From an uncultured Opitutales bacterium (GTDB lineage Bacteria; Verrucomicrobiota; Verrucomicrobiia; Opitutales; Intestinicryptomonadaceae), in contig CALXNZ010000003.1 of the NCBI GenBank assembly GCA_944389885.1, forward strand, positions 115,966-179,965: a stretch of 64,000 nucleotides of DNA, in the 5' to 3' direction. Under the pieces are notes generated by a model. It ran no database searches, was not told the origin of the DNA, and was given only the letters and a program-made list of their open reading frames with translations. The translations under genes and the position numbers were made by a program. The stretch's first letter is position 1, and each line of letters begins with the position of its first letter. Positions 1 to 64,000 of the stretch are shown here, piece after piece.

Positions 1-752
1 CCTCCCGCGATTTGATTCAGCGAGAATATTGAGAGCAGGCGGGTAGCTCCGCTGGCGTTTTTTAATTTCATTATGTCTCGCAACCCTTTGAACCACTCGA
101 CTTTTTGGGTAGATTGTTTTAGGGGGCGCGCACGCCTGCTCCCATATGTCACATTTAACACCGGAATTGTCACGGAGAAGCATATCGCGAGAACAAAAAA
201 CGGTATGCTCCAAGCCAGAGTCGTGGCATTCTCGTCTATCATTGACGCCGAAAATGCAGGGCCGAGTATAAATCCGAGGCTCATCGCCAAGAGCGTCATT
301 CCAAGATATCTGTTCTTTTGGGCTTGAGTGGAGCATTTGTCGAGGAGCGCCGCTTGTATCACCCCGTCAACCCCGGCGGTAGCCCCCACCAAAATGCGTC
401 CCACTATAAATATGGGCAGGCTGAGAAACTCCATGCCGAATCCTTGGGCTATGCTTCCCGCCACAGTTCCTATAAGCGCGGCGGTCAATATCGGCTTGCG
501 CCCTATCGTGTCGGATAGTGAACCCAGCAAAGGCGCGCATATGAATATTGCTATCGGATATATCGCCAGGCTTATTCCGTAGAAAAATTTGTGCAGCCGC
601 GGGGAAAATCCCAAGAGCATATCGTGCGCTTCCGATATCGGAGATGCGAGCGTTGGCGCCAGCACAGGTATAACCATGCTCTCGCATATCATATGGAAAA
701 ATAGGATAGCGAGCAACGCTGTGGCGAGTGTTCTATCCGGGGATTTTTGCAT
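1..752 (-). CDS. MFS drug/solute transporter, partial (C-terminal part lies beyond the window)
   Basis: Translating the minus strand from the ATG at 752 gives 250 residues with no stop before base 1, so the gene runs off the window edge. The product is an inner-membrane major facilitator. Hydrophobic segments alternate with short loops, and the loop after the second helix carries the diagnostic motif A, GSLSDTIGRK, at residues 77-86. A second conserved stretch, GFILGP, follows in what should be helix 5. The overall pattern (early motif A, then GRILVGATAG) resembles the TetA/Bcr drug:H+ antiporter subfamily, but the substrate cannot be told from sequence. No Shine-Dalgarno is visible. It reads away from the porin-like gene's terminator and is probably monocistronic. 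Family is confident, specificity is not. Confidence 0.85.
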   Translation of the reverse strand, partial: MQKSPDRTLATALLAILFFHMICESMVIPVLAPTLASPISEAHDMLLGFSPRLHKFFYGISLAIYPIAIFICAPLLGSLSDTIGRKPILTAALIGTVAGSIAQGFGMEFLSLPIFIVGRILVGATAGVDGVIQAALLDKCSTQAQKNRYLGMTLLAMSLGFILGPAFSASMIDENATTLAWSIPFFVLAICFSVTIPVLNVTYGSRRARPLKQSTQKVEWFKGLRDIMKLKNASGATRLLSIFSLNQIAG

Positions 753-793
753 ACTTTAAACGGCGATTGTTTTTTATTATTTTGGTAAAGCAA

Positions 794-817
794 ACGGCGC
801 GGCATAAGCCGCGCCGT
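794..817 (-). terminator. Hairpin terminator after the porin-like gene
   Basis: A perfect 10-bp GC-rich stem (ACGGCGCGGC, loop of 4, GCCGCGCCGT) lies 27 bases past the stop codon of the gene ending at 844. On the minus strand it is followed by a mixed T-rich stretch rather than a clean U tract, so it may be only moderately efficient. It separates the porin-like gene from the MFS gene. Confidence 0.6.
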
Positions 818-843
818 GCATTTTCAGATAAAAACCTTAAGCC

Positions 844-1770
844 TTAGAATCCGAAGCTTACTTTGGCTCCGAACCAAAGGTTGCGCTCACGGCCACAAAG
901 TTCGGCATGGTCCACAGGTTCGCCTTCATTGCCGCCGTCGCGCTGCGAGTAGCGTATACCGCCGCTTATCGTGCAGTAGTCTGTGAGGGCGTAAGCTATA
1001 TCGGCGCTGGCTCCATAATAGAAATAGGATACACCGGCGTTATCTATGCCGTCTATATCACCGTATTTGCGTCCCGCGCTGAGGTAGCCGCCGTAGAGAT
1101 TGAGGGGCATGGTGAGCTTGTCGTTGTCTATTACCCATTCTCCTATCGGAGCTTCATAACCTATGGAAATCTCAACTACCTGCTGTTTCAATACCCAGTT
1201 GTAGAAGTAGTAGGCAGACGGATTGAGGTTGATTCCAAGGTAGGAAGAGGTGTCCACCGTCACTCCGCAGTAAACTTCCATGTCGCGCGAAACCGATTCG
1301 GATTCGGAAGTCACTTCCGGGTACCAGTAGTAAATATAGCCTACGTCGAATGTCACGGCGCCGTATGTATAAGTGGCTCCGGCGTAGATATCGAGTTCTG
1401 TGAGCTCGTCTTTTTTGGAGCCTTGTACGGGGGACGTGTACCAACCGCCGGCATAGATGTCTATTCCGTATATGGGATAGGCGAACTCAAGTCCGGGTTG
1501 TATGCTGTGCCCGGCGTATTTCTCGCCGCGGAATACATATTCCGACTCGTAGCCTATGGTCGCCGATACGCTAAGCAATGATAGCGACAGTTCCGGAGTG
1601 TAATCCTTATATTCGACGACATCTCCGCCAAGAACCGTCGTAGTGGGAGTGGTTGATTCCCCTACGCTCGCCGTCACGCCGTTTGGAAGAGCCGCAACTT
1701 CCTGTGCGCTCGCGCAGTTCATAGCTGCGGCTGCCGTAATAGCAATAATTCCTGTTAGGATTTTTTTCAT
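844..1770 (-). CDS. Outer-membrane beta-barrel protein, TorF-like putative porin family
   Basis: 308 residues with a clear Sec signal peptide (MKK, hydrophobic core, cleavage near ASAQE at about residue 23). The mature part has alternating aromatic/polar strands: SATIGYESEYVFRGEKYAG near residues 70-88, then ELDIYAGATYTYG, and ends in WFGAKVSFGF. A terminal phenylalanine preceded by alternating hydrophobic residues is the usual recognition signal for the BAM complex. The 'EYVFRG...' start followed by 'IYAGGWYTS' resembles the TIGR02001 (Gcw_chp/TorF) group of small porins. The cargo is unknown. Its proximity to ahcY (stop 65 bases upstream) does not suggest a functional link. Barrel topology is confident; the family name is less so. 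Confidence 0.65.
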   Translation of the reverse strand: MKKILTGIIAITAAAAMNCASAQEVAALPNGVTASVGESTTPTTTVLGGDVVEYKDYTPELSLSLLSVSATIGYESEYVFRGEKYAGHSIQPGLEFAYPIYGIDIYAGGWYTSPVQGSKKDELTELDIYAGATYTYGAVTFDVGYIYYWYPEVTSESESVSRDMEVYCGVTVDTSSYLGINLNPSAYYFYNWVLKQQVVEISIGYEAPIGEWVIDNDKLTMPLNLYGGYLSAGRKYGDIDGIDNAGVSYFYYGASADIAYALTDYCTISGGIRYSQRDGGNEGEPVDHAELCGRERNLWFGAKVSFGF

Positions 1771-1835
1771 TTCGTTAGCAATGTAGTTTGTTTTTGTTGT
1801 TTAGTCCCTCGGAACACCATGTTCTCCGGAAAATT

Positions 1836-3245
1836 TTAGTATCTATAGAAGTCAGGCTTGAAGGGGCCCTCTTGCTTAACTCCAATATAGTCTGCCTGCT
1901 TCTTTGTGAGCTTTGTAAGCTTTGCTCCTATGCGTTCAAGATGCAGCCTCGCGACTTCCTCGTCGAGCTTCTTAGGCAATATGTAAACTTTGTTTTCATA
2001 CTTGCCGCGATTTTCCCACAAATCGAGCTGAGCAAGGGTCTGGTTCGTAAAAGAATTACTCATTACAAATGAAGGATGCCCGGTGGCGCAACCCAAATTG
2101 ACAAGGCGACCCTCCGCCAAAAGGAATATGGAATGTCCGTCCGGGAAGGTGTATTTGTCAACCTGCGGCTTGATATTTGTCCGCTTTATCTTCGGGAACG
2201 ATTGGAGCTTGGCTACTTGTATCTCGCTGTCGAAATGTCCGATATTGCACAATATGGCCTGATCCTTCATCTTTTTCATGTGGTCTATTGTGATGATGTC
2301 GCAGTTGCCTGTTGTGGTCACGAAAATATCGGCAAACGGCAGGGCGTCTTCCACTGTCATTACTCTATATCCCTCCATGGCGGCTTGTAGCGCGCATATG
2401 GGGTCTATCTCCGAAACTACTATTGTGGCTCCAAGCCCCTTTAGAGCCTGCACGCAACCTTTGCCTACGTCGCCGTATCCGCAAACCATTGCGGTCTTTC
2501 CGGCTATCATAACGTCGGTGGCGCGTTTTATCCCATCTACAAGGGATTCCCTGCATCCGTAAATGTTGTCGAATTTGCTCTTTGTGACGGAGTCGTTCAC
2601 ATTTATGGCGGGGAAGAGCAACTTGTTGTCGGCCGCCCTTTGATAGAGCCTATGTACGCCGGTAGTCGTTTCTTCGGACACGCCCACTATTTCTTTGGCG
2701 ACTTTATGCCAATGTTGCTTGTCGTTCTTGTAAATTTTCTTTAGAAGCTTTTTTATGACTTCTTCTTCGTGGGAATCCGATGGAGAATCCACCCATTTAT
2801 CTCCGTTTTCAAGCTCATAGCCTTTGTGTATGAGGAGCGTGGCGTCGCCACCGTCGTCAACTATCAGTTGAGGCCCTTTGCCGTTCTTCCATGTGAGGGC
2901 TTTGAATGTGCAATCCCAGTATTCTTCAAGGCTTTCGCCTTTCCAGGCAAATACTGACACTCCAGCCTTCGCCATTGCCGCCGCTGCATGGTCCTGCGTG
3001 GAGAAAATGTTGCAACTTGCCCAGCGAACGTCCGCGCCGAGTTCTTTTAGCGTTTCTATCAGCACGGCGGTCTGGATTGTCATATGCAAAGATCCGCTTA
3101 TGCGAACACCTTTTAAAGGCTTCTTTGCCGCGTATTTTTTGCGCAAGGCCATAAGTCCGGGCATTTCGTGTTCGGCTATCTCAATTTCTTTTCTACCGAA
3201 TGCCGCGAGTTTTATGTCTGCTACCTTGTAATCGTTTTTTGCCAT
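1836..3245 (-). CDS. ahcY: Adenosylhomocysteinase (SAH hydrolase)
   Basis: 469 residues, the usual length for bacterial enzymes with the extra ~40-residue insert. It hydrolyses S-adenosylhomocysteine reversibly to adenosine and homocysteine in the cytosol, relieving product inhibition of methyltransferases. The NAD-binding loop GYGDVGKG is at about residues 256-263. N-terminal substrate-binding features include [17 protein letters not shown] and the [14 protein letters not shown] stretch. The C-terminus DFYRY is the conserved end that reaches the neighbouring subunit's NAD. metK lies directly upstream on the same strand, so synthesis and recycling of the SAM cycle are adjacent, although a strong terminator-like hairpin separates them. 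No Shine-Dalgarno precedes the ATG. Confidence 0.97.
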
Positions 3246-3300
3246 ATTCGTTTTTTTTGACGGGTTGCAAATAAAAGACTATTGTATTTATTTTTTAAAT

Positions 3301-3343
3301 AAAAAAATGACCCCATTTCACTGATTTTTCAGTGTCGGAGTCA
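3301..3343 (-). terminator. Rho-independent terminator between metK and ahcY
   Basis: On the minus strand a two-part stem forms: an outer TGACTCC/GGGGTCA (one mismatch) enclosing a perfect CACTGA-AAAA-TCAGTG inner stem, followed directly by seven T residues. This is a good intrinsic terminator placed after metK and before ahcY, so ahcY probably needs its own promoter or read-through. Confidence 0.75.
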
Positions 3344-3347
3344 AAAG

Positions 3348-3379
3348 TGCGGGGATCCGAACCCTGCGGGTCCCCGCAA
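3348..3379 (-). other. Second stem-loop just upstream of the metK terminator
   Basis: An 8-bp perfect stem (TGCGGGGA / TCCCCGCA) encloses a 16-base loop, beginning 17 bases after the metK stop and ending 4 bases before the terminator stem. It could protect the metK mRNA 3' end or be part of a composite terminator. It does not match any SAM or SAH riboswitch consensus that I can recall. Confidence 0.5.
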
Positions 3380-3395
3380 ATGTCTGCGCGGCGTA

Positions 3396-4571
3396 TTATT
3401 CCAAACCGGCCAACTTGCGGAGCTTGCCGGCCATATCTACGCTTTCCCAGGGCAAATCAGCCTTTGTGAAATGCCCGTAATTGGTGGTCTTGCGGTAAAT
3501 TGGGCGCAGCAGATCGAGCTGTTTTACGATATCGGCGGGTTTAAAGCTAAACGCAGCTCTTACGGCTTTTTCAATGACATCGTCGCCGACTTTGCCGGTT
3601 CCGAACGTTTCGATGGCTATGCTTAGCGGTTGAGGATGTCCTATTGCGTAGGCTACTTGTATCTCGCATTTGTCCGCGAGCTTAGCCGCGACTATGTTTT
3701 TTGCGACCCAACGGCACATGTAAGCGGCCGAGCGGTCAACTTTGCTGGGATCTTTTCCGGAAAATGCTCCGCCTCCGTGCCTGCCGTAGCCGCCGTAGCT
3801 GTCAACTATTATTTTTCTGCCTGTGAGCCCCGAGTCGCCTTGCGGGCCTCCCACTACGAAATTGCCGGTCGGGTTTACGAGAAATTGAGTCTTGGGTGTT
3901 AACAGCTTCTTTGGGAGAACTTTTTTTACCACTTTTTCGACTATATATTTTTCAATGGTGTCGTGGTTGATTCCAGCGGCGTGCTGCGTGGATACTACTA
4001 CATTTTCTATATATGCCGGCTTATTGTTCTCGTAGGCCACAGCGACCTGGCTTTTGCAATCTGGGCGCAACCATTTAGGGCCCTTGCCGCTCTTGCGTTG
4101 TTTTGCAAGTTCCGTGAGAATCCTATGGGCAAACATTATCGCCGCGGGCATATATTCGGGCGTTTCGTTTGTGGCGTAGCCGAACATTATGCCTTGATCC
4201 CCGGCGCCCTGTTCCGCGGTTTTTTTGCCTTTTGCCTTGCGGGCGTCAACGCCCTGGGCTATGTCTGGGGATTGTTTTGTTAATAGGTTGGTTATAAATA
4301 CTTTATCGGAATGGAAAACGTCGTCGTCGTTTACATATCCGATTTCTCTTATGGCGTTGCGGACTATTTTTTCGTAGTCGAGTTTTGCTTTTGTGGTTAT
4401 TTCTCCGGCAACTATTACACAATTACTCTTGACGAGAGTTTCACAGGCGACGCGGCTGAGTTTGTCTTGTTCGAGGCATGCGTCGAGAATGCTGTCGGAT
4501 ATATAATCGGCAACTTTGTCGGGATGTCCTTCGCCGACCGATTCCGATGAGAATACGAATTTATCTGTCAT
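3396..4571 (-). CDS. metK: S-adenosylmethionine synthetase
   Basis: 391 residues from the chosen ATG. It makes SAM from methionine and ATP. Signature motifs are present: GEGHPDK near the N-terminus (ATP/methionine site), [11 protein letters not shown] in the middle, and [18 protein letters not shown] in the second half (phosphate and Mg/K binding). An upstream in-frame ATG at 4610 would add 13 residues ([13 protein letters not shown]) that family members lack, so [15 protein letters not shown] at 4571 is preferred. Between the FkbM gene and metK there is a weak promoter-like pair (TTGTAC, 17 bases, TACAAA on the minus strand). ahcY follows downstream. Confidence 0.97.
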
Positions 4572-4637
4572 AATGGGGTGTGAGTGTGGATTATTGCTTT
4601 TGTATTTCAAGTAAAATAAACGTACAAAAATGCGCTG

Positions 4638-5366
4638 TTAATCAAAAAGCTTGGTTTGGAAAAACGTAAATTCTTCCTGATTTGCGGCGGAGTACACAAG
4701 GGAAAATCCGCAATCTTTTAGGATTCTGAATATGTGTTTGGTTCTCTTGACGAGGTTTTTGTCGAATCTAAAATGAAATTCAACGCATATTTGGTTTATA
4801 TTTTTTAGGACTCCGTGTGCCGCCAGGCTTTCAAGAACTTCGTACTCATTGCCTTCTATGTCCATTTTTAGGAGATCTATTCTTTCATGCCCGAATTTCC
4901 GCATGAGAAATTCGATTGAATGGCAGGGCACCTCTATGGTGTCGGTCGAAGTCCCGTCATTTTCTATAAGGCTGCCGGATACATGATTTTGGTTCTTTGG
5001 AAGGTGAAATTTCTTAATTCCGTCGTCTGCCGCCAAAGCGTATGGATAGACTTTTATCAATGGCAAATTTTTCGCTTCCTTTTCCACAAATTTTAGGGAT
5101 TTTGGAGTGGGGTCAAAAGCGTAAACTGTGCAGTTGTGCAGACGCGCTATATCAGATTCAAAACGTATGTCCTCTCCGAGCCCGAAAGAGTACACTATGC
5201 TGTCTTCTTTAAGATTATCCGGGATTATTCTCCAGTGACATTCTTTTGAGCCGTATGATTTTGTTTGGCGCTTATATGCAAACTCAAATATAGATTTCCC
5301 AAACAGATATCTGATAAAGGACCTTGTCCAGCGATATCCATTCAAAAGACTTTCCACTGTTTTCAT
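4638..5366 (-). CDS. FkbM-family SAM-dependent methyltransferase
   Basis: 242 residues. A Rossmann-type methyltransferase with the FkbM pattern: SAM-binding loop YSFGLGEDIRFE around residues 60-70 (a variant of the usual VGAN...), the acidic ribose contact in VYAFDPTP, and the hallmark DLLKMDIEGNEYEVLE in the second half. The family O-methylates sugars or small molecules, often surface polysaccharides; the substrate here is unknown. There is no signal peptide, so it is cytosolic. It lies upstream of metK on the same strand (67-base gap) and diverges from lptG. A link to SAM supply by co-transcription is possible but unproven. Confidence 0.85.
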   Translation of the reverse strand: MKTVESLLNGYRWTRSFIRYLFGKSIFEFAYKRQTKSYGSKECHWRIIPDNLKEDSIVYSFGLGEDIRFESDIARLHNCTVYAFDPTPKSLKFVEKEAKNLPLIKVYPYALAADDGIKKFHLPKNQNHVSGSLIENDGTSTDTIEVPCHSIEFLMRKFGHERIDLLKMDIEGNEYEVLESLAAHGVLKNINQICVEFHFRFDKNLVKRTKHIFRILKDCGFSLVYSAANQEEFTFFQTKLFD

Positions 5367-5441
5367 TCATAAAATTAAAAATAATTCGGCCCCTATATTG
5401 TCAACATTATTGAGGCGTTTTTTATATCGGGAATAATTTTG

Positions 5442-5470
5442 TTGAAAGAAGGACGGCTTTTTGGAATAGT
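5442..5470 (+). promoter_or_regulatory. Possible promoter for the LptF/G permease gene
   Basis: TTGAAA (5442-5447), a 17-base spacer and AATAGT (5465-5470) lie 17 bases before the ATG at 5488. The spacing is right but the -10 is imperfect. No Shine-Dalgarno lies between it and the start codon. Confidence 0.35.
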
Positions 5471-5487
5471 GCACAGGCTTTTACCAT

Positions 5488-6600
5488 ATGAAGATTCTCG
5501 ACCGCTACATATTGTTAGAATGGATTAAGATTTTTGCCATCGCTCTCGGAGTGACTCTCGGCATATTGGTAATGCACGATATGTACGGAAATCTGGGGCA
5601 TCTCATAGAATGGGGGACGTCCACTGAACAAATTCTTCTGTATTACGTTCTCTTTATTCCAACTCTGATTCCCCTTGTATTGCCCATAAGCCTTCTTCTA
5701 TCTCTTATATATCTGTTGGGGTCGCTGCACCGCAACAACGAAATTACCGCTATGAGAGCTTCGGGCATGAACGTGTTTAGAATAACGCGTTCCCTGTGGA
5801 TTGTGGGGTTCCTTCTTTCAATCCTGATGCTGTGGCTCACTGCGAGCGTAATTCCCCAAGCAAAGCAGGATTCGCGCCTAATATATGAATCGGCCAGATT
5901 CGCCGACCAACTTAAAACTACCGACGCCTCGCGCGTGGGGCTCGTTCCCCAACTCGGCTTTAACAATCGCCGCGACGGGCGCTTATGGTATATGAATTCT
6001 TTTAGCCAGGTGACAAATCGGGCCCACGGTGTTAGCATTTCGGTTCTCGACAAAGAGGGGAGGGAGGCGTCCCGCATAATGGCGCGCGAAGGCGTTTACG
6101 ACGATGTCGATAAATGCTGGTACTTTCTCGACGGGCATGTGTCTGTCTTAAATCCGGAGACGCGCCGTACCATATCCGCCAAAGGATTTGAAAAGCTATA
6201 CTTCCGCGACTTCAAAGAGAATCCGAAAATTATGGTTCTCTCCATGAAAAATCCCAAGGATTTGTCGCTGTTTGAGACAAAACTTTTAATAGACGCCCTC
6301 CACGACGATTCCGCTCCGGAATCCCTGCCGTATTTAGTCAGATGGTATTCCATATGGGCGAGCTCTTTCGTATGTATAATAGTTGTGGCAATTGCCATAC
6401 CGTTTTCCGTGTCCGGGGTTCGCACAAATCCCATGGTTGGGGTCTCAAAGACTGTGGGCCTATTTTTCCTGTATTATATTATAGACAGCATATTGACCGC
6501 TATGGGGGGCAGGGGAATTATATCGCCCTTGGCGGCGGCTGTGATACCCAACGCAGCAATGTTGGTTTTTGCGCTGTCGCTATATAGAAAAGCAATTTAA
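5488..6600 (+). CDS. LptF/LptG-family LPS-export permease
   Basis: 370 residues of the YjgP/YjgQ family. The order is typical: an N-terminal amphipathic start MKILDRYILLEWIKIF, three membrane helices within residues ~12-130, a periplasmic beta-jellyroll of about 150 residues, and three helices at the C-terminus. The conserved SLLHRNNEITAMRASG-type coupling loop is present (GSLHRNNEITAMRASGMN, about residues 80-97) and contacts the LptB ATPase. It works at the inner membrane to extract LPS. No second LptF/G copy or lptB is in the window. Its 3' end is 13 bases before purD, suggesting co-transcription. Whether it is LptF or LptG cannot be decided from the sequence alone. Confidence 0.9.
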   Translation: MKILDRYILLEWIKIFAIALGVTLGILVMHDMYGNLGHLIEWGTSTEQILLYYVLFIPTLIPLVLPISLLLSLIYLLGSLHRNNEITAMRASGMNVFRITRSLWIVGFLLSILMLWLTASVIPQAKQDSRLIYESARFADQLKTTDASRVGLVPQLGFNNRRDGRLWYMNSFSQVTNRAHGVSISVLDKEGREASRIMAREGVYDDVDKCWYFLDGHVSVLNPETRRTISAKGFEKLYFRDFKENPKIMVLSMKNPKDLSLFETKLLIDALHDDSAPESLPYLVRWYSIWASSFVCIIVVAIAIPFSVSGVRTNPMVGVSKTVGLFFLYYIIDSILTAMGGRGIISPLAAAVIPNAAMLVFALSLYRKAI

Positions 6601-6613
6601 ACGTTTCTGTAAA

Positions 6614-7900
6614 ATGGATAAAAAACTAAAAGTATTACTTATTGGCAGCGGCGGCCGCGAGCACGCCATAGTTAAAGCGATTAAAAATTCGCCCATTCTT
6701 TCGGAGTTGGTTTGCGCTCCAGGGAACGGAGGCATTGCCCGAGATTGCAAAACGGTCGATATCTCCGCCGAAAATATTGATAAAATAGTGAAGTACGCCG
6801 TTTCGGAAAAGTTTGACCTTGTAATAAGCGGCCCTGAAGTTCCGCTATCGCTGGGATTGGGCGACAAGCTCCGCGAAGTCGGCATACCCGTTTACGGGCC
6901 TTCTAAGAACGGAGCTCTTTTGGAGGCAAGCAAGGCGTTCTCTAAGGATTTTATGAAAAGAAACGCCATTCCTACCGCCGAAGGAGTCAGCTTTACCTCT
7001 TTTCAAGAAGCCTCAAAATATATAGAGTCTGTACAGCATCGCGTAGTAATAAAGGCGAGCGGATTGGCTGCCGGCAAGGGCGTAGTTCTGCCGGAGACCA
7101 AAGAAGAGGCGCTTGAAGCGGCTCGCGAAATGCTCGAAGGCGGCATGTTCGGGGAAAGCGGAAGGGAAATTGTCGTCGAAGAACGCATGGAGGGCGAAGA
7201 AGCCAGTATAATGCTGGTCGTCTGCGGCCGAAAATACGTTATGCTCCCGGCGAGCCAGGATCATAAAAGGGTCGGAGATGGCGACACCGGGCCGAATACC
7301 GGCGGCATGGGGGCGTATGCCCCGGCGGCCGTTGCAAACGCCTCGGTCCTTGCCGACGTTCGTTCAAATATAGTGGAGCCAACCCTCGCGGCCCTCGAAA
7401 AAGAAGGTATAGATTACCGCGGCACTCTGTATGTGGGAATTATGATTACCAAGAGCGGGGCGAAGGTCGTGGAATTCAACGTCCGCTTTGGAGATCCGGA
7501 ATGCCAGGTTTTGATGCCGCTAATATCGTCGGACGCATTGGAGATGCTTTATGACACCGCGTGCGGCAGGCTAAATCCGGATTCCGTAAAAATAGGCGGC
7601 GGATTTGCCACTATAGTGGTCGTATGCGCAAAAGGGTATCCGGGATCGTATCCTAAAGGTTGTGAAATCGTTTTGCCGAATTCGGATTCAATTCCAAAAG
7701 ACTCATGGATAATCCATGCGGGGACTAAGGCCCAGAACGGTAAAATATTGTCTGCCGGAGGACGAGTTTTGGGATTGGTCGGCAAAGACTTAACATTGCG
7801 CGGAGCATTGAAAAAGTCGTACGGGCTCGCGGAGATGATAGATTTTCCCGACGGATTTTATCGCAAAGATATCGCCCATAGGGAGCTTGAGCGCGGGTAG
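6614..7900 (+). CDS. purD: Phosphoribosylamine-glycine ligase (GARS)
   Basis: 428 residues. It joins glycine to 5-phosphoribosylamine with ATP, the second step of purine synthesis, using the product of purF encoded next door. Visible are the N-terminal LLIGSGGREHAI motif, the ATP-grasp region (KASGLAAGKGVVLP around residue 145), the HKRVGDGDTGPNTGGMGAY signature, and EFNVRFGDPECQ (metal ligands). The ATG at 6614 is preferred over an earlier in-frame ATG at 6569 that overlaps the permease gene and adds 15 residues not typical of the family. purF follows after a 196-base gap with no clear terminator. Confidence 0.97.
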   Translation: MDKKLKVLLIGSGGREHAIVKAIKNSPILSELVCAPGNGGIARDCKTVDISAENIDKIVKYAVSEKFDLVISGPEVPLSLGLGDKLREVGIPVYGPSKNGALLEASKAFSKDFMKRNAIPTAEGVSFTSFQEASKYIESVQHRVVIKASGLAAGKGVVLPETKEEALEAAREMLEGGMFGESGREIVVEERMEGEEASIMLVVCGRKYVMLPASQDHKRVGDGDTGPNTGGMGAYAPAAVANASVLADVRSNIVEPTLAALEKEGIDYRGTLYVGIMITKSGAKVVEFNVRFGDPECQVLMPLISSDALEMLYDTACGRLNPDSVKIGGGFATIVVVCAKGYPGSYPKGCEIVLPNSDSIPKDSWIIHAGTKAQNGKILSAGGRVLGLVGKDLTLRGALKKSYGLAEMIDFPDGFYRKDIAHRELERG

Positions 7901-8096
7901 GCAATTTTTATAGGCGCATTGCGCAATTCTGCGAATTTTGTAATTGTCGCTGTTTTGCCCATTATTCCGACTCTTTCGCAAAAATTTCCTTTTGAATCTG
8001 GGCTATTTTGGAAAATGCCTTGAATCAAAAAAATTTTCGATAAGACTTGCCAACTGACACAGGCTGTAAAAAATCCATAAACAATTTTTATCATAT
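7901..8096. other. Intergenic region purD-purF without a recognised element
   Basis: 196 AT-rich bases with no open frame of note. I looked for a purine riboswitch core and for a clean terminator hairpin and saw neither. It ends in an A/T-rich leader lacking a Shine-Dalgarno before the purF ATG. Confidence 0.4.
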
Positions 8097-10013
8097 ATGA
8101 GCGACCCTATTAAGCACGAGTGCGGTATAGCACTGATTAGATTACTCAAGCCCCAACGCTACTATTGGGAAAAATACGGATCTCCTATTTACGGATTCAA
8201 TAAACTCTTCCTGCTGATGGAAAAACAGCACAACCGCGGACAGGACGGAGCCGGAATAGGTGCCGTGAAAATAGGGGTACATCCCGGTCACAACTATATA
8301 TTTAGAGAGCGCAGCGCAAAAACCAACGGGTTGTCGCAGATATTTAAAGAACAGCTTGAGGATTATAACGATAAAGTCAGGCGCGGCATAATACATCCCG
8401 AATTTCCGAATACGGTAAAGGATAACTTTGACTACGCCGCAGAACTTCTCATAGGGCATTTGCGCTATGGCACGAGCGGTTCATACGATAAATGCACATG
8501 CCATCCGTTTTTCAGAAAGAGTACATGGCCCGCCCGCAACCTTCTGCTGGTTGGCAACTTCAACATTACAAATTCCGACGATCTCAACAAGCGCCTGATA
8601 GAGCGCGGCGTGCATCCCGTATTTACCACGGACACCCAGACTATTCTTGAGGAAATCTGCTTCCATCTCGATATAGAGCATGCCGAAATATATAGGCATT
8701 TGAGAGACCAGGGATATGCGGGGGAAGACATTCTTCGCATGATGAACGAATCTTTGAATCCCGTGCGCATAGTTAGCAACGCTGCAAAGAAATGGGACGG
8801 CGGCTATACAATAGCTGGGGCCATTGGGAATGGGGACGCCTTTGTAATAAGAGATCCACACGGAATACGTCCATGCTTTTACCTAAAGAATGACGAGATT
8901 GTGGCATTTGCGTCGGAGCGCGTGGCGTTAATGACTATTTTTGAGGCTTCGGCGGACCAAATAAAGGAGGTTCGTCCGGGCCATATATTTGTGGTTAAGA
9001 GCGACGGAACCGCTTATGAACAGCCTTTTACCAAAGAGGGCGAGCGCAAGTCTTGTACGTTTGAACGCATATATTTTTCGCGCGGGAACGATCCCGAAAT
9101 CTACAAGGAGCGCAAGGCGCTGGGCAAGGCGCTTTGTCCCAGAATATTTGAAAGCATAGACCGCGATTTCAAAAACAGCGTATTCAGCTATATTCCAAAT
9201 ACCGCGGAAATAGCCTATTACGGTATGCTTCACGGCCTGCGCATGATTCGCCGCGCCCAAGTTAAAGAGACGCTTTTGAAGCTTTCGGAGGAGGGAAAAA
9301 AATTGACTCCGGAACTCATTGACAGCCTGATAATGGACAACTGGCCGCGCGGAGAGAAAATAGCCCATAAGGACATAAAACTGCGCACATTCATATCTAA
9401 AGAGAAAGATAGAATGGAATTGGCGTCCCATGTTTACGACATCACCTACGGGGTAGTCACTCCGGACGACGTTCTGGTGTGCCTTGACGATTCAATTGTG
9501 CGCGGAACTACCTTAAAGCTTCAAATATTGCGCATATTGAGCCGCACAAATCCCAGAAAGATAGTGATAGCCTCAACGGCTCCGCAAATACGCTATCCCG
9601 ATTGCTACGGCATAGACATGAGCGAGATAGGAAAGTTTATAGCTTTTCAGGCGGCTATAAAGCTTTTGAAGGAGACCGGAAACATTGGCATACTTCAGGA
9701 AGTATATAGGCTCTGTTGCGAGCAGTGCGACAAACCCGCCGAAGAAATGGAAAACTATGTCAAAATGATTTACGACAAGTTTACCGCCGACCAGATTACG
9801 CAGAAAATTTCCGAGCTTGTGTATCCGCAAAACGTCGATTGGAAGGGCGAGGTTGAAATAGTGTATCAAAGTATAGAAGATCTGCACAAGGCGATACCGT
9901 CGTGTTCCGGAGATTGGTACTTTACCGGAAATTATCCTACTCCCGGAGGCTATAAGGTCTTGAACAACGCATTCATAAATTATTACGAAAACAAGGAAGG
10001 ACGCAGCTATTAA
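8097..10013 (+). CDS. purF: Amidophosphoribosyltransferase, large form
   Basis: 638 residues, about 150 longer than the E. coli enzyme but similar to the long form known from Bacteroidetes and Verrucomicrobia. An N-terminal class II glutamine amidotransferase domain begins MSDPIKHECGIALI; Cys9 is the expected nucleophile after removal of an eight-residue propeptide. The RGQDGAGIG and HLRYGTSG elements of the glutaminase site follow. The C-terminal phosphoribosyltransferase domain carries the PRPP loop CLDDSIVRGTT near residues 466-476. Extra length lies between and after these domains, including a helical insert around residues 390-450. Cysteines near the C-terminal part (RLCCEQCDKPAEE) could be metal-linked, but that is speculation. 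purD is the upstream neighbour. Confidence 0.92.
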   Translation: MSDPIKHECGIALIRLLKPQRYYWEKYGSPIYGFNKLFLLMEKQHNRGQDGAGIGAVKIGVHPGHNYIFRERSAKTNGLSQIFKEQLEDYNDKVRRGIIHPEFPNTVKDNFDYAAELLIGHLRYGTSGSYDKCTCHPFFRKSTWPARNLLLVGNFNITNSDDLNKRLIERGVHPVFTTDTQTILEEICFHLDIEHAEIYRHLRDQGYAGEDILRMMNESLNPVRIVSNAAKKWDGGYTIAGAIGNGDAFVIRDPHGIRPCFYLKNDEIVAFASERVALMTIFEASADQIKEVRPGHIFVVKSDGTAYEQPFTKEGERKSCTFERIYFSRGNDPEIYKERKALGKALCPRIFESIDRDFKNSVFSYIPNTAEIAYYGMLHGLRMIRRAQVKETLLKLSEEGKKLTPELIDSLIMDNWPRGEKIAHKDIKLRTFISKEKDRMELASHVYDITYGVVTPDDVLVCLDDSIVRGTTLKLQILRILSRTNPRKIVIASTAPQIRYPDCYGIDMSEIGKFIAFQAAIKLLKETGNIGILQEVYRLCCEQCDKPAEEMENYVKMIYDKFTADQITQKISELVYPQNVDWKGEVEIVYQSIEDLHKAIPSCSGDWYFTGNYPTPGGYKVLNNAFINYYENKEGRSY

Positions 10014-10023
10014 ATTTGCCTTT

Positions 10024-11586
10024 ATGAACCCCGATTTTAGCTGGGCGCAAAAGAGGGGGGCGGGTGTGTTTTTGCATATTTCGTCCCTGCCTTCCGAGTA
10101 CGGCATCGGAAACGTGGGAGCGGCGGCCAGGCCGTTTTTTGAATTTCTCGAGACTGCAGGTCTGGGCTATTGGCAGATATGTCCGCTGGGGCCTACGGGC
10201 TATGGCGATTCCCCGTACCAGTCGTTTTCGTCTTTTGCGGGCAATCCTTATTTTATAGACGTTTCCGAGCTCGTGGCTCTGGGATTGTTGAGGGAATCTC
10301 AGCTTGAGCCTTTGCGCAGGCTTCCGTCCGACTTTTGCGATTACGGGGGCATATACGGTATATTGCCCAAGTTGTTGCGCACTGCGTATTTGAATTGGCG
10401 CGCTACCGGAATGGGCGATTTGGGCTTTTGCGAAAGTTTTAAGCGGTTTTGTTCGCGCAATTCATTTTGGTTGGACGCGTACTCTCGTTATGTCGCGATA
10501 AAAGAGAAATTTGGAGGAAAGGCGTGGCTTGATTGGCCGGACAAGTACAGGAATTTCAATGAGGCAAAGCGTGTAAAACTGTCAGATGATGATATAGAAT
10601 CGGCGGAGTCGGCAAAATTTACGCAGTGGGTATTTTTTTGCCAGTATCAAAATTTCCGCAAATTAGCCTCAGAGCACGGGATTCAAATATTCGGAGATAT
10701 TCCCATATATGTGGCGCCTGATAGCGCCGACGCATGGAGCAATCCCCAACTGTTTAAACTCGATGAATTTGGAAATCCCTTGTTCGTCGCCGGAGTTGCT
10801 CCCGACTATTTTTCCGACAAGGGACAACTTTGGGGAAATCCGATTTACGATTGGAGCGGCTCGAAAAATGCCGTTTACGAATTTTGGAGACTCAGATTGA
10901 AGTCTGCGTTCGAGCTGTTTGATGTGGTGCGCTTGGACCACTTTAGGGGGTTCGCGGATTATTGGTCTATTCCGGCCTCCGCAAAAGACGCCCGCGAGGG
11001 GAAGTGGATTAAAGGCCCAGGGAGGGGTTTTTTTATTTTTTTGCGAAAAAATTTTCCATCGCAGAAATTCGTGGCGGAGGATTTGGGATTGTTGTCCCCG
11101 GAGGCTGAAAAATTGCGCGACGATATTAAAATTCCCTCTATGGCCGTTCTTCAATTCGCCTTCGGGGGGGATTCATCAAACCCGTATCTGCCGCACAATG
11201 TTAAACGCGAATGCGTTTATTATACGGGAACGCACGACAACAACACCGCTATGGGCTGGTACGCTGCGGCTAACGAAACCGAAAGGGACGATTTCAGGAC
11301 ATACTTTCGCTCTTCGGGGGAATCTGCGTCGTGGGATATGATACATGCGGTTATGCTTTCGCAGCCGAAACTTGCCGTTTTCCCGATGCAGGACGTGTTG
11401 TCCCTGCCTTCGGAATGCCGCACAAATACGCCAGGGTTGCCGCATGGAAACTGGAAATGGCGCATGACCCTACTCCAGCTTGAGACAGCCAGACGCGATA
11501 ACGCCCCTTATATAAGGCGCCTTTGCAAACTTTCGGGAAGAATTGTTCCTGAAAAAGCGTTCAAAAAAGAGTTGAAAAGAAAGTAG
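10024..11586 (+). CDS. malQ: 4-alpha-glucanotransferase (amylomaltase)
   Basis: 520 residues, GH77. It transfers alpha-1,4-glucan segments between maltodextrins in the cytosol, serving glycogen or maltodextrin metabolism. Conserved elements: GVFLHISSLPSEYGIGN at the N-terminus, QICPLGPTGYGDSPYQS, the nucleophile region FDVVRLDHFRGF (Asp in VRLDH), the acid/base Glu in KFVAEDLGLL, and YTGTHDNNTAMGWY. It begins 10 bases after purF and is followed 25 bases later by ptsI, so all three may be on one transcript. No Shine-Dalgarno is visible. No other glycogen genes are in the window. Confidence 0.96.
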   Translation: MNPDFSWAQKRGAGVFLHISSLPSEYGIGNVGAAARPFFEFLETAGLGYWQICPLGPTGYGDSPYQSFSSFAGNPYFIDVSELVALGLLRESQLEPLRRLPSDFCDYGGIYGILPKLLRTAYLNWRATGMGDLGFCESFKRFCSRNSFWLDAYSRYVAIKEKFGGKAWLDWPDKYRNFNEAKRVKLSDDDIESAESAKFTQWVFFCQYQNFRKLASEHGIQIFGDIPIYVAPDSADAWSNPQLFKLDEFGNPLFVAGVAPDYFSDKGQLWGNPIYDWSGSKNAVYEFWRLRLKSAFELFDVVRLDHFRGFADYWSIPASAKDAREGKWIKGPGRGFFIFLRKNFPSQKFVAEDLGLLSPEAEKLRDDIKIPSMAVLQFAFGGDSSNPYLPHNVKRECVYYTGTHDNNTAMGWYAAANETERDDFRTYFRSSGESASWDMIHAVMLSQPKLAVFPMQDVLSLPSECRTNTPGLPHGNWKWRMTLLQLETARRDNAPYIRRLCKLSGRIVPEKAFKKELKRK

Positions 11587-11611
11587 GGCTCTAAAGAATA
11601 GAACAAAATAG

Positions 11612-13387
11612 ATGGACGAAAAAACTCAGGAAACTCTTTTGAGGGGAATGTCGGTATCAAAGGGCATAGCCTATGGCGAAGCTTGCGTCATTCTCCATTC
11701 AAGCGTCGAAGTTCCGATGTTTGAAATAAAAGATTCCGAACGCGAAAGCGAAATCGCAAAGTTTCAGGAGGCCATTCTAAAAACCCGCCGCGATATAGAT
11801 AAATTAAAGTCCGAATTGTCGGAAAGCGTCGGGGAATCCGAGGCGTCGATATTTGACGCGCATCTGCTTGTGCTTGAAGACGTGGCAATAATGCAAGAGA
11901 CCATGTCGATGTTTGAGCGGCAAAATTATAATATTGGTTATTGCTATTCTTCAACTGTCAAAAAGTTCATTGCCGCGTTTGAAAAAATCGACGATCCGTT
12001 TATAAAAGAGCGCATATCGGATTTGCGCGACGTGTCAAAGAGGGTTCTGGATAATATGCTCGGCAGAAACAGCGCTCAAATAGGAGCTTTCGCCGATGCG
12101 GTGGTCTTGGTAAGCGGGGATTTCGCCCCGTCGGATTTTGCCCTCGTAGATAAAAACAAGATACTGGCGATAGTTTCCGAAAAAGGCTCTCAAACAAGCC
12201 ATACGGCAATTCTCGCGCGCTCGATAGGGGTTCCGTGCGTAGTCGGCATAGAGGACGTGGCGGATAAAATTTCATCGGGGCAAACGGTCCTGATAGACGG
12301 TTATAACGGGTCCGTAGTGGTCTCGCCGCTAAAATCGACATTAAATCGCTATACGGAATTGGAGCGCGTCCACCAGGAAATACATACGCTTTTCGATTCC
12401 TCCCTTCCTTATCCGTCCGAAACCCCCGACGGCAAGAAATTTTCCATTTGCATAAACATAAGCGGAGCTTCCGATATAACCCCTCGAGATATGTCGTCTT
12501 GCGACGGAGTCGGATTGTTCCGCACGGAGAACTTTTTTCTGAACTGCGGAGACTTTCCCGACGAGGAAACCCAGTACATGGCGTATTCCGATGCCGTAAA
12601 GTCCGCCCTTGGGAAACCCGTAGTAATCCGCACTCTCGACCTTGGAGGAGATAAGAATCTTCGGCTTATGAAAGAAATAAGCAAAGAGGAAAACCCTTTC
12701 ATGGGGTATCGCGCGATAAGATTCTGTCTGGATCATAGGGAGTTGTTTATGCAGCAGTTGCGCGCTATCCTCAGGGCGAGCGCCGACGGCGATGTGCGCA
12801 TTCTCATACCTATGATTTGCTCAATACGCGAAGTGGAGAGGGCGCGCATTATGATAGAAGACGCCAAATCGCAGCTTTCCGCAAGCGGGATTCCGTATAA
12901 CCACGACGTAAAAGTGGGGGTGATGATAGAAGTGCCGAGCGCGGCCATCACCACCGATATCATAGCCAGAGCCTGCGATTTTGTAAGCATTGGGACAAAC
13001 GACCTTATCCAATATCTCCTGGCGGTTGACCGCGTAAACGAAATGGTGGCGCACCTGTATGAACCTACGCATCCGGCTGTGGTTCGCACTCTCAATATGA
13101 TAGTTTCGGCGGCCCACAGCGCGGAAATCCCGGTATGCGTCTGCGGCGAATTGGCAGCCGACCCCACGTTTGCGCCTCTTTTGCTGGGCATGGGAGTTGA
13201 CGAATTCAGCATGTCGCCTAAATCCGTGGGCGAAATAAAATTTTTGCTGCGAAAAATAAAAATGAACGATGCAAAAAGGCTGAGGGACGAAGTCTTGGCT
13301 TTACAGCGGTCTCGCCATATAATAAGCCATTTGCGCTCCTTCCATTATGAAATGATGGAGCCGTTCCTGTCTTCCGAGCATCTTTAG
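11612..13387 (+). CDS. ptsI: PTS enzyme I (phosphoenolpyruvate-protein phosphotransferase)
   Basis: 591 residues, a full-length cytosolic EI. The phosphohistidine is His197 in GSQTSHTAIL, followed by the swivel-domain ARSIGVPCVVG. The PEP-binding barrel contains LFRTENFF, RTLDLGGDK, SIGTNDLIQY and the catalytic Cys in CVCGELAADP. It would pass phosphate from PEP to HPr. Neither HPr nor any EII gene is in this window, so partners must be elsewhere, or the system could serve regulation rather than sugar uptake. The gene is convergent with rsmE; I saw no convincing terminator in the 160-base gap. Confidence 0.95.
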   Translation: MDEKTQETLLRGMSVSKGIAYGEACVILHSSVEVPMFEIKDSERESEIAKFQEAILKTRRDIDKLKSELSESVGESEASIFDAHLLVLEDVAIMQETMSMFERQNYNIGYCYSSTVKKFIAAFEKIDDPFIKERISDLRDVSKRVLDNMLGRNSAQIGAFADAVVLVSGDFAPSDFALVDKNKILAIVSEKGSQTSHTAILARSIGVPCVVGIEDVADKISSGQTVLIDGYNGSVVVSPLKSTLNRYTELERVHQEIHTLFDSSLPYPSETPDGKKFSICINISGASDITPRDMSSCDGVGLFRTENFFLNCGDFPDEETQYMAYSDAVKSALGKPVVIRTLDLGGDKNLRLMKEISKEENPFMGYRAIRFCLDHRELFMQQLRAILRASADGDVRILIPMICSIREVERARIMIEDAKSQLSASGIPYNHDVKVGVMIEVPSAAITTDIIARACDFVSIGTNDLIQYLLAVDRVNEMVAHLYEPTHPAVVRTLNMIVSAAHSAEIPVCVCGELAADPTFAPLLLGMGVDEFSMSPKSVGEIKFLLRKIKMNDAKRLRDEVLALQRSRHIISHLRSFHYEMMEPFLSSEHL

Positions 13388-13551
13388 TACGGATATTGCG
13401 GAATTATAATTTAAAAGCGTGGGAAATCCGCGTATATTTGCCTTATTCTAATCGTCGAGATATGTGAATATCGGGGCATTTTTATTGTAAGTGTTCGTGG
13501 ATTGGCGAGGTGATGACGGCCCGCATATTGTCGCAGGAATATATGTGCCGC

Positions 13552-14265
13552 CTAGGGCGAGCCGGGTTGGGGAATTTGAGCCAGAGCGGCTATGATGGCG
13601 GAATCGGTGCGCAGTATTCGCGGGCCGAGACTCGCAAGCGTAAATCCGGAATTTCTCAAGATATCGCGCTCGCTATTGGAGAATCCGCGTTCTGAGCCGA
13701 ATATTACGCAAAAAGAAGAGCCGTTTTTTACGCTGTCGGAAAAGTTTGATGTAGCCTCGTAGGGATCGGGAGCAAGCTTTATGGAGTTTGGCATTAAAGA
13801 GCTTGCGGTTTCTATGGCCGATTCGATGTCCTGGGCGGTGCGGAATTGCGGGATATGGGAGGAGCATGCCTGTTCGGCTCCTCGTATTAAATGCTCCCTA
13901 AATTCGCCTGTGTAGAGTGAGCTTTTGATATACGATACATCGCATTTTTGCGAAGCGTAGAAAATCAGGCATTCAACCCCGAAGCACGCCGATTCAAATA
14001 AGATGCGTTTTGCGATTTGCGGGCGCGGAAAGGCCGATATTAAAACGCATCTAAGCTGAGGTGGAGAGTAAATCGGCTTGACGGGAGCGAGTGTTGCGCC
14101 GAGTTTGTCATACGATATTTTACATAAATACAGTCCGGCATTTATTTCGCCTGCAAATACCGTTCCACCCTGCGGTATTTTTAAAACGGACTTGCAATGG
14201 ACAAACCTTAAATCGTCGGAATCCATTCTAAAAGGAGGCGGATTGCTGAACAATATAGAGTTCAT
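13552..14265 (-). CDS. rsmE: 16S rRNA (uracil-1498-N3)-methyltransferase, RsmE family
   Basis: 237 residues, the expected length. A PUA-like N-terminal half begins RFVHCKSVLKIPQGG. The SPOUT methyltransferase knot at the C-terminus is recognisable from VIFGSERGFSNSER followed by LGPRILRTDSAIIAAL, which corresponds to the family's GPEGG...E and LG.RILR.ETA. The family glycine-proline-glutamate is changed to GSERG, and ETA to DSA, so this copy is fairly divergent. It acts on assembled 30S subunits. It is convergent with ptsI and divergent from the ACP gene. Confidence 0.82.
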   Translation of the reverse strand: MNSILFSNPPPFRMDSDDLRFVHCKSVLKIPQGGTVFAGEINAGLYLCKISYDKLGATLAPVKPIYSPPQLRCVLISAFPRPQIAKRILFESACFGVECLIFYASQKCDVSYIKSSLYTGEFREHLIRGAEQACSSHIPQFRTAQDIESAIETASSLMPNSIKLAPDPYEATSNFSDSVKNGSSFCVIFGSERGFSNSERDILRNSGFTLASLGPRILRTDSAIIAALAQIPQPGSP

Positions 14266-14369
14266 TTTTTTTATTAGTGTAATTGGAGCTTCTTATTTCA
14301 ACAAAAAATTGTCGAACAAACTCTTTTAAATGGTTGAAATCATCGTGAACTTGTGTTGAACTTCGGCCT

Positions 14370-14732
14370 ATGAATTCCGAAAATTTTACCCAGGAAGATG
14401 AAGCAAATCTTAGAGAGTCGCTAAAACGATGTTCTCCAGAGACTATAGAAAAAGCCGTCGAATTTAGAAAGACGCATAATCCAGAGCTCGTAGGCCCCGT
14501 TGTCATAGGAATAATAACCAGGTTCGTGGAGCCGGATAAACGAGAAATGCTGAAAAACGCCCCCGATACCATAATAATGACCGACGATTTGGGGTTGGAT
14601 TCGCTCACTATGGTGGAAATAGTTCTCGCAGTGGAAGACGCCATAGGCATGGGCATAGATAACGACGAGATTCAACAACTTAGAACTCTCGGGGATATTA
14701 AAGAATTTATACGCAGGAAAATTACCGCGTAA
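14370..14732 (+). CDS. Acyl carrier protein with an N-terminal extension
   Basis: 120 residues, about 40 more than a normal ACP. The C-terminal ~55 residues form a carrier domain with the phosphopantetheine site GLDSL (Ser78), then MVEIVLAVEDAIG, and helix IV TLGDIKEFIRR. The first ~45 residues are predicted helical and highly charged, and I recognise no known domain. It is the first gene of the plus-strand envelope series and ends 65 bases before the ATPase gene's ATG. No fatty-acid synthesis genes are adjacent, so it may be a dedicated carrier rather than the housekeeping AcpP. No Shine-Dalgarno. Confidence 0.8.
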   Translation: MNSENFTQEDEANLRESLKRCSPETIEKAVEFRKTHNPELVGPVVIGIITRFVEPDKREMLKNAPDTIIMTDDLGLDSLTMVEIVLAVEDAIGMGIDNDEIQQLRTLGDIKEFIRRKITA

Positions 14733-14797
14733 GCGCTTTGTCGCGCAAGGGCTCGTTTTGCCCCGGCGACAATTCGGCGTTTGGTTCTACCGTGATT

Positions 14798-15829
14798 ATG
14801 GCGGAAGATTTACAGGATTGCGCGAATTCCGTAGTGGTTAGGCGCCTTACCAAAACATATGGCGGGATAAGAGCCATAGACGGAGTTTCATTCAGAATAG
14901 GGAAGGGCGAGGTCGTAGGCTTCTTGGGGCCAAACGGCGCCGGTAAGAGCACGACCATGCGCATACTCGCCGGTATGATGCCCGCGACTTCAGGCACGGC
15001 CCATATATGCGGAATAAGCGTGGCAAATTTTCCGGAAAAGACCCGCAATATAGTGGGTTATATGCCGGAGAACAACCCTCTGCCGGAAGATCTGCGAGTT
15101 GTTGAATACCTTAGGTTTAGAGCCAGATTAAAAGGAGTCCCCGCCCACGATGTCAAAAGGCGTGTAGACGAGGTCATGAAGACTTGCGAATTGCATCGCA
15201 AAGCCGCCCGCAGGGTCATAGGCAACCTGTCTAAAGGCTTTAGGCAAAGAGTTGGAATCGCCGATGCAATATTGTCGAATCCTAATGTCATAATTATGGA
15301 CGAGCCGACAATAGGTTTGGATCCGCACCAAATATTGGCAATTCGCAAACTGGTAGCGTCGCTTAGGGGCAAAATGAGCGTAATTATAAGCAGCCACATA
15401 TTGCCGGAAATAGAGCTCATGTGCGACCGCGTGATAATAATAAACCAAGGCATCATAGTAGCAAGCGGCTCGCCGGAGCGCCTGAGAAATGAATTTATAA
15501 AAGATGAGAACTACGAAGTTTCGCTCAAATGCGAGCCAGACGAATTCGCAAAAGTCTTATCTTCAATACTCGACGATATTTCGATAAAGTCGGTGTCGAA
15601 CGCGGATGCGGAAGGATATAGAGACTACGTTTTGAAGGCTCCGGTCGGGCGCGATATAGGGGCGGTTCTGATAAGCGAGTTGTCGAAGGATACCCGCTAC
15701 GCATTGAGGTCGCTATCCCACAAAAAACCGAGCCTTGAGGAGATATTTATGGCGGCTACGCGCAGGAGCTGGGACGAAGTCCGCAGCGTTGGTTCTTCGG
15801 AAAAAACAGCCGAGGAGGATATGAAATGA
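14798..15829 (+). CDS. ABC transporter ATP-binding protein, GldA-like
   Basis: 343 residues from the ATG at 14798 (an in-frame TTG at 14738 would add 20 residues of low quality). One nucleotide-binding domain: Walker A GPNGAGKST, a signature-like LSKGFRQR, Walker B VIIMDEPTIGLDP, and H-loop SSHILPEIE. After the domain a ~90-residue C-terminal extension occurs, as in ABC-2 family exporters. Its stop overlaps the start of the permease gene (ATGA), so the two are translationally coupled. In Bacteroidetes the equivalent GldA-GldF-GldG supports gliding; in non-gliding phyla the role is unknown. Confidence 0.88.
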   Translation: MAEDLQDCANSVVVRRLTKTYGGIRAIDGVSFRIGKGEVVGFLGPNGAGKSTTMRILAGMMPATSGTAHICGISVANFPEKTRNIVGYMPENNPLPEDLRVVEYLRFRARLKGVPAHDVKRRVDEVMKTCELHRKAARRVIGNLSKGFRQRVGIADAILSNPNVIIMDEPTIGLDPHQILAIRKLVASLRGKMSVIISSHILPEIELMCDRVIIINQGIIVASGSPERLRNEFIKDENYEVSLKCEPDEFAKVLSSILDDISIKSVSNADAEGYRDYVLKAPVGRDIGAVLISELSKDTRYALRSLSHKKPSLEEIFMAATRRSWDEVRSVGSSEKTAEEDMK

Positions 15830-16593
15830 GAAGGTTTATAACGCTTTTTTGTTATCAGTTGCATTTGATGGCCATATCGTTTTCCACCTATGCGGCGGCA
15901 TTTCTGTTTTTGTCTTTCATGGCTCTAATGTATTTGGTGGGTTTGGTGGAAATAAGCGTTGGGCCGTCGAGACAGTCGCCCACGGAGCTGTTCCTTTCGA
16001 TATTTTGGGTGCCGGTATTGTTTTTGGTTCCCCTGATTACGATGAAGAGCCTTTCGGAAGAGCGCAGAATGGGAACTCTGGGAACCCTTATGACAACGCC
16101 AGTGTCGGCGTGGCAAATAGTCTTGTCGAAGTTTTTAGCCTGTTATTTTTTCTATGTTATACTTTGGGTCGCAACCCTCGCATTTCCTCTTATAACTGCG
16201 ATGTATATGCCGCGAACGGCGGTTGATGCCAGAATATTCGACATTTGGCAGATAGGTACCGGCTATGCGTTCATATTTGTGAGCGGGGCGATGTATGTGG
16301 CCGTAGGAATATTTGCAAGCTCTCTGACGCGCTCCACGCTTGTTTCCGGAATGCTTTCTTTCTGCATGCTGTTTTTTGCAATAATAGGCTCCGGATTGTT
16401 GTCTAATTTTCCCCTGCCGGAAAGCGGGGCTATGGCGCTCTTGACAAAACCGGCGGAATATATGCAGACATTTAAGCACCTTGAAGATTTTAGCATGTCG
16501 ATAATGGATACGCGTCCGTTTTTCTTCTATCTTAGCACGGCGCTGTTGCTGCTGTCGTTCACTTCCCTCATAACGGAGTCTAAAAACGCATGA
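15826..16593 (+). CDS. ABC-2 type permease, GldF-like
   Basis: 255 residues with six predicted membrane helices (first near residues 15-38, last near residues 230-248). The segment MKSLSEERRMGTLGTLMTTPVSAWQIVLSK is the conserved cytoplasmic EERR.GT...L.TTPV element of ABC-2/GldF permeases that contacts the ATPase. Both ends overlap neighbouring genes by four bases (ATGA), so it is made in step with the ATPase and the GldG-like subunit. The transported substrate is unknown. Confidence 0.87.
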   Translation: MRRFITLFCYQLHLMAISFSTYAAAFLFLSFMALMYLVGLVEISVGPSRQSPTELFLSIFWVPVLFLVPLITMKSLSEERRMGTLGTLMTTPVSAWQIVLSKFLACYFFYVILWVATLAFPLITAMYMPRTAVDARIFDIWQIGTGYAFIFVSGAMYVAVGIFASSLTRSTLVSGMLSFCMLFFAIIGSGLLSNFPLPESGAMALLTKPAEYMQTFKHLEDFSMSIMDTRPFFFYLSTALLLLSFTSLITESKNA

Positions 16594-18074
16594 AAAAGGG
16601 AAGATTTGAAGATTTTAAGTTTGTGACGCGTTTTAAGCGCCTGAATTTGATGGCCCAAATCGCGCTTGGACTTTCCCTGTATATAGGGTTGAATTTTATG
16701 GCGGCCCGCCATTATAGGCGTTGGGATTTTTCGTCGGATATGCGAAATTCGCTGTCTCCGGAGAGCGTGGCGTATGTCAAGTCGCTGGAGGATCCCGTCG
16801 AAATTTTCGCAGTGGTTTCCCAAGGGGTAAATGATAGGGATAGCCAGCAGATTGTGCGCGACCTCTCGTCTCTTTTGAGGCGCTATGAGTACGCGTCTTC
16901 CAGAAATGCCCCGGTGAAGGTCGATTTCATAAATCCCCATCTCGACAATAAAAAAGCGGAGAAACTCGTGCAGCGCTTTGGCTCGGATTTGGAGGATTGC
17001 GTGATAGTATCCGGAAAGAATCGGTTTAAACGCATACCGATAGTGGATTTCTACGGGGCCGAAAATGGAGCCGACCGCAGGGATTTCAACGGAGAACAGC
17101 TGATAAGTTCGGCGATATTAAACGTTAGCTACGGGAAAGAGCCTAAAATATATTTTCTAAAAGGACACGGCGAAATGAGCATAAAGAGCGCAAATTCAAT
17201 GCGCGGGCTTTCCGAGTTTGTGCAGTCTTTGCGCTCGCGGAATTATGCGGTTGCCGAACTCGACTTAAACGAGAGCAAACGCATACCTGACGACGCCGAC
17301 ATGATAGTAATAGCCGGGGCTCAAATGGAATTTTTGCCGAAGGAAATAGACGCCTTGAGAAAGTATCTCTTAAACTCGAACGGGCGGCTTATCGTATTTT
17401 TGGAGATGGGGCCCCTGCACGGTCTCGAAAATATATTTTACGAATGGGGCATAATGAGCGACGATATGCTCGTTCTTGATTCCGGAGGGGACTACGAGAG
17501 CGCGTCCGGAGACATGATAGCGCGCAATTTCCCGCAAAAGTCTCATGCTATCGTGCACTATCTTATAAGCATGGATATGCCGGTGCAGTTTGGCTCTGTT
17601 CGCCCTGTGCGCCCCGATATGGGAGCGCCTGTGGACGAGGCCCTGAAGTTGGAGCCCATAATATTGAGCAGCAAATCGAGTTGGGGCGAAAAATCCTATC
17701 TGAGGGGAGGCATGCAAAGCTATAATTCTGAAACAGACATTCCCGGGCCGCTTCCTCTGGCAATGACCGCCTCCCGAAAAAGGGGAGCCGATCTCGGTTT
17801 GACAATTCCCGGCGGGAAACTTGCGGTGTTTGGAGACGAGAATTTCATAGCCAACAAATGGTTCAATAGACTTGGAAATTCAAAACTTGCCATAAATACG
17901 GTGGATTGGATGTTTGACGAAAACAATATGTTAAACATAGCCCCGCGCCGGCTTGATTCCTATTCGATAACGCTTTCCCAGAGCGAAATCTATGCGTTGG
18001 CTTTGCGCTTTGGAGCGCTTCCGATAGCGGCGGCTTTAGCCGGGTTTATAGTGTTTCTATTGAGGCGCCGCTGA
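16590..18074 (+). CDS. GldG-like auxiliary protein of the ABC exporter
   Basis: 494 residues. One membrane helix near the N-terminus (residues ~22-40, LMAQIALGLSLYIGLNF), a large extracytoplasmic region of about 420 residues, and a C-terminal helix ending in LLRRR. The central region has the DUF4350/GldG-type fold signature: EIFAVVSQGVNDRDSQQI, KIYFLKGHGEMSI and DADMIVIAGAQMEF, with a later KLAVFGDENFIANKW. This topology is typical of GldG-like proteins that accompany GldA/GldF. It starts inside the permease stop codon. It is followed at 18105 by the DUF4340 gene. Confidence 0.82.
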   Translation: MKKGRFEDFKFVTRFKRLNLMAQIALGLSLYIGLNFMAARHYRRWDFSSDMRNSLSPESVAYVKSLEDPVEIFAVVSQGVNDRDSQQIVRDLSSLLRRYEYASSRNAPVKVDFINPHLDNKKAEKLVQRFGSDLEDCVIVSGKNRFKRIPIVDFYGAENGADRRDFNGEQLISSAILNVSYGKEPKIYFLKGHGEMSIKSANSMRGLSEFVQSLRSRNYAVAELDLNESKRIPDDADMIVIAGAQMEFLPKEIDALRKYLLNSNGRLIVFLEMGPLHGLENIFYEWGIMSDDMLVLDSGGDYESASGDMIARNFPQKSHAIVHYLISMDMPVQFGSVRPVRPDMGAPVDEALKLEPIILSSKSSWGEKSYLRGGMQSYNSETDIPGPLPLAMTASRKRGADLGLTIPGGKLAVFGDENFIANKWFNRLGNSKLAINTVDWMFDENNMLNIAPRRLDSYSITLSQSEIYALALRFGALPIAAALAGFIVFLLRRR

Positions 18075-18104
18075 GTGGGGCCTGCTGGAGAAAGGGTAGA
18101 GATT

Positions 18105-20027
18105 ATGCGGTTCAGATTTACATTGCTGTTGCTCATAGCCAACGTGGCGCTGTTTTTCGGAATATGGATTTTAGAGAGGGACGAGTCGGTGGATTCCAAG
18201 CCGGTTGTAGATACCGTGCCGTTTACGGTTCTTGAAATATCGGGCGGAGGAATGGAAAAACCGCGCATAATCAAGCTTGAAAATAATAAGTGGAGAATTA
18301 CGTCTCCTATAAATTGGCCGGCCAATCTCTTTGCGGTGAACCGCATACGCAACCAGTTGGAGTTCCTGGGCAAGGAAACGAGCTTCCCCGTCTCAGAACT
18401 CTCTACGCACGGGCACGGTTTGGCCGATTACGGCTTGGAGAATCCGTCGTTTATATTGCGCTATGGAAACGGCAGCACTATGTATACTCTTAAAATAGGC
18501 AAAAATGCTCCCGTGGGCGATAGGGTATATATGCTTGACGAAAATGCGGGAAGAGTCGTGGTGGTTGATAGGGCCTTCGTGGACGGACTTGTGCTCGATA
18601 TGGAAAGCCTGCGCAACCAATCTGTATTCGATATTCCCGCATTTGAAGTTTCGGCGATTTCCATACGCATACCCGAAGGCGATATAAAATCCGGGAAAAT
18701 ATCCTTCAGGCGCATAGGTTTGATTAAGGACGGCGGAAAATGGAAGTTTGAAACTCCTATTGTAGCGGCCGCCGATCCCCGCGAGGTTGATGCGTTCTTG
18801 AATGAACTGTGCCAGATTTCCGCAAAGGGATTTCCCGCCTCCGCCGAAGGCTCATTCGACGCCTCTTTGCTTCCCACAAGCATAACCATTCAGGGAACCA
18901 ACCGCCGCCAGGTTCTATTGCTTGGCTCGCCGGCTGGCGATGACGGCAAAATCTATGCGAGGCTCGAAGATAATCCTACGGTATTCATTCTTGACGAGGC
19001 TCCGTTTAAGAATCTCGGTTCCCTGCAAACAACTCTCAGGGACAAGCGCATGCTTCACTTTGAAGCGTCGCAAACAGTGGGATTGGATATTTCCAAAGAC
19101 GCAAAGAGCGTTAAGCTCCGCAAACTTAAAAGCGGAGTTTGGGACGTTATAGGAACTAATGCCAAAGGCGATACACTAACTGCCGCCGCAGATTTGGCCG
19201 TGGTTAACGATTTGTTGTCGAAACTTGAAAAACTGAGGGCGAGGAATTTTGTTAGCGACATTTCCGAAGGGAAAAATTACGGATTCTCCCCTAAGGACGC
19301 CTTGCAGATAGTCATCACCCAATCCGACCAGTCACTTAATTCCATAAAAATCGGTTCCGAATACAAATATGGCGGAGCAAACCTCATGTATGCCGCCGTC
19401 AATTCCGATCCTGCCGTGTACGGAATATCGAAGGAACTCTCCAATATTGCCAGCACGGACTTCTACCACTACCGTTCGCGCATTCTCGAGGTCATGCCGT
19501 CCAATTCAAAGGTGGTTTCCATAAAAATATCGGACGCAAAGGACAACAAACAGATCTTTTATGCGAATTTGAATCTTCCGTCGCCCGATTCTGGAAAACT
19601 CGGCGACCGGGGAAAGTCCGCCTTGAAATTGCTCTCCGATTCCCTCAAGAAATTTACCGTTAAGGAATACCTTAAAACCCCGTTTTCCACCGAAGGCGCG
19701 ATACTGCCGGACTCTAAAAAGATTCCATGGGCGTATGTGCTCGGCGCCGAATTTGAACTCCAAGGAACAGGTTCGGAAACGTCGCTTGAAAAACGTGAAT
19801 GGTATCTTACTGAACGGACGGGAGGAACCACCCAATACGGGGGATACAAGAGATCCGACGCCGAATTTATTCTTGAGCAGAATATAATAGACGCCCTCGC
19901 CGAGCTCACCACGGAATTATCTGCGCCGGAAAGCCTTTCAAAACCCGCCCCAAAAAGCGTCGAGCCCGTTGCCCTTCCGGCGGATAAGCCTTCAGAATCG
20001 CCATCGAACGACCTAAACAAAAAGTAG
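18105..20027 (+). CDS. DUF4340 domain protein
   Basis: 640 residues from the ATG at 18105; a GTG at 18075 is possible but puts ten unlikely residues before the membrane anchor. An N-terminal signal anchor (FTLLLLIANVALFFGIWIL) is followed by repeats of a beta-rich DUF4340 unit: IIKLENNKWRITSPINWPAN, then two later copies around KFETPIVAAADPREVDAF and LRKLKSGVWDVIGTNAKG. DUF4340 proteins commonly follow GldG-like genes across many phyla; the function is unknown but is expected to be periplasmic and to work with the ABC complex. The C-terminal ~40 residues are proline/serine/lysine-rich and likely disordered. Confidence 0.82.
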   Translation: MRFRFTLLLLIANVALFFGIWILERDESVDSKPVVDTVPFTVLEISGGGMEKPRIIKLENNKWRITSPINWPANLFAVNRIRNQLEFLGKETSFPVSELSTHGHGLADYGLENPSFILRYGNGSTMYTLKIGKNAPVGDRVYMLDENAGRVVVVDRAFVDGLVLDMESLRNQSVFDIPAFEVSAISIRIPEGDIKSGKISFRRIGLIKDGGKWKFETPIVAAADPREVDAFLNELCQISAKGFPASAEGSFDASLLPTSITIQGTNRRQVLLLGSPAGDDGKIYARLEDNPTVFILDEAPFKNLGSLQTTLRDKRMLHFEASQTVGLDISKDAKSVKLRKLKSGVWDVIGTNAKGDTLTAAADLAVVNDLLSKLEKLRARNFVSDISEGKNYGFSPKDALQIVITQSDQSLNSIKIGSEYKYGGANLMYAAVNSDPAVYGISKELSNIASTDFYHYRSRILEVMPSNSKVVSIKISDAKDNKQIFYANLNLPSPDSGKLGDRGKSALKLLSDSLKKFTVKEYLKTPFSTEGAILPDSKKIPWAYVLGAEFELQGTGSETSLEKREWYLTERTGGTTQYGGYKRSDAEFILEQNIIDALAELTTELSAPESLSKPAPKSVEPVALPADKPSESPSNDLNKK

Positions 20028-20041
20028 CCGCGCGCGCGGCT
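20026..20041. repeat. 16-bp perfect GC palindrome spanning the DUF4340 stop codon
   Basis: AGCCGCGCGCGCGGCT is a perfect palindrome that includes the last two bases of the TAG stop and fills the gap before the next ATG (20044). Its core is an alternating CG tract. At the mRNA level it can form only a very short-looped hairpin. It occupies the place where a ribosome-binding site for the AsmA-like gene would be. Confidence 0.7.
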
Positions 20042-20043
20042 GT

Positions 20044-22875
20044 ATGCCGGTGTCTGAAAAAACATTGAGCCTAAAAATATCTACCGCGCTGCTGAATGCG
20101 TTTTGGCGCGCTCTCTATCCTTTTAACGCTTTTCTCATTCTTGTTCTGTTCGTGCAATCGGCGGTATTCGCAATGCTCTATTTTGAAGGCTATGTGCGAC
20201 TGCCCGACTTCATCTGCGAAATAGTGAGAAACGAAATATCAAAATGCGGAATTGACGCCGAATTTTCGTCGATTTCGGTTTCATTGCGGGGCGAGCTTAG
20301 GGCGGACTCGCCTTCGCTGCGTTTTTCCGGAACACCGCAGGCGTTTTTTATGGCGCGACGCATTTATGTAGATGTCTCGCCATGGGGGGTGTTGTCGGGA
20401 AATTTCCACTTGCGCTCTGCGAGCGTTTACGATGGAAGATTTTCCACAAGCTTTGGCGACATAAATTCCAATCCCGCAATAAAAGGCTTCTTTTTGAGCG
20501 TGGCGCGCGAGGGCAAATGGTGGATACTCAATGCGGCAAGGCTGCGCATAGGAGAGTTGTCGGTGGGGTGCGACGGGCGCGTTGCGTCGGATTTCGACTA
20601 TAGGGAATTGACGTATGATCTCTGCATTCCGGAAAATTTAGGCGGCGCGTTGAAATCTAAAGATTCGGTCAGTGAAAAGAGCGGGGGATTGGAACCTTTA
20701 GACGCCGCCGGGAAATTGGATAAAATCCTTACGGCGGCGCTCGATGCGGTTGGCCACCTTGACGGTTTTGCGGAGCCCGCCATTGACATAAATATGCTGT
20801 TCTGCGGAGGCGGCAAAAATAGCGCGCGGATAAATTTTGTTTCCGGCGAGATAGATGGAGACGTTTACGGTTATCAGTGCTCTGTAAAAAATGCGGAAGT
20901 GCGCCTGGCGTACTCTGGCGACGAGCCTATACATCGCAGATTGTCGATATTACTTCAAGCCAAGGAAATATCCGGATGGGAAGTATCCGCCTGCGAAAAT
21001 CTTACGGCGCGGGCATTCTTCTTGCCGGATTACGAGTCTCCGGCTCTCGACAGTTTGGCCTTAAATGCGGCTAAAATTAAGTACAAGAATTTTTCCCTGG
21101 ATAACGTATCCTTGGAAAAGCATGTGCTTGATATGGAGAATTGGCGAAACGATTGGTATATATTTGCGGCCTTCGGAGTAAATAGACTTGGTGGAATGTT
21201 GGAATTCCCGGCTCAAAAGTCACTGAAATTTGACTTTATTGCAAATGTAAATCCCATGGAAATCATAAATGTGGGAGAATTTGAAGACATACGGGAACTC
21301 AAGCAGATGTCTTTCAATCGCGGCATAGGAATCTACGGCATGCTGAAATACGATTTTTCGTCGAATAAGGCAAACGCGGATTTGTCTTTTGAGTCCGACG
21401 ATTGTGTTGTAATGAACATTCCCGTGGCGCATTTATCGGGGGATTTTTATTACGACGGCGATGCAAACTCTTTTTTCGCGGACAATCTCGACGTTGAATC
21501 CCAAGCTGGGTGGAAAGTCGAAGGAAATATGTTCCAAAGTCTCGAGAACCGCGATTATTCAATATGTGTTAAGGGTAATATAAGGCCGTCGGACATAGCG
21601 CATTTTATGGAGCCGTGGTGGACTAAGACAGTTTGCGCGTTTACTTTTAAAAATCCGAATTCCAACTTCCCAAATGCCGATGTGGTTGTAAAAGGCAGAT
21701 GGGGGAGTCCCCAATACATATGGTGTTATGGGAGCGCGAACGGCCAGGAGGCGTCGTATAACGGAGTGGATTTTTCGGATTTTTCTTTAAATATATGGGT
21801 GAATCCGTCGAGAATATCGCTTTACGACGTATCCGTCAACGCCGGCGACAGGCAGGCACATTGCTTTATAGAATGGCTTTACGGCGATGGCGGATTGACG
21901 CGCTATTTAAATCAGAGGCTCTTTTTGGAATCAACGCTGTCCGCCGATGAACTCGCCCTGTTGGGCGGAAAGGACGCCAAAGATGTTTTAGATGTCTTGA
22001 AATTTGGCTCTCCGCCGAGACTAACTATGAATGCCATATTTAGAAATCCGCGCAACAATCCCGAGAATTTGGCCGACGCCATAGAGGTTGACGCTTTTTG
22101 CGCGGGGCAGACACGCGTAGAGTGCGCGGTCTTGGAGAATCTTTCGTTCTCAGCGGAGAGCGATACGGTAAACACGCGCGTGACCCACGCTGATTTCGGA
22201 TTCTGTGGAGGCCTCGCCGAAGGAACCCTAAAACTTAAACGCGCAGCAAATGGAATGGACTTCTCCGGCGAAGTATCCGCCTCAAAGATGGATAAAAATT
22301 CATTTTCCGCTTTCTTGAAGGAAATAAGCGGCAATGGCGACGATAAAGATGAACCGGAAGCCGAGGACGACGAAGCCATAGTGGACGTAGTACTTTCCCT
22401 GTCGGGGAATAGCGAAAATTTTGAACGCGTAAGCGGCTCGGGATACGCGAGCTTGCAGGATAGCGATTTTATTAAGTTGAACATATTTGGAATGTTGTCG
22501 AGGGCGCTTTCGGCATTGAAACTTCCCATAGGTAGTTTCGACATAGACTACGCGAACGGGTCGTTTACGATATCCGATGGAGAGGTTAAATTTTCTCGGC
22601 TTGAACTCGGTGGGCCCGTTATGAAAATCAACGGTGTGGCGGAATACAATTTTATAAAAGACGATATTTCCGCTGCGCTTTCTGCCAGGCCTTTTGGCGG
22701 ACTTACAACCCCGCTAATTTCAAATATAGCCTCTCTTATAAATCCGATTGCAAACACTATTACCATAAAGGTAAAGGGGACTCTTGAAAATCCGGATATA
22801 GGGGTGTCCATAAATCCCATAAATATGTTGCAGGGCAGGGAAAAAATACTTGATAATATGGAGGAATCCCTGTGA
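20044..22875 (+). CDS. AsmA-like / TamB-like envelope protein
   Basis: 943 residues. An N-terminal membrane helix (AFLILVLFVQSAVFAMLYF, about residues 24-42), then a very long periplasmic beta-rich region. The C-terminal ~150 residues carry the AsmA_2-like pattern: GSGYASLQDSDFIKL, then LPIGSFDIDYANGSFTISDG, and ITIKVKGTLENPDIGVSINP. AsmA/TamB-type proteins form hydrophobic grooves thought to move phospholipids between the two membranes. It lies between DUF4340 and lpxB-region genes, which fits an envelope-lipid role. An acidic low-complexity stretch (DDKDEPEAEDDE) lies near residue 770. The exact function is unproven. Confidence 0.75.
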   Translation: MPVSEKTLSLKISTALLNAFWRALYPFNAFLILVLFVQSAVFAMLYFEGYVRLPDFICEIVRNEISKCGIDAEFSSISVSLRGELRADSPSLRFSGTPQAFFMARRIYVDVSPWGVLSGNFHLRSASVYDGRFSTSFGDINSNPAIKGFFLSVAREGKWWILNAARLRIGELSVGCDGRVASDFDYRELTYDLCIPENLGGALKSKDSVSEKSGGLEPLDAAGKLDKILTAALDAVGHLDGFAEPAIDINMLFCGGGKNSARINFVSGEIDGDVYGYQCSVKNAEVRLAYSGDEPIHRRLSILLQAKEISGWEVSACENLTARAFFLPDYESPALDSLALNAAKIKYKNFSLDNVSLEKHVLDMENWRNDWYIFAAFGVNRLGGMLEFPAQKSLKFDFIANVNPMEIINVGEFEDIRELKQMSFNRGIGIYGMLKYDFSSNKANADLSFESDDCVVMNIPVAHLSGDFYYDGDANSFFADNLDVESQAGWKVEGNMFQSLENRDYSICVKGNIRPSDIAHFMEPWWTKTVCAFTFKNPNSNFPNADVVVKGRWGSPQYIWCYGSANGQEASYNGVDFSDFSLNIWVNPSRISLYDVSVNAGDRQAHCFIEWLYGDGGLTRYLNQRLFLESTLSADELALLGGKDAKDVLDVLKFGSPPRLTMNAIFRNPRNNPENLADAIEVDAFCAGQTRVECAVLENLSFSAESDTVNTRVTHADFGFCGGLAEGTLKLKRAANGMDFSGEVSASKMDKNSFSAFLKEISGNGDDKDEPEAEDDEAIVDVVLSLSGNSENFERVSGSGYASLQDSDFIKLNIFGMLSRALSALKLPIGSFDIDYANGSFTISDGEVKFSRLELGGPVMKINGVAEYNFIKDDISAALSARPFGGLTTPLISNIASLINPIANTITIKVKGTLENPDIGVSINPINMLQGREKILDNMEESL

Positions 22876-22915
22876 GATGGAATCTTCCGGCAACTTCGGA
22901 AAAATAAATTTAGCT

Positions 22916-23854
22916 ATGTCAGAAAATAACCGTAAATTGCGTTGTGGAGTAGTCGGTGTGGGGTATCTCGGCCAACACCACGCCAGAATTTATTCGTCAT
23001 TGGAGAATGTCGATTTTGTCGGCATTTTCGAGAGCAATCCTGCCAGGGCAAAAGAAATCGCCTCGCTTTACAACTGCCGAATCTTCGATTCTGTGGAAGA
23101 ACTCGGGGAGGCGTGCGATGCGGTGAGCGTGGTTGTTCCCACAGATAGGCACACGCAGGTGGCTATTCCCCTCTTGGAGAAGGGCTGCGACCTCCTAATA
23201 GAAAAGCCGATTTGCACGTCGCTTGAGGACGCAAGGCAGATAGTAGCGCTCGCAAGGCGTAAAAATCTGATTGTCCAAGTGGGGCACATAGAGCATTTCA
23301 ATCCGGTTATGGGATTTATGGAGACCCATGTGAACAATCCCCGCTTTATAACAGCCGACAGGCTCGCGCCCTTCAACCCGCGCGGAACGGAGGTCGGGGT
23401 GGTTCTCGACTTAATGATTCACGATATAGGAGTCGTTTTGAAATTGGCTAATTCGCGGGTGAGCCGCATAGAGGCTGTGGGCGTGAATGTTTTAAGCAAG
23501 AACGAAGACATCGCAAATGCCCGCATAGTTTTCGAGAATAAATGCGTGGCAAATCTTAACGTCAGCAGGGTAAGCCTTAAAAAGTTGCGTGAGATTCGCA
23601 TATTTCAGCCATATACATACATGTCTCTCGATTTTCTCAATCAGAAGGGGCATCTTATAAAAATGACCGAACCCATGAAAATGGACATGCAGGAAGTCCC
23701 GATTGTAAAGGGAGAGCCTTTGAAATTGGAATTGGAAAGTTTTACCCATTGCGTGCTGCATAAGGAAAATCCGAAAGTTGACGCGCGGCTTGGAATGAGA
23801 GCCCTTGAGGTCGCCCTTGAAATTACCGACCAAATCAAGGATATGCGCGAATAG
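22916..23854 (+). CDS. Gfo/Idh/MocA-family oxidoreductase next to lpxB
   Basis: 312 residues from the ATG at 22916, chosen because the Rossmann fold starts at once (KLRCGVVGVGYLGQHHARIY); an ATG at 22877 would add 13 residues. The NAD-binding GVGYLG loop, the EKPIC motif (catalytic Lys) near residue 96, and the second-domain HDIGVVL are present. In many Gram-negative lineages a Gfo/Idh member sits between lpxA and lpxB; some (GnnA) oxidise UDP-GlcNAc at C3 on the way to 2,3-diamino lipid A. That role is possible here but needs the GnnB partner, which I do not see nearby. It ends five bases before lpxB. Confidence 0.85.
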   Translation: MSENNRKLRCGVVGVGYLGQHHARIYSSLENVDFVGIFESNPARAKEIASLYNCRIFDSVEELGEACDAVSVVVPTDRHTQVAIPLLEKGCDLLIEKPICTSLEDARQIVALARRKNLIVQVGHIEHFNPVMGFMETHVNNPRFITADRLAPFNPRGTEVGVVLDLMIHDIGVVLKLANSRVSRIEAVGVNVLSKNEDIANARIVFENKCVANLNVSRVSLKKLREIRIFQPYTYMSLDFLNQKGHLIKMTEPMKMDMQEVPIVKGEPLKLELESFTHCVLHKENPKVDARLGMRALEVALEITDQIKDMRE

Positions 23855-23859
23855 AAATC

Positions 23860-25023
23860 ATGTCCGACAACCGTTTATCAAGTATTGACTTGTCTCCGGA
23901 TTCCGGCGGACCTTGCGATGTATTGTTTGTGGCGGGGGAGCATTCCGGCGACGAGCAGGCTGCGAGAATGTTGAAGGCGGCTATCGCCGAAAATCCGAGT
24001 TTAAGGGCTTGCGCGTTTGGCGGAAAAGCATTGGAGTCGGCCGGGGCGAAATTGCTGTTTGACATGACTGCGTATTCGGTTGTGGGGCTCTTTGAAGTTT
24101 TAAAAAATTATTCTTTTTTTGCCGAATTGTCGGATAGGGTCGTACGGTGGATAAAGAACAATAAGCCGCGCGCGGTGTGCTTTGTGGACTATCCCGGTTT
24201 TAACTTGCGCATAGCCGATAGGCTTAGGCGGGAAGGCGTATCTTTGAAGGGCGGGGGCAATATTAAAGTTTTGTATTATATAAGCCCGCAAATATGGGCG
24301 TGGAAGTCGCGCAGGAGGTTCAAAATAGCTGAATGCGTGGACGCCCTCGGAGTCATATTTCCCTTTGAGCCGAAATGCTATTCGGATACGGGTCTTAAGG
24401 CCGATTTCGTGGGGCACCCGTTTTTGGACGAATCTTATGTTCCGCATGTGCGCTATGACCCGAAGGGAAGTTTGCTTTTGCTTTCGGGCAGCCGGAGCGC
24501 TGCTGTGGGAAGGATATTTCCGGTTATGCTGGAAGTGATGTCACGTTTCCCCCAGGAGAATGCGATAGCGTTTTATCCAAGCTTGGCTATAAAGGAGCAG
24601 CTTGAGCGGATTTTGGAAAAATTTCCGAAATTGTATGGCAAAGTGAAGCTCTTGGACAGCTCCCAGAATAAAGTTGGCGTTAAAGCGGCTATGATGAGTT
24701 CCGGCACTATGTCCCTCGAATGTTCGCTTGAAGGAATTCCGGGTGTCATAGTTTACAAGGCGAACCCCCTAACTTATTTATGCGGTAGAGCCATTGTAAA
24801 AATATCTTATCTGAGCATAGCAAACATAATTTTGGATGCTCCGGCATGGAGGGAATATATACAATTTGCAGCTAATCCAAACAAGATAGCGCAATATATG
24901 GAGCGGGTTTTGTATTCGCCCGAAGCCCGCAATGAGGCAGAACTTAACGCGGGAAAACTTAGAGAAGCCCTCAAGGCTCCCGCAAACATGTCGGCGGCCG
25001 AATGGCTCGTGAAAAATCTCTAA
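23860..25023 (+). CDS. lpxB: Lipid-A-disaccharide synthase
   Basis: 387 residues. It condenses UDP-diacylglucosamine with lipid X at the inner membrane to make the lipid A disaccharide. Typical landmarks: VLFVAGEHSGDEQAARML near the N-terminus, FDMTAYSVVGLFEVLKN, CFVDYPGFNLRIA, YYISPQIWAWKSRR, LGVIFPFEP and DFVGHPFLDE, and the C-terminal SSGTMSLECSLEGIPGVIVYKANP. It is the last gene of the plus-strand series; its stop is one base from the stop of the convergent MidA-like gene. This supports a complete LPS-type outer membrane. Confidence 0.95.
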   Translation: MSDNRLSSIDLSPDSGGPCDVLFVAGEHSGDEQAARMLKAAIAENPSLRACAFGGKALESAGAKLLFDMTAYSVVGLFEVLKNYSFFAELSDRVVRWIKNNKPRAVCFVDYPGFNLRIADRLRREGVSLKGGGNIKVLYYISPQIWAWKSRRRFKIAECVDALGVIFPFEPKCYSDTGLKADFVGHPFLDESYVPHVRYDPKGSLLLLSGSRSAAVGRIFPVMLEVMSRFPQENAIAFYPSLAIKEQLERILEKFPKLYGKVKLLDSSQNKVGVKAAMMSSGTMSLECSLEGIPGVIVYKANPLTYLCGRAIVKISYLSIANIILDAPAWREYIQFAANPNKIAQYMERVLYSPEARNEAELNAGKLREALKAPANMSAAEWLVKNL

Positions 25024-25024
25024 T

Positions 25025-26014
25025 TTAAAATCGGCAGGCGGATATCGCGCCAAAATCAATCCCCATGAGCGACGGGTTTAGGAGTTGTACGAGTTCGCGC
25101 TTGCGGGGGTCGAGAAGCGGAGATGCCGCTATTATCTCCTTTATCGGTTCGCTGGCCCTCTCTATAAAAAAGCTTTCCTGGCTCTCGTATATGGCTTTTT
25201 TAAAGCCGAATTCCCGCAATATGTCCAAAAATATGTCGCTGCACGGAGAATATGTTATATCCCGGCCCGAAGGCGTTTCAAGAATATCGTTGGAAGACGT
25301 GTGCCTAAAGTATGTGCGGGCGGTTCCGGATGGAAAGTTGCAAAGTTGGGCGGCGCTTCTAAAATAGTCGAAAAATATTATTATGCCCTTCCAGTTTTGC
25401 GAGCATATCTGCCGAAAAAGTGAAATCGCGTCCAGCGAAATGTCCACCCTAAAATCCTCTATCATTGCCTTGCGGAAATATTTATCGAGAATTTCTGAGT
25501 ATTCCTCCGGAGGATTGAAAAGCTCTGTTTTGACAATATATCCACCCCGGGTTTTTACTATAAAAATGCCTTCTATATTCCATCTTCCACCCTTAAAAAC
25601 GAATCTGTCGAAAGGTCTGGCGTCGAGAAGCTCGTTTGAAAATATCGCGGCGCGCGGAGGAATAATTTTAGGGTCGTCGAGCCGCATTGATATTTCCGTT
25701 GGAATGGTTTCCATTCCGGGTTCGGAGCCTATATGGCAAAGCTTGAAATCTTCTAAGGATTTTCCGAAATCGGAAAAATACTTTTCTATGGAATATTTGA
25801 GAAGGCGTCCGAAAATATTCTGGCGCAGGGATTCCGAAGTGTAAAAGTCGGCACCGTCTCCTCCGGTACGTTTTTTGTCTTTTCTATAATATCCGAATTC
25901 GCGGTTGTACAATGCTTCGCAGATATATTGGCTCCATAAAATTGGGCTGTCGGATTTCCTTTTTGTCAGAAAATCGAACACTGGATTTTTGGGAATGAAT
26001 CTCTCCTGCGGCAT
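25025..26014 (-). CDS. MidA/NDUFAF7-like SAM-dependent methyltransferase
   Basis: 329 residues. The family (PF02636) is recognised from YNREFGYYRKDKKRTGGDGADFYTSES at the N-terminus, the characteristic GYY......G..GDF.TS element, and from SNELLDARPFDRF (family NE..DA.P). The mitochondrial member methylates an arginine of complex I; bacterial substrates are unknown. The glycine-rich SAM loop is atypical (CHIGSEPGMET instead of E.GAG.G), so cofactor binding may be altered. It lies downstream of recF on the same strand with an 8-base gap. Confidence 0.72.
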   Translation of the reverse strand: MPQERFIPKNPVFDFLTKRKSDSPILWSQYICEALYNREFGYYRKDKKRTGGDGADFYTSESLRQNIFGRLLKYSIEKYFSDFGKSLEDFKLCHIGSEPGMETIPTEISMRLDDPKIIPPRAAIFSNELLDARPFDRFVFKGGRWNIEGIFIVKTRGGYIVKTELFNPPEEYSEILDKYFRKAMIEDFRVDISLDAISLFRQICSQNWKGIIIFFDYFRSAAQLCNFPSGTARTYFRHTSSNDILETPSGRDITYSPCSDIFLDILREFGFKKAIYESQESFFIERASEPIKEIIAASPLLDPRKRELVQLLNPSLMGIDFGAISACRF

Positions 26015-26022
26015 AAGTCGGA

Positions 26023-27105
26023 TTAAAGCTTAGCAAATGTCCCGGAATCGGCTCCTATGGACGTCCAGTGTCTTCCGCGGCTCTCCGAGGGTGCGGGCGA
26101 GGTTGAGGTTGCGATAATTTGGGCGAGGCTTGGAATACATTCCCAGAATGCGGCGCGCCTGCCGGGATCTAATTCTCCGAGAATATCGTCGCAGAGTATT
26201 ACGGGCTCTATGCCGGAATTTTCTTTGAAAATCGCAAATTGGGCAAGCTTTAAGGCTATAACGGCGGAGCGTTGCTGGCCTTCGGATGCGTAGGATTTGG
26301 CGTCTTTTGAATCTATATGCACGATGATGTCGTCGCGATGCGGGCCCCGCAGAGTGTATCCGCGCTCAATGTCTGCGGTGCGATCGGAATCGAGCATATT
26401 TAAGAAATCATCTTCAGATTTAAAATCTGCATTGGAGCGAAACCTCATTTCAGCGGGTTCAGAGTTTTGTCCGGCAAGCTTAGAATATATCGAGCCAGCC
26501 CTTTGGGCGAGCGCTTCCAACCATTTGTGGCGAAGTTCAGAAATCTCGACTGCCGAAGCGGCCATGCGCTTTTCAAAGGCTGCGAATTGGAATCTGTCGG
26601 CGCGGGGAGTTCTCAGGAGGGCGTTTCGCTGGATGAGGGCTGCGTGGTAATCGCATAGGCTTTTGAAATAATTAGAGTCCACTCCGGATATGAACATGTC
26701 TATATCGCGCCTTCTTATTTCCGGCGTTCCCCTTATGAGCCGAATATCCTCCGAACTCATAGCCAAAGCTGGAAATTTGCCGATAAATTCCCCGAGGGAT
26801 TTTAATTCGTTGCCGTCTAAGAAAACTTTCTTTTTTTGCGCGAGGGTAATTTGTATCTCCGTTTCCCCCAAAGTTTCGTGTTCGAGACATACGAGTATAT
26901 CTGAAGACTCCTTGTCCTTTGAAATCATTGCCGAAGGCTTGGAGGCTCTAAACGAGCGCAGTGCGGTTAGCAGGCCTATGGCTTCGAGCAGATTCGTCTT
27001 TCCCTGGGCGTTTTTTCCATAAATCCATACGGAATCGGCTTCGAGGGATATTTCCGCAAAGCTTATATTTCTGAAATCTCGCAATCTGATAAATTTTATC
27101 TTCAC
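26023..27105 (-). CDS. recF: DNA replication and repair protein RecF
   Basis: 360 residues from a GTG at 27105. That start matches the family's first residues (VKIKFIRLRDFRNIS). Longer in-frame extensions reach into the divergent ruvB gene and look unrelated. It is an SMC-like ATPase that loads RecA at gaps with RecO/RecR. Walker A is IYGKNAQGKTNLLEAI; the signature region YASEGQQRSAVIALKLA and the Walker B ILCDDILGELDPGRR are present near the C-terminus. It is not next to dnaA/dnaN/gyrB here but is head-to-head with ruvB, 56 bases apart, grouping two recombination genes around a shared promoter region. Confidence 0.94.
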   Translation of the reverse strand: MKIKFIRLRDFRNISFAEISLEADSVWIYGKNAQGKTNLLEAIGLLTALRSFRASKPSAMISKDKESSDILVCLEHETLGETEIQITLAQKKKVFLDGNELKSLGEFIGKFPALAMSSEDIRLIRGTPEIRRRDIDMFISGVDSNYFKSLCDYHAALIQRNALLRTPRADRFQFAAFEKRMAASAVEISELRHKWLEALAQRAGSIYSKLAGQNSEPAEMRFRSNADFKSEDDFLNMLDSDRTADIERGYTLRGPHRDDIIVHIDSKDAKSYASEGQQRSAVIALKLAQFAIFKENSGIEPVILCDDILGELDPGRRAAFWECIPSLAQIIATSTSPAPSESRGRHWTSIGADSGTFAKL

Positions 27106-27161
27106 AAAATAGCTATTGGGTGTAGGATTTCCTATAAGATTATTTTTGTAAAGTTTTAAAA

Positions 27162-28187
27162 ATGGAAACGGGGTCGGACTATCTTCAAAACGCGCTCGAA
27201 CGCAAAAGCGACGAGATTGAATTATCTTTGCGCCCTTCAGGGTTCGACGCCTTCGCCGGACAGGGGAAAACCATAGAGCGCTTAAAGGTTGTGGTGGGGG
27301 CGGCAAAGAAGCGCCAAGAACCTCTCAATCACATACTTTTTCACGGGCCTCCAGGACTCGGGAAAACTACTCTGGCTTTTATATTGGCCAATGAAATGGG
27401 AGCGCAAATTAGGGTGACATCGGGGCCTGTAATTGAGAAAGCGTCTGATTTGGCGGGCCTGCTGACAAACCTTCAGGAGGGCGACATTTTATTTATAGAC
27501 GAAATTCATAGAATATCGAGGACTGTCGAGGAATTTCTTTATAGCGCAATGGAGGATTTCCGCATAGATATAATGATAGACCAGGGACCGAATGCGCGTA
27601 GCGTACGCTTGAATGTCCCGCGCTTTACTCTTATAGGAGCCACGACAAGAACGGGGTTGTTGACGTCGCCGCTGAGGAGCCGTTTCGGGCTTCAGACAAG
27701 GCTTGATTATTATACTCGCCCGGAGTTGATATCGATAGTGCGCAGGAGTTGCGGATTGTTAAATGTTCCAATCGACAAGTTCGGCGCCGACGAAATCGCA
27801 AGGCGTTCCCGCGGCACGCCAAGAATAGTGAACAATTTGATAAGATTTGTAAGGGACTACGCCCAGGAGCGCGGTACTGGCATGATAGACCGCCAGACGG
27901 CGATTTCGGCATTGGAACTTTTGGAAATCGACGAGAACGGGCTTGACGAGATGGACAAGCGCATGCTGCGCGTTATGGCGGAGAATTACAAAGGAGGGCC
28001 CGTGGGCATAAATACTGTGGCCGTGGCTGTAAACGAAGAGCCCGATACGCTCGAGGAAGTTCACGAACCTTATCTGATACAAGAGGGCTATATAGCCAGA
28101 ACTCCCCAGGGAAGAATTCTTACCGACAAAGCGTGGAAAATCTTGGGATATTCGGGTATGGCTTCCGAACAGGGAACTCTGTTCTGA
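27162..28187 (+). CDS. ruvB: Holliday junction branch-migration helicase RuvB
   Basis: 341 residues. AAA+ motor of RuvAB. Present are the N-terminal [19 protein letters not shown], Walker [10 protein letters not shown], Walker B LFIDEIHR, sensor 1 GATTRTGLL, the arginine finger region SPLRSRFG, and a C-terminal winged helix with [10 protein letters not shown] and [17 protein letters not shown]. ruvA and ruvC are not in the window. It starts 56 bases from recF in the opposite direction and ends one base before the flavoenzyme gene, so the two are likely co-transcribed. Confidence 0.97.
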
Positions 28188-28188
28188 T

Positions 28189-29250
28189 ATGGAAGTAGAT
28201 TATATCGTCGTAGGGCAGGGCATAGCGGGCTCGTGCATGGCGTTTGAGCTCATGCGCAGGGGGCTAAAGGTGGCTGTATTCGACGATTCCTGGAAATGGG
28301 CGGCGTGCATTGTGGCCGCCGGCGTTATAAATCCGATTACCGGAAAACGCCTTGTAAAAAGCTGGCGCAGTGAAGTTGCCCATACAGCGGCAAAAAAGTT
28401 CTATGCAAACCTCGAGGGAATCCTCAATGCAAAATTCTATCATGAAAGAAGAATACTGCAAATGTGCCGTTCCCCGGAGGAAGATTCGCTTTGGCGCGAA
28501 CGCATCAATATTCCCGAATACGCGGATCTCATAGGAGAATATAATCCCCCAAATTCTTTTTCAGACTTAAACGATTCGTTCGGTTCTTACTTTATTAACA
28601 GATCCGCTTGGGTTGAGTGCCCTGTTCTCATGAAGGCTTTTAAAAGTTTCTTTGAGGGGAAAAAAGTGCTCATAGAATCTCCGTTCTCATACGAAACTCT
28701 CAAGCTCGATGGCGAATGTCTTGAGTACGAAAACCTATCCGCTCGCAAAATAATATTTTGCGAAGGTTGGCGGGTCCGCGAAAACCCGTTTTTCAAGTGG
28801 CTGCCTATGCGCCCGGCAAAAGGAGAGGTCCTCACACTGAAATCGAACGCAATCCTTCCCGATCATATACTGCATCGAGGGCATTGGATTATGAAATATA
28901 GGGATTTCTTCCGCGTGGGCTCTACATGGGATAGGGAAAATCTAAATTGCATTCCCACTCCTTCCGCTCGGGCGGAACTCTTGTCTGCCGCCGAAAATAT
29001 TTTGCCTAAAGCAGGGGAATTTGCTGTTATTGAACATTCGTGCGGAATTCGTCCTTGCACGGCTACTACGCGGCCGCATATAGGGGTTCACCCTAAAGAT
29101 AATCGACTCCTTTCTTTTAACGGATTCGGCTCAAAAGGTTTTGCATTATGCCCGTATTTTGCGGGACATTTTGCGGATTTTTTGGAATGCGGGACCCCTC
29201 TGGATTCCGAAGGGAATTTGGCGAGGCATGTCAAAAAATTTTTCCGCTGA
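28189..29250 (+). CDS. FAD-dependent oxidoreductase, DAO/glycine-oxidase superfamily
   Basis: 353 residues. The dinucleotide fold starts at the N-terminus: DYIVVGQGIAGSCMAFELMRRG (GxGxxG at residues ~9-14) with the FAD-ribose Asp in VAVFDDS. Conserved DAO features follow: AAGVINPITGKRL around residue 43, MRPAKGEV, and near the C-terminus GIRPCTATTRPHIG and FNGFGSKGFALCP. No signal peptide is seen, so it is cytosolic. The substrate is unknown; relatives oxidise amino acids or modified tRNA bases (MnmC-like). It is tightly behind ruvB and may be co-transcribed with it. Confidence 0.8.
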   Translation: MEVDYIVVGQGIAGSCMAFELMRRGLKVAVFDDSWKWAACIVAAGVINPITGKRLVKSWRSEVAHTAAKKFYANLEGILNAKFYHERRILQMCRSPEEDSLWRERINIPEYADLIGEYNPPNSFSDLNDSFGSYFINRSAWVECPVLMKAFKSFFEGKKVLIESPFSYETLKLDGECLEYENLSARKIIFCEGWRVRENPFFKWLPMRPAKGEVLTLKSNAILPDHILHRGHWIMKYRDFFRVGSTWDRENLNCIPTPSARAELLSAAENILPKAGEFAVIEHSCGIRPCTATTRPHIGVHPKDNRLLSFNGFGSKGFALCPYFAGHFADFLECGTPLDSEGNLARHVKKFFR

Positions 29251-29279
29251 AAATACTAATTCCTTTTGTCTCAATAGTG

Positions 29280-29308
29280 TTGACAGTCGCATCGATAGGG
29301 GCGCTAAT
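29280..29308 (+). promoter_or_regulatory. Strong sigma-70-like promoter of the MBL hydrolase gene
   Basis: TTGACA (29280-29285), exactly 17 bases, GCTAAT (29303-29308). It lies 57 bases before the ATG at 29365. Confidence 0.6.
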
Positions 29309-29348
29309 GTCACCAGTTCGTCGGTAGCCGATATGTTTTGTACTGAGC

Positions 29349-29355
29349 GGGAGGA
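29349..29355 (+). promoter_or_regulatory. Shine-Dalgarno of the MBL hydrolase gene
   Basis: GGGAGGA ends nine bases before the ATG at 29365. It is one of only four strong Shine-Dalgarno sequences I found in the window and fixes this start codon. Confidence 0.7.
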
Positions 29356-29364
29356 TTTTAGCTT

Positions 29365-30423
29365 ATGAGTAATAATCTTGAGAACGGAAGAAGAAATTTT
29401 TTAAAGAAGGCGGGCTTTTTTTTAGCCGCCGGAAGTATTAGCCCAGTTTTTGCGGAACAGCCTGGCAATGCGGTGGGAGCGGAAAAATCCGCGTCAGGAA
29501 AGGTGTCGGATAGGGCGGATAAAATACTGTCGATGTCCGCCGAAGAAGTAAAAGCCGTAAGAAAGGCCGCTTGGAAAGAATATTGGCATAGCCGCGAAGC
29601 TGCCGAAATGCGCGCTGCGTATGCCAAGGGGAGCGGAAAATGGAAAATACATATGCTGGGTACGTGCGCCGGAACCGAGCCATGGAAAGGCAGAAACCAC
29701 ACATCTTGGATACTCGAGAAGCCCACGGGTGAACTGCTTTGGTTTGACGCGGGTGAGTATTGCTCGTGGACTGCATCTCTGATGAAAATAGACGTATTGA
29801 GGTGCAAAAATCTGTTTATATCGCATCCACATTTGGATCACATAGGCGGACTTCCTGGATTATTTACGACTATGCTCAAGTTGCGCTGGGTCTATAAGGA
29901 AAAAACGCCATTTGATCTCACTGTGCATACGCCGGTCGCATATCCCGTGGAATCCGCCCAAAAAATGCTTGTAAATAAAGGCACCATAAAGGGATTGAAG
30001 ACGCATTTGGTTGTGAATGGAGAAGTTTACAAGGATTCGGACGTCGTAATAGATGCCGTGGAAAACAACCATATGCCGCGCACCCCTGAAGGGCTTTGCC
30101 AGTCGTATTCGTACAGAATAAAAATGCTTACGCCTCCAAATAAGACTATAATTTTTACAGGCGATATAAAAAATGAAGATGATGTAGGATTCTTCTTTAG
30201 GGACGGGGGTTGTGATCTTCTAATGATAGAGACGGGCCATCATGTAGCCGAAAACTTGTGCTCAAGAATAAAGGAAAAATACCCAAATTCCGTTAAAGAT
30301 ATTTTATTCTTGCACCACGGCATCGAGATACTCAACGATCCCGAGTTCGAGCGCATAAGAGCGGAGGCTGTATGGGGAAAGCCTGTTATAATATCCAACG
30401 ACAGGCAGACCATAATTCTTTAA
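29365..30423 (+). CDS. Tat-exported metallo-beta-lactamase-fold hydrolase
   Basis: 352 residues. The N-terminus has a twin-arginine signal: RRNFLKKAGFFLAAGS (residues 9-24), cleavage probably near PVFAEQ. The mature enzyme carries the metal motif HPHLDH (His154, His156, Asp158, His159), then NNHMPRTPEG with a further ligand, FTGDIK and the late LHHG. This resembles the RNase Z/AtsA-like branch of the MBL superfamily. Tat export suggests folding with metals in the cytosol and action in the periplasm. The substrate is unknown. It has its own promoter and a strong Shine-Dalgarno and is convergent with sufS. Confidence 0.8.
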   Translation: MSNNLENGRRNFLKKAGFFLAAGSISPVFAEQPGNAVGAEKSASGKVSDRADKILSMSAEEVKAVRKAAWKEYWHSREAAEMRAAYAKGSGKWKIHMLGTCAGTEPWKGRNHTSWILEKPTGELLWFDAGEYCSWTASLMKIDVLRCKNLFISHPHLDHIGGLPGLFTTMLKLRWVYKEKTPFDLTVHTPVAYPVESAQKMLVNKGTIKGLKTHLVVNGEVYKDSDVVIDAVENNHMPRTPEGLCQSYSYRIKMLTPPNKTIIFTGDIKNEDDVGFFFRDGGCDLLMIETGHHVAENLCSRIKEKYPNSVKDILFLHHGIEILNDPEFERIRAEAVWGKPVIISNDRQTIIL

Positions 30424-30535
30424 TTGCGAAATTAAGCCTGGGTTTAATCTTTCGCGAATTCTGGCGGCGCAAAGTTCTTGCTTTTTCCCATTGGGGAAGC
30501 GTTCGTTATAACAAAGATGTTCTTCCTCCAAAACA

Positions 30536-31759
30536 TCAGGATAGCAGGGCTATTTCTCTTTCGAGCGTATCTGCAAAATAGTCGACCTCTTCCGTAGTGT
30601 TGTAAAAGGCAAGCGAGGCGCGGCATGTGGATTTCACTCCGAGGGTGTCCATAAGGGGTTCGGCGCAATGGTGCCCCGTGCGTATGGCTATGCCTTGGGC
30701 GTCGAGGAGCGTTGAAATATCGTTTGGGTGTATCCCTTCGCAGGCGAATGACACCGTGCTTATCTTGTCTTTAGCCGTGCCGAATATTTTGAGTCCGGAT
30801 ATTTGGGAAAGACGCGATGTAAGGCGTTCCAAAAGCCGCGATTCATGCTCGTGCAGCGCGGCCTTATCGAGGGAATTTACATACTTTATTGCCGCATGGA
30901 AACCTATTGCGCCTGCTATATTTGGCGTGCCAGCCTCGAATCTTTCGGGGGATTGGCGGAACGTTGTCCCGTTCCACGATACAGATTCTATCATATCGCC
31001 TCCGCATTGGTACGGGGGCATGGAGTCCAATATTTCCTTTTTTGCAAGGAGGGCCCCAATACCGGTTGGCCCGTAGCATTTGTGGGCGGAAACCGCCAGA
31101 AAATCCGGTTGGGAGGAGGAGATACCGTCTATCATATGCGGGGCGGATTGCGCGGCATCTACGCAAAACAAAGCTCCTGCCTCATGGGCGAGACGTCCGA
31201 TTTCCGCGATGTCGTTCACTGTCCCCAAAACATTTGAGGCATGCGCAACCGAGACTATCTTTGTCTTTCCCGATAGTTTACTCTTAAAATCGTCCATATC
31301 AAGAGAACCGTCCGGCCCAATTTTTGCCACGTTTATTTTTGCGCCCCTCTCTATCGCGATAATTTGCCAAGGCACTATATTCGCATGATGCTCCATCTGA
31401 GTCAGAAGGATTTCATCTCCGCTGCATATATTTTTGCGCCCCCAGCTCTGCGCGGTGAGGTTGAGCGCTTCTGTGGCTCCGCGTGTAAATACGGCGCAAT
31501 AGTCCGGCCCTGCTTTGAAAAATTTTAATACGGCGTCCCGGGCGGCTTCGTACATACTTGTTGAACGGGCGCTGAGCTCGTGCGCAGAACGGTGAATATT
31601 TGCGTTGTCGTGCGAGTAGAAATCGCACTCCGCCTCTATGACGCTTTTGGGCTTTTGCGATGTCGCAGCATTATCGAAATATACTAATTCATGGCCTCCC
31701 CGCATTTTTTGCTGAAGGGCCGGAAAATCGGATCTGATTTTTTCTATGTCGAAACTCAT
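30536..31759 (-). CDS. sufS: Cysteine desulfurase SufS
   Basis: 407 residues, class V PLP enzyme of group II. It removes sulfur from cysteine for iron-sulfur cluster assembly. The N-terminal YFDNAATSQKPKSVI, the PLP lysine in AVSAHKCYGPTGIGALL, and the SufS-type catalytic segment with Cys in STCRASLAFYNTTEEVD are all visible; RTGHHCAEPLM precedes it. SufBCD is not in the window, but a sufT gene is 14 kb to the right. It is 42 bases downstream of the Tsr3/DTW-like gene on the same strand. Confidence 0.95.
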   Translation of the reverse strand: MSFDIEKIRSDFPALQQKMRGGHELVYFDNAATSQKPKSVIEAECDFYSHDNANIHRSAHELSARSTSMYEAARDAVLKFFKAGPDYCAVFTRGATEALNLTAQSWGRKNICSGDEILLTQMEHHANIVPWQIIAIERGAKINVAKIGPDGSLDMDDFKSKLSGKTKIVSVAHASNVLGTVNDIAEIGRLAHEAGALFCVDAAQSAPHMIDGISSSQPDFLAVSAHKCYGPTGIGALLAKKEILDSMPPYQCGGDMIESVSWNGTTFRQSPERFEAGTPNIAGAIGFHAAIKYVNSLDKAALHEHESRLLERLTSRLSQISGLKIFGTAKDKISTVSFACEGIHPNDISTLLDAQGIAIRTGHHCAEPLMDTLGVKSTCRASLAFYNTTEEVDYFADTLEREIALLS

Positions 31760-31801
31760 TGTTTAAATAATCGTAAAATGGCGTCTGCGGGCAAACTTTT
31801 T

Positions 31802-32293
31802 CTATAAGTTCTCCCGCCCTCTTGTTTGCGGAATGCCGCGAGTCGGTTTATCCCAAGCGTTTATTTCAAGAAACTTCTCCGCAAAAGGGTATCCGTCAAG
31901 CACGGATTCGTCGGGGGTTCCCATGGCTTTCAATGCGGCGTATAGAGCTTCCACTGTGGCGAGTCCCGGAGGGTCGTCGTATATTTTTGAGACTCTCGGG
32001 TATGCTGTTTTTACGTTTGGGGGAATCGAGCGCGGCGTGTAATTCCCAAAAATTTTTCCGCGTATGCGCGGCAAGAGCCTCCAGGTGCTATCCAAAAGAA
32101 GCAATGGTTTTTCGGCGTCGGCCGGAGATATGGGAGCCGCTCCCATTTCCAAAAGCACGAATCCGCTTGCGTCAAATTTGAATCCGTCGCGCGCGGTCAG
32201 AAATGTAAAATCTTCCCGCCCGTGCAAATGCCTCAAGGAGCACTTCTTTAAGTTTTCTCTCGGATGGCGCACAACTGTCACTCTAATACTCAT
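31802..32293 (-). CDS. Tsr3/DTW-like protein (putative aminocarboxypropyltransferase)
   Basis: 163 residues, no signal peptide. Two stretches resemble the SPOUT-related Tsr3/DTW superfamily: LLLLDSTWRLLPRI (residues ~83-96, like the LD.(S/T)W motif) and RSIPPNVKTAYPRVS...PPGLATVEALYAALKAMG (like R.LP...AANP...LST.EAL...L). Members transfer the aminocarboxypropyl group of SAM to uridine-type bases in rRNA or tRNA. The best-known Tsr3 acts in archaea and eukaryotes, and the N-terminal part here differs from both, so the substrate is open. It is divergent from lysS, about 130 bases away. Confidence 0.55.
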   Translation of the reverse strand: MSIRVTVVRHPRENLKKCSLRHLHGREDFTFLTARDGFKFDASGFVLLEMGAAPISPADAEKPLLLLDSTWRLLPRIRGKIFGNYTPRSIPPNVKTAYPRVSKIYDDPPGLATVEALYAALKAMGTPDESVLDGYPFAEKFLEINAWDKPTRGIPQTRGRENL

Positions 32294-32425
32294 TCTCTAC
32301 AAATAGTGGAAGCCGCGTCGCCGTATTCAAGTTTTTTCGGAATGCGTTGTCCATGGCTTAAAAGAGTGTTGCCAAAGAGTTCAAGTTGTGAAATGCTCGA
32401 CACTTCAATTTCAAAAATAAATTCG

Positions 32426-33943
32426 ATGAACGAATCCGAAAAAAATCTTCAGGACATTTCGCACGACCAGTTTGCCGTGCGCAAAGCCAAATTAGATTCA
32501 ATGCGCAATAAGGGCTTCGATCCTTTCCGCGCCGATTGGGAACAGTCGCATACAAGTAAAACGGCAATAGAATCCTACGACCCAAATATTCCAGAGGGAG
32601 AAAATTCGACGCATGAAGTGAGCGTTGCCGGCAGAGTTCTCGTGTTTAGGCTCATGGGGAAAGCCAGCTTCCTGAAGATTCTCGACAGGGACGGCGTAAT
32701 CCAGCTCTATGTATCGCGCGACGCCCTTCCGGAGGGAGTATATAACGACGATTTTAAAAAGAACGTCGATGTCGGCGATATAATAGGGGCTCGCGGCAAG
32801 CTTTTTAAAACCAAGACCGGCGAAATAACCGTCCGCGTGGTTGAGTTTAAAATGCTGGCAAAAAGTATGCGTCCGCTACCGGAAAAATGGCACGGCCTTA
32901 CAGATAGCGAACAGATTTATCGCCAGCGCTATCTCGATTTGATTGTGAACGCCGATTCACGCAAGCGCTTTAAACTCCGCAGCAGAATAGTGCGGGAGAT
33001 ACGTGAATTTTTATGGGAGCGCGATTTCACGGAAGTTGAGACTCCTACTCTCCATTCGGTCGCCGGCGGAGCCGCCGCAAGACCCTTTATTACGCACTTT
33101 AACGCCCTTGATTGCGATTTCTATCTTAGAATAGCCCTTGAGCTATATTTGAAGCAAATGCTTGTAGGTGGATTCGACAGAGTTTTCGAGATGGGAAGGG
33201 TCTTCCGCAACGAGGGGCTCGACCGCAAGCATAATCCCGAATTTACAATGCTTGAAGTGTACCAAGCCTATTCCGACCACAATGGAATGATGGAATTGAT
33301 ACAGTCTATGATAAGCCGCATTTGCACAAATGTGCTTGGCACTACAAGCATACCCCGCGCCGACGGCGGAACAATAGAACTCGGCGGGGAGTGGCGCAAA
33401 GCCACTTATAAGGAACTTGTGTGCGCCGCCGCAGGCGATACCGATTGGTTCTCGCGCTCGCGCGAAGAAAAACTTGCCGCTTGCGAAAAGCTTGGAATAC
33501 AGGTGGATCCTTCTCTCGACGATATAGGGGTCACAAACGACGTTTACGAAAAACTTGTAGAACCAAATCTCATACAGCCCACATTTGTGTTGAATGTTCC
33601 TAAGGAACTCTGCCCGTTGGCTAAAATAAATAGAGCCGACGATTCCGTATTGGACGTCTTTGAACTCTGCATAAACGGACAGGAAATAGCTCCCGCATAT
33701 TCCGAGCAGAATGATCCGTTTGTTCAGCGACGCATGTTTGAGTTGCAGGTCGGGGAGGAAAAACAAAAATTGGACGAGGATTTCCTCACAGCCCTTGAAT
33801 ACGGCATGCCCCCGGCAGGAGGAATGGGAGTCGGGATAGACCGTCTTGTAATACTCCTTACCGGAGCGGCTAATATACGCGATACTATACTCTTCCCGTC
33901 TTTGCGCCCAGGGCAATCTTCTGACGCTTCCGGCGGAAAGTAA
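32426..33943 (+). CDS. lysS: Lysyl-tRNA synthetase (class II)
   Basis: 505 residues from the ATG at 32426; in-frame ATGs further upstream overlap the divergent gene and lack family similarity. N-terminal OB fold (HEVSVAGRVLVFRLMGKASF, about residues 70-90) for anticodon binding, then class II motifs: motif 2 FDRVFEMGRVFRNEGLDRKHNPEFTM, and motif 3 GMGVGIDRLVILLTG near the C-terminus. It charges tRNA-Lys in the cytosol. lolC starts 28 bases downstream, followed by lolD; lysS-lolC-lolD is a recurring arrangement. Confidence 0.97.
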   Translation: MNESEKNLQDISHDQFAVRKAKLDSMRNKGFDPFRADWEQSHTSKTAIESYDPNIPEGENSTHEVSVAGRVLVFRLMGKASFLKILDRDGVIQLYVSRDALPEGVYNDDFKKNVDVGDIIGARGKLFKTKTGEITVRVVEFKMLAKSMRPLPEKWHGLTDSEQIYRQRYLDLIVNADSRKRFKLRSRIVREIREFLWERDFTEVETPTLHSVAGGAAARPFITHFNALDCDFYLRIALELYLKQMLVGGFDRVFEMGRVFRNEGLDRKHNPEFTMLEVYQAYSDHNGMMELIQSMISRICTNVLGTTSIPRADGGTIELGGEWRKATYKELVCAAAGDTDWFSRSREEKLAACEKLGIQVDPSLDDIGVTNDVYEKLVEPNLIQPTFVLNVPKELCPLAKINRADDSVLDVFELCINGQEIAPAYSEQNDPFVQRRMFELQVGEEKQKLDEDFLTALEYGMPPAGGMGVGIDRLVILLTGAANIRDTILFPSLRPGQSSDASGGK

Positions 33944-33971
33944 AATAAGTTTTGGGTGAAACCGGCGCGAC

Positions 33972-35198
33972 ATGAAATGGTGGCTATACATAGCGTTTAA
34001 ACAACTTTTCCCCAGCGGAAAATTCGCGTCGTTTTTTGCCCTGGTATCCATATTGGGTGTGGCTTTGGGCATTCTTGGCCTCTACGGAACCCAAAGCGTT
34101 ATGAATGGATTCCACGCCCAAATAGGCAAAAAATTGCGGGATACTACCGGAGACATCATAATACGCGACTACGGGCGCCCGATGTACAATCTCGATGGGT
34201 TGCGCTCGAAATTAAAGAGTGTTGACGGGATAAAAAGCGTTGAGTTAATGGCGAGCGGCCCGGTGATGATGCTTGTGCGCAATGTGCCGTCCTTCCCATT
34301 GTTGCGCAGCTTCGATACGCTGTCGGGGGAGTGCGCGATACCCATACGCGAAAATAATTTCGTAAAAATGGGCGATATAGATATGCTCGACGACGATTCT
34401 ATCATAATAGGCCAGCGCCTTGCCGCGAATCTCGGCATAAGCGTTGGGGACAAAGTCGAAGTTTTCTCTCCGACTGTTCTCGACAGGATTAAGAAAGACG
34501 AAGTTCCCATGCCTGTGCGCCTTGATGTGGTTGGGTTTCTCGCCACGGACTATTCCGAGGCGGATTCAAGCGTGGCGTTGGTTTCTCTCAGGCGAATGAG
34601 GGAACTTTATAATTTGGGAGAGGGCGCCCACAGCGTAATCTTGCGCCTCGAAGACGGATTGGATCCAACATCGTTTGCCGATAAAATACGCAAAGATTTG
34701 AAGGCTAAATATTCTGTTTCCACTTGGCTTACCTCCAACGAGGGATTTTTGCGCGTCATTAAAATGGAAAAGGTAATGATGTCGCTGATAATCGTATTGA
34801 TTATAATAGTGGCGTCGTTTTCAATCTGCATTTCACTATATACTTCAGTCTTGAGAAAGACCCGTGAAATAGGACTCTTGGGGGCTATGGGAGCCAGGCC
34901 GGGACAGATTGCCTTAATGTATTGCGTGCAGGGATTTTTCATAGGGGTGGCAGGCTCTCTAACGGGTCTTGCCCTTACATGGCTCATACTCTATTTCCGC
35001 GAGCCAATAGTGGAGCTTGTAGTTGGGCGAGAAGCCCTTATCGAATTTTATCATTTTGCGCGCCTGCCTGTAAAATACGAGCTTGGCGACGCCGTTTCCG
35101 CGTGCGGATTTGCTATTGCTCTATGTACCCTTGCCGGACTTTTGCCTGCCTTGCGCGCGGCAAAACTCAAAATTTCGGAGGCCATGCGAAATGAATAA
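33972..35198 (+). CDS. Lipoprotein-releasing ABC permease LolC/LolE family
   Basis: 408 residues. One membrane helix near the N-terminus (residues ~18-42, following the start KWWLYIAFKQLFPSG), a periplasmic MacB-like region of about 220 residues, and three helices in the last 150 residues. The conserved TREIGLLGAMGARPGQI cytoplasmic loop is at about residues 297-313. With LolD it detaches outer-membrane lipoproteins from the inner membrane. Only one permease is present, so it may work as a homodimer (LolF-like). Its last eight bases overlap the lolD start. Confidence 0.9.
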   Translation: MKWWLYIAFKQLFPSGKFASFFALVSILGVALGILGLYGTQSVMNGFHAQIGKKLRDTTGDIIIRDYGRPMYNLDGLRSKLKSVDGIKSVELMASGPVMMLVRNVPSFPLLRSFDTLSGECAIPIRENNFVKMGDIDMLDDDSIIIGQRLAANLGISVGDKVEVFSPTVLDRIKKDEVPMPVRLDVVGFLATDYSEADSSVALVSLRRMRELYNLGEGAHSVILRLEDGLDPTSFADKIRKDLKAKYSVSTWLTSNEGFLRVIKMEKVMMSLIIVLIIIVASFSICISLYTSVLRKTREIGLLGAMGARPGQIALMYCVQGFFIGVAGSLTGLALTWLILYFREPIVELVVGREALIEFYHFARLPVKYELGDAVSACGFAIALCTLAGLLPALRAAKLKISEAMRNE

Positions 35199-35883
35199 TC
35201 CCACGCAGCCGGGCATATTGTGCGCCAAGAGCATAAAAAAATCCTTTCGCTCTCCCGACGGCGGAAGCGTTGAAGTTTTGGGCGGAGTTGACCTTGAGGT
35301 GCCGAGCGGGCACAGCGTTAGCCTTGTGGGAGAGAGCGGGGCCGGGAAAACGACATTGCTGAACATACTCGCCGGGTTCGAGTTGCCCGACGATGGCTCC
35401 GTACTCTGGGACGGCGTGCGCATAGACAAGTTCTCAAATTCTCAACAGGCGCGCCGGCGCGCCGGCTTTATGGGATTCGTATTTCAGAATTATTGCCTTG
35501 TTCCCGAACTTAACGCCGTTGAGAATGTCGAGCTTGCTGCGAGAATAGCGGGGAAATTCGGCAAAAGCGCCCGCGAAAGGGCAAGGGAACTTTTAGACGC
35601 GGTTGGATTGGGCGGCAGAATGAAACATTTGCCTTCCCAACTGTCTGGAGGAGAAAAACAGCGCGTTGCAATAGCCCGCGCGATAATGAATTCTCCGCGC
35701 ATCGTATTATCCGATGAACCAACGGGAAATCTCGACGAAAAAACGGGGGAATCGGTAATGAACATGTTTTTCAAGCTCTGTTCAGAGAGGGAAGTGGCTC
35801 TATTATTGATTACCCACAATCCAGATTTCGCGGCGCGGTGCGACTCAACTTTGCACCTGTCGGCCGGGAAAATATCCAAATAA
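35191..35883 (+). CDS. lolD: Lipoprotein-releasing ABC ATPase LolD
   Basis: 230 residues from the ATG at 35191 inside the lolC/E stop region (ATGAATAA overlap), giving translational coupling. Walker A GESGAGKTT, Q-loop FVFQNYCLVPELNAVENVE, signature LSGGEKQRVAIARAI, Walker B IVLSDEPTGNLD, and H-loop LLITHNPD are all present. This is the MacB/LolD subfamily. A longer in-frame start at 35083 would run through the permease gene and is rejected. Confidence 0.94.
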   Translation: MNNPTQPGILCAKSIKKSFRSPDGGSVEVLGGVDLEVPSGHSVSLVGESGAGKTTLLNILAGFELPDDGSVLWDGVRIDKFSNSQQARRRAGFMGFVFQNYCLVPELNAVENVELAARIAGKFGKSARERARELLDAVGLGGRMKHLPSQLSGGEKQRVAIARAIMNSPRIVLSDEPTGNLDEKTGESVMNMFFKLCSEREVALLLITHNPDFAARCDSTLHLSAGKISK

Positions 35884-35954
35884 TCCAGCGCGTCAAATTA
35901 GCCGGGCTAACCCATATCGCATTTGTTTGCGGAAAAATATCGGAATAACCGTTT

Positions 35955-37562
35955 CTATTTCGGGTCGAGAATTTGCTTGTCGCGCAAGAGGCGCTCGCGC
36001 AGCTTTGGATAATTTACGTCTTGAACGGCGATATTGTCGTCTATTGCCATTGAAGCCGCAGTGGCTGCGCTTTGCCCCAACAACATGAATACGGGTTCCA
36101 TTCTTATAGAACCAAACGCCACATGGCTTGCCGATAACGCAACGGGGACAAAGAGGTTTGAACACTCGCCCTTTTTGGGAACTATGCTCTTATAGCTTAC
36201 AGGATATGGCTTTTTGACGCGCTCCTCAAAGCCGCCTTCTACGCAGAGGGTTCCGTCCTTTACCACGCGCTCGACATGGTGGGAATCCATCGTGTAGCTT
36301 GCAAGGCCTACGGAATCTGGAGCCGAGGTATTTCCGGTGCAGTTGGCTTGAGTCATAACATAATCTGAAAGCATGCGGCGGGCTTCGCGCACATACAGTT
36401 CATGGGGCCAGTGCTCCGTTTCGGGAAATTCTCCGGCATCCAATCCGTATTCGCTTACGCGTTTGCGGAGACTTTCCGGAATAGACTTGTCGTTTGCAAG
36501 AAAGTACATAAAGCCCTTTTGCCAGTTGACATGGTCCTGGAATATTTTTTCGCGTTCGGCATAGGATCCTTCAGCCCAGCCAAAGTTTGCGCCAACATGG
36601 TCTATTGACACGGGGCCGGCATTGTTGCAGTCTCCCTCATTCAACTTTACGGGGCCGTGTTTGTAGCGCAAATCCCAAAAATCGGGGGAGGGCGCGGCAT
36701 TTACATATCGCTTGAGTATTTCAAAGCGTTCGGGCCTATAATTGTCGGGCTTAGGCCATGGGACGTGCGGTTTTTCCTTAGTGGCGCACATTCTAAAACA
36801 GTAAGACTGAAGTTTTTTGTCGGCAGAGCCTATGTCGAATTTTGAAGTTTTTGCGATTTCTTCAATGAGACCGCTTGATGGGTCTCCCTTCTTTATGTAT
36901 GGGTCTATGGGAAATCTGAATTGATGGCTGGTCTTGCTAAAATATATTCCGTTGTAGTCTTCGTTGAAGCGCGAGTTGTCCTCGCGGCCTACCATGTAGG
37001 AAACCCCTGACATTGCCATTAGATCTCCCTCATAGGTGGCGTCTATAAACATTTTACCTTTTGCGGAATTTCCATTTTCAAATACTATCTTCGTTATTCT
37101 TTCACCGTCCTTTTCCACAGATTCAAGCCTGTGCTCAAAATATACGGGAACGTCGGCTTCAGAAAGCATCTCCAAAAACACCCTTTCGGCGTCCGATGGG
37201 TTAAATCTTGTCCACTTCCCGACTTTTGTGAAAAACTCTACGGGCATTCCGCCTATGGAGCTCTTTACTCCGAGATCCGTTTCGGTAAGACCTGCCGACG
37301 TCATTCCGCCCACATGCCTTCTGAAAACGTACAGAGCCGCGCTCTTTCCCATGCGCTTCGCTTGTATTGCCGCTCCCACTCCCCCAGGAGTTCCGCCGTA
37401 AACAACGACATCATAATATGCTTCCGTTGGTTTTTCTGCCTTTGGAAGCGGATAGTAATACCGCAGTCCCGGATTTGGCGTTGACGGCTTTGCCATTTCC
37501 GCGGCGACGGCGTTGAATAAGTAAAATACTACACTCAGGATATACGGAAAATATCTTATCAT
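35955..37562 (-). CDS. Secreted FAD-dependent oxidoreductase (FAD_oxidored / xanthan-lyase-associated type)
   Basis: 535 residues with a signal peptide (cleavage near AVAAEM, about residue 21). The FAD fold begins at YYDVVVYGGTPGGVGAAIQA (residues ~49-67), a glycine-rich loop GGTPGGVG typical of PF12831 proteins, followed by HVGGMTSAGL. Near the C-terminus, ARRMLSDYVMTQANCTGN and LGQSAATAASMAID complete the usual FAD-binding pattern. The substrate is unknown. It starts three bases after the stop of the haem-containing HzsA-like gene and lacks its own Shine-Dalgarno, so it is probably translated from the same mRNA and may pass electrons to that partner. Confidence 0.8.
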   Translation of the reverse strand: MIRYFPYILSVVFYLFNAVAAEMAKPSTPNPGLRYYYPLPKAEKPTEAYYDVVVYGGTPGGVGAAIQAKRMGKSAALYVFRRHVGGMTSAGLTETDLGVKSSIGGMPVEFFTKVGKWTRFNPSDAERVFLEMLSEADVPVYFEHRLESVEKDGERITKIVFENGNSAKGKMFIDATYEGDLMAMSGVSYMVGREDNSRFNEDYNGIYFSKTSHQFRFPIDPYIKKGDPSSGLIEEIAKTSKFDIGSADKKLQSYCFRMCATKEKPHVPWPKPDNYRPERFEILKRYVNAAPSPDFWDLRYKHGPVKLNEGDCNNAGPVSIDHVGANFGWAEGSYAEREKIFQDHVNWQKGFMYFLANDKSIPESLRKRVSEYGLDAGEFPETEHWPHELYVREARRMLSDYVMTQANCTGNTSAPDSVGLASYTMDSHHVERVVKDGTLCVEGGFEERVKKPYPVSYKSIVPKKGECSNLFVPVALSASHVAFGSIRMEPVFMLLGQSAATAASMAIDDNIAVQDVNYPKLRERLLRDKQILDPK

Positions 37563-37565
37563 ATG

Positions 37566-40500
37566 TTATTTTTTATCTTCAGTTTTTTTTGCGTTTAAGT
37601 CTAACGTGAGATGGTCGTCTTGCCATTTGAAATATTTCGCATCTATTTCAAGCGGATCTATTGGCTGGTCGTCAGGGAAATTCTTTGGAAGAATTCCGCA
37701 GCGCTTCATCATTTCCACATAACCATATGTCGGGCGGAAATTCTTTTCGTGGACAAAAGGCTTATTCTTGCGCATGTATGCGCTTACCGCCTTAAAATTG
37801 GATTCGAGTTTTTTGTATTCAAAATCGTTCTTGTCTTTGAATACTATCGGATGCGGATTCTCTTTTGTCCCTTCCGCAAGCCCTCCGGCGCTCTTTGCCA
37901 AAGGCGTTATTAAGGCGAGGGAATTTTCGGGTACCAGGTAGTCGAAAAGATAGGCTTTTAGAAATTTGGTATCTTGTACGCCGTCTTCACCTTTTTTGAC
38001 TTTTATGTTGGTATAAATATTTACCCACGGTATATAGTGAAGCCCGAATTCCTTTTGCTTCTTGAGATTGTGACAAGGGGTGCACTTGAATCCAATAACT
38101 TCGTTCACTGCCTTTACATTCGGATTGCTCCCGTCTATTGCGGAATATCCATTTTCAAAGTAAGAGTCGAAAATGAATCCGGTTCCAACTCCGGCATATG
38201 ACCCAATTTGGAACGCTCCGGAATCCAACCATGCCCGCATTAGATTGAGATCCTTTTCTTCGAGGCGTTTGCAGTGGTGCTTACCCTCAAGCTTGTTCAT
38301 GAGCTTGCTGCCGCCCGAACCAAAAGAGTAGGGTTGCATATTGCCCCATTTGTTGGCGCCGGTCACTATTTGGTCGCGCGAAATGAGCGAGAGCAGAGAC
38401 ATTATGCGTTGGGAGGTCAATCCGCGTGTGAGGATTACTCCTCCGGAAGCCTTGCGGGGATTGTGGCAGCTTATGCAATATTTATCGAGTATGGGCTGAA
38501 CGTGGTGCATGTAGTCTATCACTGGCGGAACGCCGGGAATAGGTTCTATTTTAGACGTTCCCTTCTTATATGCGATAGGAAGTTCCTTTTTGCGTATTGG
38601 AGCTTCCGTGCGGTTTTCATGGCAGCCAACGCAGCTTGTAGATGTTCCGGGAGCAAAGCCCACAAAACTCTGCATGCGCTTTACGGCGCGCCCGTTTTCG
38701 TCCAGTGCCACAAGCGCAAGCGCCCTTCTTGCCGGAACTTCAAATTTTGCCGATCCGTCTTCATAGACTGGGACAGTTCCCCATATCTTTTCTAAGGCGA
38801 ATCCTCCATTGTAATTCAATGGATAGTATCCGCCATGGTAGTGTACGGGCTCGGGTAAAACTTGGGTTATCATCAATTTCTTTACGGTGCCGCGCTTTAC
38901 GTCCGCCATTTTTCTGCCCTGATATATGTCTTGTAAAAATACTTGGGCGGTATCCTGCGTAAAGTCCGCATTGTCCACTCGCGGGGTTTCGGGCTCGCGG
39001 GGCGCCAGTGGTTGCACATTGCGCGCTATGACTTTACAGTCGGGTATATGCCTCTCTTTATTCCCCCTCATCTTTGGCAGGTTCATTTTGACTTTTGCCT
39101 CGCTGGCCAAGAGTTCCGGCGGAATTTTTATTTCGTAAAAAAGTCCGCATTCATCGTATATTAATATGCTTCCGGAATATGTCGTCGTCAGAACCATTCT
39201 GCCTTTTAAAGGATAAGGATCGAAAAGGTTATGGCGTTCCGGATATCTTTCTCCGTTTATGTATGTAAAAGAGTAGGGGCTGCTGGGGTCAAACGGAGGT
39301 ATTGCGTAGGCTATGTCTCCGCGATGGTCTTTTATTCCGTGTCCGGGGGCGCAGGTGAATACGACTCCCTCCTCGTCAGGCAGCTGTTCGGCCCCTATGA
39401 AAAGGCCTCCCGGCTTCTCGTTGCCCAGATATATCATGTCGTTTGAGCCGTCGGGATTTATTGTCCAGAGGTGATGGTATGATAACTGGGAGCGGTGGTT
39501 GTAATCCCAGCGCATGTAAATTATCCTGCCGTCTTTCAGTATGCGCGGACGGTTGTCAACGTCGGGATTCACTGAAATCGCCCGGATCTTATTTTCGTCC
39601 TTAAACCATCTGTGTAGATTCGACACAGGCACCATCCAACATTGCACAGTGCGGTTGAGGCGGTCTGAAGTATAGAGTATGTCTCCATTTGGCATATAGC
39701 AGGGCTCTATGTCGTTTGCATTGGTTGCCATTGGAAGCTTGCGCAGATTTTTGCCGTCGGTGTCTATCTCGTAAAGGTGGAATGTATCGTCGTCTCCCTT
39801 GCGGTAGGAGAACAATATCTTTTTGCCGCTGTGGTGTAGTTGGGCGTCGCGCACGCAACCTTTGGGGTCGTCTATCAGTAGTCTGTATTTTCCCGTCCTG
39901 AGGTTGAATACAACAAGTTTTCCGCCCATACGGCTAAATACCTCTTGGTCAAAACAGTAGTCGACATTAGCGCTTCCAGTTTTGGCGGGTACGAGTTTTC
40001 CGTAATTTGCATACCAATGGTAGTCTCTGCCTTCGCCCTTGGTGCAGAATATGACTTCTTCAGTCCCCATTGCTTTTATGGCCCTATCCAATAGCATTGG
40101 CCGATAATCTGGAATATCAGGATATTTTGGGTCGTCGGACAGCTGTATGAAGTCGTAAACTATCCACGAATGCGCCCCCGATTTTTTGTCGAATACGGGC
40201 ACCAATTCGATTTTATTTTTTGTGCCATCGCTTTTGAAAAGGGCGAAGGGGATTCTTATTGTAAAAGGTTTAGACGGCACGCCGACGCCGTCGGGGTGGG
40301 CGTATAGCGACGCCGGGGCGGTGTGTCTGCCGGATACATCTTTATCGTAGAAAAATCCGTTTTGGGCTCCTATTTTTTTCCCGTTAAGGCGCACTTCTAT
40401 AGTTATTCCCGTTGTAGATGAATCAGCAAAACCTATTTTTAAGAAAAAGTCTTTGTGGGCTTTTGGGGAATCGAATTCTATCGAGTATATTTTAGCTTCG

Positions 40501-40808
40501 CGTTCCACTTCCGCCCAGGGGCAATTAGCTATCGGGTGAATGAAGGGCCAGTCCGAATCTTTTGACTTGCCGACCGTAAATACCACGGGATTTTTATAAA
40601 ATTCTATGCTCTTATCGAGGTTGCGATATGCCCTGAATTTTTCGTCATAGCCGGTCATGTATTGGAATCGCATATCGTCGAGGCCTCTAAAATGCTTAAA
40701 TTCTGCGGCTCTCGCGTCCGGTTTACCTATTTGAAATGCGGTAATCTCCGCGAAAACCGACGCACTCAAAAATAGAGCCAAAATAAACGGCACAAGAAAC
40801 TTTTTCAT
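37566..40808 (-). CDS. Secreted three-haem HzsA-like protein with beta-propeller
   Basis: 1080 residues. Signal peptide 1-20 (cleavage near FAEIT). Residues ~70-225 are a carbohydrate-lyase-like beta-sandwich; ~230-480 hold repeated propeller blades (e.g. IEPCYMPNGDILYTSDR, NPDGSNDM of the WD40-like/PD40 type). The C-terminal third has three c-type haem motifs: CVGCH (726-730), CISCH (778-782) and CTPCH (909-913). This order (propeller, then haem domain) is that of the hydrazine synthase alpha-like family found in planctomycetes and Verrucomicrobia. No hzsB/C or hydrazine genes are here, so it should not be called hydrazine synthase. It is transcribed with a flavoenzyme. Confidence 0.78.
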   Translation of the reverse strand: MKKFLVPFILALFLSASVFAEITAFQIGKPDARAAEFKHFRGLDDMRFQYMTGYDEKFRAYRNLDKSIEFYKNPVVFTVGKSKDSDWPFIHPIANCPWAEVEREAKIYSIEFDSPKAHKDFFLKIGFADSSTTGITIEVRLNGKKIGAQNGFFYDKDVSGRHTAPASLYAHPDGVGVPSKPFTIRIPFALFKSDGTKNKIELVPVFDKKSGAHSWIVYDFIQLSDDPKYPDIPDYRPMLLDRAIKAMGTEEVIFCTKGEGRDYHWYANYGKLVPAKTGSANVDYCFDQEVFSRMGGKLVVFNLRTGKYRLLIDDPKGCVRDAQLHHSGKKILFSYRKGDDDTFHLYEIDTDGKNLRKLPMATNANDIEPCYMPNGDILYTSDRLNRTVQCWMVPVSNLHRWFKDENKIRAISVNPDVDNRPRILKDGRIIYMRWDYNHRSQLSYHHLWTINPDGSNDMIYLGNEKPGGLFIGAEQLPDEEGVVFTCAPGHGIKDHRGDIAYAIPPFDPSSPYSFTYINGERYPERHNLFDPYPLKGRMVLTTTYSGSILIYDECGLFYEIKIPPELLASEAKVKMNLPKMRGNKERHIPDCKVIARNVQPLAPREPETPRVDNADFTQDTAQVFLQDIYQGRKMADVKRGTVKKLMITQVLPEPVHYHGGYYPLNYNGGFALEKIWGTVPVYEDGSAKFEVPARRALALVALDENGRAVKRMQSFVGFAPGTSTSCVGCHENRTEAPIRKKELPIAYKKGTSKIEPIPGVPPVIDYMHHVQPILDKYCISCHNPRKASGGVILTRGLTSQRIMSLLSLISRDQIVTGANKWGNMQPYSFGSGGSKLMNKLEGKHHCKRLEEKDLNLMRAWLDSGAFQIGSYAGVGTGFIFDSYFENGYSAIDGSNPNVKAVNEVIGFKCTPCHNLKKQKEFGLHYIPWVNIYTNIKVKKGEDGVQDTKFLKAYLFDYLVPENSLALITPLAKSAGGLAEGTKENPHPIVFKDKNDFEYKKLESNFKAVSAYMRKNKPFVHEKNFRPTYGYVEMMKRCGILPKNFPDDQPIDPLEIDAKYFKWQDDHLTLDLNAKKTEDKK

Positions 40809-40813
40809 AAAAT

Positions 40814-40822
40814 TCCTCCCTT
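40814..40822 (-). promoter_or_regulatory. Shine-Dalgarno of the HzsA-like gene
   Basis: AAGGGAGGA on the minus strand ends five bases before the ATG at 40808. It is strong for this window and fixes the start. Confidence 0.7.
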
Positions 40823-40865
40823 ATTGTAGAAATTTGCTATATCACGCCTCCTGAAACACAGTGAT

Positions 40866-40894
40866 ATTAAAATACAATCTCTCTATATTGTAAA
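40866..40894 (-). promoter_or_regulatory. Promoter of the HzsA-like / flavoenzyme operon
   Basis: On the minus strand TTTACA (40894-40889), exactly 17 bases, TTTAAT (40871-40866). It lies about 60 bases before the start codon, giving a leader of about 50 bases. Confidence 0.55.
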
Positions 40895-40963
40895 GACTTA
40901 TCGTATTTTTTTAAAGGCGGGGACCTTGGGGAATAAATCTGCTTTAAGTGGAAGGCTGATTTG

Positions 40964-41920
40964 CTATTCGGAGCTTTTTTCTTGAATTACATAATGCGGG
41001 CGCCTTTTACTCTCCAGATAAATTTTTGCCGTGTAATATCCTATGGCCCCCAGGCTGAACAGCTGCAGCCCGCCTATTAGCAGGATTACGCATATCATTG
41101 AAGTCCAGCCGAAGGCAGAATTATGATAAATGAGCTGCCTTATGGAAAGGAATACAATTGCCAAAACGGATACTACGCTTAATAGGACTCCCCCCAATGC
41201 AACAAGAGCCAATGGAACCGTAGAGAAAGAAGTTATCGCTTCAAACGAATAGAGAATCAGCCCCCAAGTTGACCATTTTGTCTTGCCTGCTATGCGTTCG
41301 CGGTTCTCAAACTCGAACCACTTCGTCTTAAATCCGACATATTCATAGACGCCTTTTAAGAATCTATTGTATTCGGGCAATTCGAGTATTGCGTCGCGCA
41401 CGCGGCGCGTTATCAGGCGGAAGTCGCGGGCGCCTTCTGTGAACTTTATTCGCGAGACCGCATTCAGAGTTTTGTAAAAACACTTTGCGCCAAAGGTTCT
41501 AAGGGGCGGTTCCCCGTCGCGGGTGGATCTCCTTGTGGCGGCGCATTCATATCCATCTTCCCTGATTGCCTTAAACATTTCCGGCAACAGTTCCGGAGGG
41601 TCTTGAAGATCCGCGTCCATAATAGCTATATAGTTTCCGCGGGCCTCGGTTAATCCTGCGAGCATTGCGGCTTCTTTGCCAAAATTCCGGGAAAATGATA
41701 TATATCGGATTCTTCCGTCCTCCCTATTCATCTCTTTTATTTTGTCCAAGGTGGCGTCTTTTGAACCGTCCTCAACAAAGATGATTTCCCATTCTATATT
41801 TGGAATTTTATCAACGGATTCCTTAAATTCTTTAAGAAATGAGAAAAGTACGTCTTCCTCGTCCTTGCACGGCACTATCGCGCTAAAGAGTTCGCGCCTG
41901 CTGGCATTGTTTTCCTGCAT
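40964..41920 (-). CDS. Family 2 glycosyltransferase, GtrB/DPM1-like
   Basis: 318 residues from the ATG at 41920; a TTG at 41959 could add 13 residues. The GT-A fold begins FSAIVPCKDEEDVLFSFLKEF, with the nucleotide-binding IIFVEDGSKDATLDKI and the metal motif DADLQDPPELL. Two membrane helices near the C-terminus (~residues 235-258 and ~267-290) match polyprenyl-phosphate glycosyl transferases such as GtrB, which load a sugar on the lipid carrier for transfer across the inner membrane. The partner flippase and transferase are not nearby. It lies between the HzsA-like operon and a GH43-like gene, on the same strand. Confidence 0.88.
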   Translation of the reverse strand: MQENNASRRELFSAIVPCKDEEDVLFSFLKEFKESVDKIPNIEWEIIFVEDGSKDATLDKIKEMNREDGRIRYISFSRNFGKEAAMLAGLTEARGNYIAIMDADLQDPPELLPEMFKAIREDGYECAATRRSTRDGEPPLRTFGAKCFYKTLNAVSRIKFTEGARDFRLITRRVRDAILELPEYNRFLKGVYEYVGFKTKWFEFENRERIAGKTKWSTWGLILYSFEAITSFSTVPLALVALGGVLLSVVSVLAIVFLSIRQLIYHNSAFGWTSMICVILLIGGLQLFSLGAIGYYTAKIYLESKRRPHYVIQEKSSE

Positions 41921-42084
41921 GTCTCGTAATTTAGTTTTTACATCCCTTAATTTCAACAATTTTATTCGGGATATTATGGCTTACCCGCGCTTATCGGGAT
42001 ATTGCAAATGGCGCCGTGAAAATAAAAATTTCCGCGCTTTTTATTGTATCGCGGAAATTCTGGCGAGTTTTTATTATATGTTTG

Positions 42085-43179
42085 TTATTCGACAATGGTC
42101 GGCTTGCCGTCCCTAAATTCAATTTTTACTTTGGATAGGAACCAGTTCTTGCCTTTATTGTCGTTGCCCTGATAAAATAGCCATAGCTTTCCGTCGGGAG
42201 CGGAAAATATATGCGGGTGTCCGGATTCGCTGCTGTTCCACTCGCCGCTTTTGCCGTTTGCGAGCAGGGGCTTGTCGGAAATTCTTTTAAATTTTACGCC
42301 GTCACTGCTTACGGCGACCCCTATTTGTTGCGGATCGTTATTGTAGCCACCGGCGTAAAACATATAGACTTTTCCGTCGCGCACCAATGCGGAGGCTGCC
42401 TCTATGCAATTTGTTTCCCAGGGAAGTTCCGGCTTTAATATGGGGGCGTCTTTGGAGAGATGCTTCCAAGTCCCGCGCCCAAAGGTCGATTTTTCGTCGG
42501 TGGAGGCTACTCCTTGCATTTGTATTTTTCCCGCTTTGTCGCGGGTAGCGTAATATAGAAAATATTTGTCTCCGAATTTTACGACTTCCGCGTCTATGGC
42601 CCTGCCGTTATTCCATGAACCGTCCGGCGCAAAAATAGGATTGGATGGGTCTCTTACAAAATTTATTCCGTCCGCAGACCATGCGTGGCAAATTGCGTCT
42701 TTGGGAAAATTCCCGTAAGTCTGATAAAATAGGTGAACAACTCCGTCTCTTATGATTGCCCCGGGGGCGCATAGCCCATTAGCCTCGCATGCGGATTCAG
42801 GTATAATTTCTCCGACTTTTTTCCAGTGCGTTAAATCCGTGCTCTCGGCGATTCCTATACCCCAGCCTTTTATGGATTTAGCTTTTTCAGGATTGGAGTA
42901 TGGAGGAATTGAGAAATACATGAGATAGCGCCCCTTAAAATATATCACATGCGGATCTTTTGAGTATGGGAATCCGGCGCGCGAGCTGTCGGCGTATATC
43001 ATAGCTCCGCTTTCAGCCTTGCGCTTTGCCGCAGGATAATTCTCAAGCGGCACAATATCGAAATCGGCGGTTTTAGGAGTTTCATTTTTTGTGCACGACA
43101 GTGTTATTTCGCAGATAAAAGCGCAGCATAGCGCAAGGGTTATATATCCGGTGAAACATCTTATCGACTCAGAACGCAT
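42085..43179 (-). CDS. Secreted five-bladed propeller protein, GH43/GH32-like
   Basis: 364 residues. The signal segment reaches a cysteine near residue 29 (TLSC), so it may be a lipoprotein although the lipobox is not canonical. The body has propeller blades with the recurring 'DP.V...G.Y.MYFS' and 'S.DG..F...' patterns: DPHVIYFKGRYLMYFS, GIAESTDLTHWKKV, AWSADGINFVRDPSNP, AVSSDGVKFKRIS. These fit clan GH-F/J glycosidases or related beta-fructosidase-like proteins acting on plant or mucin glycans. Acidic catalytic residues could not be assigned safely. It has a strong Shine-Dalgarno and is upstream of the glycosyltransferase on the same strand. Confidence 0.72.
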   Translation of the reverse strand: MRSESIRCFTGYITLALCCAFICEITLSCTKNETPKTADFDIVPLENYPAAKRKAESGAMIYADSSRAGFPYSKDPHVIYFKGRYLMYFSIPPYSNPEKAKSIKGWGIGIAESTDLTHWKKVGEIIPESACEANGLCAPGAIIRDGVVHLFYQTYGNFPKDAICHAWSADGINFVRDPSNPIFAPDGSWNNGRAIDAEVVKFGDKYFLYYATRDKAGKIQMQGVASTDEKSTFGRGTWKHLSKDAPILKPELPWETNCIEAASALVRDGKVYMFYAGGYNNDPQQIGVAVSSDGVKFKRISDKPLLANGKSGEWNSSESGHPHIFSAPDGKLWLFYQGNDNKGKNWFLSKVKIEFRDGKPTIVE

Positions 43180-43186
43180 TTATATT

Positions 43187-43194
43187 TCCTCCTT
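43187..43194 (-). promoter_or_regulatory. Shine-Dalgarno of the GH43-like gene
   Basis: AAGGAGGA on the minus strand, seven bases before the ATG at 43179. It is a near-perfect anti-16S complement. Confidence 0.75.
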
Positions 43195-43393
43195 AATTTT
43201 ATATGCAGTATTGTATTTTCGTATAGGCTTGAAAAATTTGCGGGCAAAATCAAAATTTCAACAGGCAGGTTTTTCAAAAAAAATATATCCAATTTCGCCC
43301 CGAATATTTTTTAACCGCATATTTTTTCAATAAAATTTTTGGGGCTTTATGAAAAGCATTAAAAGCTTTGACGCTTTTTGTGGAATAAAATTT

Positions 43394-43419
43394 AGAAAAA
43401 AAATCCGCCTTTTGGCGGA
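43394..43419 (-). terminator. Terminator of tRNA-Gly
   Basis: On the minus strand the stem TCCGCC-AAAA-GGCGGA is followed by eight T residues, beginning 12 bases after the tRNA 3' end. It is a textbook intrinsic terminator. Confidence 0.85.
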
Positions 43420-43430
43420 GTAGTAAAAAA

Positions 43431-43502
43431 GCGGGCAATCGGGTTCGAACCGACAACCTCAACCTTGGCAAGGTCGCGCTCTGCCAATTGAGCTATGCCC
43501 GC
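43431..43502 (-). tRNA. tRNA-Gly (anticodon GCC)
   Basis: 72 bases on the minus strand. The acceptor stem GCGGGCA / TGCCCGC is perfect; the D-arm GCTC...GAGC, anticodon stem-loop CGACC-TTGCCAA-GGTTG with anticodon GCC, and a T-loop GTTCGAACC are all present. The 3' CCA is not encoded; the sequence continues straight into a terminator. Its promoter overlaps the 3' end of the upstream PstS-like gene. Confidence 0.95.
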
Positions 43503-43519
43503 AAAAAATTATATGTGGC

Positions 43520-43548
43520 GATAGTGTATTTTTATTGAGCGATGTCAA
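43520..43548 (-). promoter_or_regulatory. Promoter of tRNA-Gly inside the upstream gene end
   Basis: Minus-strand TTGACA (43548-43543) lies within the last codons of the PstS-like gene; 17 bases later is ACTATC (43525-43520). A start about 10 bases upstream of the tRNA follows. A TATAAT closer to the gene (43508-43513 region) is too near the mature 5' end to be the main -10. Confidence 0.5.
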
Positions 43549-44404
43549 GCTCGAACAGCGATTTTTTTCTGGAATTTTCAGGCGCGCTGAAGAAATCCGA
43601 CGAATCGATGCATTGCGCTATCGAATTATCCAAGAGCATTTTTACGAGAGGCTTTATTTTTGCGGAATTTTTCTTGTCGTAAGCTATGTAGAAATTCAGG
43701 GTCATAGGATAGTCCCCATTGAATATGCTGTTGATATCCGGTCTAAATGCGTACTGCGAATTTCCGCCTTTTGATACGGCGATTATCTTTACGGTTTTCG
43801 GATCTTGGACTTTTCCTACTACTGCAAGGGCGGAGTTGTTCGATTTTACAGTGTTGATGAGATCTTGCATAGAGGGAACCACATTTACCCATGAGGCTAT
43901 GTTAGTCCCGTCCATTGCCGAATATTTAAATAATTCCACAACTACATTTTTTGAATCGTTGAATAGAACCGGCATTATGTTGCGCATGCCGATATTCTTT
44001 ATGTTTAGTTGCTGCCACGATTCCAGCCTGTTGTCGGCGGAGGCCGAAAATATGTTTTTCAACTGTTCCGCGGAGATCTCCTCGAGCGGATTTATCGGAT
44101 TGGCTATGACTATTGCAACTTGGTAGGCAAATGGTATCAGGGTCAATCCGTCAGGCGCGTTGCGCCCTCTTGGAAGGGCTATTATGGCAATATCGGATTT
44201 TCCGTTCTTTAAATCTTCAAACGCCGAATAGGTTCCGCGCATGTTTATGTCGAGATTTATGTTCCCCTTTTTAGCCAGATCCTGCAGGGTTCCGGATATG
44301 CATGGAGCGATGAGATCGCTACCCGCGAGCTTGAGCGTTTCTTGGGCGCAGATAGGAGTGCAGACAAGTGCCGCAAGCGAAGCTATTGTAATTATTCTTT
44401 TCAT
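43532..44404 (-). CDS. PstS-like periplasmic substrate-binding protein (orphan)
   Basis: 290 residues with a signal peptide (cleavage near ICAQE, residue ~20). The PBP fold of the PstS family is seen in LKLAGSDLIAPCISGTLQDLA, RGTYSAFEDLKNGKSDIAIIALP, and the later PLEEISAEQLKNIFSA, which is the conserved 'ls..ql..IF.G.i..W' element. Phosphate is the expected ligand class but the usual SGT/SRP ligand residues are altered, so another anion is possible. No pstCAB genes are in the window, which is odd for a PstS homologue. It lies between sufT and tRNA-Gly. Confidence 0.75.
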   Translation of the reverse strand: MKRIITIASLAALVCTPICAQETLKLAGSDLIAPCISGTLQDLAKKGNINLDINMRGTYSAFEDLKNGKSDIAIIALPRGRNAPDGLTLIPFAYQVAIVIANPINPLEEISAEQLKNIFSASADNRLESWQQLNIKNIGMRNIMPVLFNDSKNVVVELFKYSAMDGTNIASWVNVVPSMQDLINTVKSNNSALAVVGKVQDPKTVKIIAVSKGGNSQYAFRPDINSIFNGDYPMTLNFYIAYDKKNSAKIKPLVKMLLDNSIAQCIDSSDFFSAPENSRKKSLFELDIAQ

Positions 44405-44450
44405 AATATTCGGAAAATCAATACGGGGCGCATCTTACTGGGAAAGAAAT

Positions 44451-45005
44451 TTATGCCAAGCCTAAAATCATTCTCGCTTCCTCAGTCATCATATCCTGGT
44501 TCCACGGCGGATCCCATACTATGTTGACCGACGCTCCAGATACGCCGGGAAGCGATTCGAGCTTTGAGCGCAGCTCCTCGGCTATGACCGGCCCCATAGC
44601 GCAACCCGCCGCAGTGAGAGTCATATCCGCCTCTATATTGTTAGCGTTCCCGTCCCTCTTTATTTCCATTCTGTAAACAAGACCCAAGTCCACAATATTT
44701 ACGGGTATCTCAGGATCATACACGGTTTTTGCCACATTCCAGAGGTCGGCGTCGGAAAGTTCGGGAGAGTCTTCCGTGGAGTAGGGGAGGGGCTTTGGGG
44801 CTTGATCGCCGGATTTTACCGCATCGGGATAAATCGCGTCGGAATCGGAGTCAGCTATCTTGGCAGCCCCAAAAATTCCGCGGACGGTGTAATAGCCGCC
44901 GAGACAATGCGTGACGTCAATTAAATTTCCGGCGCATAGAATTACTTCCATTCCCGATGGAATTAAAGTGGCTTTGCAGTTCCTTGAAAGCTTAATTTGA
45001 TTCAT
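44451..45005 (-). CDS. sufT: SufT-like iron-sulfur assembly protein (MIP18/DUF59)
   Basis: 184 residues. The N-terminal ~75 residues are the SufT-specific part; the MIP18 domain begins LWNVAKTVYDPEIPVNIVDLGLVY (DPE and DLGLVY motifs) and contains the conserved cysteine region TLTAAGCAMGP, then VNIVWDPPWNQDMMTEEAR. Such proteins help mature Fe-S clusters in the cytosol. It lies three bases downstream of the proB stop on the same strand. The sufS gene is 13 kb to the left, so the Suf genes are dispersed. Confidence 0.85.
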   Translation of the reverse strand: MNQIKLSRNCKATLIPSGMEVILCAGNLIDVTHCLGGYYTVRGIFGAAKIADSDSDAIYPDAVKSGDQAPKPLPYSTEDSPELSDADLWNVAKTVYDPEIPVNIVDLGLVYRMEIKRDGNANNIEADMTLTAAGCAMGPVIAEELRSKLESLPGVSGASVNIVWDPPWNQDMMTEEARMILGLA

Positions 45006-45008
45006 CGA

Positions 45009-46103
45009 TTATACAAGGGCGAGATTGTCGCGGTGCACCACGACGTCTTTATGCCCGCATTTGTTTTTAGGCTTTTCGGCGATTATCTTTTTTAGTGAGT
45101 CCGAATCGATTTCGGCAAGCCCTCTGGCGAATACTTCGTTGTTGAGGCTGTCGGCTATTTCAACCAAATTTCCCTTGGAAAATCTGCCCAACACGTCTTT
45201 TACACCGGCGTGCAAAAGGGAACTGCCCCTTTCGCACAGAGCTTTGGCGGCCCCCTCGTCAACGATTATCTTTCCTATGCTCCTGCCAAAATGCGCCAGC
45301 CACCTCTTGCGCGATGTCCCTATGTCAGAGCGGGCGGCAAACTTTGTTCCGGGATTTCCGCCGCTTATTATGTCAGAGAGCGAATGCGCGTTTGTCCCGT
45401 CGGCTATAAAAACGTCGCAGCCGGAATTTGTGGCGATTTCCGCAGCCTTAATTTTTGTAATCATTCCGCCGACAGCCGTGGAACTTGTTGTGCCTTCGGC
45501 CATTTGTCTTATCGCGGGGGTGATTTTTTCCACCAGGGGAACTATGCGCCCCGTTCCCTTCATGTCTATAAGGCCTTTTGCTGTGGATAATATAACCAGC
45601 GCATCGGCCCGCGCGAGCGCGGCAACAAGCGAACTCAGAACATCGTTGTCGCCGAATTTTATGTTTAATTCAGCTGCGCTTATGCAATCGTTTTCGTTGA
45701 TTATTGGAACTATGCCGTCGTCGAGAAGTTCGTTCATTAGGGTGCGCATTGCTTTAAACCGCGCGCGGTCGTCAACGTCGTCGCGAGTGAGGAGTATTTG
45801 CGCGACCGTAATCCCATACGGGGCAAAAAGCTCCCCCCATGTCTGTATGAGAATGCCCTGTCCGACAGCAGCGCATTTTTGAACCGCGCTTATTTGGCGC
45901 GGGCGAACTTTTAAGCCAAGTTTGCCCATTCCCAACCCGACGGCTCCGGAACTGACGAGCGCCACTTGGTATCCGAGTCTTTTTGCCTCGGATACCTGCT
46001 TGCATATGGCTCCCATCTTTACGGTGTCCAACTGGCCGACTCCGCTTGTGAGGACTCCTGTGCCTATTTTTACAATTATGCGCTTTTTCTTCCCATGCGT
46101 CAT
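45009..46103 (-). CDS. proB: Glutamate 5-kinase
   Basis: 364 residues. It phosphorylates glutamate, the first step to proline. The N-terminal amino-acid kinase domain starts RIIVKIGTGVLTSGVGQLD, with ALVSSGAVGLGMGKLG and IINENDCISAAE (substrate loop). SDIGTSRKRWLAHFG starts the C-terminal PUA domain, ending about residue 350. proA is not in the window. Upstream is frr (70-base gap); downstream is sufT (3 bases). Confidence 0.95.
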   Translation of the reverse strand: MTHGKKKRIIVKIGTGVLTSGVGQLDTVKMGAICKQVSEAKRLGYQVALVSSGAVGLGMGKLGLKVRPRQISAVQKCAAVGQGILIQTWGELFAPYGITVAQILLTRDDVDDRARFKAMRTLMNELLDDGIVPIINENDCISAAELNIKFGDNDVLSSLVAALARADALVILSTAKGLIDMKGTGRIVPLVEKITPAIRQMAEGTTSSTAVGGMITKIKAAEIATNSGCDVFIADGTNAHSLSDIISGGNPGTKFAARSDIGTSRKRWLAHFGRSIGKIIVDEGAAKALCERGSSLLHAGVKDVLGRFSKGNLVEIADSLNNEVFARGLAEIDSDSLKKIIAEKPKNKCGHKDVVVHRDNLALV

Positions 46104-46173
46104 GTTCGGCGTATAACCCCAAATAATTGTTGCCCGCGATGAAATTTCGCCATTCCCGGGTTGTTCTTTTGGC

Positions 46174-46734
46174 TTAGACCTTTTTCAGATCGGCTTCTTT
46201 ATCCTCTAAAGCGGAATTTATAAGGGCTATATTTTTATCGGTGAGCGTTTGAACGTCTTTTTCAAATTTTTTGGCTTCGTCTTCAGTGGCTATCCCGGAT
46301 TTTTGCATCTTTTTTACCGCATCTATGGCTTCGCGGCGCAGATTGCGTATCCTTACTCTTCCGGTTTCCGCCATCTCGTGGCATATTTTTGCCAATTCAG
46401 CCCTGCGCTCGCCGGATAGCGCCGGAACGGGGCAGCGCACGGCTTCTCCCATGACTACGGGCGTAAATCCTATGTTCGCGGCCAGTATCGCTTTTTCCAC
46501 GTCCTTTAATATGCTCTTGTCCCAGGGTTGCACCCTGATTGTTGAAGGATCGGGTGTGGTTATCGCGGCTATGTCGCGCAGGCGCGAGTTTGTGCCGTAT
46601 GCCTCTACCATTACGTTCTCGACCATTGACGGCGAAGCTTTCCCCGTGTGTATAGTCTCGAAATCGCGCTCCACATGCTCGACCGCCTTTTTCATCGATT
46701 CGTCGCACTTCTTAAGTTCTGCTTGGATATCCAT
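46174..46734 (-). CDS. frr: Ribosome recycling factor
   Basis: 186 residues, the usual length. With EF-G it splits post-termination ribosomes. Typical pieces are MKKAVEHVERDFETIHTGKASP near the N-terminus, VRVQPWDKSILKDVEKAI-like TIRVQPWDKSILKDVEKAI, and the C-terminal helix RRAELAKICHEMAETGRVRIRNLR. A purine run AAGGG seven bases before the ATG may act as a Shine-Dalgarno. It lies 33 bases downstream of pyrH, the widely conserved pyrH-frr order. Confidence 0.97.
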   Translation of the reverse strand: MDIQAELKKCDESMKKAVEHVERDFETIHTGKASPSMVENVMVEAYGTNSRLRDIAAITTPDPSTIRVQPWDKSILKDVEKAILAANIGFTPVVMGEAVRCPVPALSGERRAELAKICHEMAETGRVRIRNLRREAIDAVKKMQKSGIATEDEAKKFEKDVQTLTDKNIALINSALEDKEADLKKV

Positions 46735-46767
46735 ATTTTCCCTTTCGTTTTATTTAAATGTAGATTT

Positions 46768-47499
46768 TTAGCTTACCAAAGTTCCTATTTTCGCCCCCAA
46801 TATTGCTTTCTTAATGTTTTCGGGCTTATTCATATTAAATACTATTATGGGTATTTTATTATCCATGCACATTGAAAACGCGGTGGAATCCATTACGGCG
46901 AGGCGTTTCTCGAGCGCGTCTAAGTACGATATCTTATCGTATTTTACTGCGTCGCGATATTTATTTGGGTCTTTGTCGTATATGCCGTCCACTTTTGTTG
47001 CTTTTAGAATACAGTCGGCCCCGACTTCGCTCGCCCTCAATGCGGCAGTTGTATCTGTTGAGAAATATGGATTCCCGGTGCCGGCGGCAAATATTACCAC
47101 TCTTCCTTTTTCCAAATGCCTCACGGCTCTGCGCAAAATAAAAGGTTCGGCGACCCTTTCCATGGGTATTGCCGTTTGCACTCTTACCGGTACCCCCGAT
47201 TTCTCAAGAGAGTTCATCAGGGCCAGGCTGTTTATCACCGTGGCCAACATTCCCATGTAGTCTCCGGTTGTTCTATCCACACCCGATTGCGCTCCGCTCA
47301 GGCCCCTAAATATATTTCCGCCGCCCACCACAAGGCATATCTGCACTCCCATAGTATGGATTTCCTTCAATTCCATTGACAGATTTTGCAGGATATTGCT
47401 GTCCAAGGGTTCCCCGTCGGACGTGTTTTTGAGGGCTTCTCCGCTGAGTTTTAGTACTATGCGTTTATACTTCGGATTTTTCTGCATGGGTGAAAACAT
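46768..47499 (-). CDS. pyrH: UMP kinase
   Basis: 243 residues from the ATG at 47499; an ATG four codons on (47487, [19 protein letters not shown]) is equally plausible. It phosphorylates UMP and is allosterically controlled in most bacteria. Motifs: VLKLSGEAL (N-terminus), [11 protein letters not shown], the substrate region [18 protein letters not shown], and [17 protein letters not shown]. It precedes frr. The usual rpsB-tsf genes are missing upstream; an M16 protease gene is there instead, 19 bases away. Confidence 0.96.
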
Positions 47500-47518
47500 T
47501 CCATTTTTCCGCGTTTTT

Positions 47519-50356
47519 TCAATCCTTTATTCTATTTTCCGGTATAACTGTGATGCAGTAGGGAGGCTTGGAAAATATCTCTTTGGCCATATCGCGCACT
47601 TCCTGCAGGGTCACGTCTTGATAGCCTTTTTTGATATTTTTAGCCATTTCTAATAGCAGGGGATTCGACTGGCATCGATTCATTACCGCATCAAGCCAGT
47701 ACGCGTTCTTGCGCATATTGGCCTCTACCGATTTTAAAAGCGGTATCTTTGCCCTTTCAAACTCGTCTTGGGTTATTCCCTTCAGGGTCGTTTCCCCGCA
47801 TTTTTGAAGTAGCGTTCCGATTTCCTTGTTGTATTCGGGCTCGACAAAGCTCATAGCCGTCATGAATCCGGTGTTTTTTATCCATGTGCTGGAGTTATTA
47901 TAGGCGAAAGGACTGTAAACTTTCCCTTCTTTTTCTCTTATATCCTTGCGCAAGACGTCGTCGAGAACGGCTCCCAAAACGTTTGCAATTCTCATGCGCT
48001 TGATATTTTCACGCCCGCAGCTCAGCCATAATCTCGCCGCAATAGAACGGGGCTCGCCGTCAGACGCATACTTCATGGACAACTCATTTCCCTCCGGAAC
48101 CAGCTTTACTGTATCAAACGGAGCCCATTCGGATATTTTCTTCCTTTCCGGCATGTTGGCAAAGGGTAAAAGACTCGCCCAGGCGTCGTTGCTTTCAATG
48201 TCTCCCACTATCGAAATTTCCATGGGGGATTTCGCAATTATCGGTTCAAGCCATTTGCGGATATCCTCCATCTTGACTCTTTCAAAGGCCTTGTATGTTC
48301 CGGGAACGTCCTTAAATGATGATTCCGTGAGGTTAATGGAGGCGTATCGTATTTTTGAGAGAGGATTTGTGCGGAAATCCCTGTAAAAAGCCTGCCCGTA
48401 TTTTTTTAGCGCCTCCATGCCGTCTTCTCTAAACCCAGGGTCTGAAAGCATTGTGGCGGCGAATCTCACCATATTGTTGAAATCGTTGCGAGTGGAACGT
48501 CCCATTATATAGAAGGAATTCCCGTCTATCCCAAAACTTAAAGAGAATTTCATGCTGTATTGGGCCGCGTTTATTTCTCCAATGCTTTGGAATTTTGTAC
48601 CGCCGCATATGAATGCGTAGGAGGCCGCGTAATATTCGGGGTTCTCCTTCGGAATGTCCAGAAGCCCGTTGCCGAACGATATTTTCATTAGGATTTCGTC
48701 CTTTGAAAAGTCGGTCGTCTTTATATTCGCGGCAATCCCGTTTTTAAATTCCATCTGTTCTATGCCCAAACCTTCTACTTTTTTAATTGAGAGATTGGTT
48801 ATTATCTTGTTCGGAAATTCCGAATAAACGAGGCTGCACGAGGCGAAAGTCTCGGCGGGATATTTATTGGATAAGGCCTCTGAGTACGCCTCGTTTACAA
48901 TCTTTTTAAGCTCCGCCGCCGATGGCGCTTTATCCGCATCGCTCAAAAATACTTTGATGCGCGAATTTTCAAATAGAGATAAAAGGAGCCGTTTTGCGGC
49001 CGCAGCATCGAATCCGTCGAGCGATTTTTTTGCTATTTGCATGTCGAATTCGGGGGACGTATATATATCCCCATCGGAAAAGGTCGCCGTAATCTCGTCT
49101 GCGAGCGCCGGATTCTTCCTTGTGGATTTTCCGTCTATCTCATTTTGTATATCCGCGAGGACTTTCTTTTTTGCGTTTGCGATTTCACCGTCGCTGAGAT
49201 TTTCAAGGCTCAGCAGTTGCCTGAAATTTTCGGCGGCCGCGTCTTTTGATTTCCCGACAGGGGCGTAGGCTCCGAAAATCATAGTGTCTATATGGTTGTC
49301 GAAGGTGAAGTTTGCGCCGTTGCCTCCGGAAATCTTTGAATTCGGATCGTTGGCGACGCGCGCGTATCTGGTGCTTATGGCGTTGGACAGAGCAGCAAGT
49401 TTTATATTTCTGGCGCGGCGAGCGTAGGAGTCTCCTCCTGATTTAAGCTTTGAAACCGCTATTGAGGCAGTCGCGGAGGTCGTATTGGGAACGGCGTCGT
49501 ACTCGGCGTCGAAATCTATTTTTTTTGAATTGAATCCGAAAATTCCGGCGGGCCTCTCAAGGGCTCCAAAAGCCAACTCGCGCCCGGATATGCCATCGCA
49601 GGCTTTCATGTCTGAAAAATATTTTCCGGCCTTTGCTATTATCGATTCTGGATTGACGTCTCCCACCACTATCAGCGCCATATTCTCGGGCCTGTAATTT
49701 GCCCTGTAAAAATTTAGAAATTTTTCCCTGTCGGCGGTTTTTATCACTCCCTCGTCTCCTATGGGCATTCTGTCGGCGTAAATCGTACCTTTGTAATAAT
49801 GGCCTATCTCCTTTACCGAACGGCGGTATTCTTTGGTGTCGCGCGATTTCATTTCGGCTATGATTACTCCGCGTTCTTTGTCTATGGCGTCGGAGTTGAA
49901 AAGAATTCCGTCGGCGTAGTCGCGCAAGAGCATTATGCCGTCGTCGATAAGCTTGTCGGACACATCGGGCATATCCAGCTTGTAAACTGTTTCCGAAAAT
50001 GAGGTGTGGGCGTTTGTATCGGCTCCAAAGGCCATTCCGAGCCGTTGGAAGTATTCAACCATATCTCCGGACGGAAAGTTTTTGGTCCCGTTGAAGGCCA
50101 TGTGTTCTATGAAGTGCGCAAGTCCGCGTTCGTCGTGGTTTTCAAATGCCGAGCCTCTCCGCACCAGCAGGCGCATTGAAACCCTGTTGGGCGGCTCTGA
50201 GTTGGGGTAAACCGCCACGGTGAATCCGTTGGGGAGGGTCTCAACAACAAGATTGGGATCCTTTTCTAATGTGGATAATTCGTTGGCGATTGTGAAATGT
50301 GGCATCAGTTGTAATATTATAAATGATAGAAATATTAAAATATTGGCTGGTTTCAT
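47519..50356 (-). CDS. M16-family zinc metalloprotease, secreted
   Basis: 945 residues, a two-lobed M16B-type enzyme exported by a signal peptide (cleavage near TIANEL, ~residue 25). The inverted zinc motif HxxEH is HFIEH (residues 81-85) in [18 protein letters not shown]; a third ligand glutamate is about 75 residues later (IIAEMKSRD). The C-terminal lobe lacks the zinc site, as expected. Its start overlaps the stop of the upstream methyltransferase (ATGA). Likely periplasmic or surface-located peptide degradation; the substrate is unknown. Confidence 0.9.
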
Positions 50357-51105
50357 AACTTGTTTTTTTGATATTTATCGGAGTATTTTGCAGCTCTGAA
50401 AACGCATTCGTCGGAAAAATTCCGCACGGGCATCGATTCTTGGCAAATATCACTCCGGAAAGCTTTGAAAACGGTTTTAAATCCGCACGAGATTAAATCG
50501 GACTCTATTTCGGCGTCTTCGGGGGAATGTATATAAATATTGCCGTGCTCTCCGGCATAGTATTTATCCCCAAATTCGTCGAGGAGCGCGTCGCTGTTGC
50601 CCCTCTCCCATTTTGCGGCTTCTTTTTCCCAGTAGTCGGGATTTATTGACCTGTCATGGGTTGTAAATATAAAAACTCCTTCGGGGCGGAGCACTCGGCG
50701 TATTTCCGTCAAGGCGCGCTTTCTGTTGGCGCGCCGGGGTATTTGCATTAGACCGTTGAACCCAAATATCACGGCGTCGAATTGTCCGTCCGAAAATTTT
50801 AGATTTGTAGCGTCGCCCTCGGAAAATTTTATCTTATATCCCATTTCTTTTCCAATAAGTTTGGCAACATCTATCATATTGCTTGAAAAATCTATCGCAG
50901 CAATGTCGGTGTAGCCTATCTTGCCCAAGCCTATGGCAATTCTGCCGGCGCCGCAACCGAGTTCCAGTATTTTGGCGTCTTTGGATACGAATCTCTCCAC
51001 TACAATTCTCTCCGACTCCCACAATCCGACTTCGCGGACCGCGCGGGCGTAGTCGCATACTACCCGCATGTCTTCAAAATAGTTCTTTACGAGTTCGGAT
51101 TCCAT
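50353..51105 (-). CDS. Class I SAM-dependent methyltransferase
   Basis: 250 residues. The SAM-binding core is ILELGCGAGRIAIGLGKIGY (motif I, residues ~46-65), followed by the acidic AAIDFSSNMIDVAK, SEGDATNLKFSDGQFDAVIFGFNGLMQ and RRVLRPEGVFIFTTHD. No signal peptide; cytosolic. The substrate is unknown; similar proteins act on small molecules, and none of the neighbours gives a hint. It lies between ribD and the M16 protease, coupled to the latter by a four-base overlap. Confidence 0.85.
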   Translation of the reverse strand: MESELVKNYFEDMRVVCDYARAVREVGLWESERIVVERFVSKDAKILELGCGAGRIAIGLGKIGYTDIAAIDFSSNMIDVAKLIGKEMGYKIKFSEGDATNLKFSDGQFDAVIFGFNGLMQIPRRANRKRALTEIRRVLRPEGVFIFTTHDRSINPDYWEKEAAKWERGNSDALLDEFGDKYYAGEHGNIYIHSPEDAEIESDLISCGFKTVFKAFRSDICQESMPVRNFSDECVFRAAKYSDKYQKNKL

Positions 51106-51110
51106 TGCGG

Positions 51111-52214
51111 TTAGGCGTATTTTAAAGTTCCCGCTACAAAAGTGTCTGAGCCAAGTTTTGCACTTTCATAGACTTCGTCAATCTCGAAACCTTTCGGGGT
51201 GGGGAACGCGTCGAGTCCCGATGGGCCTATATTGGTGCCTGACGTGTAAATACATGCGAAGTCCGCGGATTTTGCCTTTAAAATCGATTCAAAAATTATA
51301 GCTCCGCCTTCGACCATTAGCGAACTTATTCTTTCTCCCAGGAGGGCGGATTTTAATTTGCTCCAGAAATCGGTGTCGCCTTTGTGGCTGATTGTCATTA
51401 TTTGCGCTCCGATTTCCTCAATCTTTGCGAACCTTTCTTTCGGAGCGTCGAAATCGCAGACTACGCGCGTCAAATTTTTGTACTTATCCGAAAATACTTT
51501 CAGCTGCCTTAAATTCGGAATCTCCGCTATGGAGAGTCTTCTGCTGAGAATTATGCGCGGTATTGCCCATTCTTCGCGACCCTCCGGAAATCCCCGTATC
51601 GTCAACGAGGGGTTGTCGCTGGCGAGTGTTCCGGAGCCTATTGCTATGGCTCCAAAAAGTGCCCTGAGCTTGGCGAGGTGCGCGGAGCTTTCCGGCGAAC
51701 TTATGCGGGTTCTCTTTCCCCTGCATTCCGAAATCTTACCGTCCGCGCTCTTTGCGCATTTGATTGCCAAGAGAGCCTCGTTTTTTGTCGCGGCGTGGTT
51801 GAATATGAAATTTAATTTCCGGCATTCGTCTCCGAGTATGCCGAACTCGCATTCAATTCCCGCTGATTCAAAAACGGACTTTGCCCTTCCGGAATGTAGC
51901 GGATTGGGATCTATGGCTCCGGCTTTCACGGATTTTATTTTTGCGGCTATTATGGCGTCCGAACAGGCTCCCGTCCTGCCGTGCGTGGTGCAAGGCTCAA
52001 GTGTGACATATATTGTAGAGCCCTCGGGCGATTCCGTACAGGAGGCAAGACATTCTATTTCCGCATGCGGTTGCCCGTCGCGGTGGTGCCAGCCTTCGCC
52101 TATTATCCTGCCGTCTTTTACTATTACAGCCCCAACCATAGGGTTGGGCGATGTGCGTCCCCAGCCTTTTTTTGCTAAGTCGAGGGCTCGGCGCATGTAA
52201 AATTCATCGTTCAT
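51111..52214 (-). CDS. ribD: Riboflavin biosynthesis bifunctional deaminase/reductase
   Basis: 367 residues. The N-terminal zinc deaminase has SPNPMVGAVIV, the HAE catalytic motif (GQPHAEIECL) and PCTTHGRTGACSDAI with the metal-binding cysteines. From ~residue 145 the RibD_C reductase follows (SADGKISECRGKRTRISSPES, SLMVEGGAIIFESIL). It carries out two steps from the GTP-derived pyrimidine toward riboflavin in the cytosol. No other rib genes are in the window and no FMN riboswitch was seen upstream. The GloB-like gene upstream ends three bases away. Confidence 0.94.
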   Translation of the reverse strand: MNDEFYMRRALDLAKKGWGRTSPNPMVGAVIVKDGRIIGEGWHHRDGQPHAEIECLASCTESPEGSTIYVTLEPCTTHGRTGACSDAIIAAKIKSVKAGAIDPNPLHSGRAKSVFESAGIECEFGILGDECRKLNFIFNHAATKNEALLAIKCAKSADGKISECRGKRTRISSPESSAHLAKLRALFGAIAIGSGTLASDNPSLTIRGFPEGREEWAIPRIILSRRLSIAEIPNLRQLKVFSDKYKNLTRVVCDFDAPKERFAKIEEIGAQIMTISHKGDTDFWSKLKSALLGERISSLMVEGGAIIFESILKAKSADFACIYTSGTNIGPSGLDAFPTPKGFEIDEVYESAKLGSDTFVAGTLKYA

Positions 52215-52217
52215 GCA

Positions 52218-52853
52218 TCAGGGGCGGACAAATGGATTGTTCAGTTTTTCGTAGCCGACGGTTGTGGGTTCGCCATGTCCGGGATATAACACTGTGCTTT
52301 CGGGAAGGGCGTATATTTTTTCTCTTATAGATTCCTCAAGCTTCTCAAAATCTCCACCCCATAAATCTGTCCGTCCAACGCTCTCGTGGAATATTACGTC
52401 TCCCACGAAAGCTTTGTTCTCTTCGGGCAGGTAATAGACTATGCTTCCAGGGCAATGCCCGTCTGCGGATAGGCATTTTATTTTTATTCCGGCGGGTGTT
52501 ATAATTTCTCCGTCCCGCGGCATTTTATCTATCGTAGCCCCTTTCATATCCGCTGCTCCCAAAAGATGTTCAGCTTGGAATGATGGGTCTTCAACAAGAT
52601 GCCTCCCGCCTTCGGCGGCATAGACTTTTGCCCCGGTCTTTTTCGCGAGTAGGCCGGTGTCCCATACATGGTCCCAATGCCCGTGGGTCAGAAGTATTGC
52701 GGCGAGCTTGCGCTTTTGGCGCTCGAGTTCGTAGGGTATTGCTTCCGCGGCTTCATAAGGGCAATCTATAAGCACTGCACATTCGGAATCATCGGGCAAG
52801 AGCAGGTAGGAATTTGTTCCTATTTGTCCAAGTTCAAATTGAATTATTTTCAT
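52218..52853 (-). CDS. GloB-like metallo-beta-lactamase-fold hydrolase
   Basis: 211 residues from the ATG at 52853; a longer in-frame start at 52913 enters the downstream end of the esterase gene and looks unrelated. Glyoxalase II-type motif THGHWDHV (residues ~55-62), LSADGHCPGSIVYYLPEE, FVGDVIFHESVGRTD and LYPGHGEPTTVGYE are all characteristic of the hydroxyacylglutathione-hydrolase-like branch, usually binding two zinc or iron ions. The natural thioester substrate in bacteria without glutathione is unclear. Confidence 0.85.
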   Translation of the reverse strand: MKIIQFELGQIGTNSYLLLPDDSECAVLIDCPYEAAEAIPYELERQKRKLAAILLTHGHWDHVWDTGLLAKKTGAKVYAAEGGRHLVEDPSFQAEHLLGAADMKGATIDKMPRDGEIITPAGIKIKCLSADGHCPGSIVYYLPEENKAFVGDVIFHESVGRTDLWGGDFEKLEESIREKIYALPESTVLYPGHGEPTTVGYEKLNNPFVRP

Positions 52854-52867
52854 GGCGCAGAATGTTT

Positions 52868-53761
52868 TTATAGGCCGTTGTGCTTTAGCCACTTTATGTA
52901 TAGATCGAACCATTGCGACACCAGATCCGTCTTATTTCTAAGCCCATATCCGTGCTTGCCCTTGTCGAAAAGGTGCAGGCATGCCGGAATGCCTGCTTTT
53001 TTTAAGGCGAGATAATAGGCTATTGAGGCGTCCACATACGGGTCGGGCTGCGTCTCGACTAAAAATGCGGGGGGAGTGTCTTTGCTTATTTTTAAATCCG
53101 GGGCAAGGGCGTATTTTTTGTCGTATGCTTGTTCGTCGCTCCTTATTCCGTACCAGCGCTTCTCAAAATTTTGGTTGTCGCAATAGGCGGGGTATATAAG
53201 TCCGGTAAGGTTGGGTTTTGCCGAGAACTTGTCTATGGCGTCAGCGGCCTTATAGGCGACCGCGTCAAACTGGGTGCTTGCCCTCGCGCTAAGGTTGGCT
53301 CCTGCGGAAAATCCCATTATCGCGACTTTGTCTGGGTTTATATTAAAATCTTTTGCGTGGGCCCGAACATATCTTATTGCCCTTTGGGCGTCCATGAGGG
53401 CTCCGTCCCTATTTTCGGGGACTCTGTACGCCAGCACTGCCGCCGATATGCCGTTCTTCACAAGGGCTTCGGCTATTTCTATGCCTTCGTGTTGGTAGGC
53501 CATCATGGAATATCCGCCGCCGGGGCATACTATTACAAGGCCGGTTGGCCCTTCCGATTCCGCCTTGAAAAACTCGAGGTACGGAGTTCTCACTACATTA
53601 GGCCTAAATTCCTTGCCGTCCTCGCGCTGCGATTCCGGAAGCATTGATACGTTTCCGGGCATATCGCGTCCGTCCCATATTTTGTATATAGGTTTTGTGT
53701 CTGCGAATGCCGCTTGAAAACAAAGCGCCATCGCCAATAGAATCGTTGTGTTTTTTTTCAT
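52868..53761 (-). CDS. Secreted alpha/beta-hydrolase (esterase-like), copy A
   Basis: 297 residues with a signal peptide (cleavage near AAFADT, ~residue 20). The nucleophile elbow is GFSAG (in KVAIMGFSAGANLSARA), the oxyanion loop VIVCPGGGYSM, and the catalytic His in FDKGKHGYG near the C-terminus; the acid is probably in QPDPYVDA. This pattern fits the acetyl-xylan-esterase / BD-FAE group that trims acetyl or feruloyl groups from polysaccharides. It is a tandem paralogue of the next gene, four bases downstream of it. Substrate unknown. Confidence 0.82.
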   Translation of the reverse strand: MKKNTTILLAMALCFQAAFADTKPIYKIWDGRDMPGNVSMLPESQREDGKEFRPNVVRTPYLEFFKAESEGPTGLVIVCPGGGYSMMAYQHEGIEIAEALVKNGISAAVLAYRVPENRDGALMDAQRAIRYVRAHAKDFNINPDKVAIMGFSAGANLSARASTQFDAVAYKAADAIDKFSAKPNLTGLIYPAYCDNQNFEKRWYGIRSDEQAYDKKYALAPDLKISKDTPPAFLVETQPDPYVDASIAYYLALKKAGIPACLHLFDKGKHGYGLRNKTDLVSQWFDLYIKWLKHNGL

Positions 53762-53765
53762 GATA

Positions 53766-54647
53766 TTAGAATCCGTTGTGTTTTAGCCATTTTACATATA
53801 GGTCGAACCACTGAGATACGAGATTTTTCTTGTCGGCGGCGAATCCGTGTTTGCCCTTGTCAAAAAGGTGCAGACATGCCGGCACTCCCGCTTTCTTTAG
53901 CGCCAGATAATAGGCTATTGAAGCGTCTATGCAATAATCTTCCCCCGTGCTCACAAGAAACGACGAAGGCGTTTTTTTATCGACAAAAATATGCGGGGAA
54001 AGTTCGTATCTTGTATCGTATTTTTCTTCAGAGACCTCTTTTTCGTATCCGTCCTCGTTGGGCTTGTTTAGGTAGGCGGGGTATATCAATCCCGTATAAT
54101 TCGGAAGGGCGGAAAACTTGTCTATAGCGTCAGATGATTTATACGAATCCTTGCCGTTTGCGCATCTTGCGCTCAGATTGCCTCCCGCGGAAAATCCCAT
54201 TATCGCGACTTTATCGGGATTTATATTAAAATCTTTTGCGTGGGCCCGAATATATCTTATTGCCCTCTGGGCGTCCATGAGAGCCCCGTCCCTATTGTCC
54301 GGAACCCTGTATGCAAGCACGAAAGCCGAAATCCCGTTTTTTGCGAGCGACTCGGCGATGTCGGTGCCTTCATAATCCCAACACATTACTTTATATCCGC
54401 CGCCGGGGCAGACTATTACGGCTCCGCACGGATTGTCCGAATCGGCTTTATAGAATTCTATTCGCGGCGAATTCAGCACTTCGACGCGTATCCTTCCGTT
54501 CTGTTGGGTAGTTTTATCCTGTTGCAGACTCTTGTTTCCCGGCATGTCTCTCCCTTCCCATATGTCGTATGCGGGAACTGCGCCGCAGTTTGCGGCTATG
54601 CCCAGGAAAAACAGCGGCAATAAAGTTATTATTATACGTTTTTTCAT
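53766..54647 (-). CDS. Secreted alpha/beta-hydrolase (esterase-like), copy B
   Basis: 293 residues, signal peptide ending near residue 23 (CGAVPAY). Same architecture as copy A: CPGGGYKVM, GFSAGGNLSAR, and FDKGKHGFA. Residues ~115-165 are almost identical in both copies, while the part between GLIYPAY and the C-terminus differs much more. The gene lies 10 bases downstream of the WecE-like gene, so the three probably form one transcript. Presumably both hydrolases act on acylated glycans in the periplasm or outside; the specificity difference is unknown. Confidence 0.82.
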   Translation of the reverse strand: MKKRIIITLLPLFFLGIAANCGAVPAYDIWEGRDMPGNKSLQQDKTTQQNGRIRVEVLNSPRIEFYKADSDNPCGAVIVCPGGGYKVMCWDYEGTDIAESLAKNGISAFVLAYRVPDNRDGALMDAQRAIRYIRAHAKDFNINPDKVAIMGFSAGGNLSARCANGKDSYKSSDAIDKFSALPNYTGLIYPAYLNKPNEDGYEKEVSEEKYDTRYELSPHIFVDKKTPSSFLVSTGEDYCIDASIAYYLALKKAGVPACLHLFDKGKHGFAADKKNLVSQWFDLYVKWLKHNGF

Positions 54648-54657
54648 ATTGTTTTAT

Positions 54658-55809
54658 TTATTTTAGACCCGCTTCCACGGATTCGCATACATATTCGAGT
54701 TCGTCTTTGCTTATGTATGAATGTATGGGAAGCCTGAGCATGGCCTTTGCGGAAAATTCGGCTACGGGGAGCTTTACGTCGGGGCAGCCCAACTGTTTTG
54801 CCATGGGGCATGTGTGAAGTGGAACGTAGTGGGAATTTGATGATATTTCCCTCTTGGCGAGAAAATCGGCAAGCTCTTTTGTTCTTTTTTCGGATTCGGT
54901 TATAATGTAAAAAATGTGGCCGTTTGTCCTGCAGGAGTCCGGAATGCAGCCTGTCTTTATGAGGCCTTTCTTCTCGAGCGGGGCAAGGGCTTCTTTGTAA
55001 AAATTCCACGCCTCGACGCGCTTCCGCGTCAGCTCTTCAGTGTGCGGCAACTGTGCCGCCAGAAAGGCCGCCGACAATTCCGACGGTATATAGCTGCTTC
55101 CCAAATCCACCCAAGTATATTTGTCTATTTTGCCTTTTAAAAAGTGTATTCGGTTTGTGCCCTTTTCCCGTATGAAATTTGCGCGGTCGGTGGCGCTTAC
55201 ATTCCTGTTGGGGGCGGTTTCCATATTTACAATCAAGGCTCCGCCCTCCCCGCAGACTACATTTTTTGTGCCGTGAAAACTTAGCGAGCCCAAGTCTCCT
55301 ATGCTTCCGAGCGGCTTGTCTTTGTAAAAGGCGAAGAATCCCTGGGCGGCATCCTCTACAACGAGCAGGTTATGGCGTTTGGCTATATCCATTATAGTGT
55401 CCATTTCGCACGCCACCCCCGCGTAGTGAACAGGCACTATTGCACGCGTCTTTGGAGTTATTAGCTCTTCTATCTTGGTCTCGTCGATATTCAGGGTGTC
55501 GGCGCGTATATCGCAGAACACAGGCTTTGCCCCGCGCAGCACAAAAGCGCTCACCGTTGAAACAAATGTATAGGTCGGCACTATGATTTCGTCGCCGGGC
55601 TTTATGTCGCAGAGCATTGCGGCCATTTCCAGGGACGCCGTGCATGAGTTCGTGAGCAGGCTTGGTCTCCCCGCGCAAAATCCCGATATTAGCGACTCGC
55701 AAACGCCCATGAATTTTCCGCCTCCCTGAAGGGGCCCGGACGATATTGCCGTGCGGATATTTTCAATTTCCCCTCCGCATATTGGGGGTTTATTAAAAGG
55801 TACTTTCAT
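54658..55809 (-). CDS. WecE/RffA-like sugar-nucleotide aminotransferase
   Basis: 383 residues, DegT/DnrJ/EryC1 family. It matches the dTDP-4-amino-4,6-dideoxygalactose transaminase pattern closely: VPFNKPPICGGEIE at the start, SCTASLEMAAMLCDIKPGDEI, FVSTVSAFVLRGAKPVFCDIR, VHYAGVACEMDTIM, VEDAAQGFFA and the PLP lysine in HGTKNVVCGEGGA, then FIREKGTNR and IDKYTWVDLGSSYIPSELS. The usual enterobacterial-common-antigen neighbours are absent, so the amino sugar most likely goes into another surface glycan. A DegT enzyme is also what GnnB (2,3-diamino lipid A) would be, but the similarity is to WecE. Confidence 0.88.
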   Translation of the reverse strand: MKVPFNKPPICGGEIENIRTAISSGPLQGGGKFMGVCESLISGFCAGRPSLLTNSCTASLEMAAMLCDIKPGDEIIVPTYTFVSTVSAFVLRGAKPVFCDIRADTLNIDETKIEELITPKTRAIVPVHYAGVACEMDTIMDIAKRHNLLVVEDAAQGFFAFYKDKPLGSIGDLGSLSFHGTKNVVCGEGGALIVNMETAPNRNVSATDRANFIREKGTNRIHFLKGKIDKYTWVDLGSSYIPSELSAAFLAAQLPHTEELTRKRVEAWNFYKEALAPLEKKGLIKTGCIPDSCRTNGHIFYIITESEKRTKELADFLAKREISSNSHYVPLHTCPMAKQLGCPDVKLPVAEFSAKAMLRLPIHSYISKDELEYVCESVEAGLK

Positions 55810-55886
55810 ACAAAATCTTATTTCTCCGACAAAAACCTTTTTTCACAATCTTTCAAAACAATTTCTATATTTTATCATTTTTAAAT

Positions 55887-55915
55887 TTGACACTCTAATT
55901 TTGTACATATATTCT
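55887..55915 (+). promoter_or_regulatory. Promoter of the ADP-ribosylglycohydrolase-like gene
   Basis: TTGACA (55887-55892), a 17-base spacer, TATTCT (55910-55915). The gap to the ATG at 55941 is 25 bases and contains the Shine-Dalgarno. Confidence 0.6.
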
Positions 55916-55925
55916 AAGACACATT

Positions 55926-55933
55926 AAGGAGGA
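55926..55933 (+). promoter_or_regulatory. Shine-Dalgarno of the ADP-ribosylglycohydrolase-like gene
   Basis: AAGGAGGA ends seven bases before the ATG at 55941, near perfect. Confidence 0.8.
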
Positions 55934-55940
55934 TTTTATT

Positions 55941-56981
55941 ATGGCTATTGGAAATATTAAGGATAGATTTTACGGCGCTTGGTGGGGAGCGTTTCTCGGC
56001 GATGCAATAGCAATGCCGACACACGGTTATACGTCGAGATTTCTCGCTTCCGACTATGGCCAGATAGAGGATATGGTAGATGCTAAATCCCCGCATCCGG
56101 AGAACGTGATGGTTTCGATACGCGTGCCTTCGCTTTCACCCGAAAACGACTTCATGGGAGAAGGGCGCCGCGCTCTTTGGTCTAAGAACGGAACGCATCC
56201 GCACGAAGGATTCAAGGCCGGCCAGAATACTCTTCCCATGTTGTTGGCGCTGCATCTGGCGGCGTCAATGTGCGAAATCGGAGGTTTTGACAGAGAAAAA
56301 TGGATGGAGAGATACCGCTATGTAATGACGTCTCCGGGAGCGCATTCTGATACTTTTATTCCCACAATGCATCGCATGTATTTTGAAAATCGCCAGCTGG
56401 GGAGGGATACGCACAGCAACGGTTGCGCAAATGCTCATATGAGCGACGCCGTAATATTTATTCCTTTAATGCTTTATGTGATGAAAAGCCCAGACAAGGC
56501 CCAAATCGACATTCAAAGGGCGTTTCATATATTTACTACCGGCGAATCTGGTTTTAATACGGCTTATTTTATCGGTGAGTTGATAGCCCTTATCGCCCGC
56601 GGCGCGACTCTTGAAGACGCAATGTACACTATAATGACCCCCGATAGGCATTTCTCCCTGGCTTTCCCATATAGGCGCTGGATTAAAAACCGCGATGACG
56701 AGCAGGCTATCGCCGCTACGGGACGTCTGGCCGTTATAGAGGAATCCATGCCATTGAGCCTTTACCTCTCGCTAAAATATGGCTCGGATATAAAGCATGC
56801 CCTATGCGTAAATGCAAATATAGGCGGAGATACTACCGGCAGAGGCGCCATTATGGGAATGATTCTCGGCGCCCAAACGGGATTTTCCAATTTGCCGAAA
56901 GATATGTTGGCAAAATTGAGTTTTTCGGGAGAAATTGCCGCTCTTGCGGACATGCTTTATAAACTCTGCTGCTATCGTTAG
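55941..56981 (+). CDS. ADP-ribosylglycohydrolase-fold protein, divergent
   Basis: 346 residues, all-helical DraG/ARH fold: FYGAWWGAFLGDAIAMPTHG near the N-terminus and NANIGGDTTGRGAIMGMILGA near the C-terminus match the family. Two usual metal-binding motifs are changed: the N-terminal TDDT position reads GQNT, and the C-terminal GGDTDT reads GGDTTG. Normal members remove ADP-ribose from proteins or DNA or process related nucleotides; this one may be inactive or act on another ligand. No signal peptide. It has its own strong promoter and Shine-Dalgarno, is divergent from wecE and is convergent with mntP. Confidence 0.8.
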   Translation: MAIGNIKDRFYGAWWGAFLGDAIAMPTHGYTSRFLASDYGQIEDMVDAKSPHPENVMVSIRVPSLSPENDFMGEGRRALWSKNGTHPHEGFKAGQNTLPMLLALHLAASMCEIGGFDREKWMERYRYVMTSPGAHSDTFIPTMHRMYFENRQLGRDTHSNGCANAHMSDAVIFIPLMLYVMKSPDKAQIDIQRAFHIFTTGESGFNTAYFIGELIALIARGATLEDAMYTIMTPDRHFSLAFPYRRWIKNRDDEQAIAATGRLAVIEESMPLSLYLSLKYGSDIKHALCVNANIGGDTTGRGAIMGMILGAQTGFSNLPKDMLAKLSFSGEIAALADMLYKLCCYR

Positions 56982-57005
56982 CATTTTATATTTATCGGGA
57001 TTATC

Positions 57006-57028
57006 GCCTTGCGGTGAGTGTGCAAGGC
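57006..57028 (+). terminator. Hairpin terminator after the ADP-ribosylglycohydrolase-like gene
   Basis: GCCTTGC (57006-57012) pairs with GCAAGGC (57022-57028) across a nine-base loop, followed by a pyrimidine-rich tract. It lies 25 bases after the stop and before the end of mntP, so it may serve both directions. Confidence 0.5.
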
Positions 57029-57086
57029 CGCTTCTTTCGTCATTATTTTTGATATAATTTTGCCGCGTACAGTCCGCAGGGAAGGG

Positions 57087-57659
57087 CTATGTAAGCAATT
57101 CCGATACTATGATTTTCAACCCTATAAACATCAATACGCCCCCGCCTACGATTTCTACCTTGCTCCCAAATTTACCGCCGATTTTCGCTCCGAACTTTAT
57201 GCCGGATAAAGATACGGCAAACGTCACAAGCCCTATTACAATGGAAGGGTATAATATTGACGTTGCGGTGCAAGCCAGGGATATTCCTGCGGCAAGAGCG
57301 TCTATGCTTGTGGCTATGGACAATGCAAATAGTGTCCCCCATTTTAGTGGGCATATAAAATTCGCGCAGTCGCGCTCGTCTTCTGCGAATAAAGCCTCGC
57401 GTATCATGTTGAACCCTATGAATTCAAGAAGTGCAAACGCTATCCAGTGGTCGAATGCCTCTATAAATTCGTAGGCAAGCCTTGCGCATATATAGCCGAG
57501 TATAGGCATTAACATCTGAAAAATGCCAAAAGATACCGAAACAACCAAGGCGTTGCCCAGAGGAAGCCGTTTGCATGCGGTTATTCCGCAAGCTATGGAT
57601 ACAGCAAAGGCGTCCATGGATAATGCCAGGGCAAGTAATAGTATTTCCGCATTACTCAT
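57087..57659 (-). CDS. mntP: Manganese efflux pump MntP
   Basis: 190 residues, six predicted membrane helices. The N-terminal LLALALSMDAFAVSIACGI and the mirror-image second half ALSIATSIDALAAGISLAC contain the paired acidic residues (SMDAF and SIDAL) that are the signature of MntP. It exports Mn2+ from the cytosol. In E. coli it is controlled by a Mn-sensing riboswitch, but I saw no yybP-ykoY-like leader here. It is divergent from the aminotransferase gene. Confidence 0.92.
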   Translation of the reverse strand: MSNAEILLLALALSMDAFAVSIACGITACKRLPLGNALVVSVSFGIFQMLMPILGYICARLAYEFIEAFDHWIAFALLEFIGFNMIREALFAEDERDCANFICPLKWGTLFALSIATSIDALAAGISLACTATSILYPSIVIGLVTFAVSLSGIKFGAKIGGKFGSKVEIVGGGVLMFIGLKIIVSELLT

Positions 57660-57847
57660 AAAGTTTTACAGTTTGTCCAATCGATACTTGCCAATCAATA
57701 TCAAAATAGTTTTTGCAGGATACTTTTGCGCTTTTAGGAGATTTTTTTGTATTTTTGGACAAAATTGTATCTTTTCTTAATTGTTTAGTAAAAAAGATTG
57801 CTTATTACCCGATAAGGCCTTTGCTATCTCCTCGAATTTTATTGCGT

Positions 57848-59026
57848 ATGAATGGCAGACTATCAAACTGGGCGTCAAATATAGCTCCTTCCCCGACTCT
57901 TGTGGTTGACGGAAAATCCAAAAAATTGAAGGCCGAGGGAAAAGACGTGTGCGGCTTCGGGGCGGGTGAGCCTGATTTCGACACCCCGTCCTTCATTAAG
58001 GAGGCCTGCGCAAAGGCAATTCGCGACGGGAAGACAAAATATATTCCGGCGTCCGGACTGCCGGCTTTGCGCCAAGCTTTGGCTGATTTTTATGTGGAAA
58101 GAGGCGTTCCCAATGTGAAAGCCCCAAATATTATTGTCAGCCCCGGAGGAAAATTTAGCTGCTATCTTGCCATAAAGGCCGTCGTTTCTCCCGGAGACGA
58201 AGTTATCATACCGTCGCCATATTGGGTTAGCTATCCGGAAATGGTGAAACTCTGCGGCGGAGTCCCCGTATTCGTGGCTGCCGACGATTCCGCAGACTTT
58301 AAAGTTTCGGCTTCGCAAATAAAGGCCGCCATGACGGAAAAAACAAAACTTATAATTTTAAATAGTCCGTCAAATCCCACCGGCGCAGTTTATACCGGAG
58401 ACGAACTCTCTGAAATAGTAAAATTGGCGGTGGAAAAAAGAATTTTCGTAATGGCGGACGAAATTTACTCCTTCCTCACTTACGACGGCAAAAAAGCTGT
58501 GTGCGCGGCTTCGGTTTGCGAACAGGCAAGAGATTGGGTAATAGTGACTTCCGGATTCAGTAAAACTTATGCCATGACAGGCTGGAGGCTCGGAACTATG
58601 TGCGCCCCCGACGATATCGCGGCCGCCGCGGCGAGCATTCAAAGCCAGACTACTTCCAACGCCACAAGCTTTGCCCAGTTCGGGGCTCTCGCAGTATTTG
58701 AAAACAGGGATTTGGCATCGGTAGCCGTGTCTGAAATGCTCGCGTCTTTCGACCGCCGCAGATTGATGCTTCTAAACGGCTTAAATTCCATAAAAGGCAT
58801 AAGTTGCCGCAGGGCCGAAGGAGCTTTTTATCTCTTCCCGAATATTTCGTCATTTGGATTGTCGTCCACGGATTTCTGCTCGAAGATATTAGACGAAGAG
58901 CTTGTAGCCATAGTTCCGGGAATAGCTTTCGGCGCCGACGGCAATGTGCGCTTTAGCTATGCTGTGTCTGATTCCGTTATCGAAAAGGGCTTGGAGCGCA
59001 TGGCGAGATTTTGCGCGAAACTCTGA
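57848..59026 (+). CDS. Aspartate-type aminotransferase (class I/II)
   Basis: 392 residues from the ATG at 57848, which matches the family start ([33 protein letters not shown]); upstream in-frame starts are unlikely. PLP enzyme of subgroup I-gamma: [16 protein letters not shown] (arginine-binding loop), [23 protein letters not shown] and the PLP lysine in [15 protein letters not shown]. It transaminates aspartate, and possibly prephenate, with 2-oxoglutarate in the cytosol. tsaE follows 49 bases later on the same strand. Confidence 0.9.
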
Positions 59027-59075
59027 TCAGAAGGGCGGTAATTGAAAAATTGCGGTTTTGCGCCGTTCCTCTACG

Positions 59076-59528
59076 ATGAAATCAAAAGATTCTGTGCTGG
59101 AAATACTGCGTGGAGGTTTTGTTAGCGCAAGCCCCGAAGACACTGTCGGCATGGCGGAAAAACTTTCTTCCGAAATTTCCGCCGGTTCTTTTTTGGCCTT
59201 ATACGGGGATCTCGGCACGGGAAAAACTACTTTTGTAAAGGGACTTGCCCGCGGCTTGGGAGTTCGCGGTACGGTTAAAAGTCCGTCGTTCGGGGTATAT
59301 TCGATTTACGACGCCGAAGCCGGTGTTAAGCTTGTGCATGTTGACGCTTATAGGCTTCGCGGCTCCGAAGATTTCGACAATTTGCTTATAGACGAAATTG
59401 TTTCGGAGCCTAAGATTGTATGCGCAGAGTGGGCAAATATAATAGCGGAATCCATACCTGAAGATTCCTTGCGCTTATATTTTTCCACTGACGGAAATTT
59501 GCACAGGATAGAGTTGCGCGATTCTTAG
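59076..59528 (+). CDS. tsaE: tRNA threonylcarbamoyladenosine biosynthesis ATPase TsaE
   Basis: 150 residues from the ATG at 59076 (a TTG at 59058 would add six). P-loop YGDLGTGKTTFVKGLARGLG (residues ~43-62), the switch SPSFGVYSIYDAE, then HVDAYRL and CAEWANIIAESIP. It supports the TsaBDE complex that makes t6A in ANN-decoding tRNAs. tsaB and tsaD are not in the window. Its stop codon overlaps the stop of the convergent crcB gene by three bases. Confidence 0.93.
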   Translation: MKSKDSVLEILRGGFVSASPEDTVGMAEKLSSEISAGSFLALYGDLGTGKTTFVKGLARGLGVRGTVKSPSFGVYSIYDAEAGVKLVHVDAYRLRGSEDFDNLLIDEIVSEPKIVCAEWANIIAESIPEDSLRLYFSTDGNLHRIELRDS

Positions 59529-59911
59529 CCGAAGATTTTGGCGCATAGTTCTTCCGCGGCAACAAAGCAAACCATGCCGCATATAAAGGTTGAAAGGGCG
59601 TATGCGGCGCATAGTCGGTATGCGCGCTTTTTTATCATTTGCGTTATCTCTCATACGAGTGATGAGAAAGTGGACAGAGTCGCGCAGAATCCTGCGTTTA
59701 GGAGCATTTCGGCGTTTGCGGACATTCCGTTTGCCCCGGCGTACGCAGTTAAGATTCCGAGTATTATCGATGCGAGCATGTTTGCCGAGAAGGTGCCCCA
59801 TGCAAAACCTGTGCGCGCAGGATTGAACTTTTCCGATAATGCGGCGCGCAAGACAGCTCCAAAGGCTCCGCCTAATGCCGCATAGGCAATCATAATAGCT
59901 TGGGCGTTCAC
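59525..59911 (-). pseudogene. crcB: CrcB (Fluc) fluoride channel gene with an in-frame TGA
   Basis: Starts at a GTG (59911) overlapping the stop of the upstream crcB copy. The frame encodes 128 residues of a four-helix CrcB subunit, but a TGA at 59653-59651 interrupts it after residue 86. Before it: GAFGAVLRAALSEKFNP and the family's GFC..LSTFS; right after it: EITQMIKKRAYRL and the expected fourth helix CAAYALSTFICGMVCFVA, ending at a TAA. The interrupted codon sits one residue before the conserved Glu of TFSTFSxE. It is either a nonsense mutation, a sequencing error or a read-through site. The truncated 86-residue product would lack the last helix. Confidence 0.75.
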
Positions 59912-60327
59912 GACTTTTTCTCCCGTATTTCTTCTTCTCTTGCTTCGGCTGCCGCAAGCTTGAAGAATTCATTAAAAAATCTTACGATGCCGTATGCCGC
60001 GTAAACCGCGAGTAGGCATATCGCGAAATTTGCGATTACATTGATTGCAAAAAGCACAAATTCTCCGCTTCTCAACATTTCAACAGAGTCTTGGGAGAAG
60101 GACGCGAAAATACTTATTCCTCCGCAAAATCCTGCAGCAACCATACTGCGCAGTTCTGGATAAAACTTGTGGGATAATATATTCGCGCATGCGAGAACGA
60201 AGCTGCCTACTATATTGCAAATTATAACCGCCAGAACATGATCGGCCACAATATCGCATATGCCGAAGCGCACCACGGCTCCAACGGCTCCTCCAAGTCC
60301 AATGAGAATAAAATGCAGTTGCCTCAC
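59908..60327 (-). CDS. crcB: CrcB (Fluc) fluoride channel, intact copy
   Basis: 139 residues beginning with GTG at 60327. Four helices; IGLGGAVGAVVRFGI at the N-terminus, NIVGSFVLACANIL, and GFCGGISIFASFSQDSVEML, the fluoride-pathway phenylalanine motif. It exports fluoride across the inner membrane as a dual-topology dimer. Its last bases form the GTGA overlap with the second copy, suggesting a heterodimer-type gene pair. The C-terminus has a charged tail (EAREEEIREKKS) longer than usual. No fluoride riboswitch is visible upstream. Confidence 0.88.
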   Translation of the reverse strand: MRQLHFILIGLGGAVGAVVRFGICDIVADHVLAVIICNIVGSFVLACANILSHKFYPELRSMVAAGFCGGISIFASFSQDSVEMLRSGEFVLFAINVIANFAICLLAVYAAYGIVRFFNEFFKLAAAEAREEEIREKKS

Positions 60328-60423
60328 TTTTTATATATAACGGCTTTATATGAGGTAAAATAATCGGCGAATTGTCAATGCTTTCAAAAGCGGCTTTAAA
60401 CGCTGCGTTTTTTGGCTAAGAAC

Positions 60424-60452
60424 TTGACAATTTATTTTTTGGGTAATACACA
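60424..60452 (+). promoter_or_regulatory. Possible cstA promoter
   Basis: TTGACA (60424-60429), 17 bases, TACACA (60447-60452); an alternative -10, TAATAC, lies three bases earlier. The site is 59 bases before the ATG. Confidence 0.5.
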
Positions 60453-60461
60453 ATTCAGAAT

Positions 60462-60481
60462 GCGCCTTTATATTTAGGCGC
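60462..60481 (+). other. Stem-loop in the cstA leader
   Basis: GCGCCT (60462-60467) pairs with AGGCGC (60476-60481), followed by a T-rich stretch before the ATG at 60511. It could be a small attenuator-like or stabilising structure. It sits downstream of the predicted promoter. Confidence 0.4.
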
Positions 60482-60510
60482 GTAATTTTATTATTCTTTT
60501 TATTATACTT

Positions 60511-61986
60511 ATGGCATTGTTTTTATTGGGATTAGTAATTTTATTTGTCGGATATTTTACATACGGCAAGCTTGTCGAACGCCAGGTTGAACCTGACGGC
60601 AGAATTACCCCCGCTGTAAAATTGCACGACGGCGTGGATTATATCAGTCTCCCGCATTGGAAAAATATGCTGATACAGCTTTTAAATATAGCGGGAGTTG
60701 GGCCTGTCATAGGCGTGATTTTGGGCGTAAAATTTGGAAGCATAGTTTTTATTATAATTCCAATAGGCAATATTATTGCGGGCGCCACGCACGATTTCCT
60801 GTCGGGAATGATGTCCTTGCGCAACGACGGCGCAAATTTGCCGTTTCTTATAAGGGCGAATTTGGGAAAGGTGTATTACGGCATATTTTCGGCGTTTATG
60901 GCCTTTCTTTTGCTGTTGGTCGTGGCCGTATTCATAAATGTTCCGGCAGGGCTGTTTGCGGGAATGATTCCCCTGAAAGGCGTCTTTTGGACCTCTGTGG
61001 TTCTGATATTTGTTTATTATATAGCGGCGACTCTTTTCCCAATAGACAAAATTATAGGCAGAGCCTATCCCGTATTCGGGGCCCTTCTGGTTATTGGGAC
61101 TTTTATAATATTTGTGACCTTGATGATAGAGTGCGCCGGCAATCCCTCATTGCTTGCGGAGAGCGACGCTTTTAGGGCAAATATGTGGAATACCGAAAAC
61201 GGACACCCGATTATTCCGCTCCTTTTTGTGACTATATCTTGCGGTATAATATCGGGATTCCACGCCACACAGTCTCCCATTATTGCGCGGACTATGGTAT
61301 CGGAGAGGCAGGCGAAATCGTCGTTTTATGGAATGATGGTGTTAGAGGGGGTCATAGCCATGATTTGGGCGGCCGCCGGACTTGCGATATACAATATATT
61401 TCCGGAGCAGATGAAAGAGTCCCCGACATCTGTGTTGATAGATATAACCACATATTTCCTCGGCTCCGGAATAGGCGCCATTACAGTGTTGGGTATAATA
61501 ATATTGGCTATCACTTCCGGAGATACCGCCATGCGCAGCCTGCGCTTGAGCATGGCTGAAATTGCTGGAATAAGTCAAAAGAAGATAGGGAGCAGGCTTT
61601 TGTTGTGCATGCCGATTATCGTAATAGTGGCGATACTTTTGTGGTGGTCTAATACGGGCAAGGAGAGCTTCGCCCAATTGTGGAACTATTTTGCATGGGG
61701 GAACCAAGTGCTTGCGGCTTCCACATTGATGGCGGCATCGGTGTGGCTTTTTAGGCGCCGTAAGAACGGCTTGATTGCTATGGTTCCGGGTATGTTCATG
61801 ATGTTTATCGTATTGAGTTATATAATTTGGATATCCCCGACCCACGGAGGGCCTCCCGGATTCGGTTTGGATTTGGAAGTTTCCTATGCTTTGGCGATAA
61901 TATTTACGCTGGCTATATCTGCGTGGGTATGGAAACGCGGACACAAATCGAATCCTAAAAATAGCAAAGGTGATGATAATTTTTGA
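60511..61986 (+). CDS. cstA: CstA-family carbon-starvation / pyruvate or peptide transporter
   Basis: 491 residues with about 13 predicted membrane helices, shorter than the ~700-residue E. coli CstA but similar to the short CstA/BtsT forms. Conserved pieces: FTYGKLVERQVEPD, the DYISLPHWK and GVGPVIGVILG segment, IIAGATHDFLSGMMSLRNDG, and CGIISGFHATQSPIIARTM with the family's conserved HATQ. The family imports peptides or pyruvate. It is divergent from crcB and precedes tRNA-Tyr. The C-terminal CstA extension found in E. coli is not present. Confidence 0.9.
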   Translation: MALFLLGLVILFVGYFTYGKLVERQVEPDGRITPAVKLHDGVDYISLPHWKNMLIQLLNIAGVGPVIGVILGVKFGSIVFIIIPIGNIIAGATHDFLSGMMSLRNDGANLPFLIRANLGKVYYGIFSAFMAFLLLLVVAVFINVPAGLFAGMIPLKGVFWTSVVLIFVYYIAATLFPIDKIIGRAYPVFGALLVIGTFIIFVTLMIECAGNPSLLAESDAFRANMWNTENGHPIIPLLFVTISCGIISGFHATQSPIIARTMVSERQAKSSFYGMMVLEGVIAMIWAAAGLAIYNIFPEQMKESPTSVLIDITTYFLGSGIGAITVLGIIILAITSGDTAMRSLRLSMAEIAGISQKKIGSRLLLCMPIIVIVAILLWWSNTGKESFAQLWNYFAWGNQVLAASTLMAASVWLFRRRKNGLIAMVPGMFMMFIVLSYIIWISPTHGGPPGFGLDLEVSYALAIIFTLAISAWVWKRGHKSNPKNSKGDDNF

Positions 61987-61995
61987 AAAAAAAGC

Positions 61996-62023
61996 TTGAT
62001 GAGGCCATTGCTGAATGTATATT
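61996..62023 (+). promoter_or_regulatory. Promoter of tRNA-Tyr
   Basis: TTGATG (61996-62001), 16 bases, TATATT (62018-62023). The tRNA begins 22 bases further on. Confidence 0.55.
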
Positions 62024-62044
62024 CGCGCTTTCTTTTTTAGAAAA

Positions 62045-62128
62045 GGTAGGGTATCCAAGTGGCTAAAGGGCGCGGACTGTAAATCCGTTCATCTCTGATG
62101 TTCACTGGTTCGAATCCAGTCCCTACCA
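62045..62128 (+). tRNA. tRNA-Tyr (anticodon GTA)
   Basis: 84 bases with a long variable arm. Acceptor stem GGTAGGG / CCCTACC with discriminator A, anticodon loop CTGTAAA giving GTA, and a T-arm ACTGG-TTCGAATC-CAGT. The type II variable arm (CATCTCTGATG) is typical of bacterial tRNA-Tyr. CCA is not encoded at the 3' end. Confidence 0.95.
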
Positions 62129-62136
62129 CATAATTT

Positions 62137-62168
62137 AAAGCCCGCAGGTTTTTAGGCCTGCGGGCTTT
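62137..62168 (+). terminator. Terminator after tRNA-Tyr
   Basis: A perfect 12-bp stem (AAAGCCCGCAGG / CCTGCGGGCTTT) with an eight-base loop, followed by CCTTTTATG, directly downstream of tRNA-Tyr. The A-rich 5' flank lets it act in both directions. Confidence 0.85.
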
Positions 62169-62423
62169 CCTTTTATGCGGATTTTATGCAATTTCCCGAT
62201 ATTGTGGAATGGATAAAATTAAGCGGAAAAATCTTATTTTTTAGCAGCCTTAATTTGGGGCACTCCAAAACTTTTGGAGCATTAGCGGAATTTTAGTTTT
62301 CTGAAAACTTTCCAACCTGCACAGAAAAAATTTCAAATGTTTATTGTTTATTTGAAGTTGCTATGCGTCAATAATATAATTGTTTAATTATACAGCTTGC
62401 AATTCGTCAAATGGAGCGGGCGT
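62169..62423. other. AT-rich gene-free stretch between two terminators
   Basis: About 255 bases lie between the tRNA-Tyr terminator and the gltA terminator, within a 353-base region with no protein gene. I see one short palindrome, CTCCAAAACTTTTGGAG (62263-62279), and no convincing open frame, tRNA or ncRNA. A small RNA cannot be excluded. Confidence 0.4.
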
Positions 62424-62461
62424 AAAAAACGCATTATCAGATGAGTGATAATGCGTTTTTT
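62424..62461 (-). terminator. Strong terminator after gltA
   Basis: A perfect 16-bp stem (AAAAAACGCATTATCA / TGATAATGCGTTTTTT) with a six-base loop. Flanking A and T runs make it work in both directions. It lies 21 bases after the gltA stop codon. Confidence 0.85.
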
Positions 62462-62481
62462 GCTAAATTGGCGCTAATGAC

Positions 62482-63873
62482 TTAAGCTTTTGCCGCCGCG
62501 TTTTCAGACGAACCTCCGCCAAAGGATTTGTGCTCGTCCTGCTCGTAGTCCGACGAAGTTTCGCCGTCTCTATAGCGCATCTTTATGTAGTTGCGGGTGC
62601 GGAATCCAACGTAAACTTGGCGGGGTCTGATAATACGTCCTTTCGGATTTGACGCAACTTCCCTCCAATGGGCTATCCATCCGGGCATTCTGCCTATCGC
62701 GAACATTACCGTAAACATATCGAGCGGCATGCCTATGGCTTTTAGTATTATTCCGCTATAAAAGTCCACGTTGGGATACAGATTTCTCTCTATAAAGTAC
62801 GGGTCGGAGCGGGCTTTTTCCTCAAGGCGCTGCGCTATGTCGAGAAGAGGGTCTTTTACCTTTACTACGCTCAAAACTTTTTCTGCGGCTCCGTGCAATA
62901 TTTTAGCGCGCGGGTCGTAAGTCTTGTAAACGCGGTGCCCGAATCCCATCAGGCGCGTTTTGCCCTGTTTCGCCGCCTCTATATATGCAGTGCCGTCGTC
63001 ACCGCTCTTGTGGATTTCCATAAGCATCTGGATTACGCGCTGGTTCGCGCCGCCGTGAAGCGGCCCCCATAAGGCGCATACGCCCGCGGATACAGACGCA
63101 AACAGGTTTGCCCCGGAGCTTGCAACCATTCTCACTGTGGAGGTTGAACAATTCTGCTCATGGTCGGCGTGAAGCAACAGAATAAGGTCGAGGGCCTTTG
63201 TGACGTCGTCGTGCGGATAGTACTCGTGGTACGGTTCCGTAAACATCATGTGGAGAAAATTCTGGCTATATCCCAAGTCGCGTTTTGGATATATTAGCGG
63301 AAGGCCGTTCTTCATTCTGTACGCCATTGCGGCTATTGTGCGAACTTTACTCAATAGCAGGGCGGCGGCGTCGTCAAAATGCTCCAAATCTTGCTCCCGC
63401 TGATTGGTGACCATTTCAGGGTAATAGCAGCCTACCGAATTTAAAAGCGAAGACAGTATCGCCATGGGGTGTGCGGTGAACGGGAATCCGCCGTCGAAAA
63501 AGTGCATCATTGCCTCATGCAGGCTTGCGTTGCGCAAAACCTTCTGCGAAAACTGGCTCATTTCTTTACGCGTAGGCAATTGTCCGTAAATTATTAGGTA
63601 TGCGGTTTCAATGAATGTCGAGTTTTCCGCCATTACTTCTATAGGAATTCCACGGTAGCTTAGTCTGCCTTTATCGCCGTCTATAAAGGTAATCTCGCTC
63701 TTGCAGGAAGCTGTATTCGCGAATCCTTCATCATAGACTATATGGCCTGTTTGGGAGCGAAGTTTGCCGATATCTATAGCTTTTTCGCCTTCGGTTCCCG
63801 TCAATACCGGGAATTCGTAGGTATTTTCCCCAAGTGTAATTTTTGCGGTTTCGCTGTTTGAAGATTCACTCAT
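62482..63873 (-). CDS. gltA: Citrate synthase
   Basis: 463 residues, type II (hexameric-like) with an N-terminal beta domain: SGSL-like [23 protein letters not shown], then [19 protein letters not shown]. Catalytic residues sit in [19 protein letters not shown] (His of HADHEQN), in [13 protein letters not shown], and in the [18 protein letters not shown] loop. It condenses oxaloacetate and acetyl-CoA. The C-terminal ~30 residues are charged and low in conservation ([17 protein letters not shown]). It is monocistronic, with its own promoter and a strong terminator. Confidence 0.96.
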
Positions 63874-63881
63874 AACAAATA

Positions 63882-63911
63882 ACTATATAAAGATACATTG
63901 TGGCGCGTCAA
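63882..63911 (-). promoter_or_regulatory. Likely gltA promoter
   Basis: On the minus strand TTGACG (63911-63906), 18 bases, TATAGT (63887-63882). It is only nine bases from the ATG at 63873, so the leader would be very short or leaderless. Confidence 0.45.
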
Positions 63912-64000
63912 CTGCAAACAAATTTTTCGCTCTACGTCAAAGATTGTGGAATGGTGGAAAAAAAAGAGGGCAAAGAGAACGAAAAATGTTCTACAATGCC

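Follow-up and report, generated by a model that had tools for sequence, protein, structure and literature searches.

The HzsA-like (hydrazine-synthase alpha-like) protein encoded at positions 37566..40808 of the window, i.e. the whole stretch of 64,000 nucleotides from an uncultured Opitutales bacterium analysed here, is probably an alpha subunit of a hydrazine-synthase-like haem complex, one among several that are interchangeable and directed to glycans, while the complex would draw its single propeller–MauG subunit from a gene at another place in the genome. This explanation is held with moderate confidence. The window protein is likely to work with this one partner, and it would probably serve sugar oxidation rather than hydrazine making. 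The link of the alpha subunit to the flavoenzyme encoded directly behind it is local, while its link to the fused HzsB-HzsC-like partner (beta-gamma) is general.

The HzsA-like protein and the flavoenzyme encoded behind it

All features described below lie on the minus strand. The HzsA-like protein starts with ATG, counts 1080 residues and was characterised by ORF analysis, Pfam, alignment and predicted structure. Its N-terminal CBM-like domain (PF14683, PL4 domain III; residues 24-223, 40140..40739) was detected by Pfam with 53.9 bits against a cut-off of 27, and is found in all 15 aligned members of the three-haem class. In the predicted structure it is followed by a beta propeller (residues about 245-604, 38997..40076), which aligns with the propellers of HzsA and TolB. 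Residues 640-731 (38616..38891) form the HZS_alpha middle domain (PF18582; 66.1 bits, cut-off 26.6, Pfam), which ends in the first haem motif, CVGCH (residues 726-730, 38619..38633). Profile alignment equates this motif with CSGCH, the haem alpha-I motif of HzsA, and the second one, CISCH (residues 778-782, 38463..38477), with CAMCH, the haem alpha-II motif. The third motif, CTPCH (residues 909-913, 38070..38084), is located by alignment and predicted structure in a C-terminal extension past the HzsA-aligned part. Haem families of Pfam match the protein only below their cut-offs. The three CxxCH motifs are invariant in 15 of 15 aligned orthologues and are thus not due to chance; this alignment (A1, 15 rows) leaves out the fragments L019 and L073.

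The predicted structure displays the HzsA fold, with propeller, middle domain and haem domain. In the PDB search, no hydrazine synthase was found with the alpha sequence alone, while the alpha profile did find it. The closest named relative in the contig scan, with 79% identity, belongs to an uncultured Opitutales MAG (Opitutales being part of the Verrucomicrobiota). A hydrophobic N-terminal segment predicts export of the protein. Cytochrome c maturation genes are present on contig C19 of the same genome, coding for a CcsA-like (64.8 bits; L077:6992-9004) and a ResB-like protein (63.3 bits; L077:8830-9597).

The gene is preceded by the Shine-Dalgarno sequence AGGGAGG (40815..40821), six bases before the ATG, and further upstream on the same strand by genes for a family-2 glycosyltransferase (GT2, 40964..41959) and a GH43/GH32/GH130-like protein (42085..43179), both identified by Pfam. 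Its TAA is separated by three bases (37563..37565) from the ATG of the flavoenzyme gene (35955..37562), for which no Shine-Dalgarno was found in the 40 nt before the ATG, a weak GAAGA-like stretch at most. Owing to this spacing and to the missing Shine-Dalgarno, the sequence suggests that the flavoenzyme is translationally coupled to the HzsA-like gene in the window genome, and the two proteins are probably made together.

The flavoenzyme (535 residues) matches the FAD-dependent oxidoreductase family PF12831 with 333 bits (cut-off 27) over residues 51-525 and profile positions 1-416 of 416. It thus resembles secreted FAD oxidoreductases of this family over their full length, and differs from them in being placed behind a haem protein gene. 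Its hydrophobic N-terminus predicts export. The structure model was poor (pLDDT 62) and the top structural matches in the PDB were flavoproteins with low TM, for which reason no substrate class was drawn. No solved close relative was found in the PDB, where sequence-profile matches were weak and confined to the N-terminal nucleotide-binding part.

A sequence-only reading had described much of this arrangement, namely the two ORFs with their coordinates and three-base spacing, the missing Shine-Dalgarno, the GH43-like and glycosyltransferase genes nearby, the lyase-like sandwich, the propeller and the three motifs, and all of it was recovered here. Its view of an exported HzsA-type multihaem protein next to a secreted PF12831-type flavoenzyme is likewise supported by fold, motifs, Pfam score and the hydrophobic N-termini, and the maturation genes for which it had proposed a search were found.

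Origin of the gene pair

The same reading had regarded the two genes as a self-contained, conserved two-protein redox module. The adjacency survey contradicts this, as a flavoenzyme homologue lies beside the alpha gene in none of 15 other three-haem loci (L073 was counted and L019 was not; L060 and L005 are one locus), and a conserved FAD-alpha module was rejected on this count. What stands of the two-protein redox unit is the tight spacing in the window genome, together with the glycan setting. The closest alphas, in G014 (79% identity) and G016 (78%), are followed instead by a Gfo/Idh/MocA gene, and the best flavoenzyme matches of these genomes (47% and 46% identity, respectively) are located elsewhere. 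Neighbours of the three-haem orthologues vary altogether, comprising the flavoenzyme, Gfo/Idh, 2-hydroxyacid dehydrogenase, GH42-like and raffinose-synthase-like proteins and beta-gamma.

Orthologues of the flavoenzyme (68-80% identity) were found in seven genomes and occur without an adjacent alpha. In five of them the gene adjoins that of a glycoside hydrolase or is fused to it: an MGH1-like enzyme in three, GH10 in one and a fused GH16-like domain in one; the remaining two (G006, G012) are on short contigs outside the neighbour scan. Two further adjacencies of PF12831 and alpha genes in the survey involve different proteins, with 5 nt (L139) and 148 nt (L161) in between. At the former (L139:15162-17713, genome G007), the PF12831 flavoenzyme has a start that looks like a twin-arginine one, and its gene precedes that of a short alpha-like protein with one motif; this is an independent flavoenzyme-alpha pairing.

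The LysS-FtsX-ABC block beside the pair is kept in eight of eight relatives. In seven of them neither gene follows; in the eighth (G013), the contig stops about 160 bases past ABC and is uninformative. Because these relatives carry the block without either gene behind it, an ancient linkage at this site was rejected, and the pair was most likely assembled in the lineage of the window. Base composition gave no sign of transfer. The alpha is 79% identical to that of G014, compared with 73% for LysS, and 57% identical to that of G007, compared with 82 and 86% for the two larger LysS pieces; these contrasts would fit either transfer or paralogue loss. The flavoenzyme pairing was seen in the window genome alone, and the flavoenzyme may be a chance neighbour.

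The probable beta-gamma partner and the relation to hydrazine synthase

The sequence-only reading had stated that hydrazine genes were missing, which has to be corrected. One HzsBC-like fused gene (G000:C11:1601-3379) was identified in the window genome, on contig C11, encoding a propeller fused to a MauG-type di-haem domain. This protein alone matched HZS beta (5c2v_B) with 89.7 bits and HZS gamma (5c2v_C) with 89.4 bits, and a profile of ten such fusions reached 150.8 and 129.3 bits, respectively. It bears a di-haem domain of the cytochrome c peroxidase/MauG kind, and differs from that family by its fusion to a propeller and its association with alphas of the HzsA-like kind. The window protein, for its part, stands outside the family. 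The alpha and beta-gamma genes of the window genome are on different contigs and not adjacent. Adjacency within the three-haem class was seen in two of 15 other loci (G009 and G001), where alpha follows on a purA-like gene on one side and shares 14 and 20 nt, respectively, with the start or end of beta-gamma on the other. In seven genomes of the family, beta-gamma adjoins the same genes (sequence clusters K1-K4), some of which are missing at contig ends; from their sequences we take these to be purA, mcsA, mcsB and clpC. Beta-gamma was present in 18 of 18 readable family genomes. Genome G010 (same genus, listed as 95% complete) gave no match for alpha, the FAD enzyme, beta-gamma or LysS and was left out as unreadable, since even LysS was not matched.

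Compared with HzsABC of Kuenenia stuttgartiensis (PDB 5C2V), the window protein shows an identical succession of propeller, HZS_alpha middle domain and two CxxCH motifs, and its genome offers a partner of the HzsB (propeller) and HzsC (MauG/CCP-type di-haem) type. It differs by the additional CBM-like N-terminal domain and the third haem motif; beta and gamma are fused and encoded away from alpha, and there are several alpha genes. With the NCBIfam hydrazine_alpha equivalog NF052339 it scored 37.1 bits, far below the cut-off of 800. Tyr591 of HzsA, the proximal ligand of haem alpha-I four residues after His587 of the CxxCH motif, as described in PMC12607021 and PMC12758564, has no tyrosine equivalent in any of the 15 rows, where position +4 is occupied by T (10 rows), D (4) or A (1). 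Hydrazine synthase proper was rejected on this score and on the missing Tyr591 equivalent. All 15 rows share His844, which is one column off HzsA His772 (distal, haem alpha-II) in the HMM alignment, the numbering offset of 27 being our own reading. PMC12758564 reports that Tyr591 is lost in other relatives and that the zinc ligand Cys303 of HzsA varies even among anammox bacteria. The HAO-type multihaem family PF13447 had no match in the window genome, nor in any control genome.

In a survey of 194 Verrucomicrobiota genomes, PF18582 alphas were detected in 37 and beta-gamma in 39, with both in 36; the exceptions are G110 (alpha and no beta-gamma match) and G166, G167 and G171 (beta-gamma and no alpha). 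PF01578 (CcsA type) is present in 117 genomes, including all 37 with alpha, and within these 117 the counts for both, alpha only, beta-gamma only and neither are 36/1/3/77. By genus they are 16/0/2/89; Fisher values for co-occurrence are inflated by shared ancestry, that of the genus level least. Genus g61 has ten genomes with both and seven PF01578-bearing genomes with neither. Every readable genome of the window's own family has alpha or beta-gamma, and the family provides no negative for the test.

Of 45 beta-gamma genes, at least 22 (ten in g61) have an alpha match on the same strand within 3.1 kb, while about 0.3 would be expected by a rough estimate. Among the matches listed, 20 of 42 beta-gamma genes in alpha-bearing genomes had no alpha nearby. 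Of the 72 alpha genes surveyed, 61 had no beta-gamma in the surrounding stretch examined. Copy numbers range from one to three for beta-gamma, and from 15 to at least 24 for alpha in five genomes (scoring in each genome covered up to 24 first-look candidates for alpha and up to 6 for beta-gamma, and the alpha profile missed the L175 and L188 alphas that PF18582 finds). In the neighbour scan, which covered 97 of 147 operon neighbours of the 72 alpha genes (at least 200 aa, at most two genes away, uncut), 10 carried CCP_MauG and several carried propeller families; these neighbours are the propeller–MauG fusions. Glycan families were scattered among the 97 (GH95 in 3, GH42 in 3, GH2 in 2, out of the 25 commonest of 162 families). 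In G181 (L216:1997-11332), a single frame of 3111 aa joins alpha (motifs at 1496 and 1546) with beta-gamma (motifs at 2686 and 2796). By these gene surveys, beta-gamma and not the flavoenzyme is the alpha partner recurring across the phylum, and one core with many alphas is the simplest reading of the copy numbers. From the genomic data we infer that alpha and beta-gamma form one complex, although their co-occurrence may also reflect a shared niche.

Proposed role, alternatives and published homologues

At their haems, domains of the HzsC and MauG/CCP types are known to handle peroxide or small oxides of nitrogen; alpha adds a propeller, a further two or three haem motifs and, in the three-haem class, the CBM-like domain. 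In the proposed mechanism, the CBM-like domain and the propeller would anchor the complex to a glycan or to glycan products, and electrons would travel via the alpha haems between an enzyme that oxidises sugar and, in beta-gamma, a centre of the MauG/cytochrome-c-peroxidase type, where a small acceptor such as peroxide could be reduced. The flavoenzyme would be a likely, lineage-specific electron donor to the window alpha. Electron direction, substrate and acceptor in this scheme come entirely from family knowledge; the order sugar oxidation, alpha, beta-gamma is taken as the most likely because of the CBM-like domain in the class and of the glycoside hydrolases beside kin of the flavoenzyme. 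A wider and rather doubtful extension would see here a modular glycan machine of the Verrucomicrobiota, usually with one propeller–MauG core per genome and up to 24 or more scattered alphas, each addressing a different substrate, with a flavoenzyme wired onto one of them in the window. It would be a new haem-based sugar oxidation, from or beside which the hydrazine synthase of anammox bacteria arose.

The variable neighbourhoods of the three-haem orthologues and the 61 alphas without beta-gamma nearby could also be explained by a free-standing, glycan-anchored cytochrome that takes electrons from any nearby secreted oxidoreductase, beta-gamma having another role. This is unlikely in view of the near-perfect co-occurrence of the two subunits, their operons and the one natural fusion. 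A dedicated two-protein periplasmic dehydrogenase, passing electrons from sugar via FAD to the haems with no further subunit, would account for the three-base spacing, the missing ribosome-binding site of the flavoenzyme gene and the PF12831 adjacencies at L139 and L161. It is considered quite unlikely, since the flavoenzyme is missing from all 15 other three-haem loci, the closest alphas have Gfo/Idh/MocA in its place with flavoenzymes of at most 47/46% identity elsewhere, and its own orthologues in seven genomes are without an adjacent alpha.

Both genes look like newcomers at a site where seven relatives have neither, and the closest relatives of alpha and flavoenzyme occur in different genera, so that the pair might be a chance product of rearrangement, two unrelated secreted genes with no functional link. 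This is improbable, as the gap of three bases and the lack of a ribosome-binding site for the second gene suggest that coupling was selected for. The HzsA fold and the HzsB-HzsC-like partner in the genome would agree with a genuine subunit of hydrazine synthase or some other enzyme of the nitrogen cycle; this is hardly credible given the hydrazine_alpha score and the loss of the Tyr591 tyrosine, which PMC12758564 reports for other relatives too. The glycan-directed alpha with a beta-gamma partner remains the preferred reading.

According to PMC12758564, hydrazine synthase had been regarded as arisen de novo, homologues lacking, and co-located alpha and beta-gamma homologues without key residues occur in Planctomycetota, Desulfobacterota and a few others, Opitutus terrae of the window's phylum being among the homologues. 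For Phycisphaerae, PMC10732223 describes fused hzsBC-like genes that are preceded by hzsA-like ones, and suspects a wider family with other substrates. Unlinked hzs-like genes in KSB1 are also treated in these papers. These non-anammox pairs share with the present proteins the distant HzsA and fused HzsBC homology, the neighbouring position in a subset and the non-conserved Tyr591. The present set differs by one to three beta-gamma with up to 24 or more alphas, the three-haem CBM-bearing class, the flavoenzyme behind alpha and the single alpha-beta-gamma chain. The main text of PMC12758564 does not contain the words carbohydrate, glycan, sugar or FAD, and its passages on the homologues propose no function; 'Verrucomicrobi-' is absent from the main texts of PMC12758564 and PMC10732223. 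In the open-licence literature, supplements aside, the one-core-many-alphas arrangement, the three-haem CBM class, the alpha-beta-gamma chain and the flavoenzyme neighbour were not found, and the open-licence literature yielded neither a link of HzsA to polysaccharide nor a combined FAD, PUL and cytochrome link. A partner of one to three copies facing many dispersed alphas leads to experiments on whether one core serves many alphas and whether the substrate is a sugar. If both are the case, the ancestor of anammox hydrazine synthase may have been a haem complex that oxidised carbohydrates.

Several variants of the subunits were noted in passing. A second HzsA-like paralogue of the window genome (contig C17, L075:5435-13951; 1415 aa, two CxxCH) is encoded together with Dak1, Dak2, a DeoC/LacD aldolase, a 238-aa protein and what is presumably, from its sequence, an IclR-like regulator, an arrangement that hints at an alpha subunit connected with a pathway for ketoses or trioses; a paralogue at L046 is flanked by neighbours of similar size. 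On contig C1 of the window genome (L076:6380-9345), a BNR/laminin-G-like protein of 591 aa is encoded 14 nt behind the gene of a short alpha-like protein (391 aa) with one motif. In the wider alpha family (alignment A3), 11 of 24 HzsA-like proteins contain an FGE/SUMF1-like domain (PF03781). A beta-gamma-like protein at L175:2115-4673 carries four extra N-terminal CxxCH motifs and resembles in this the Opitutus terrae form with four such motifs, as reported in PMC12758564.
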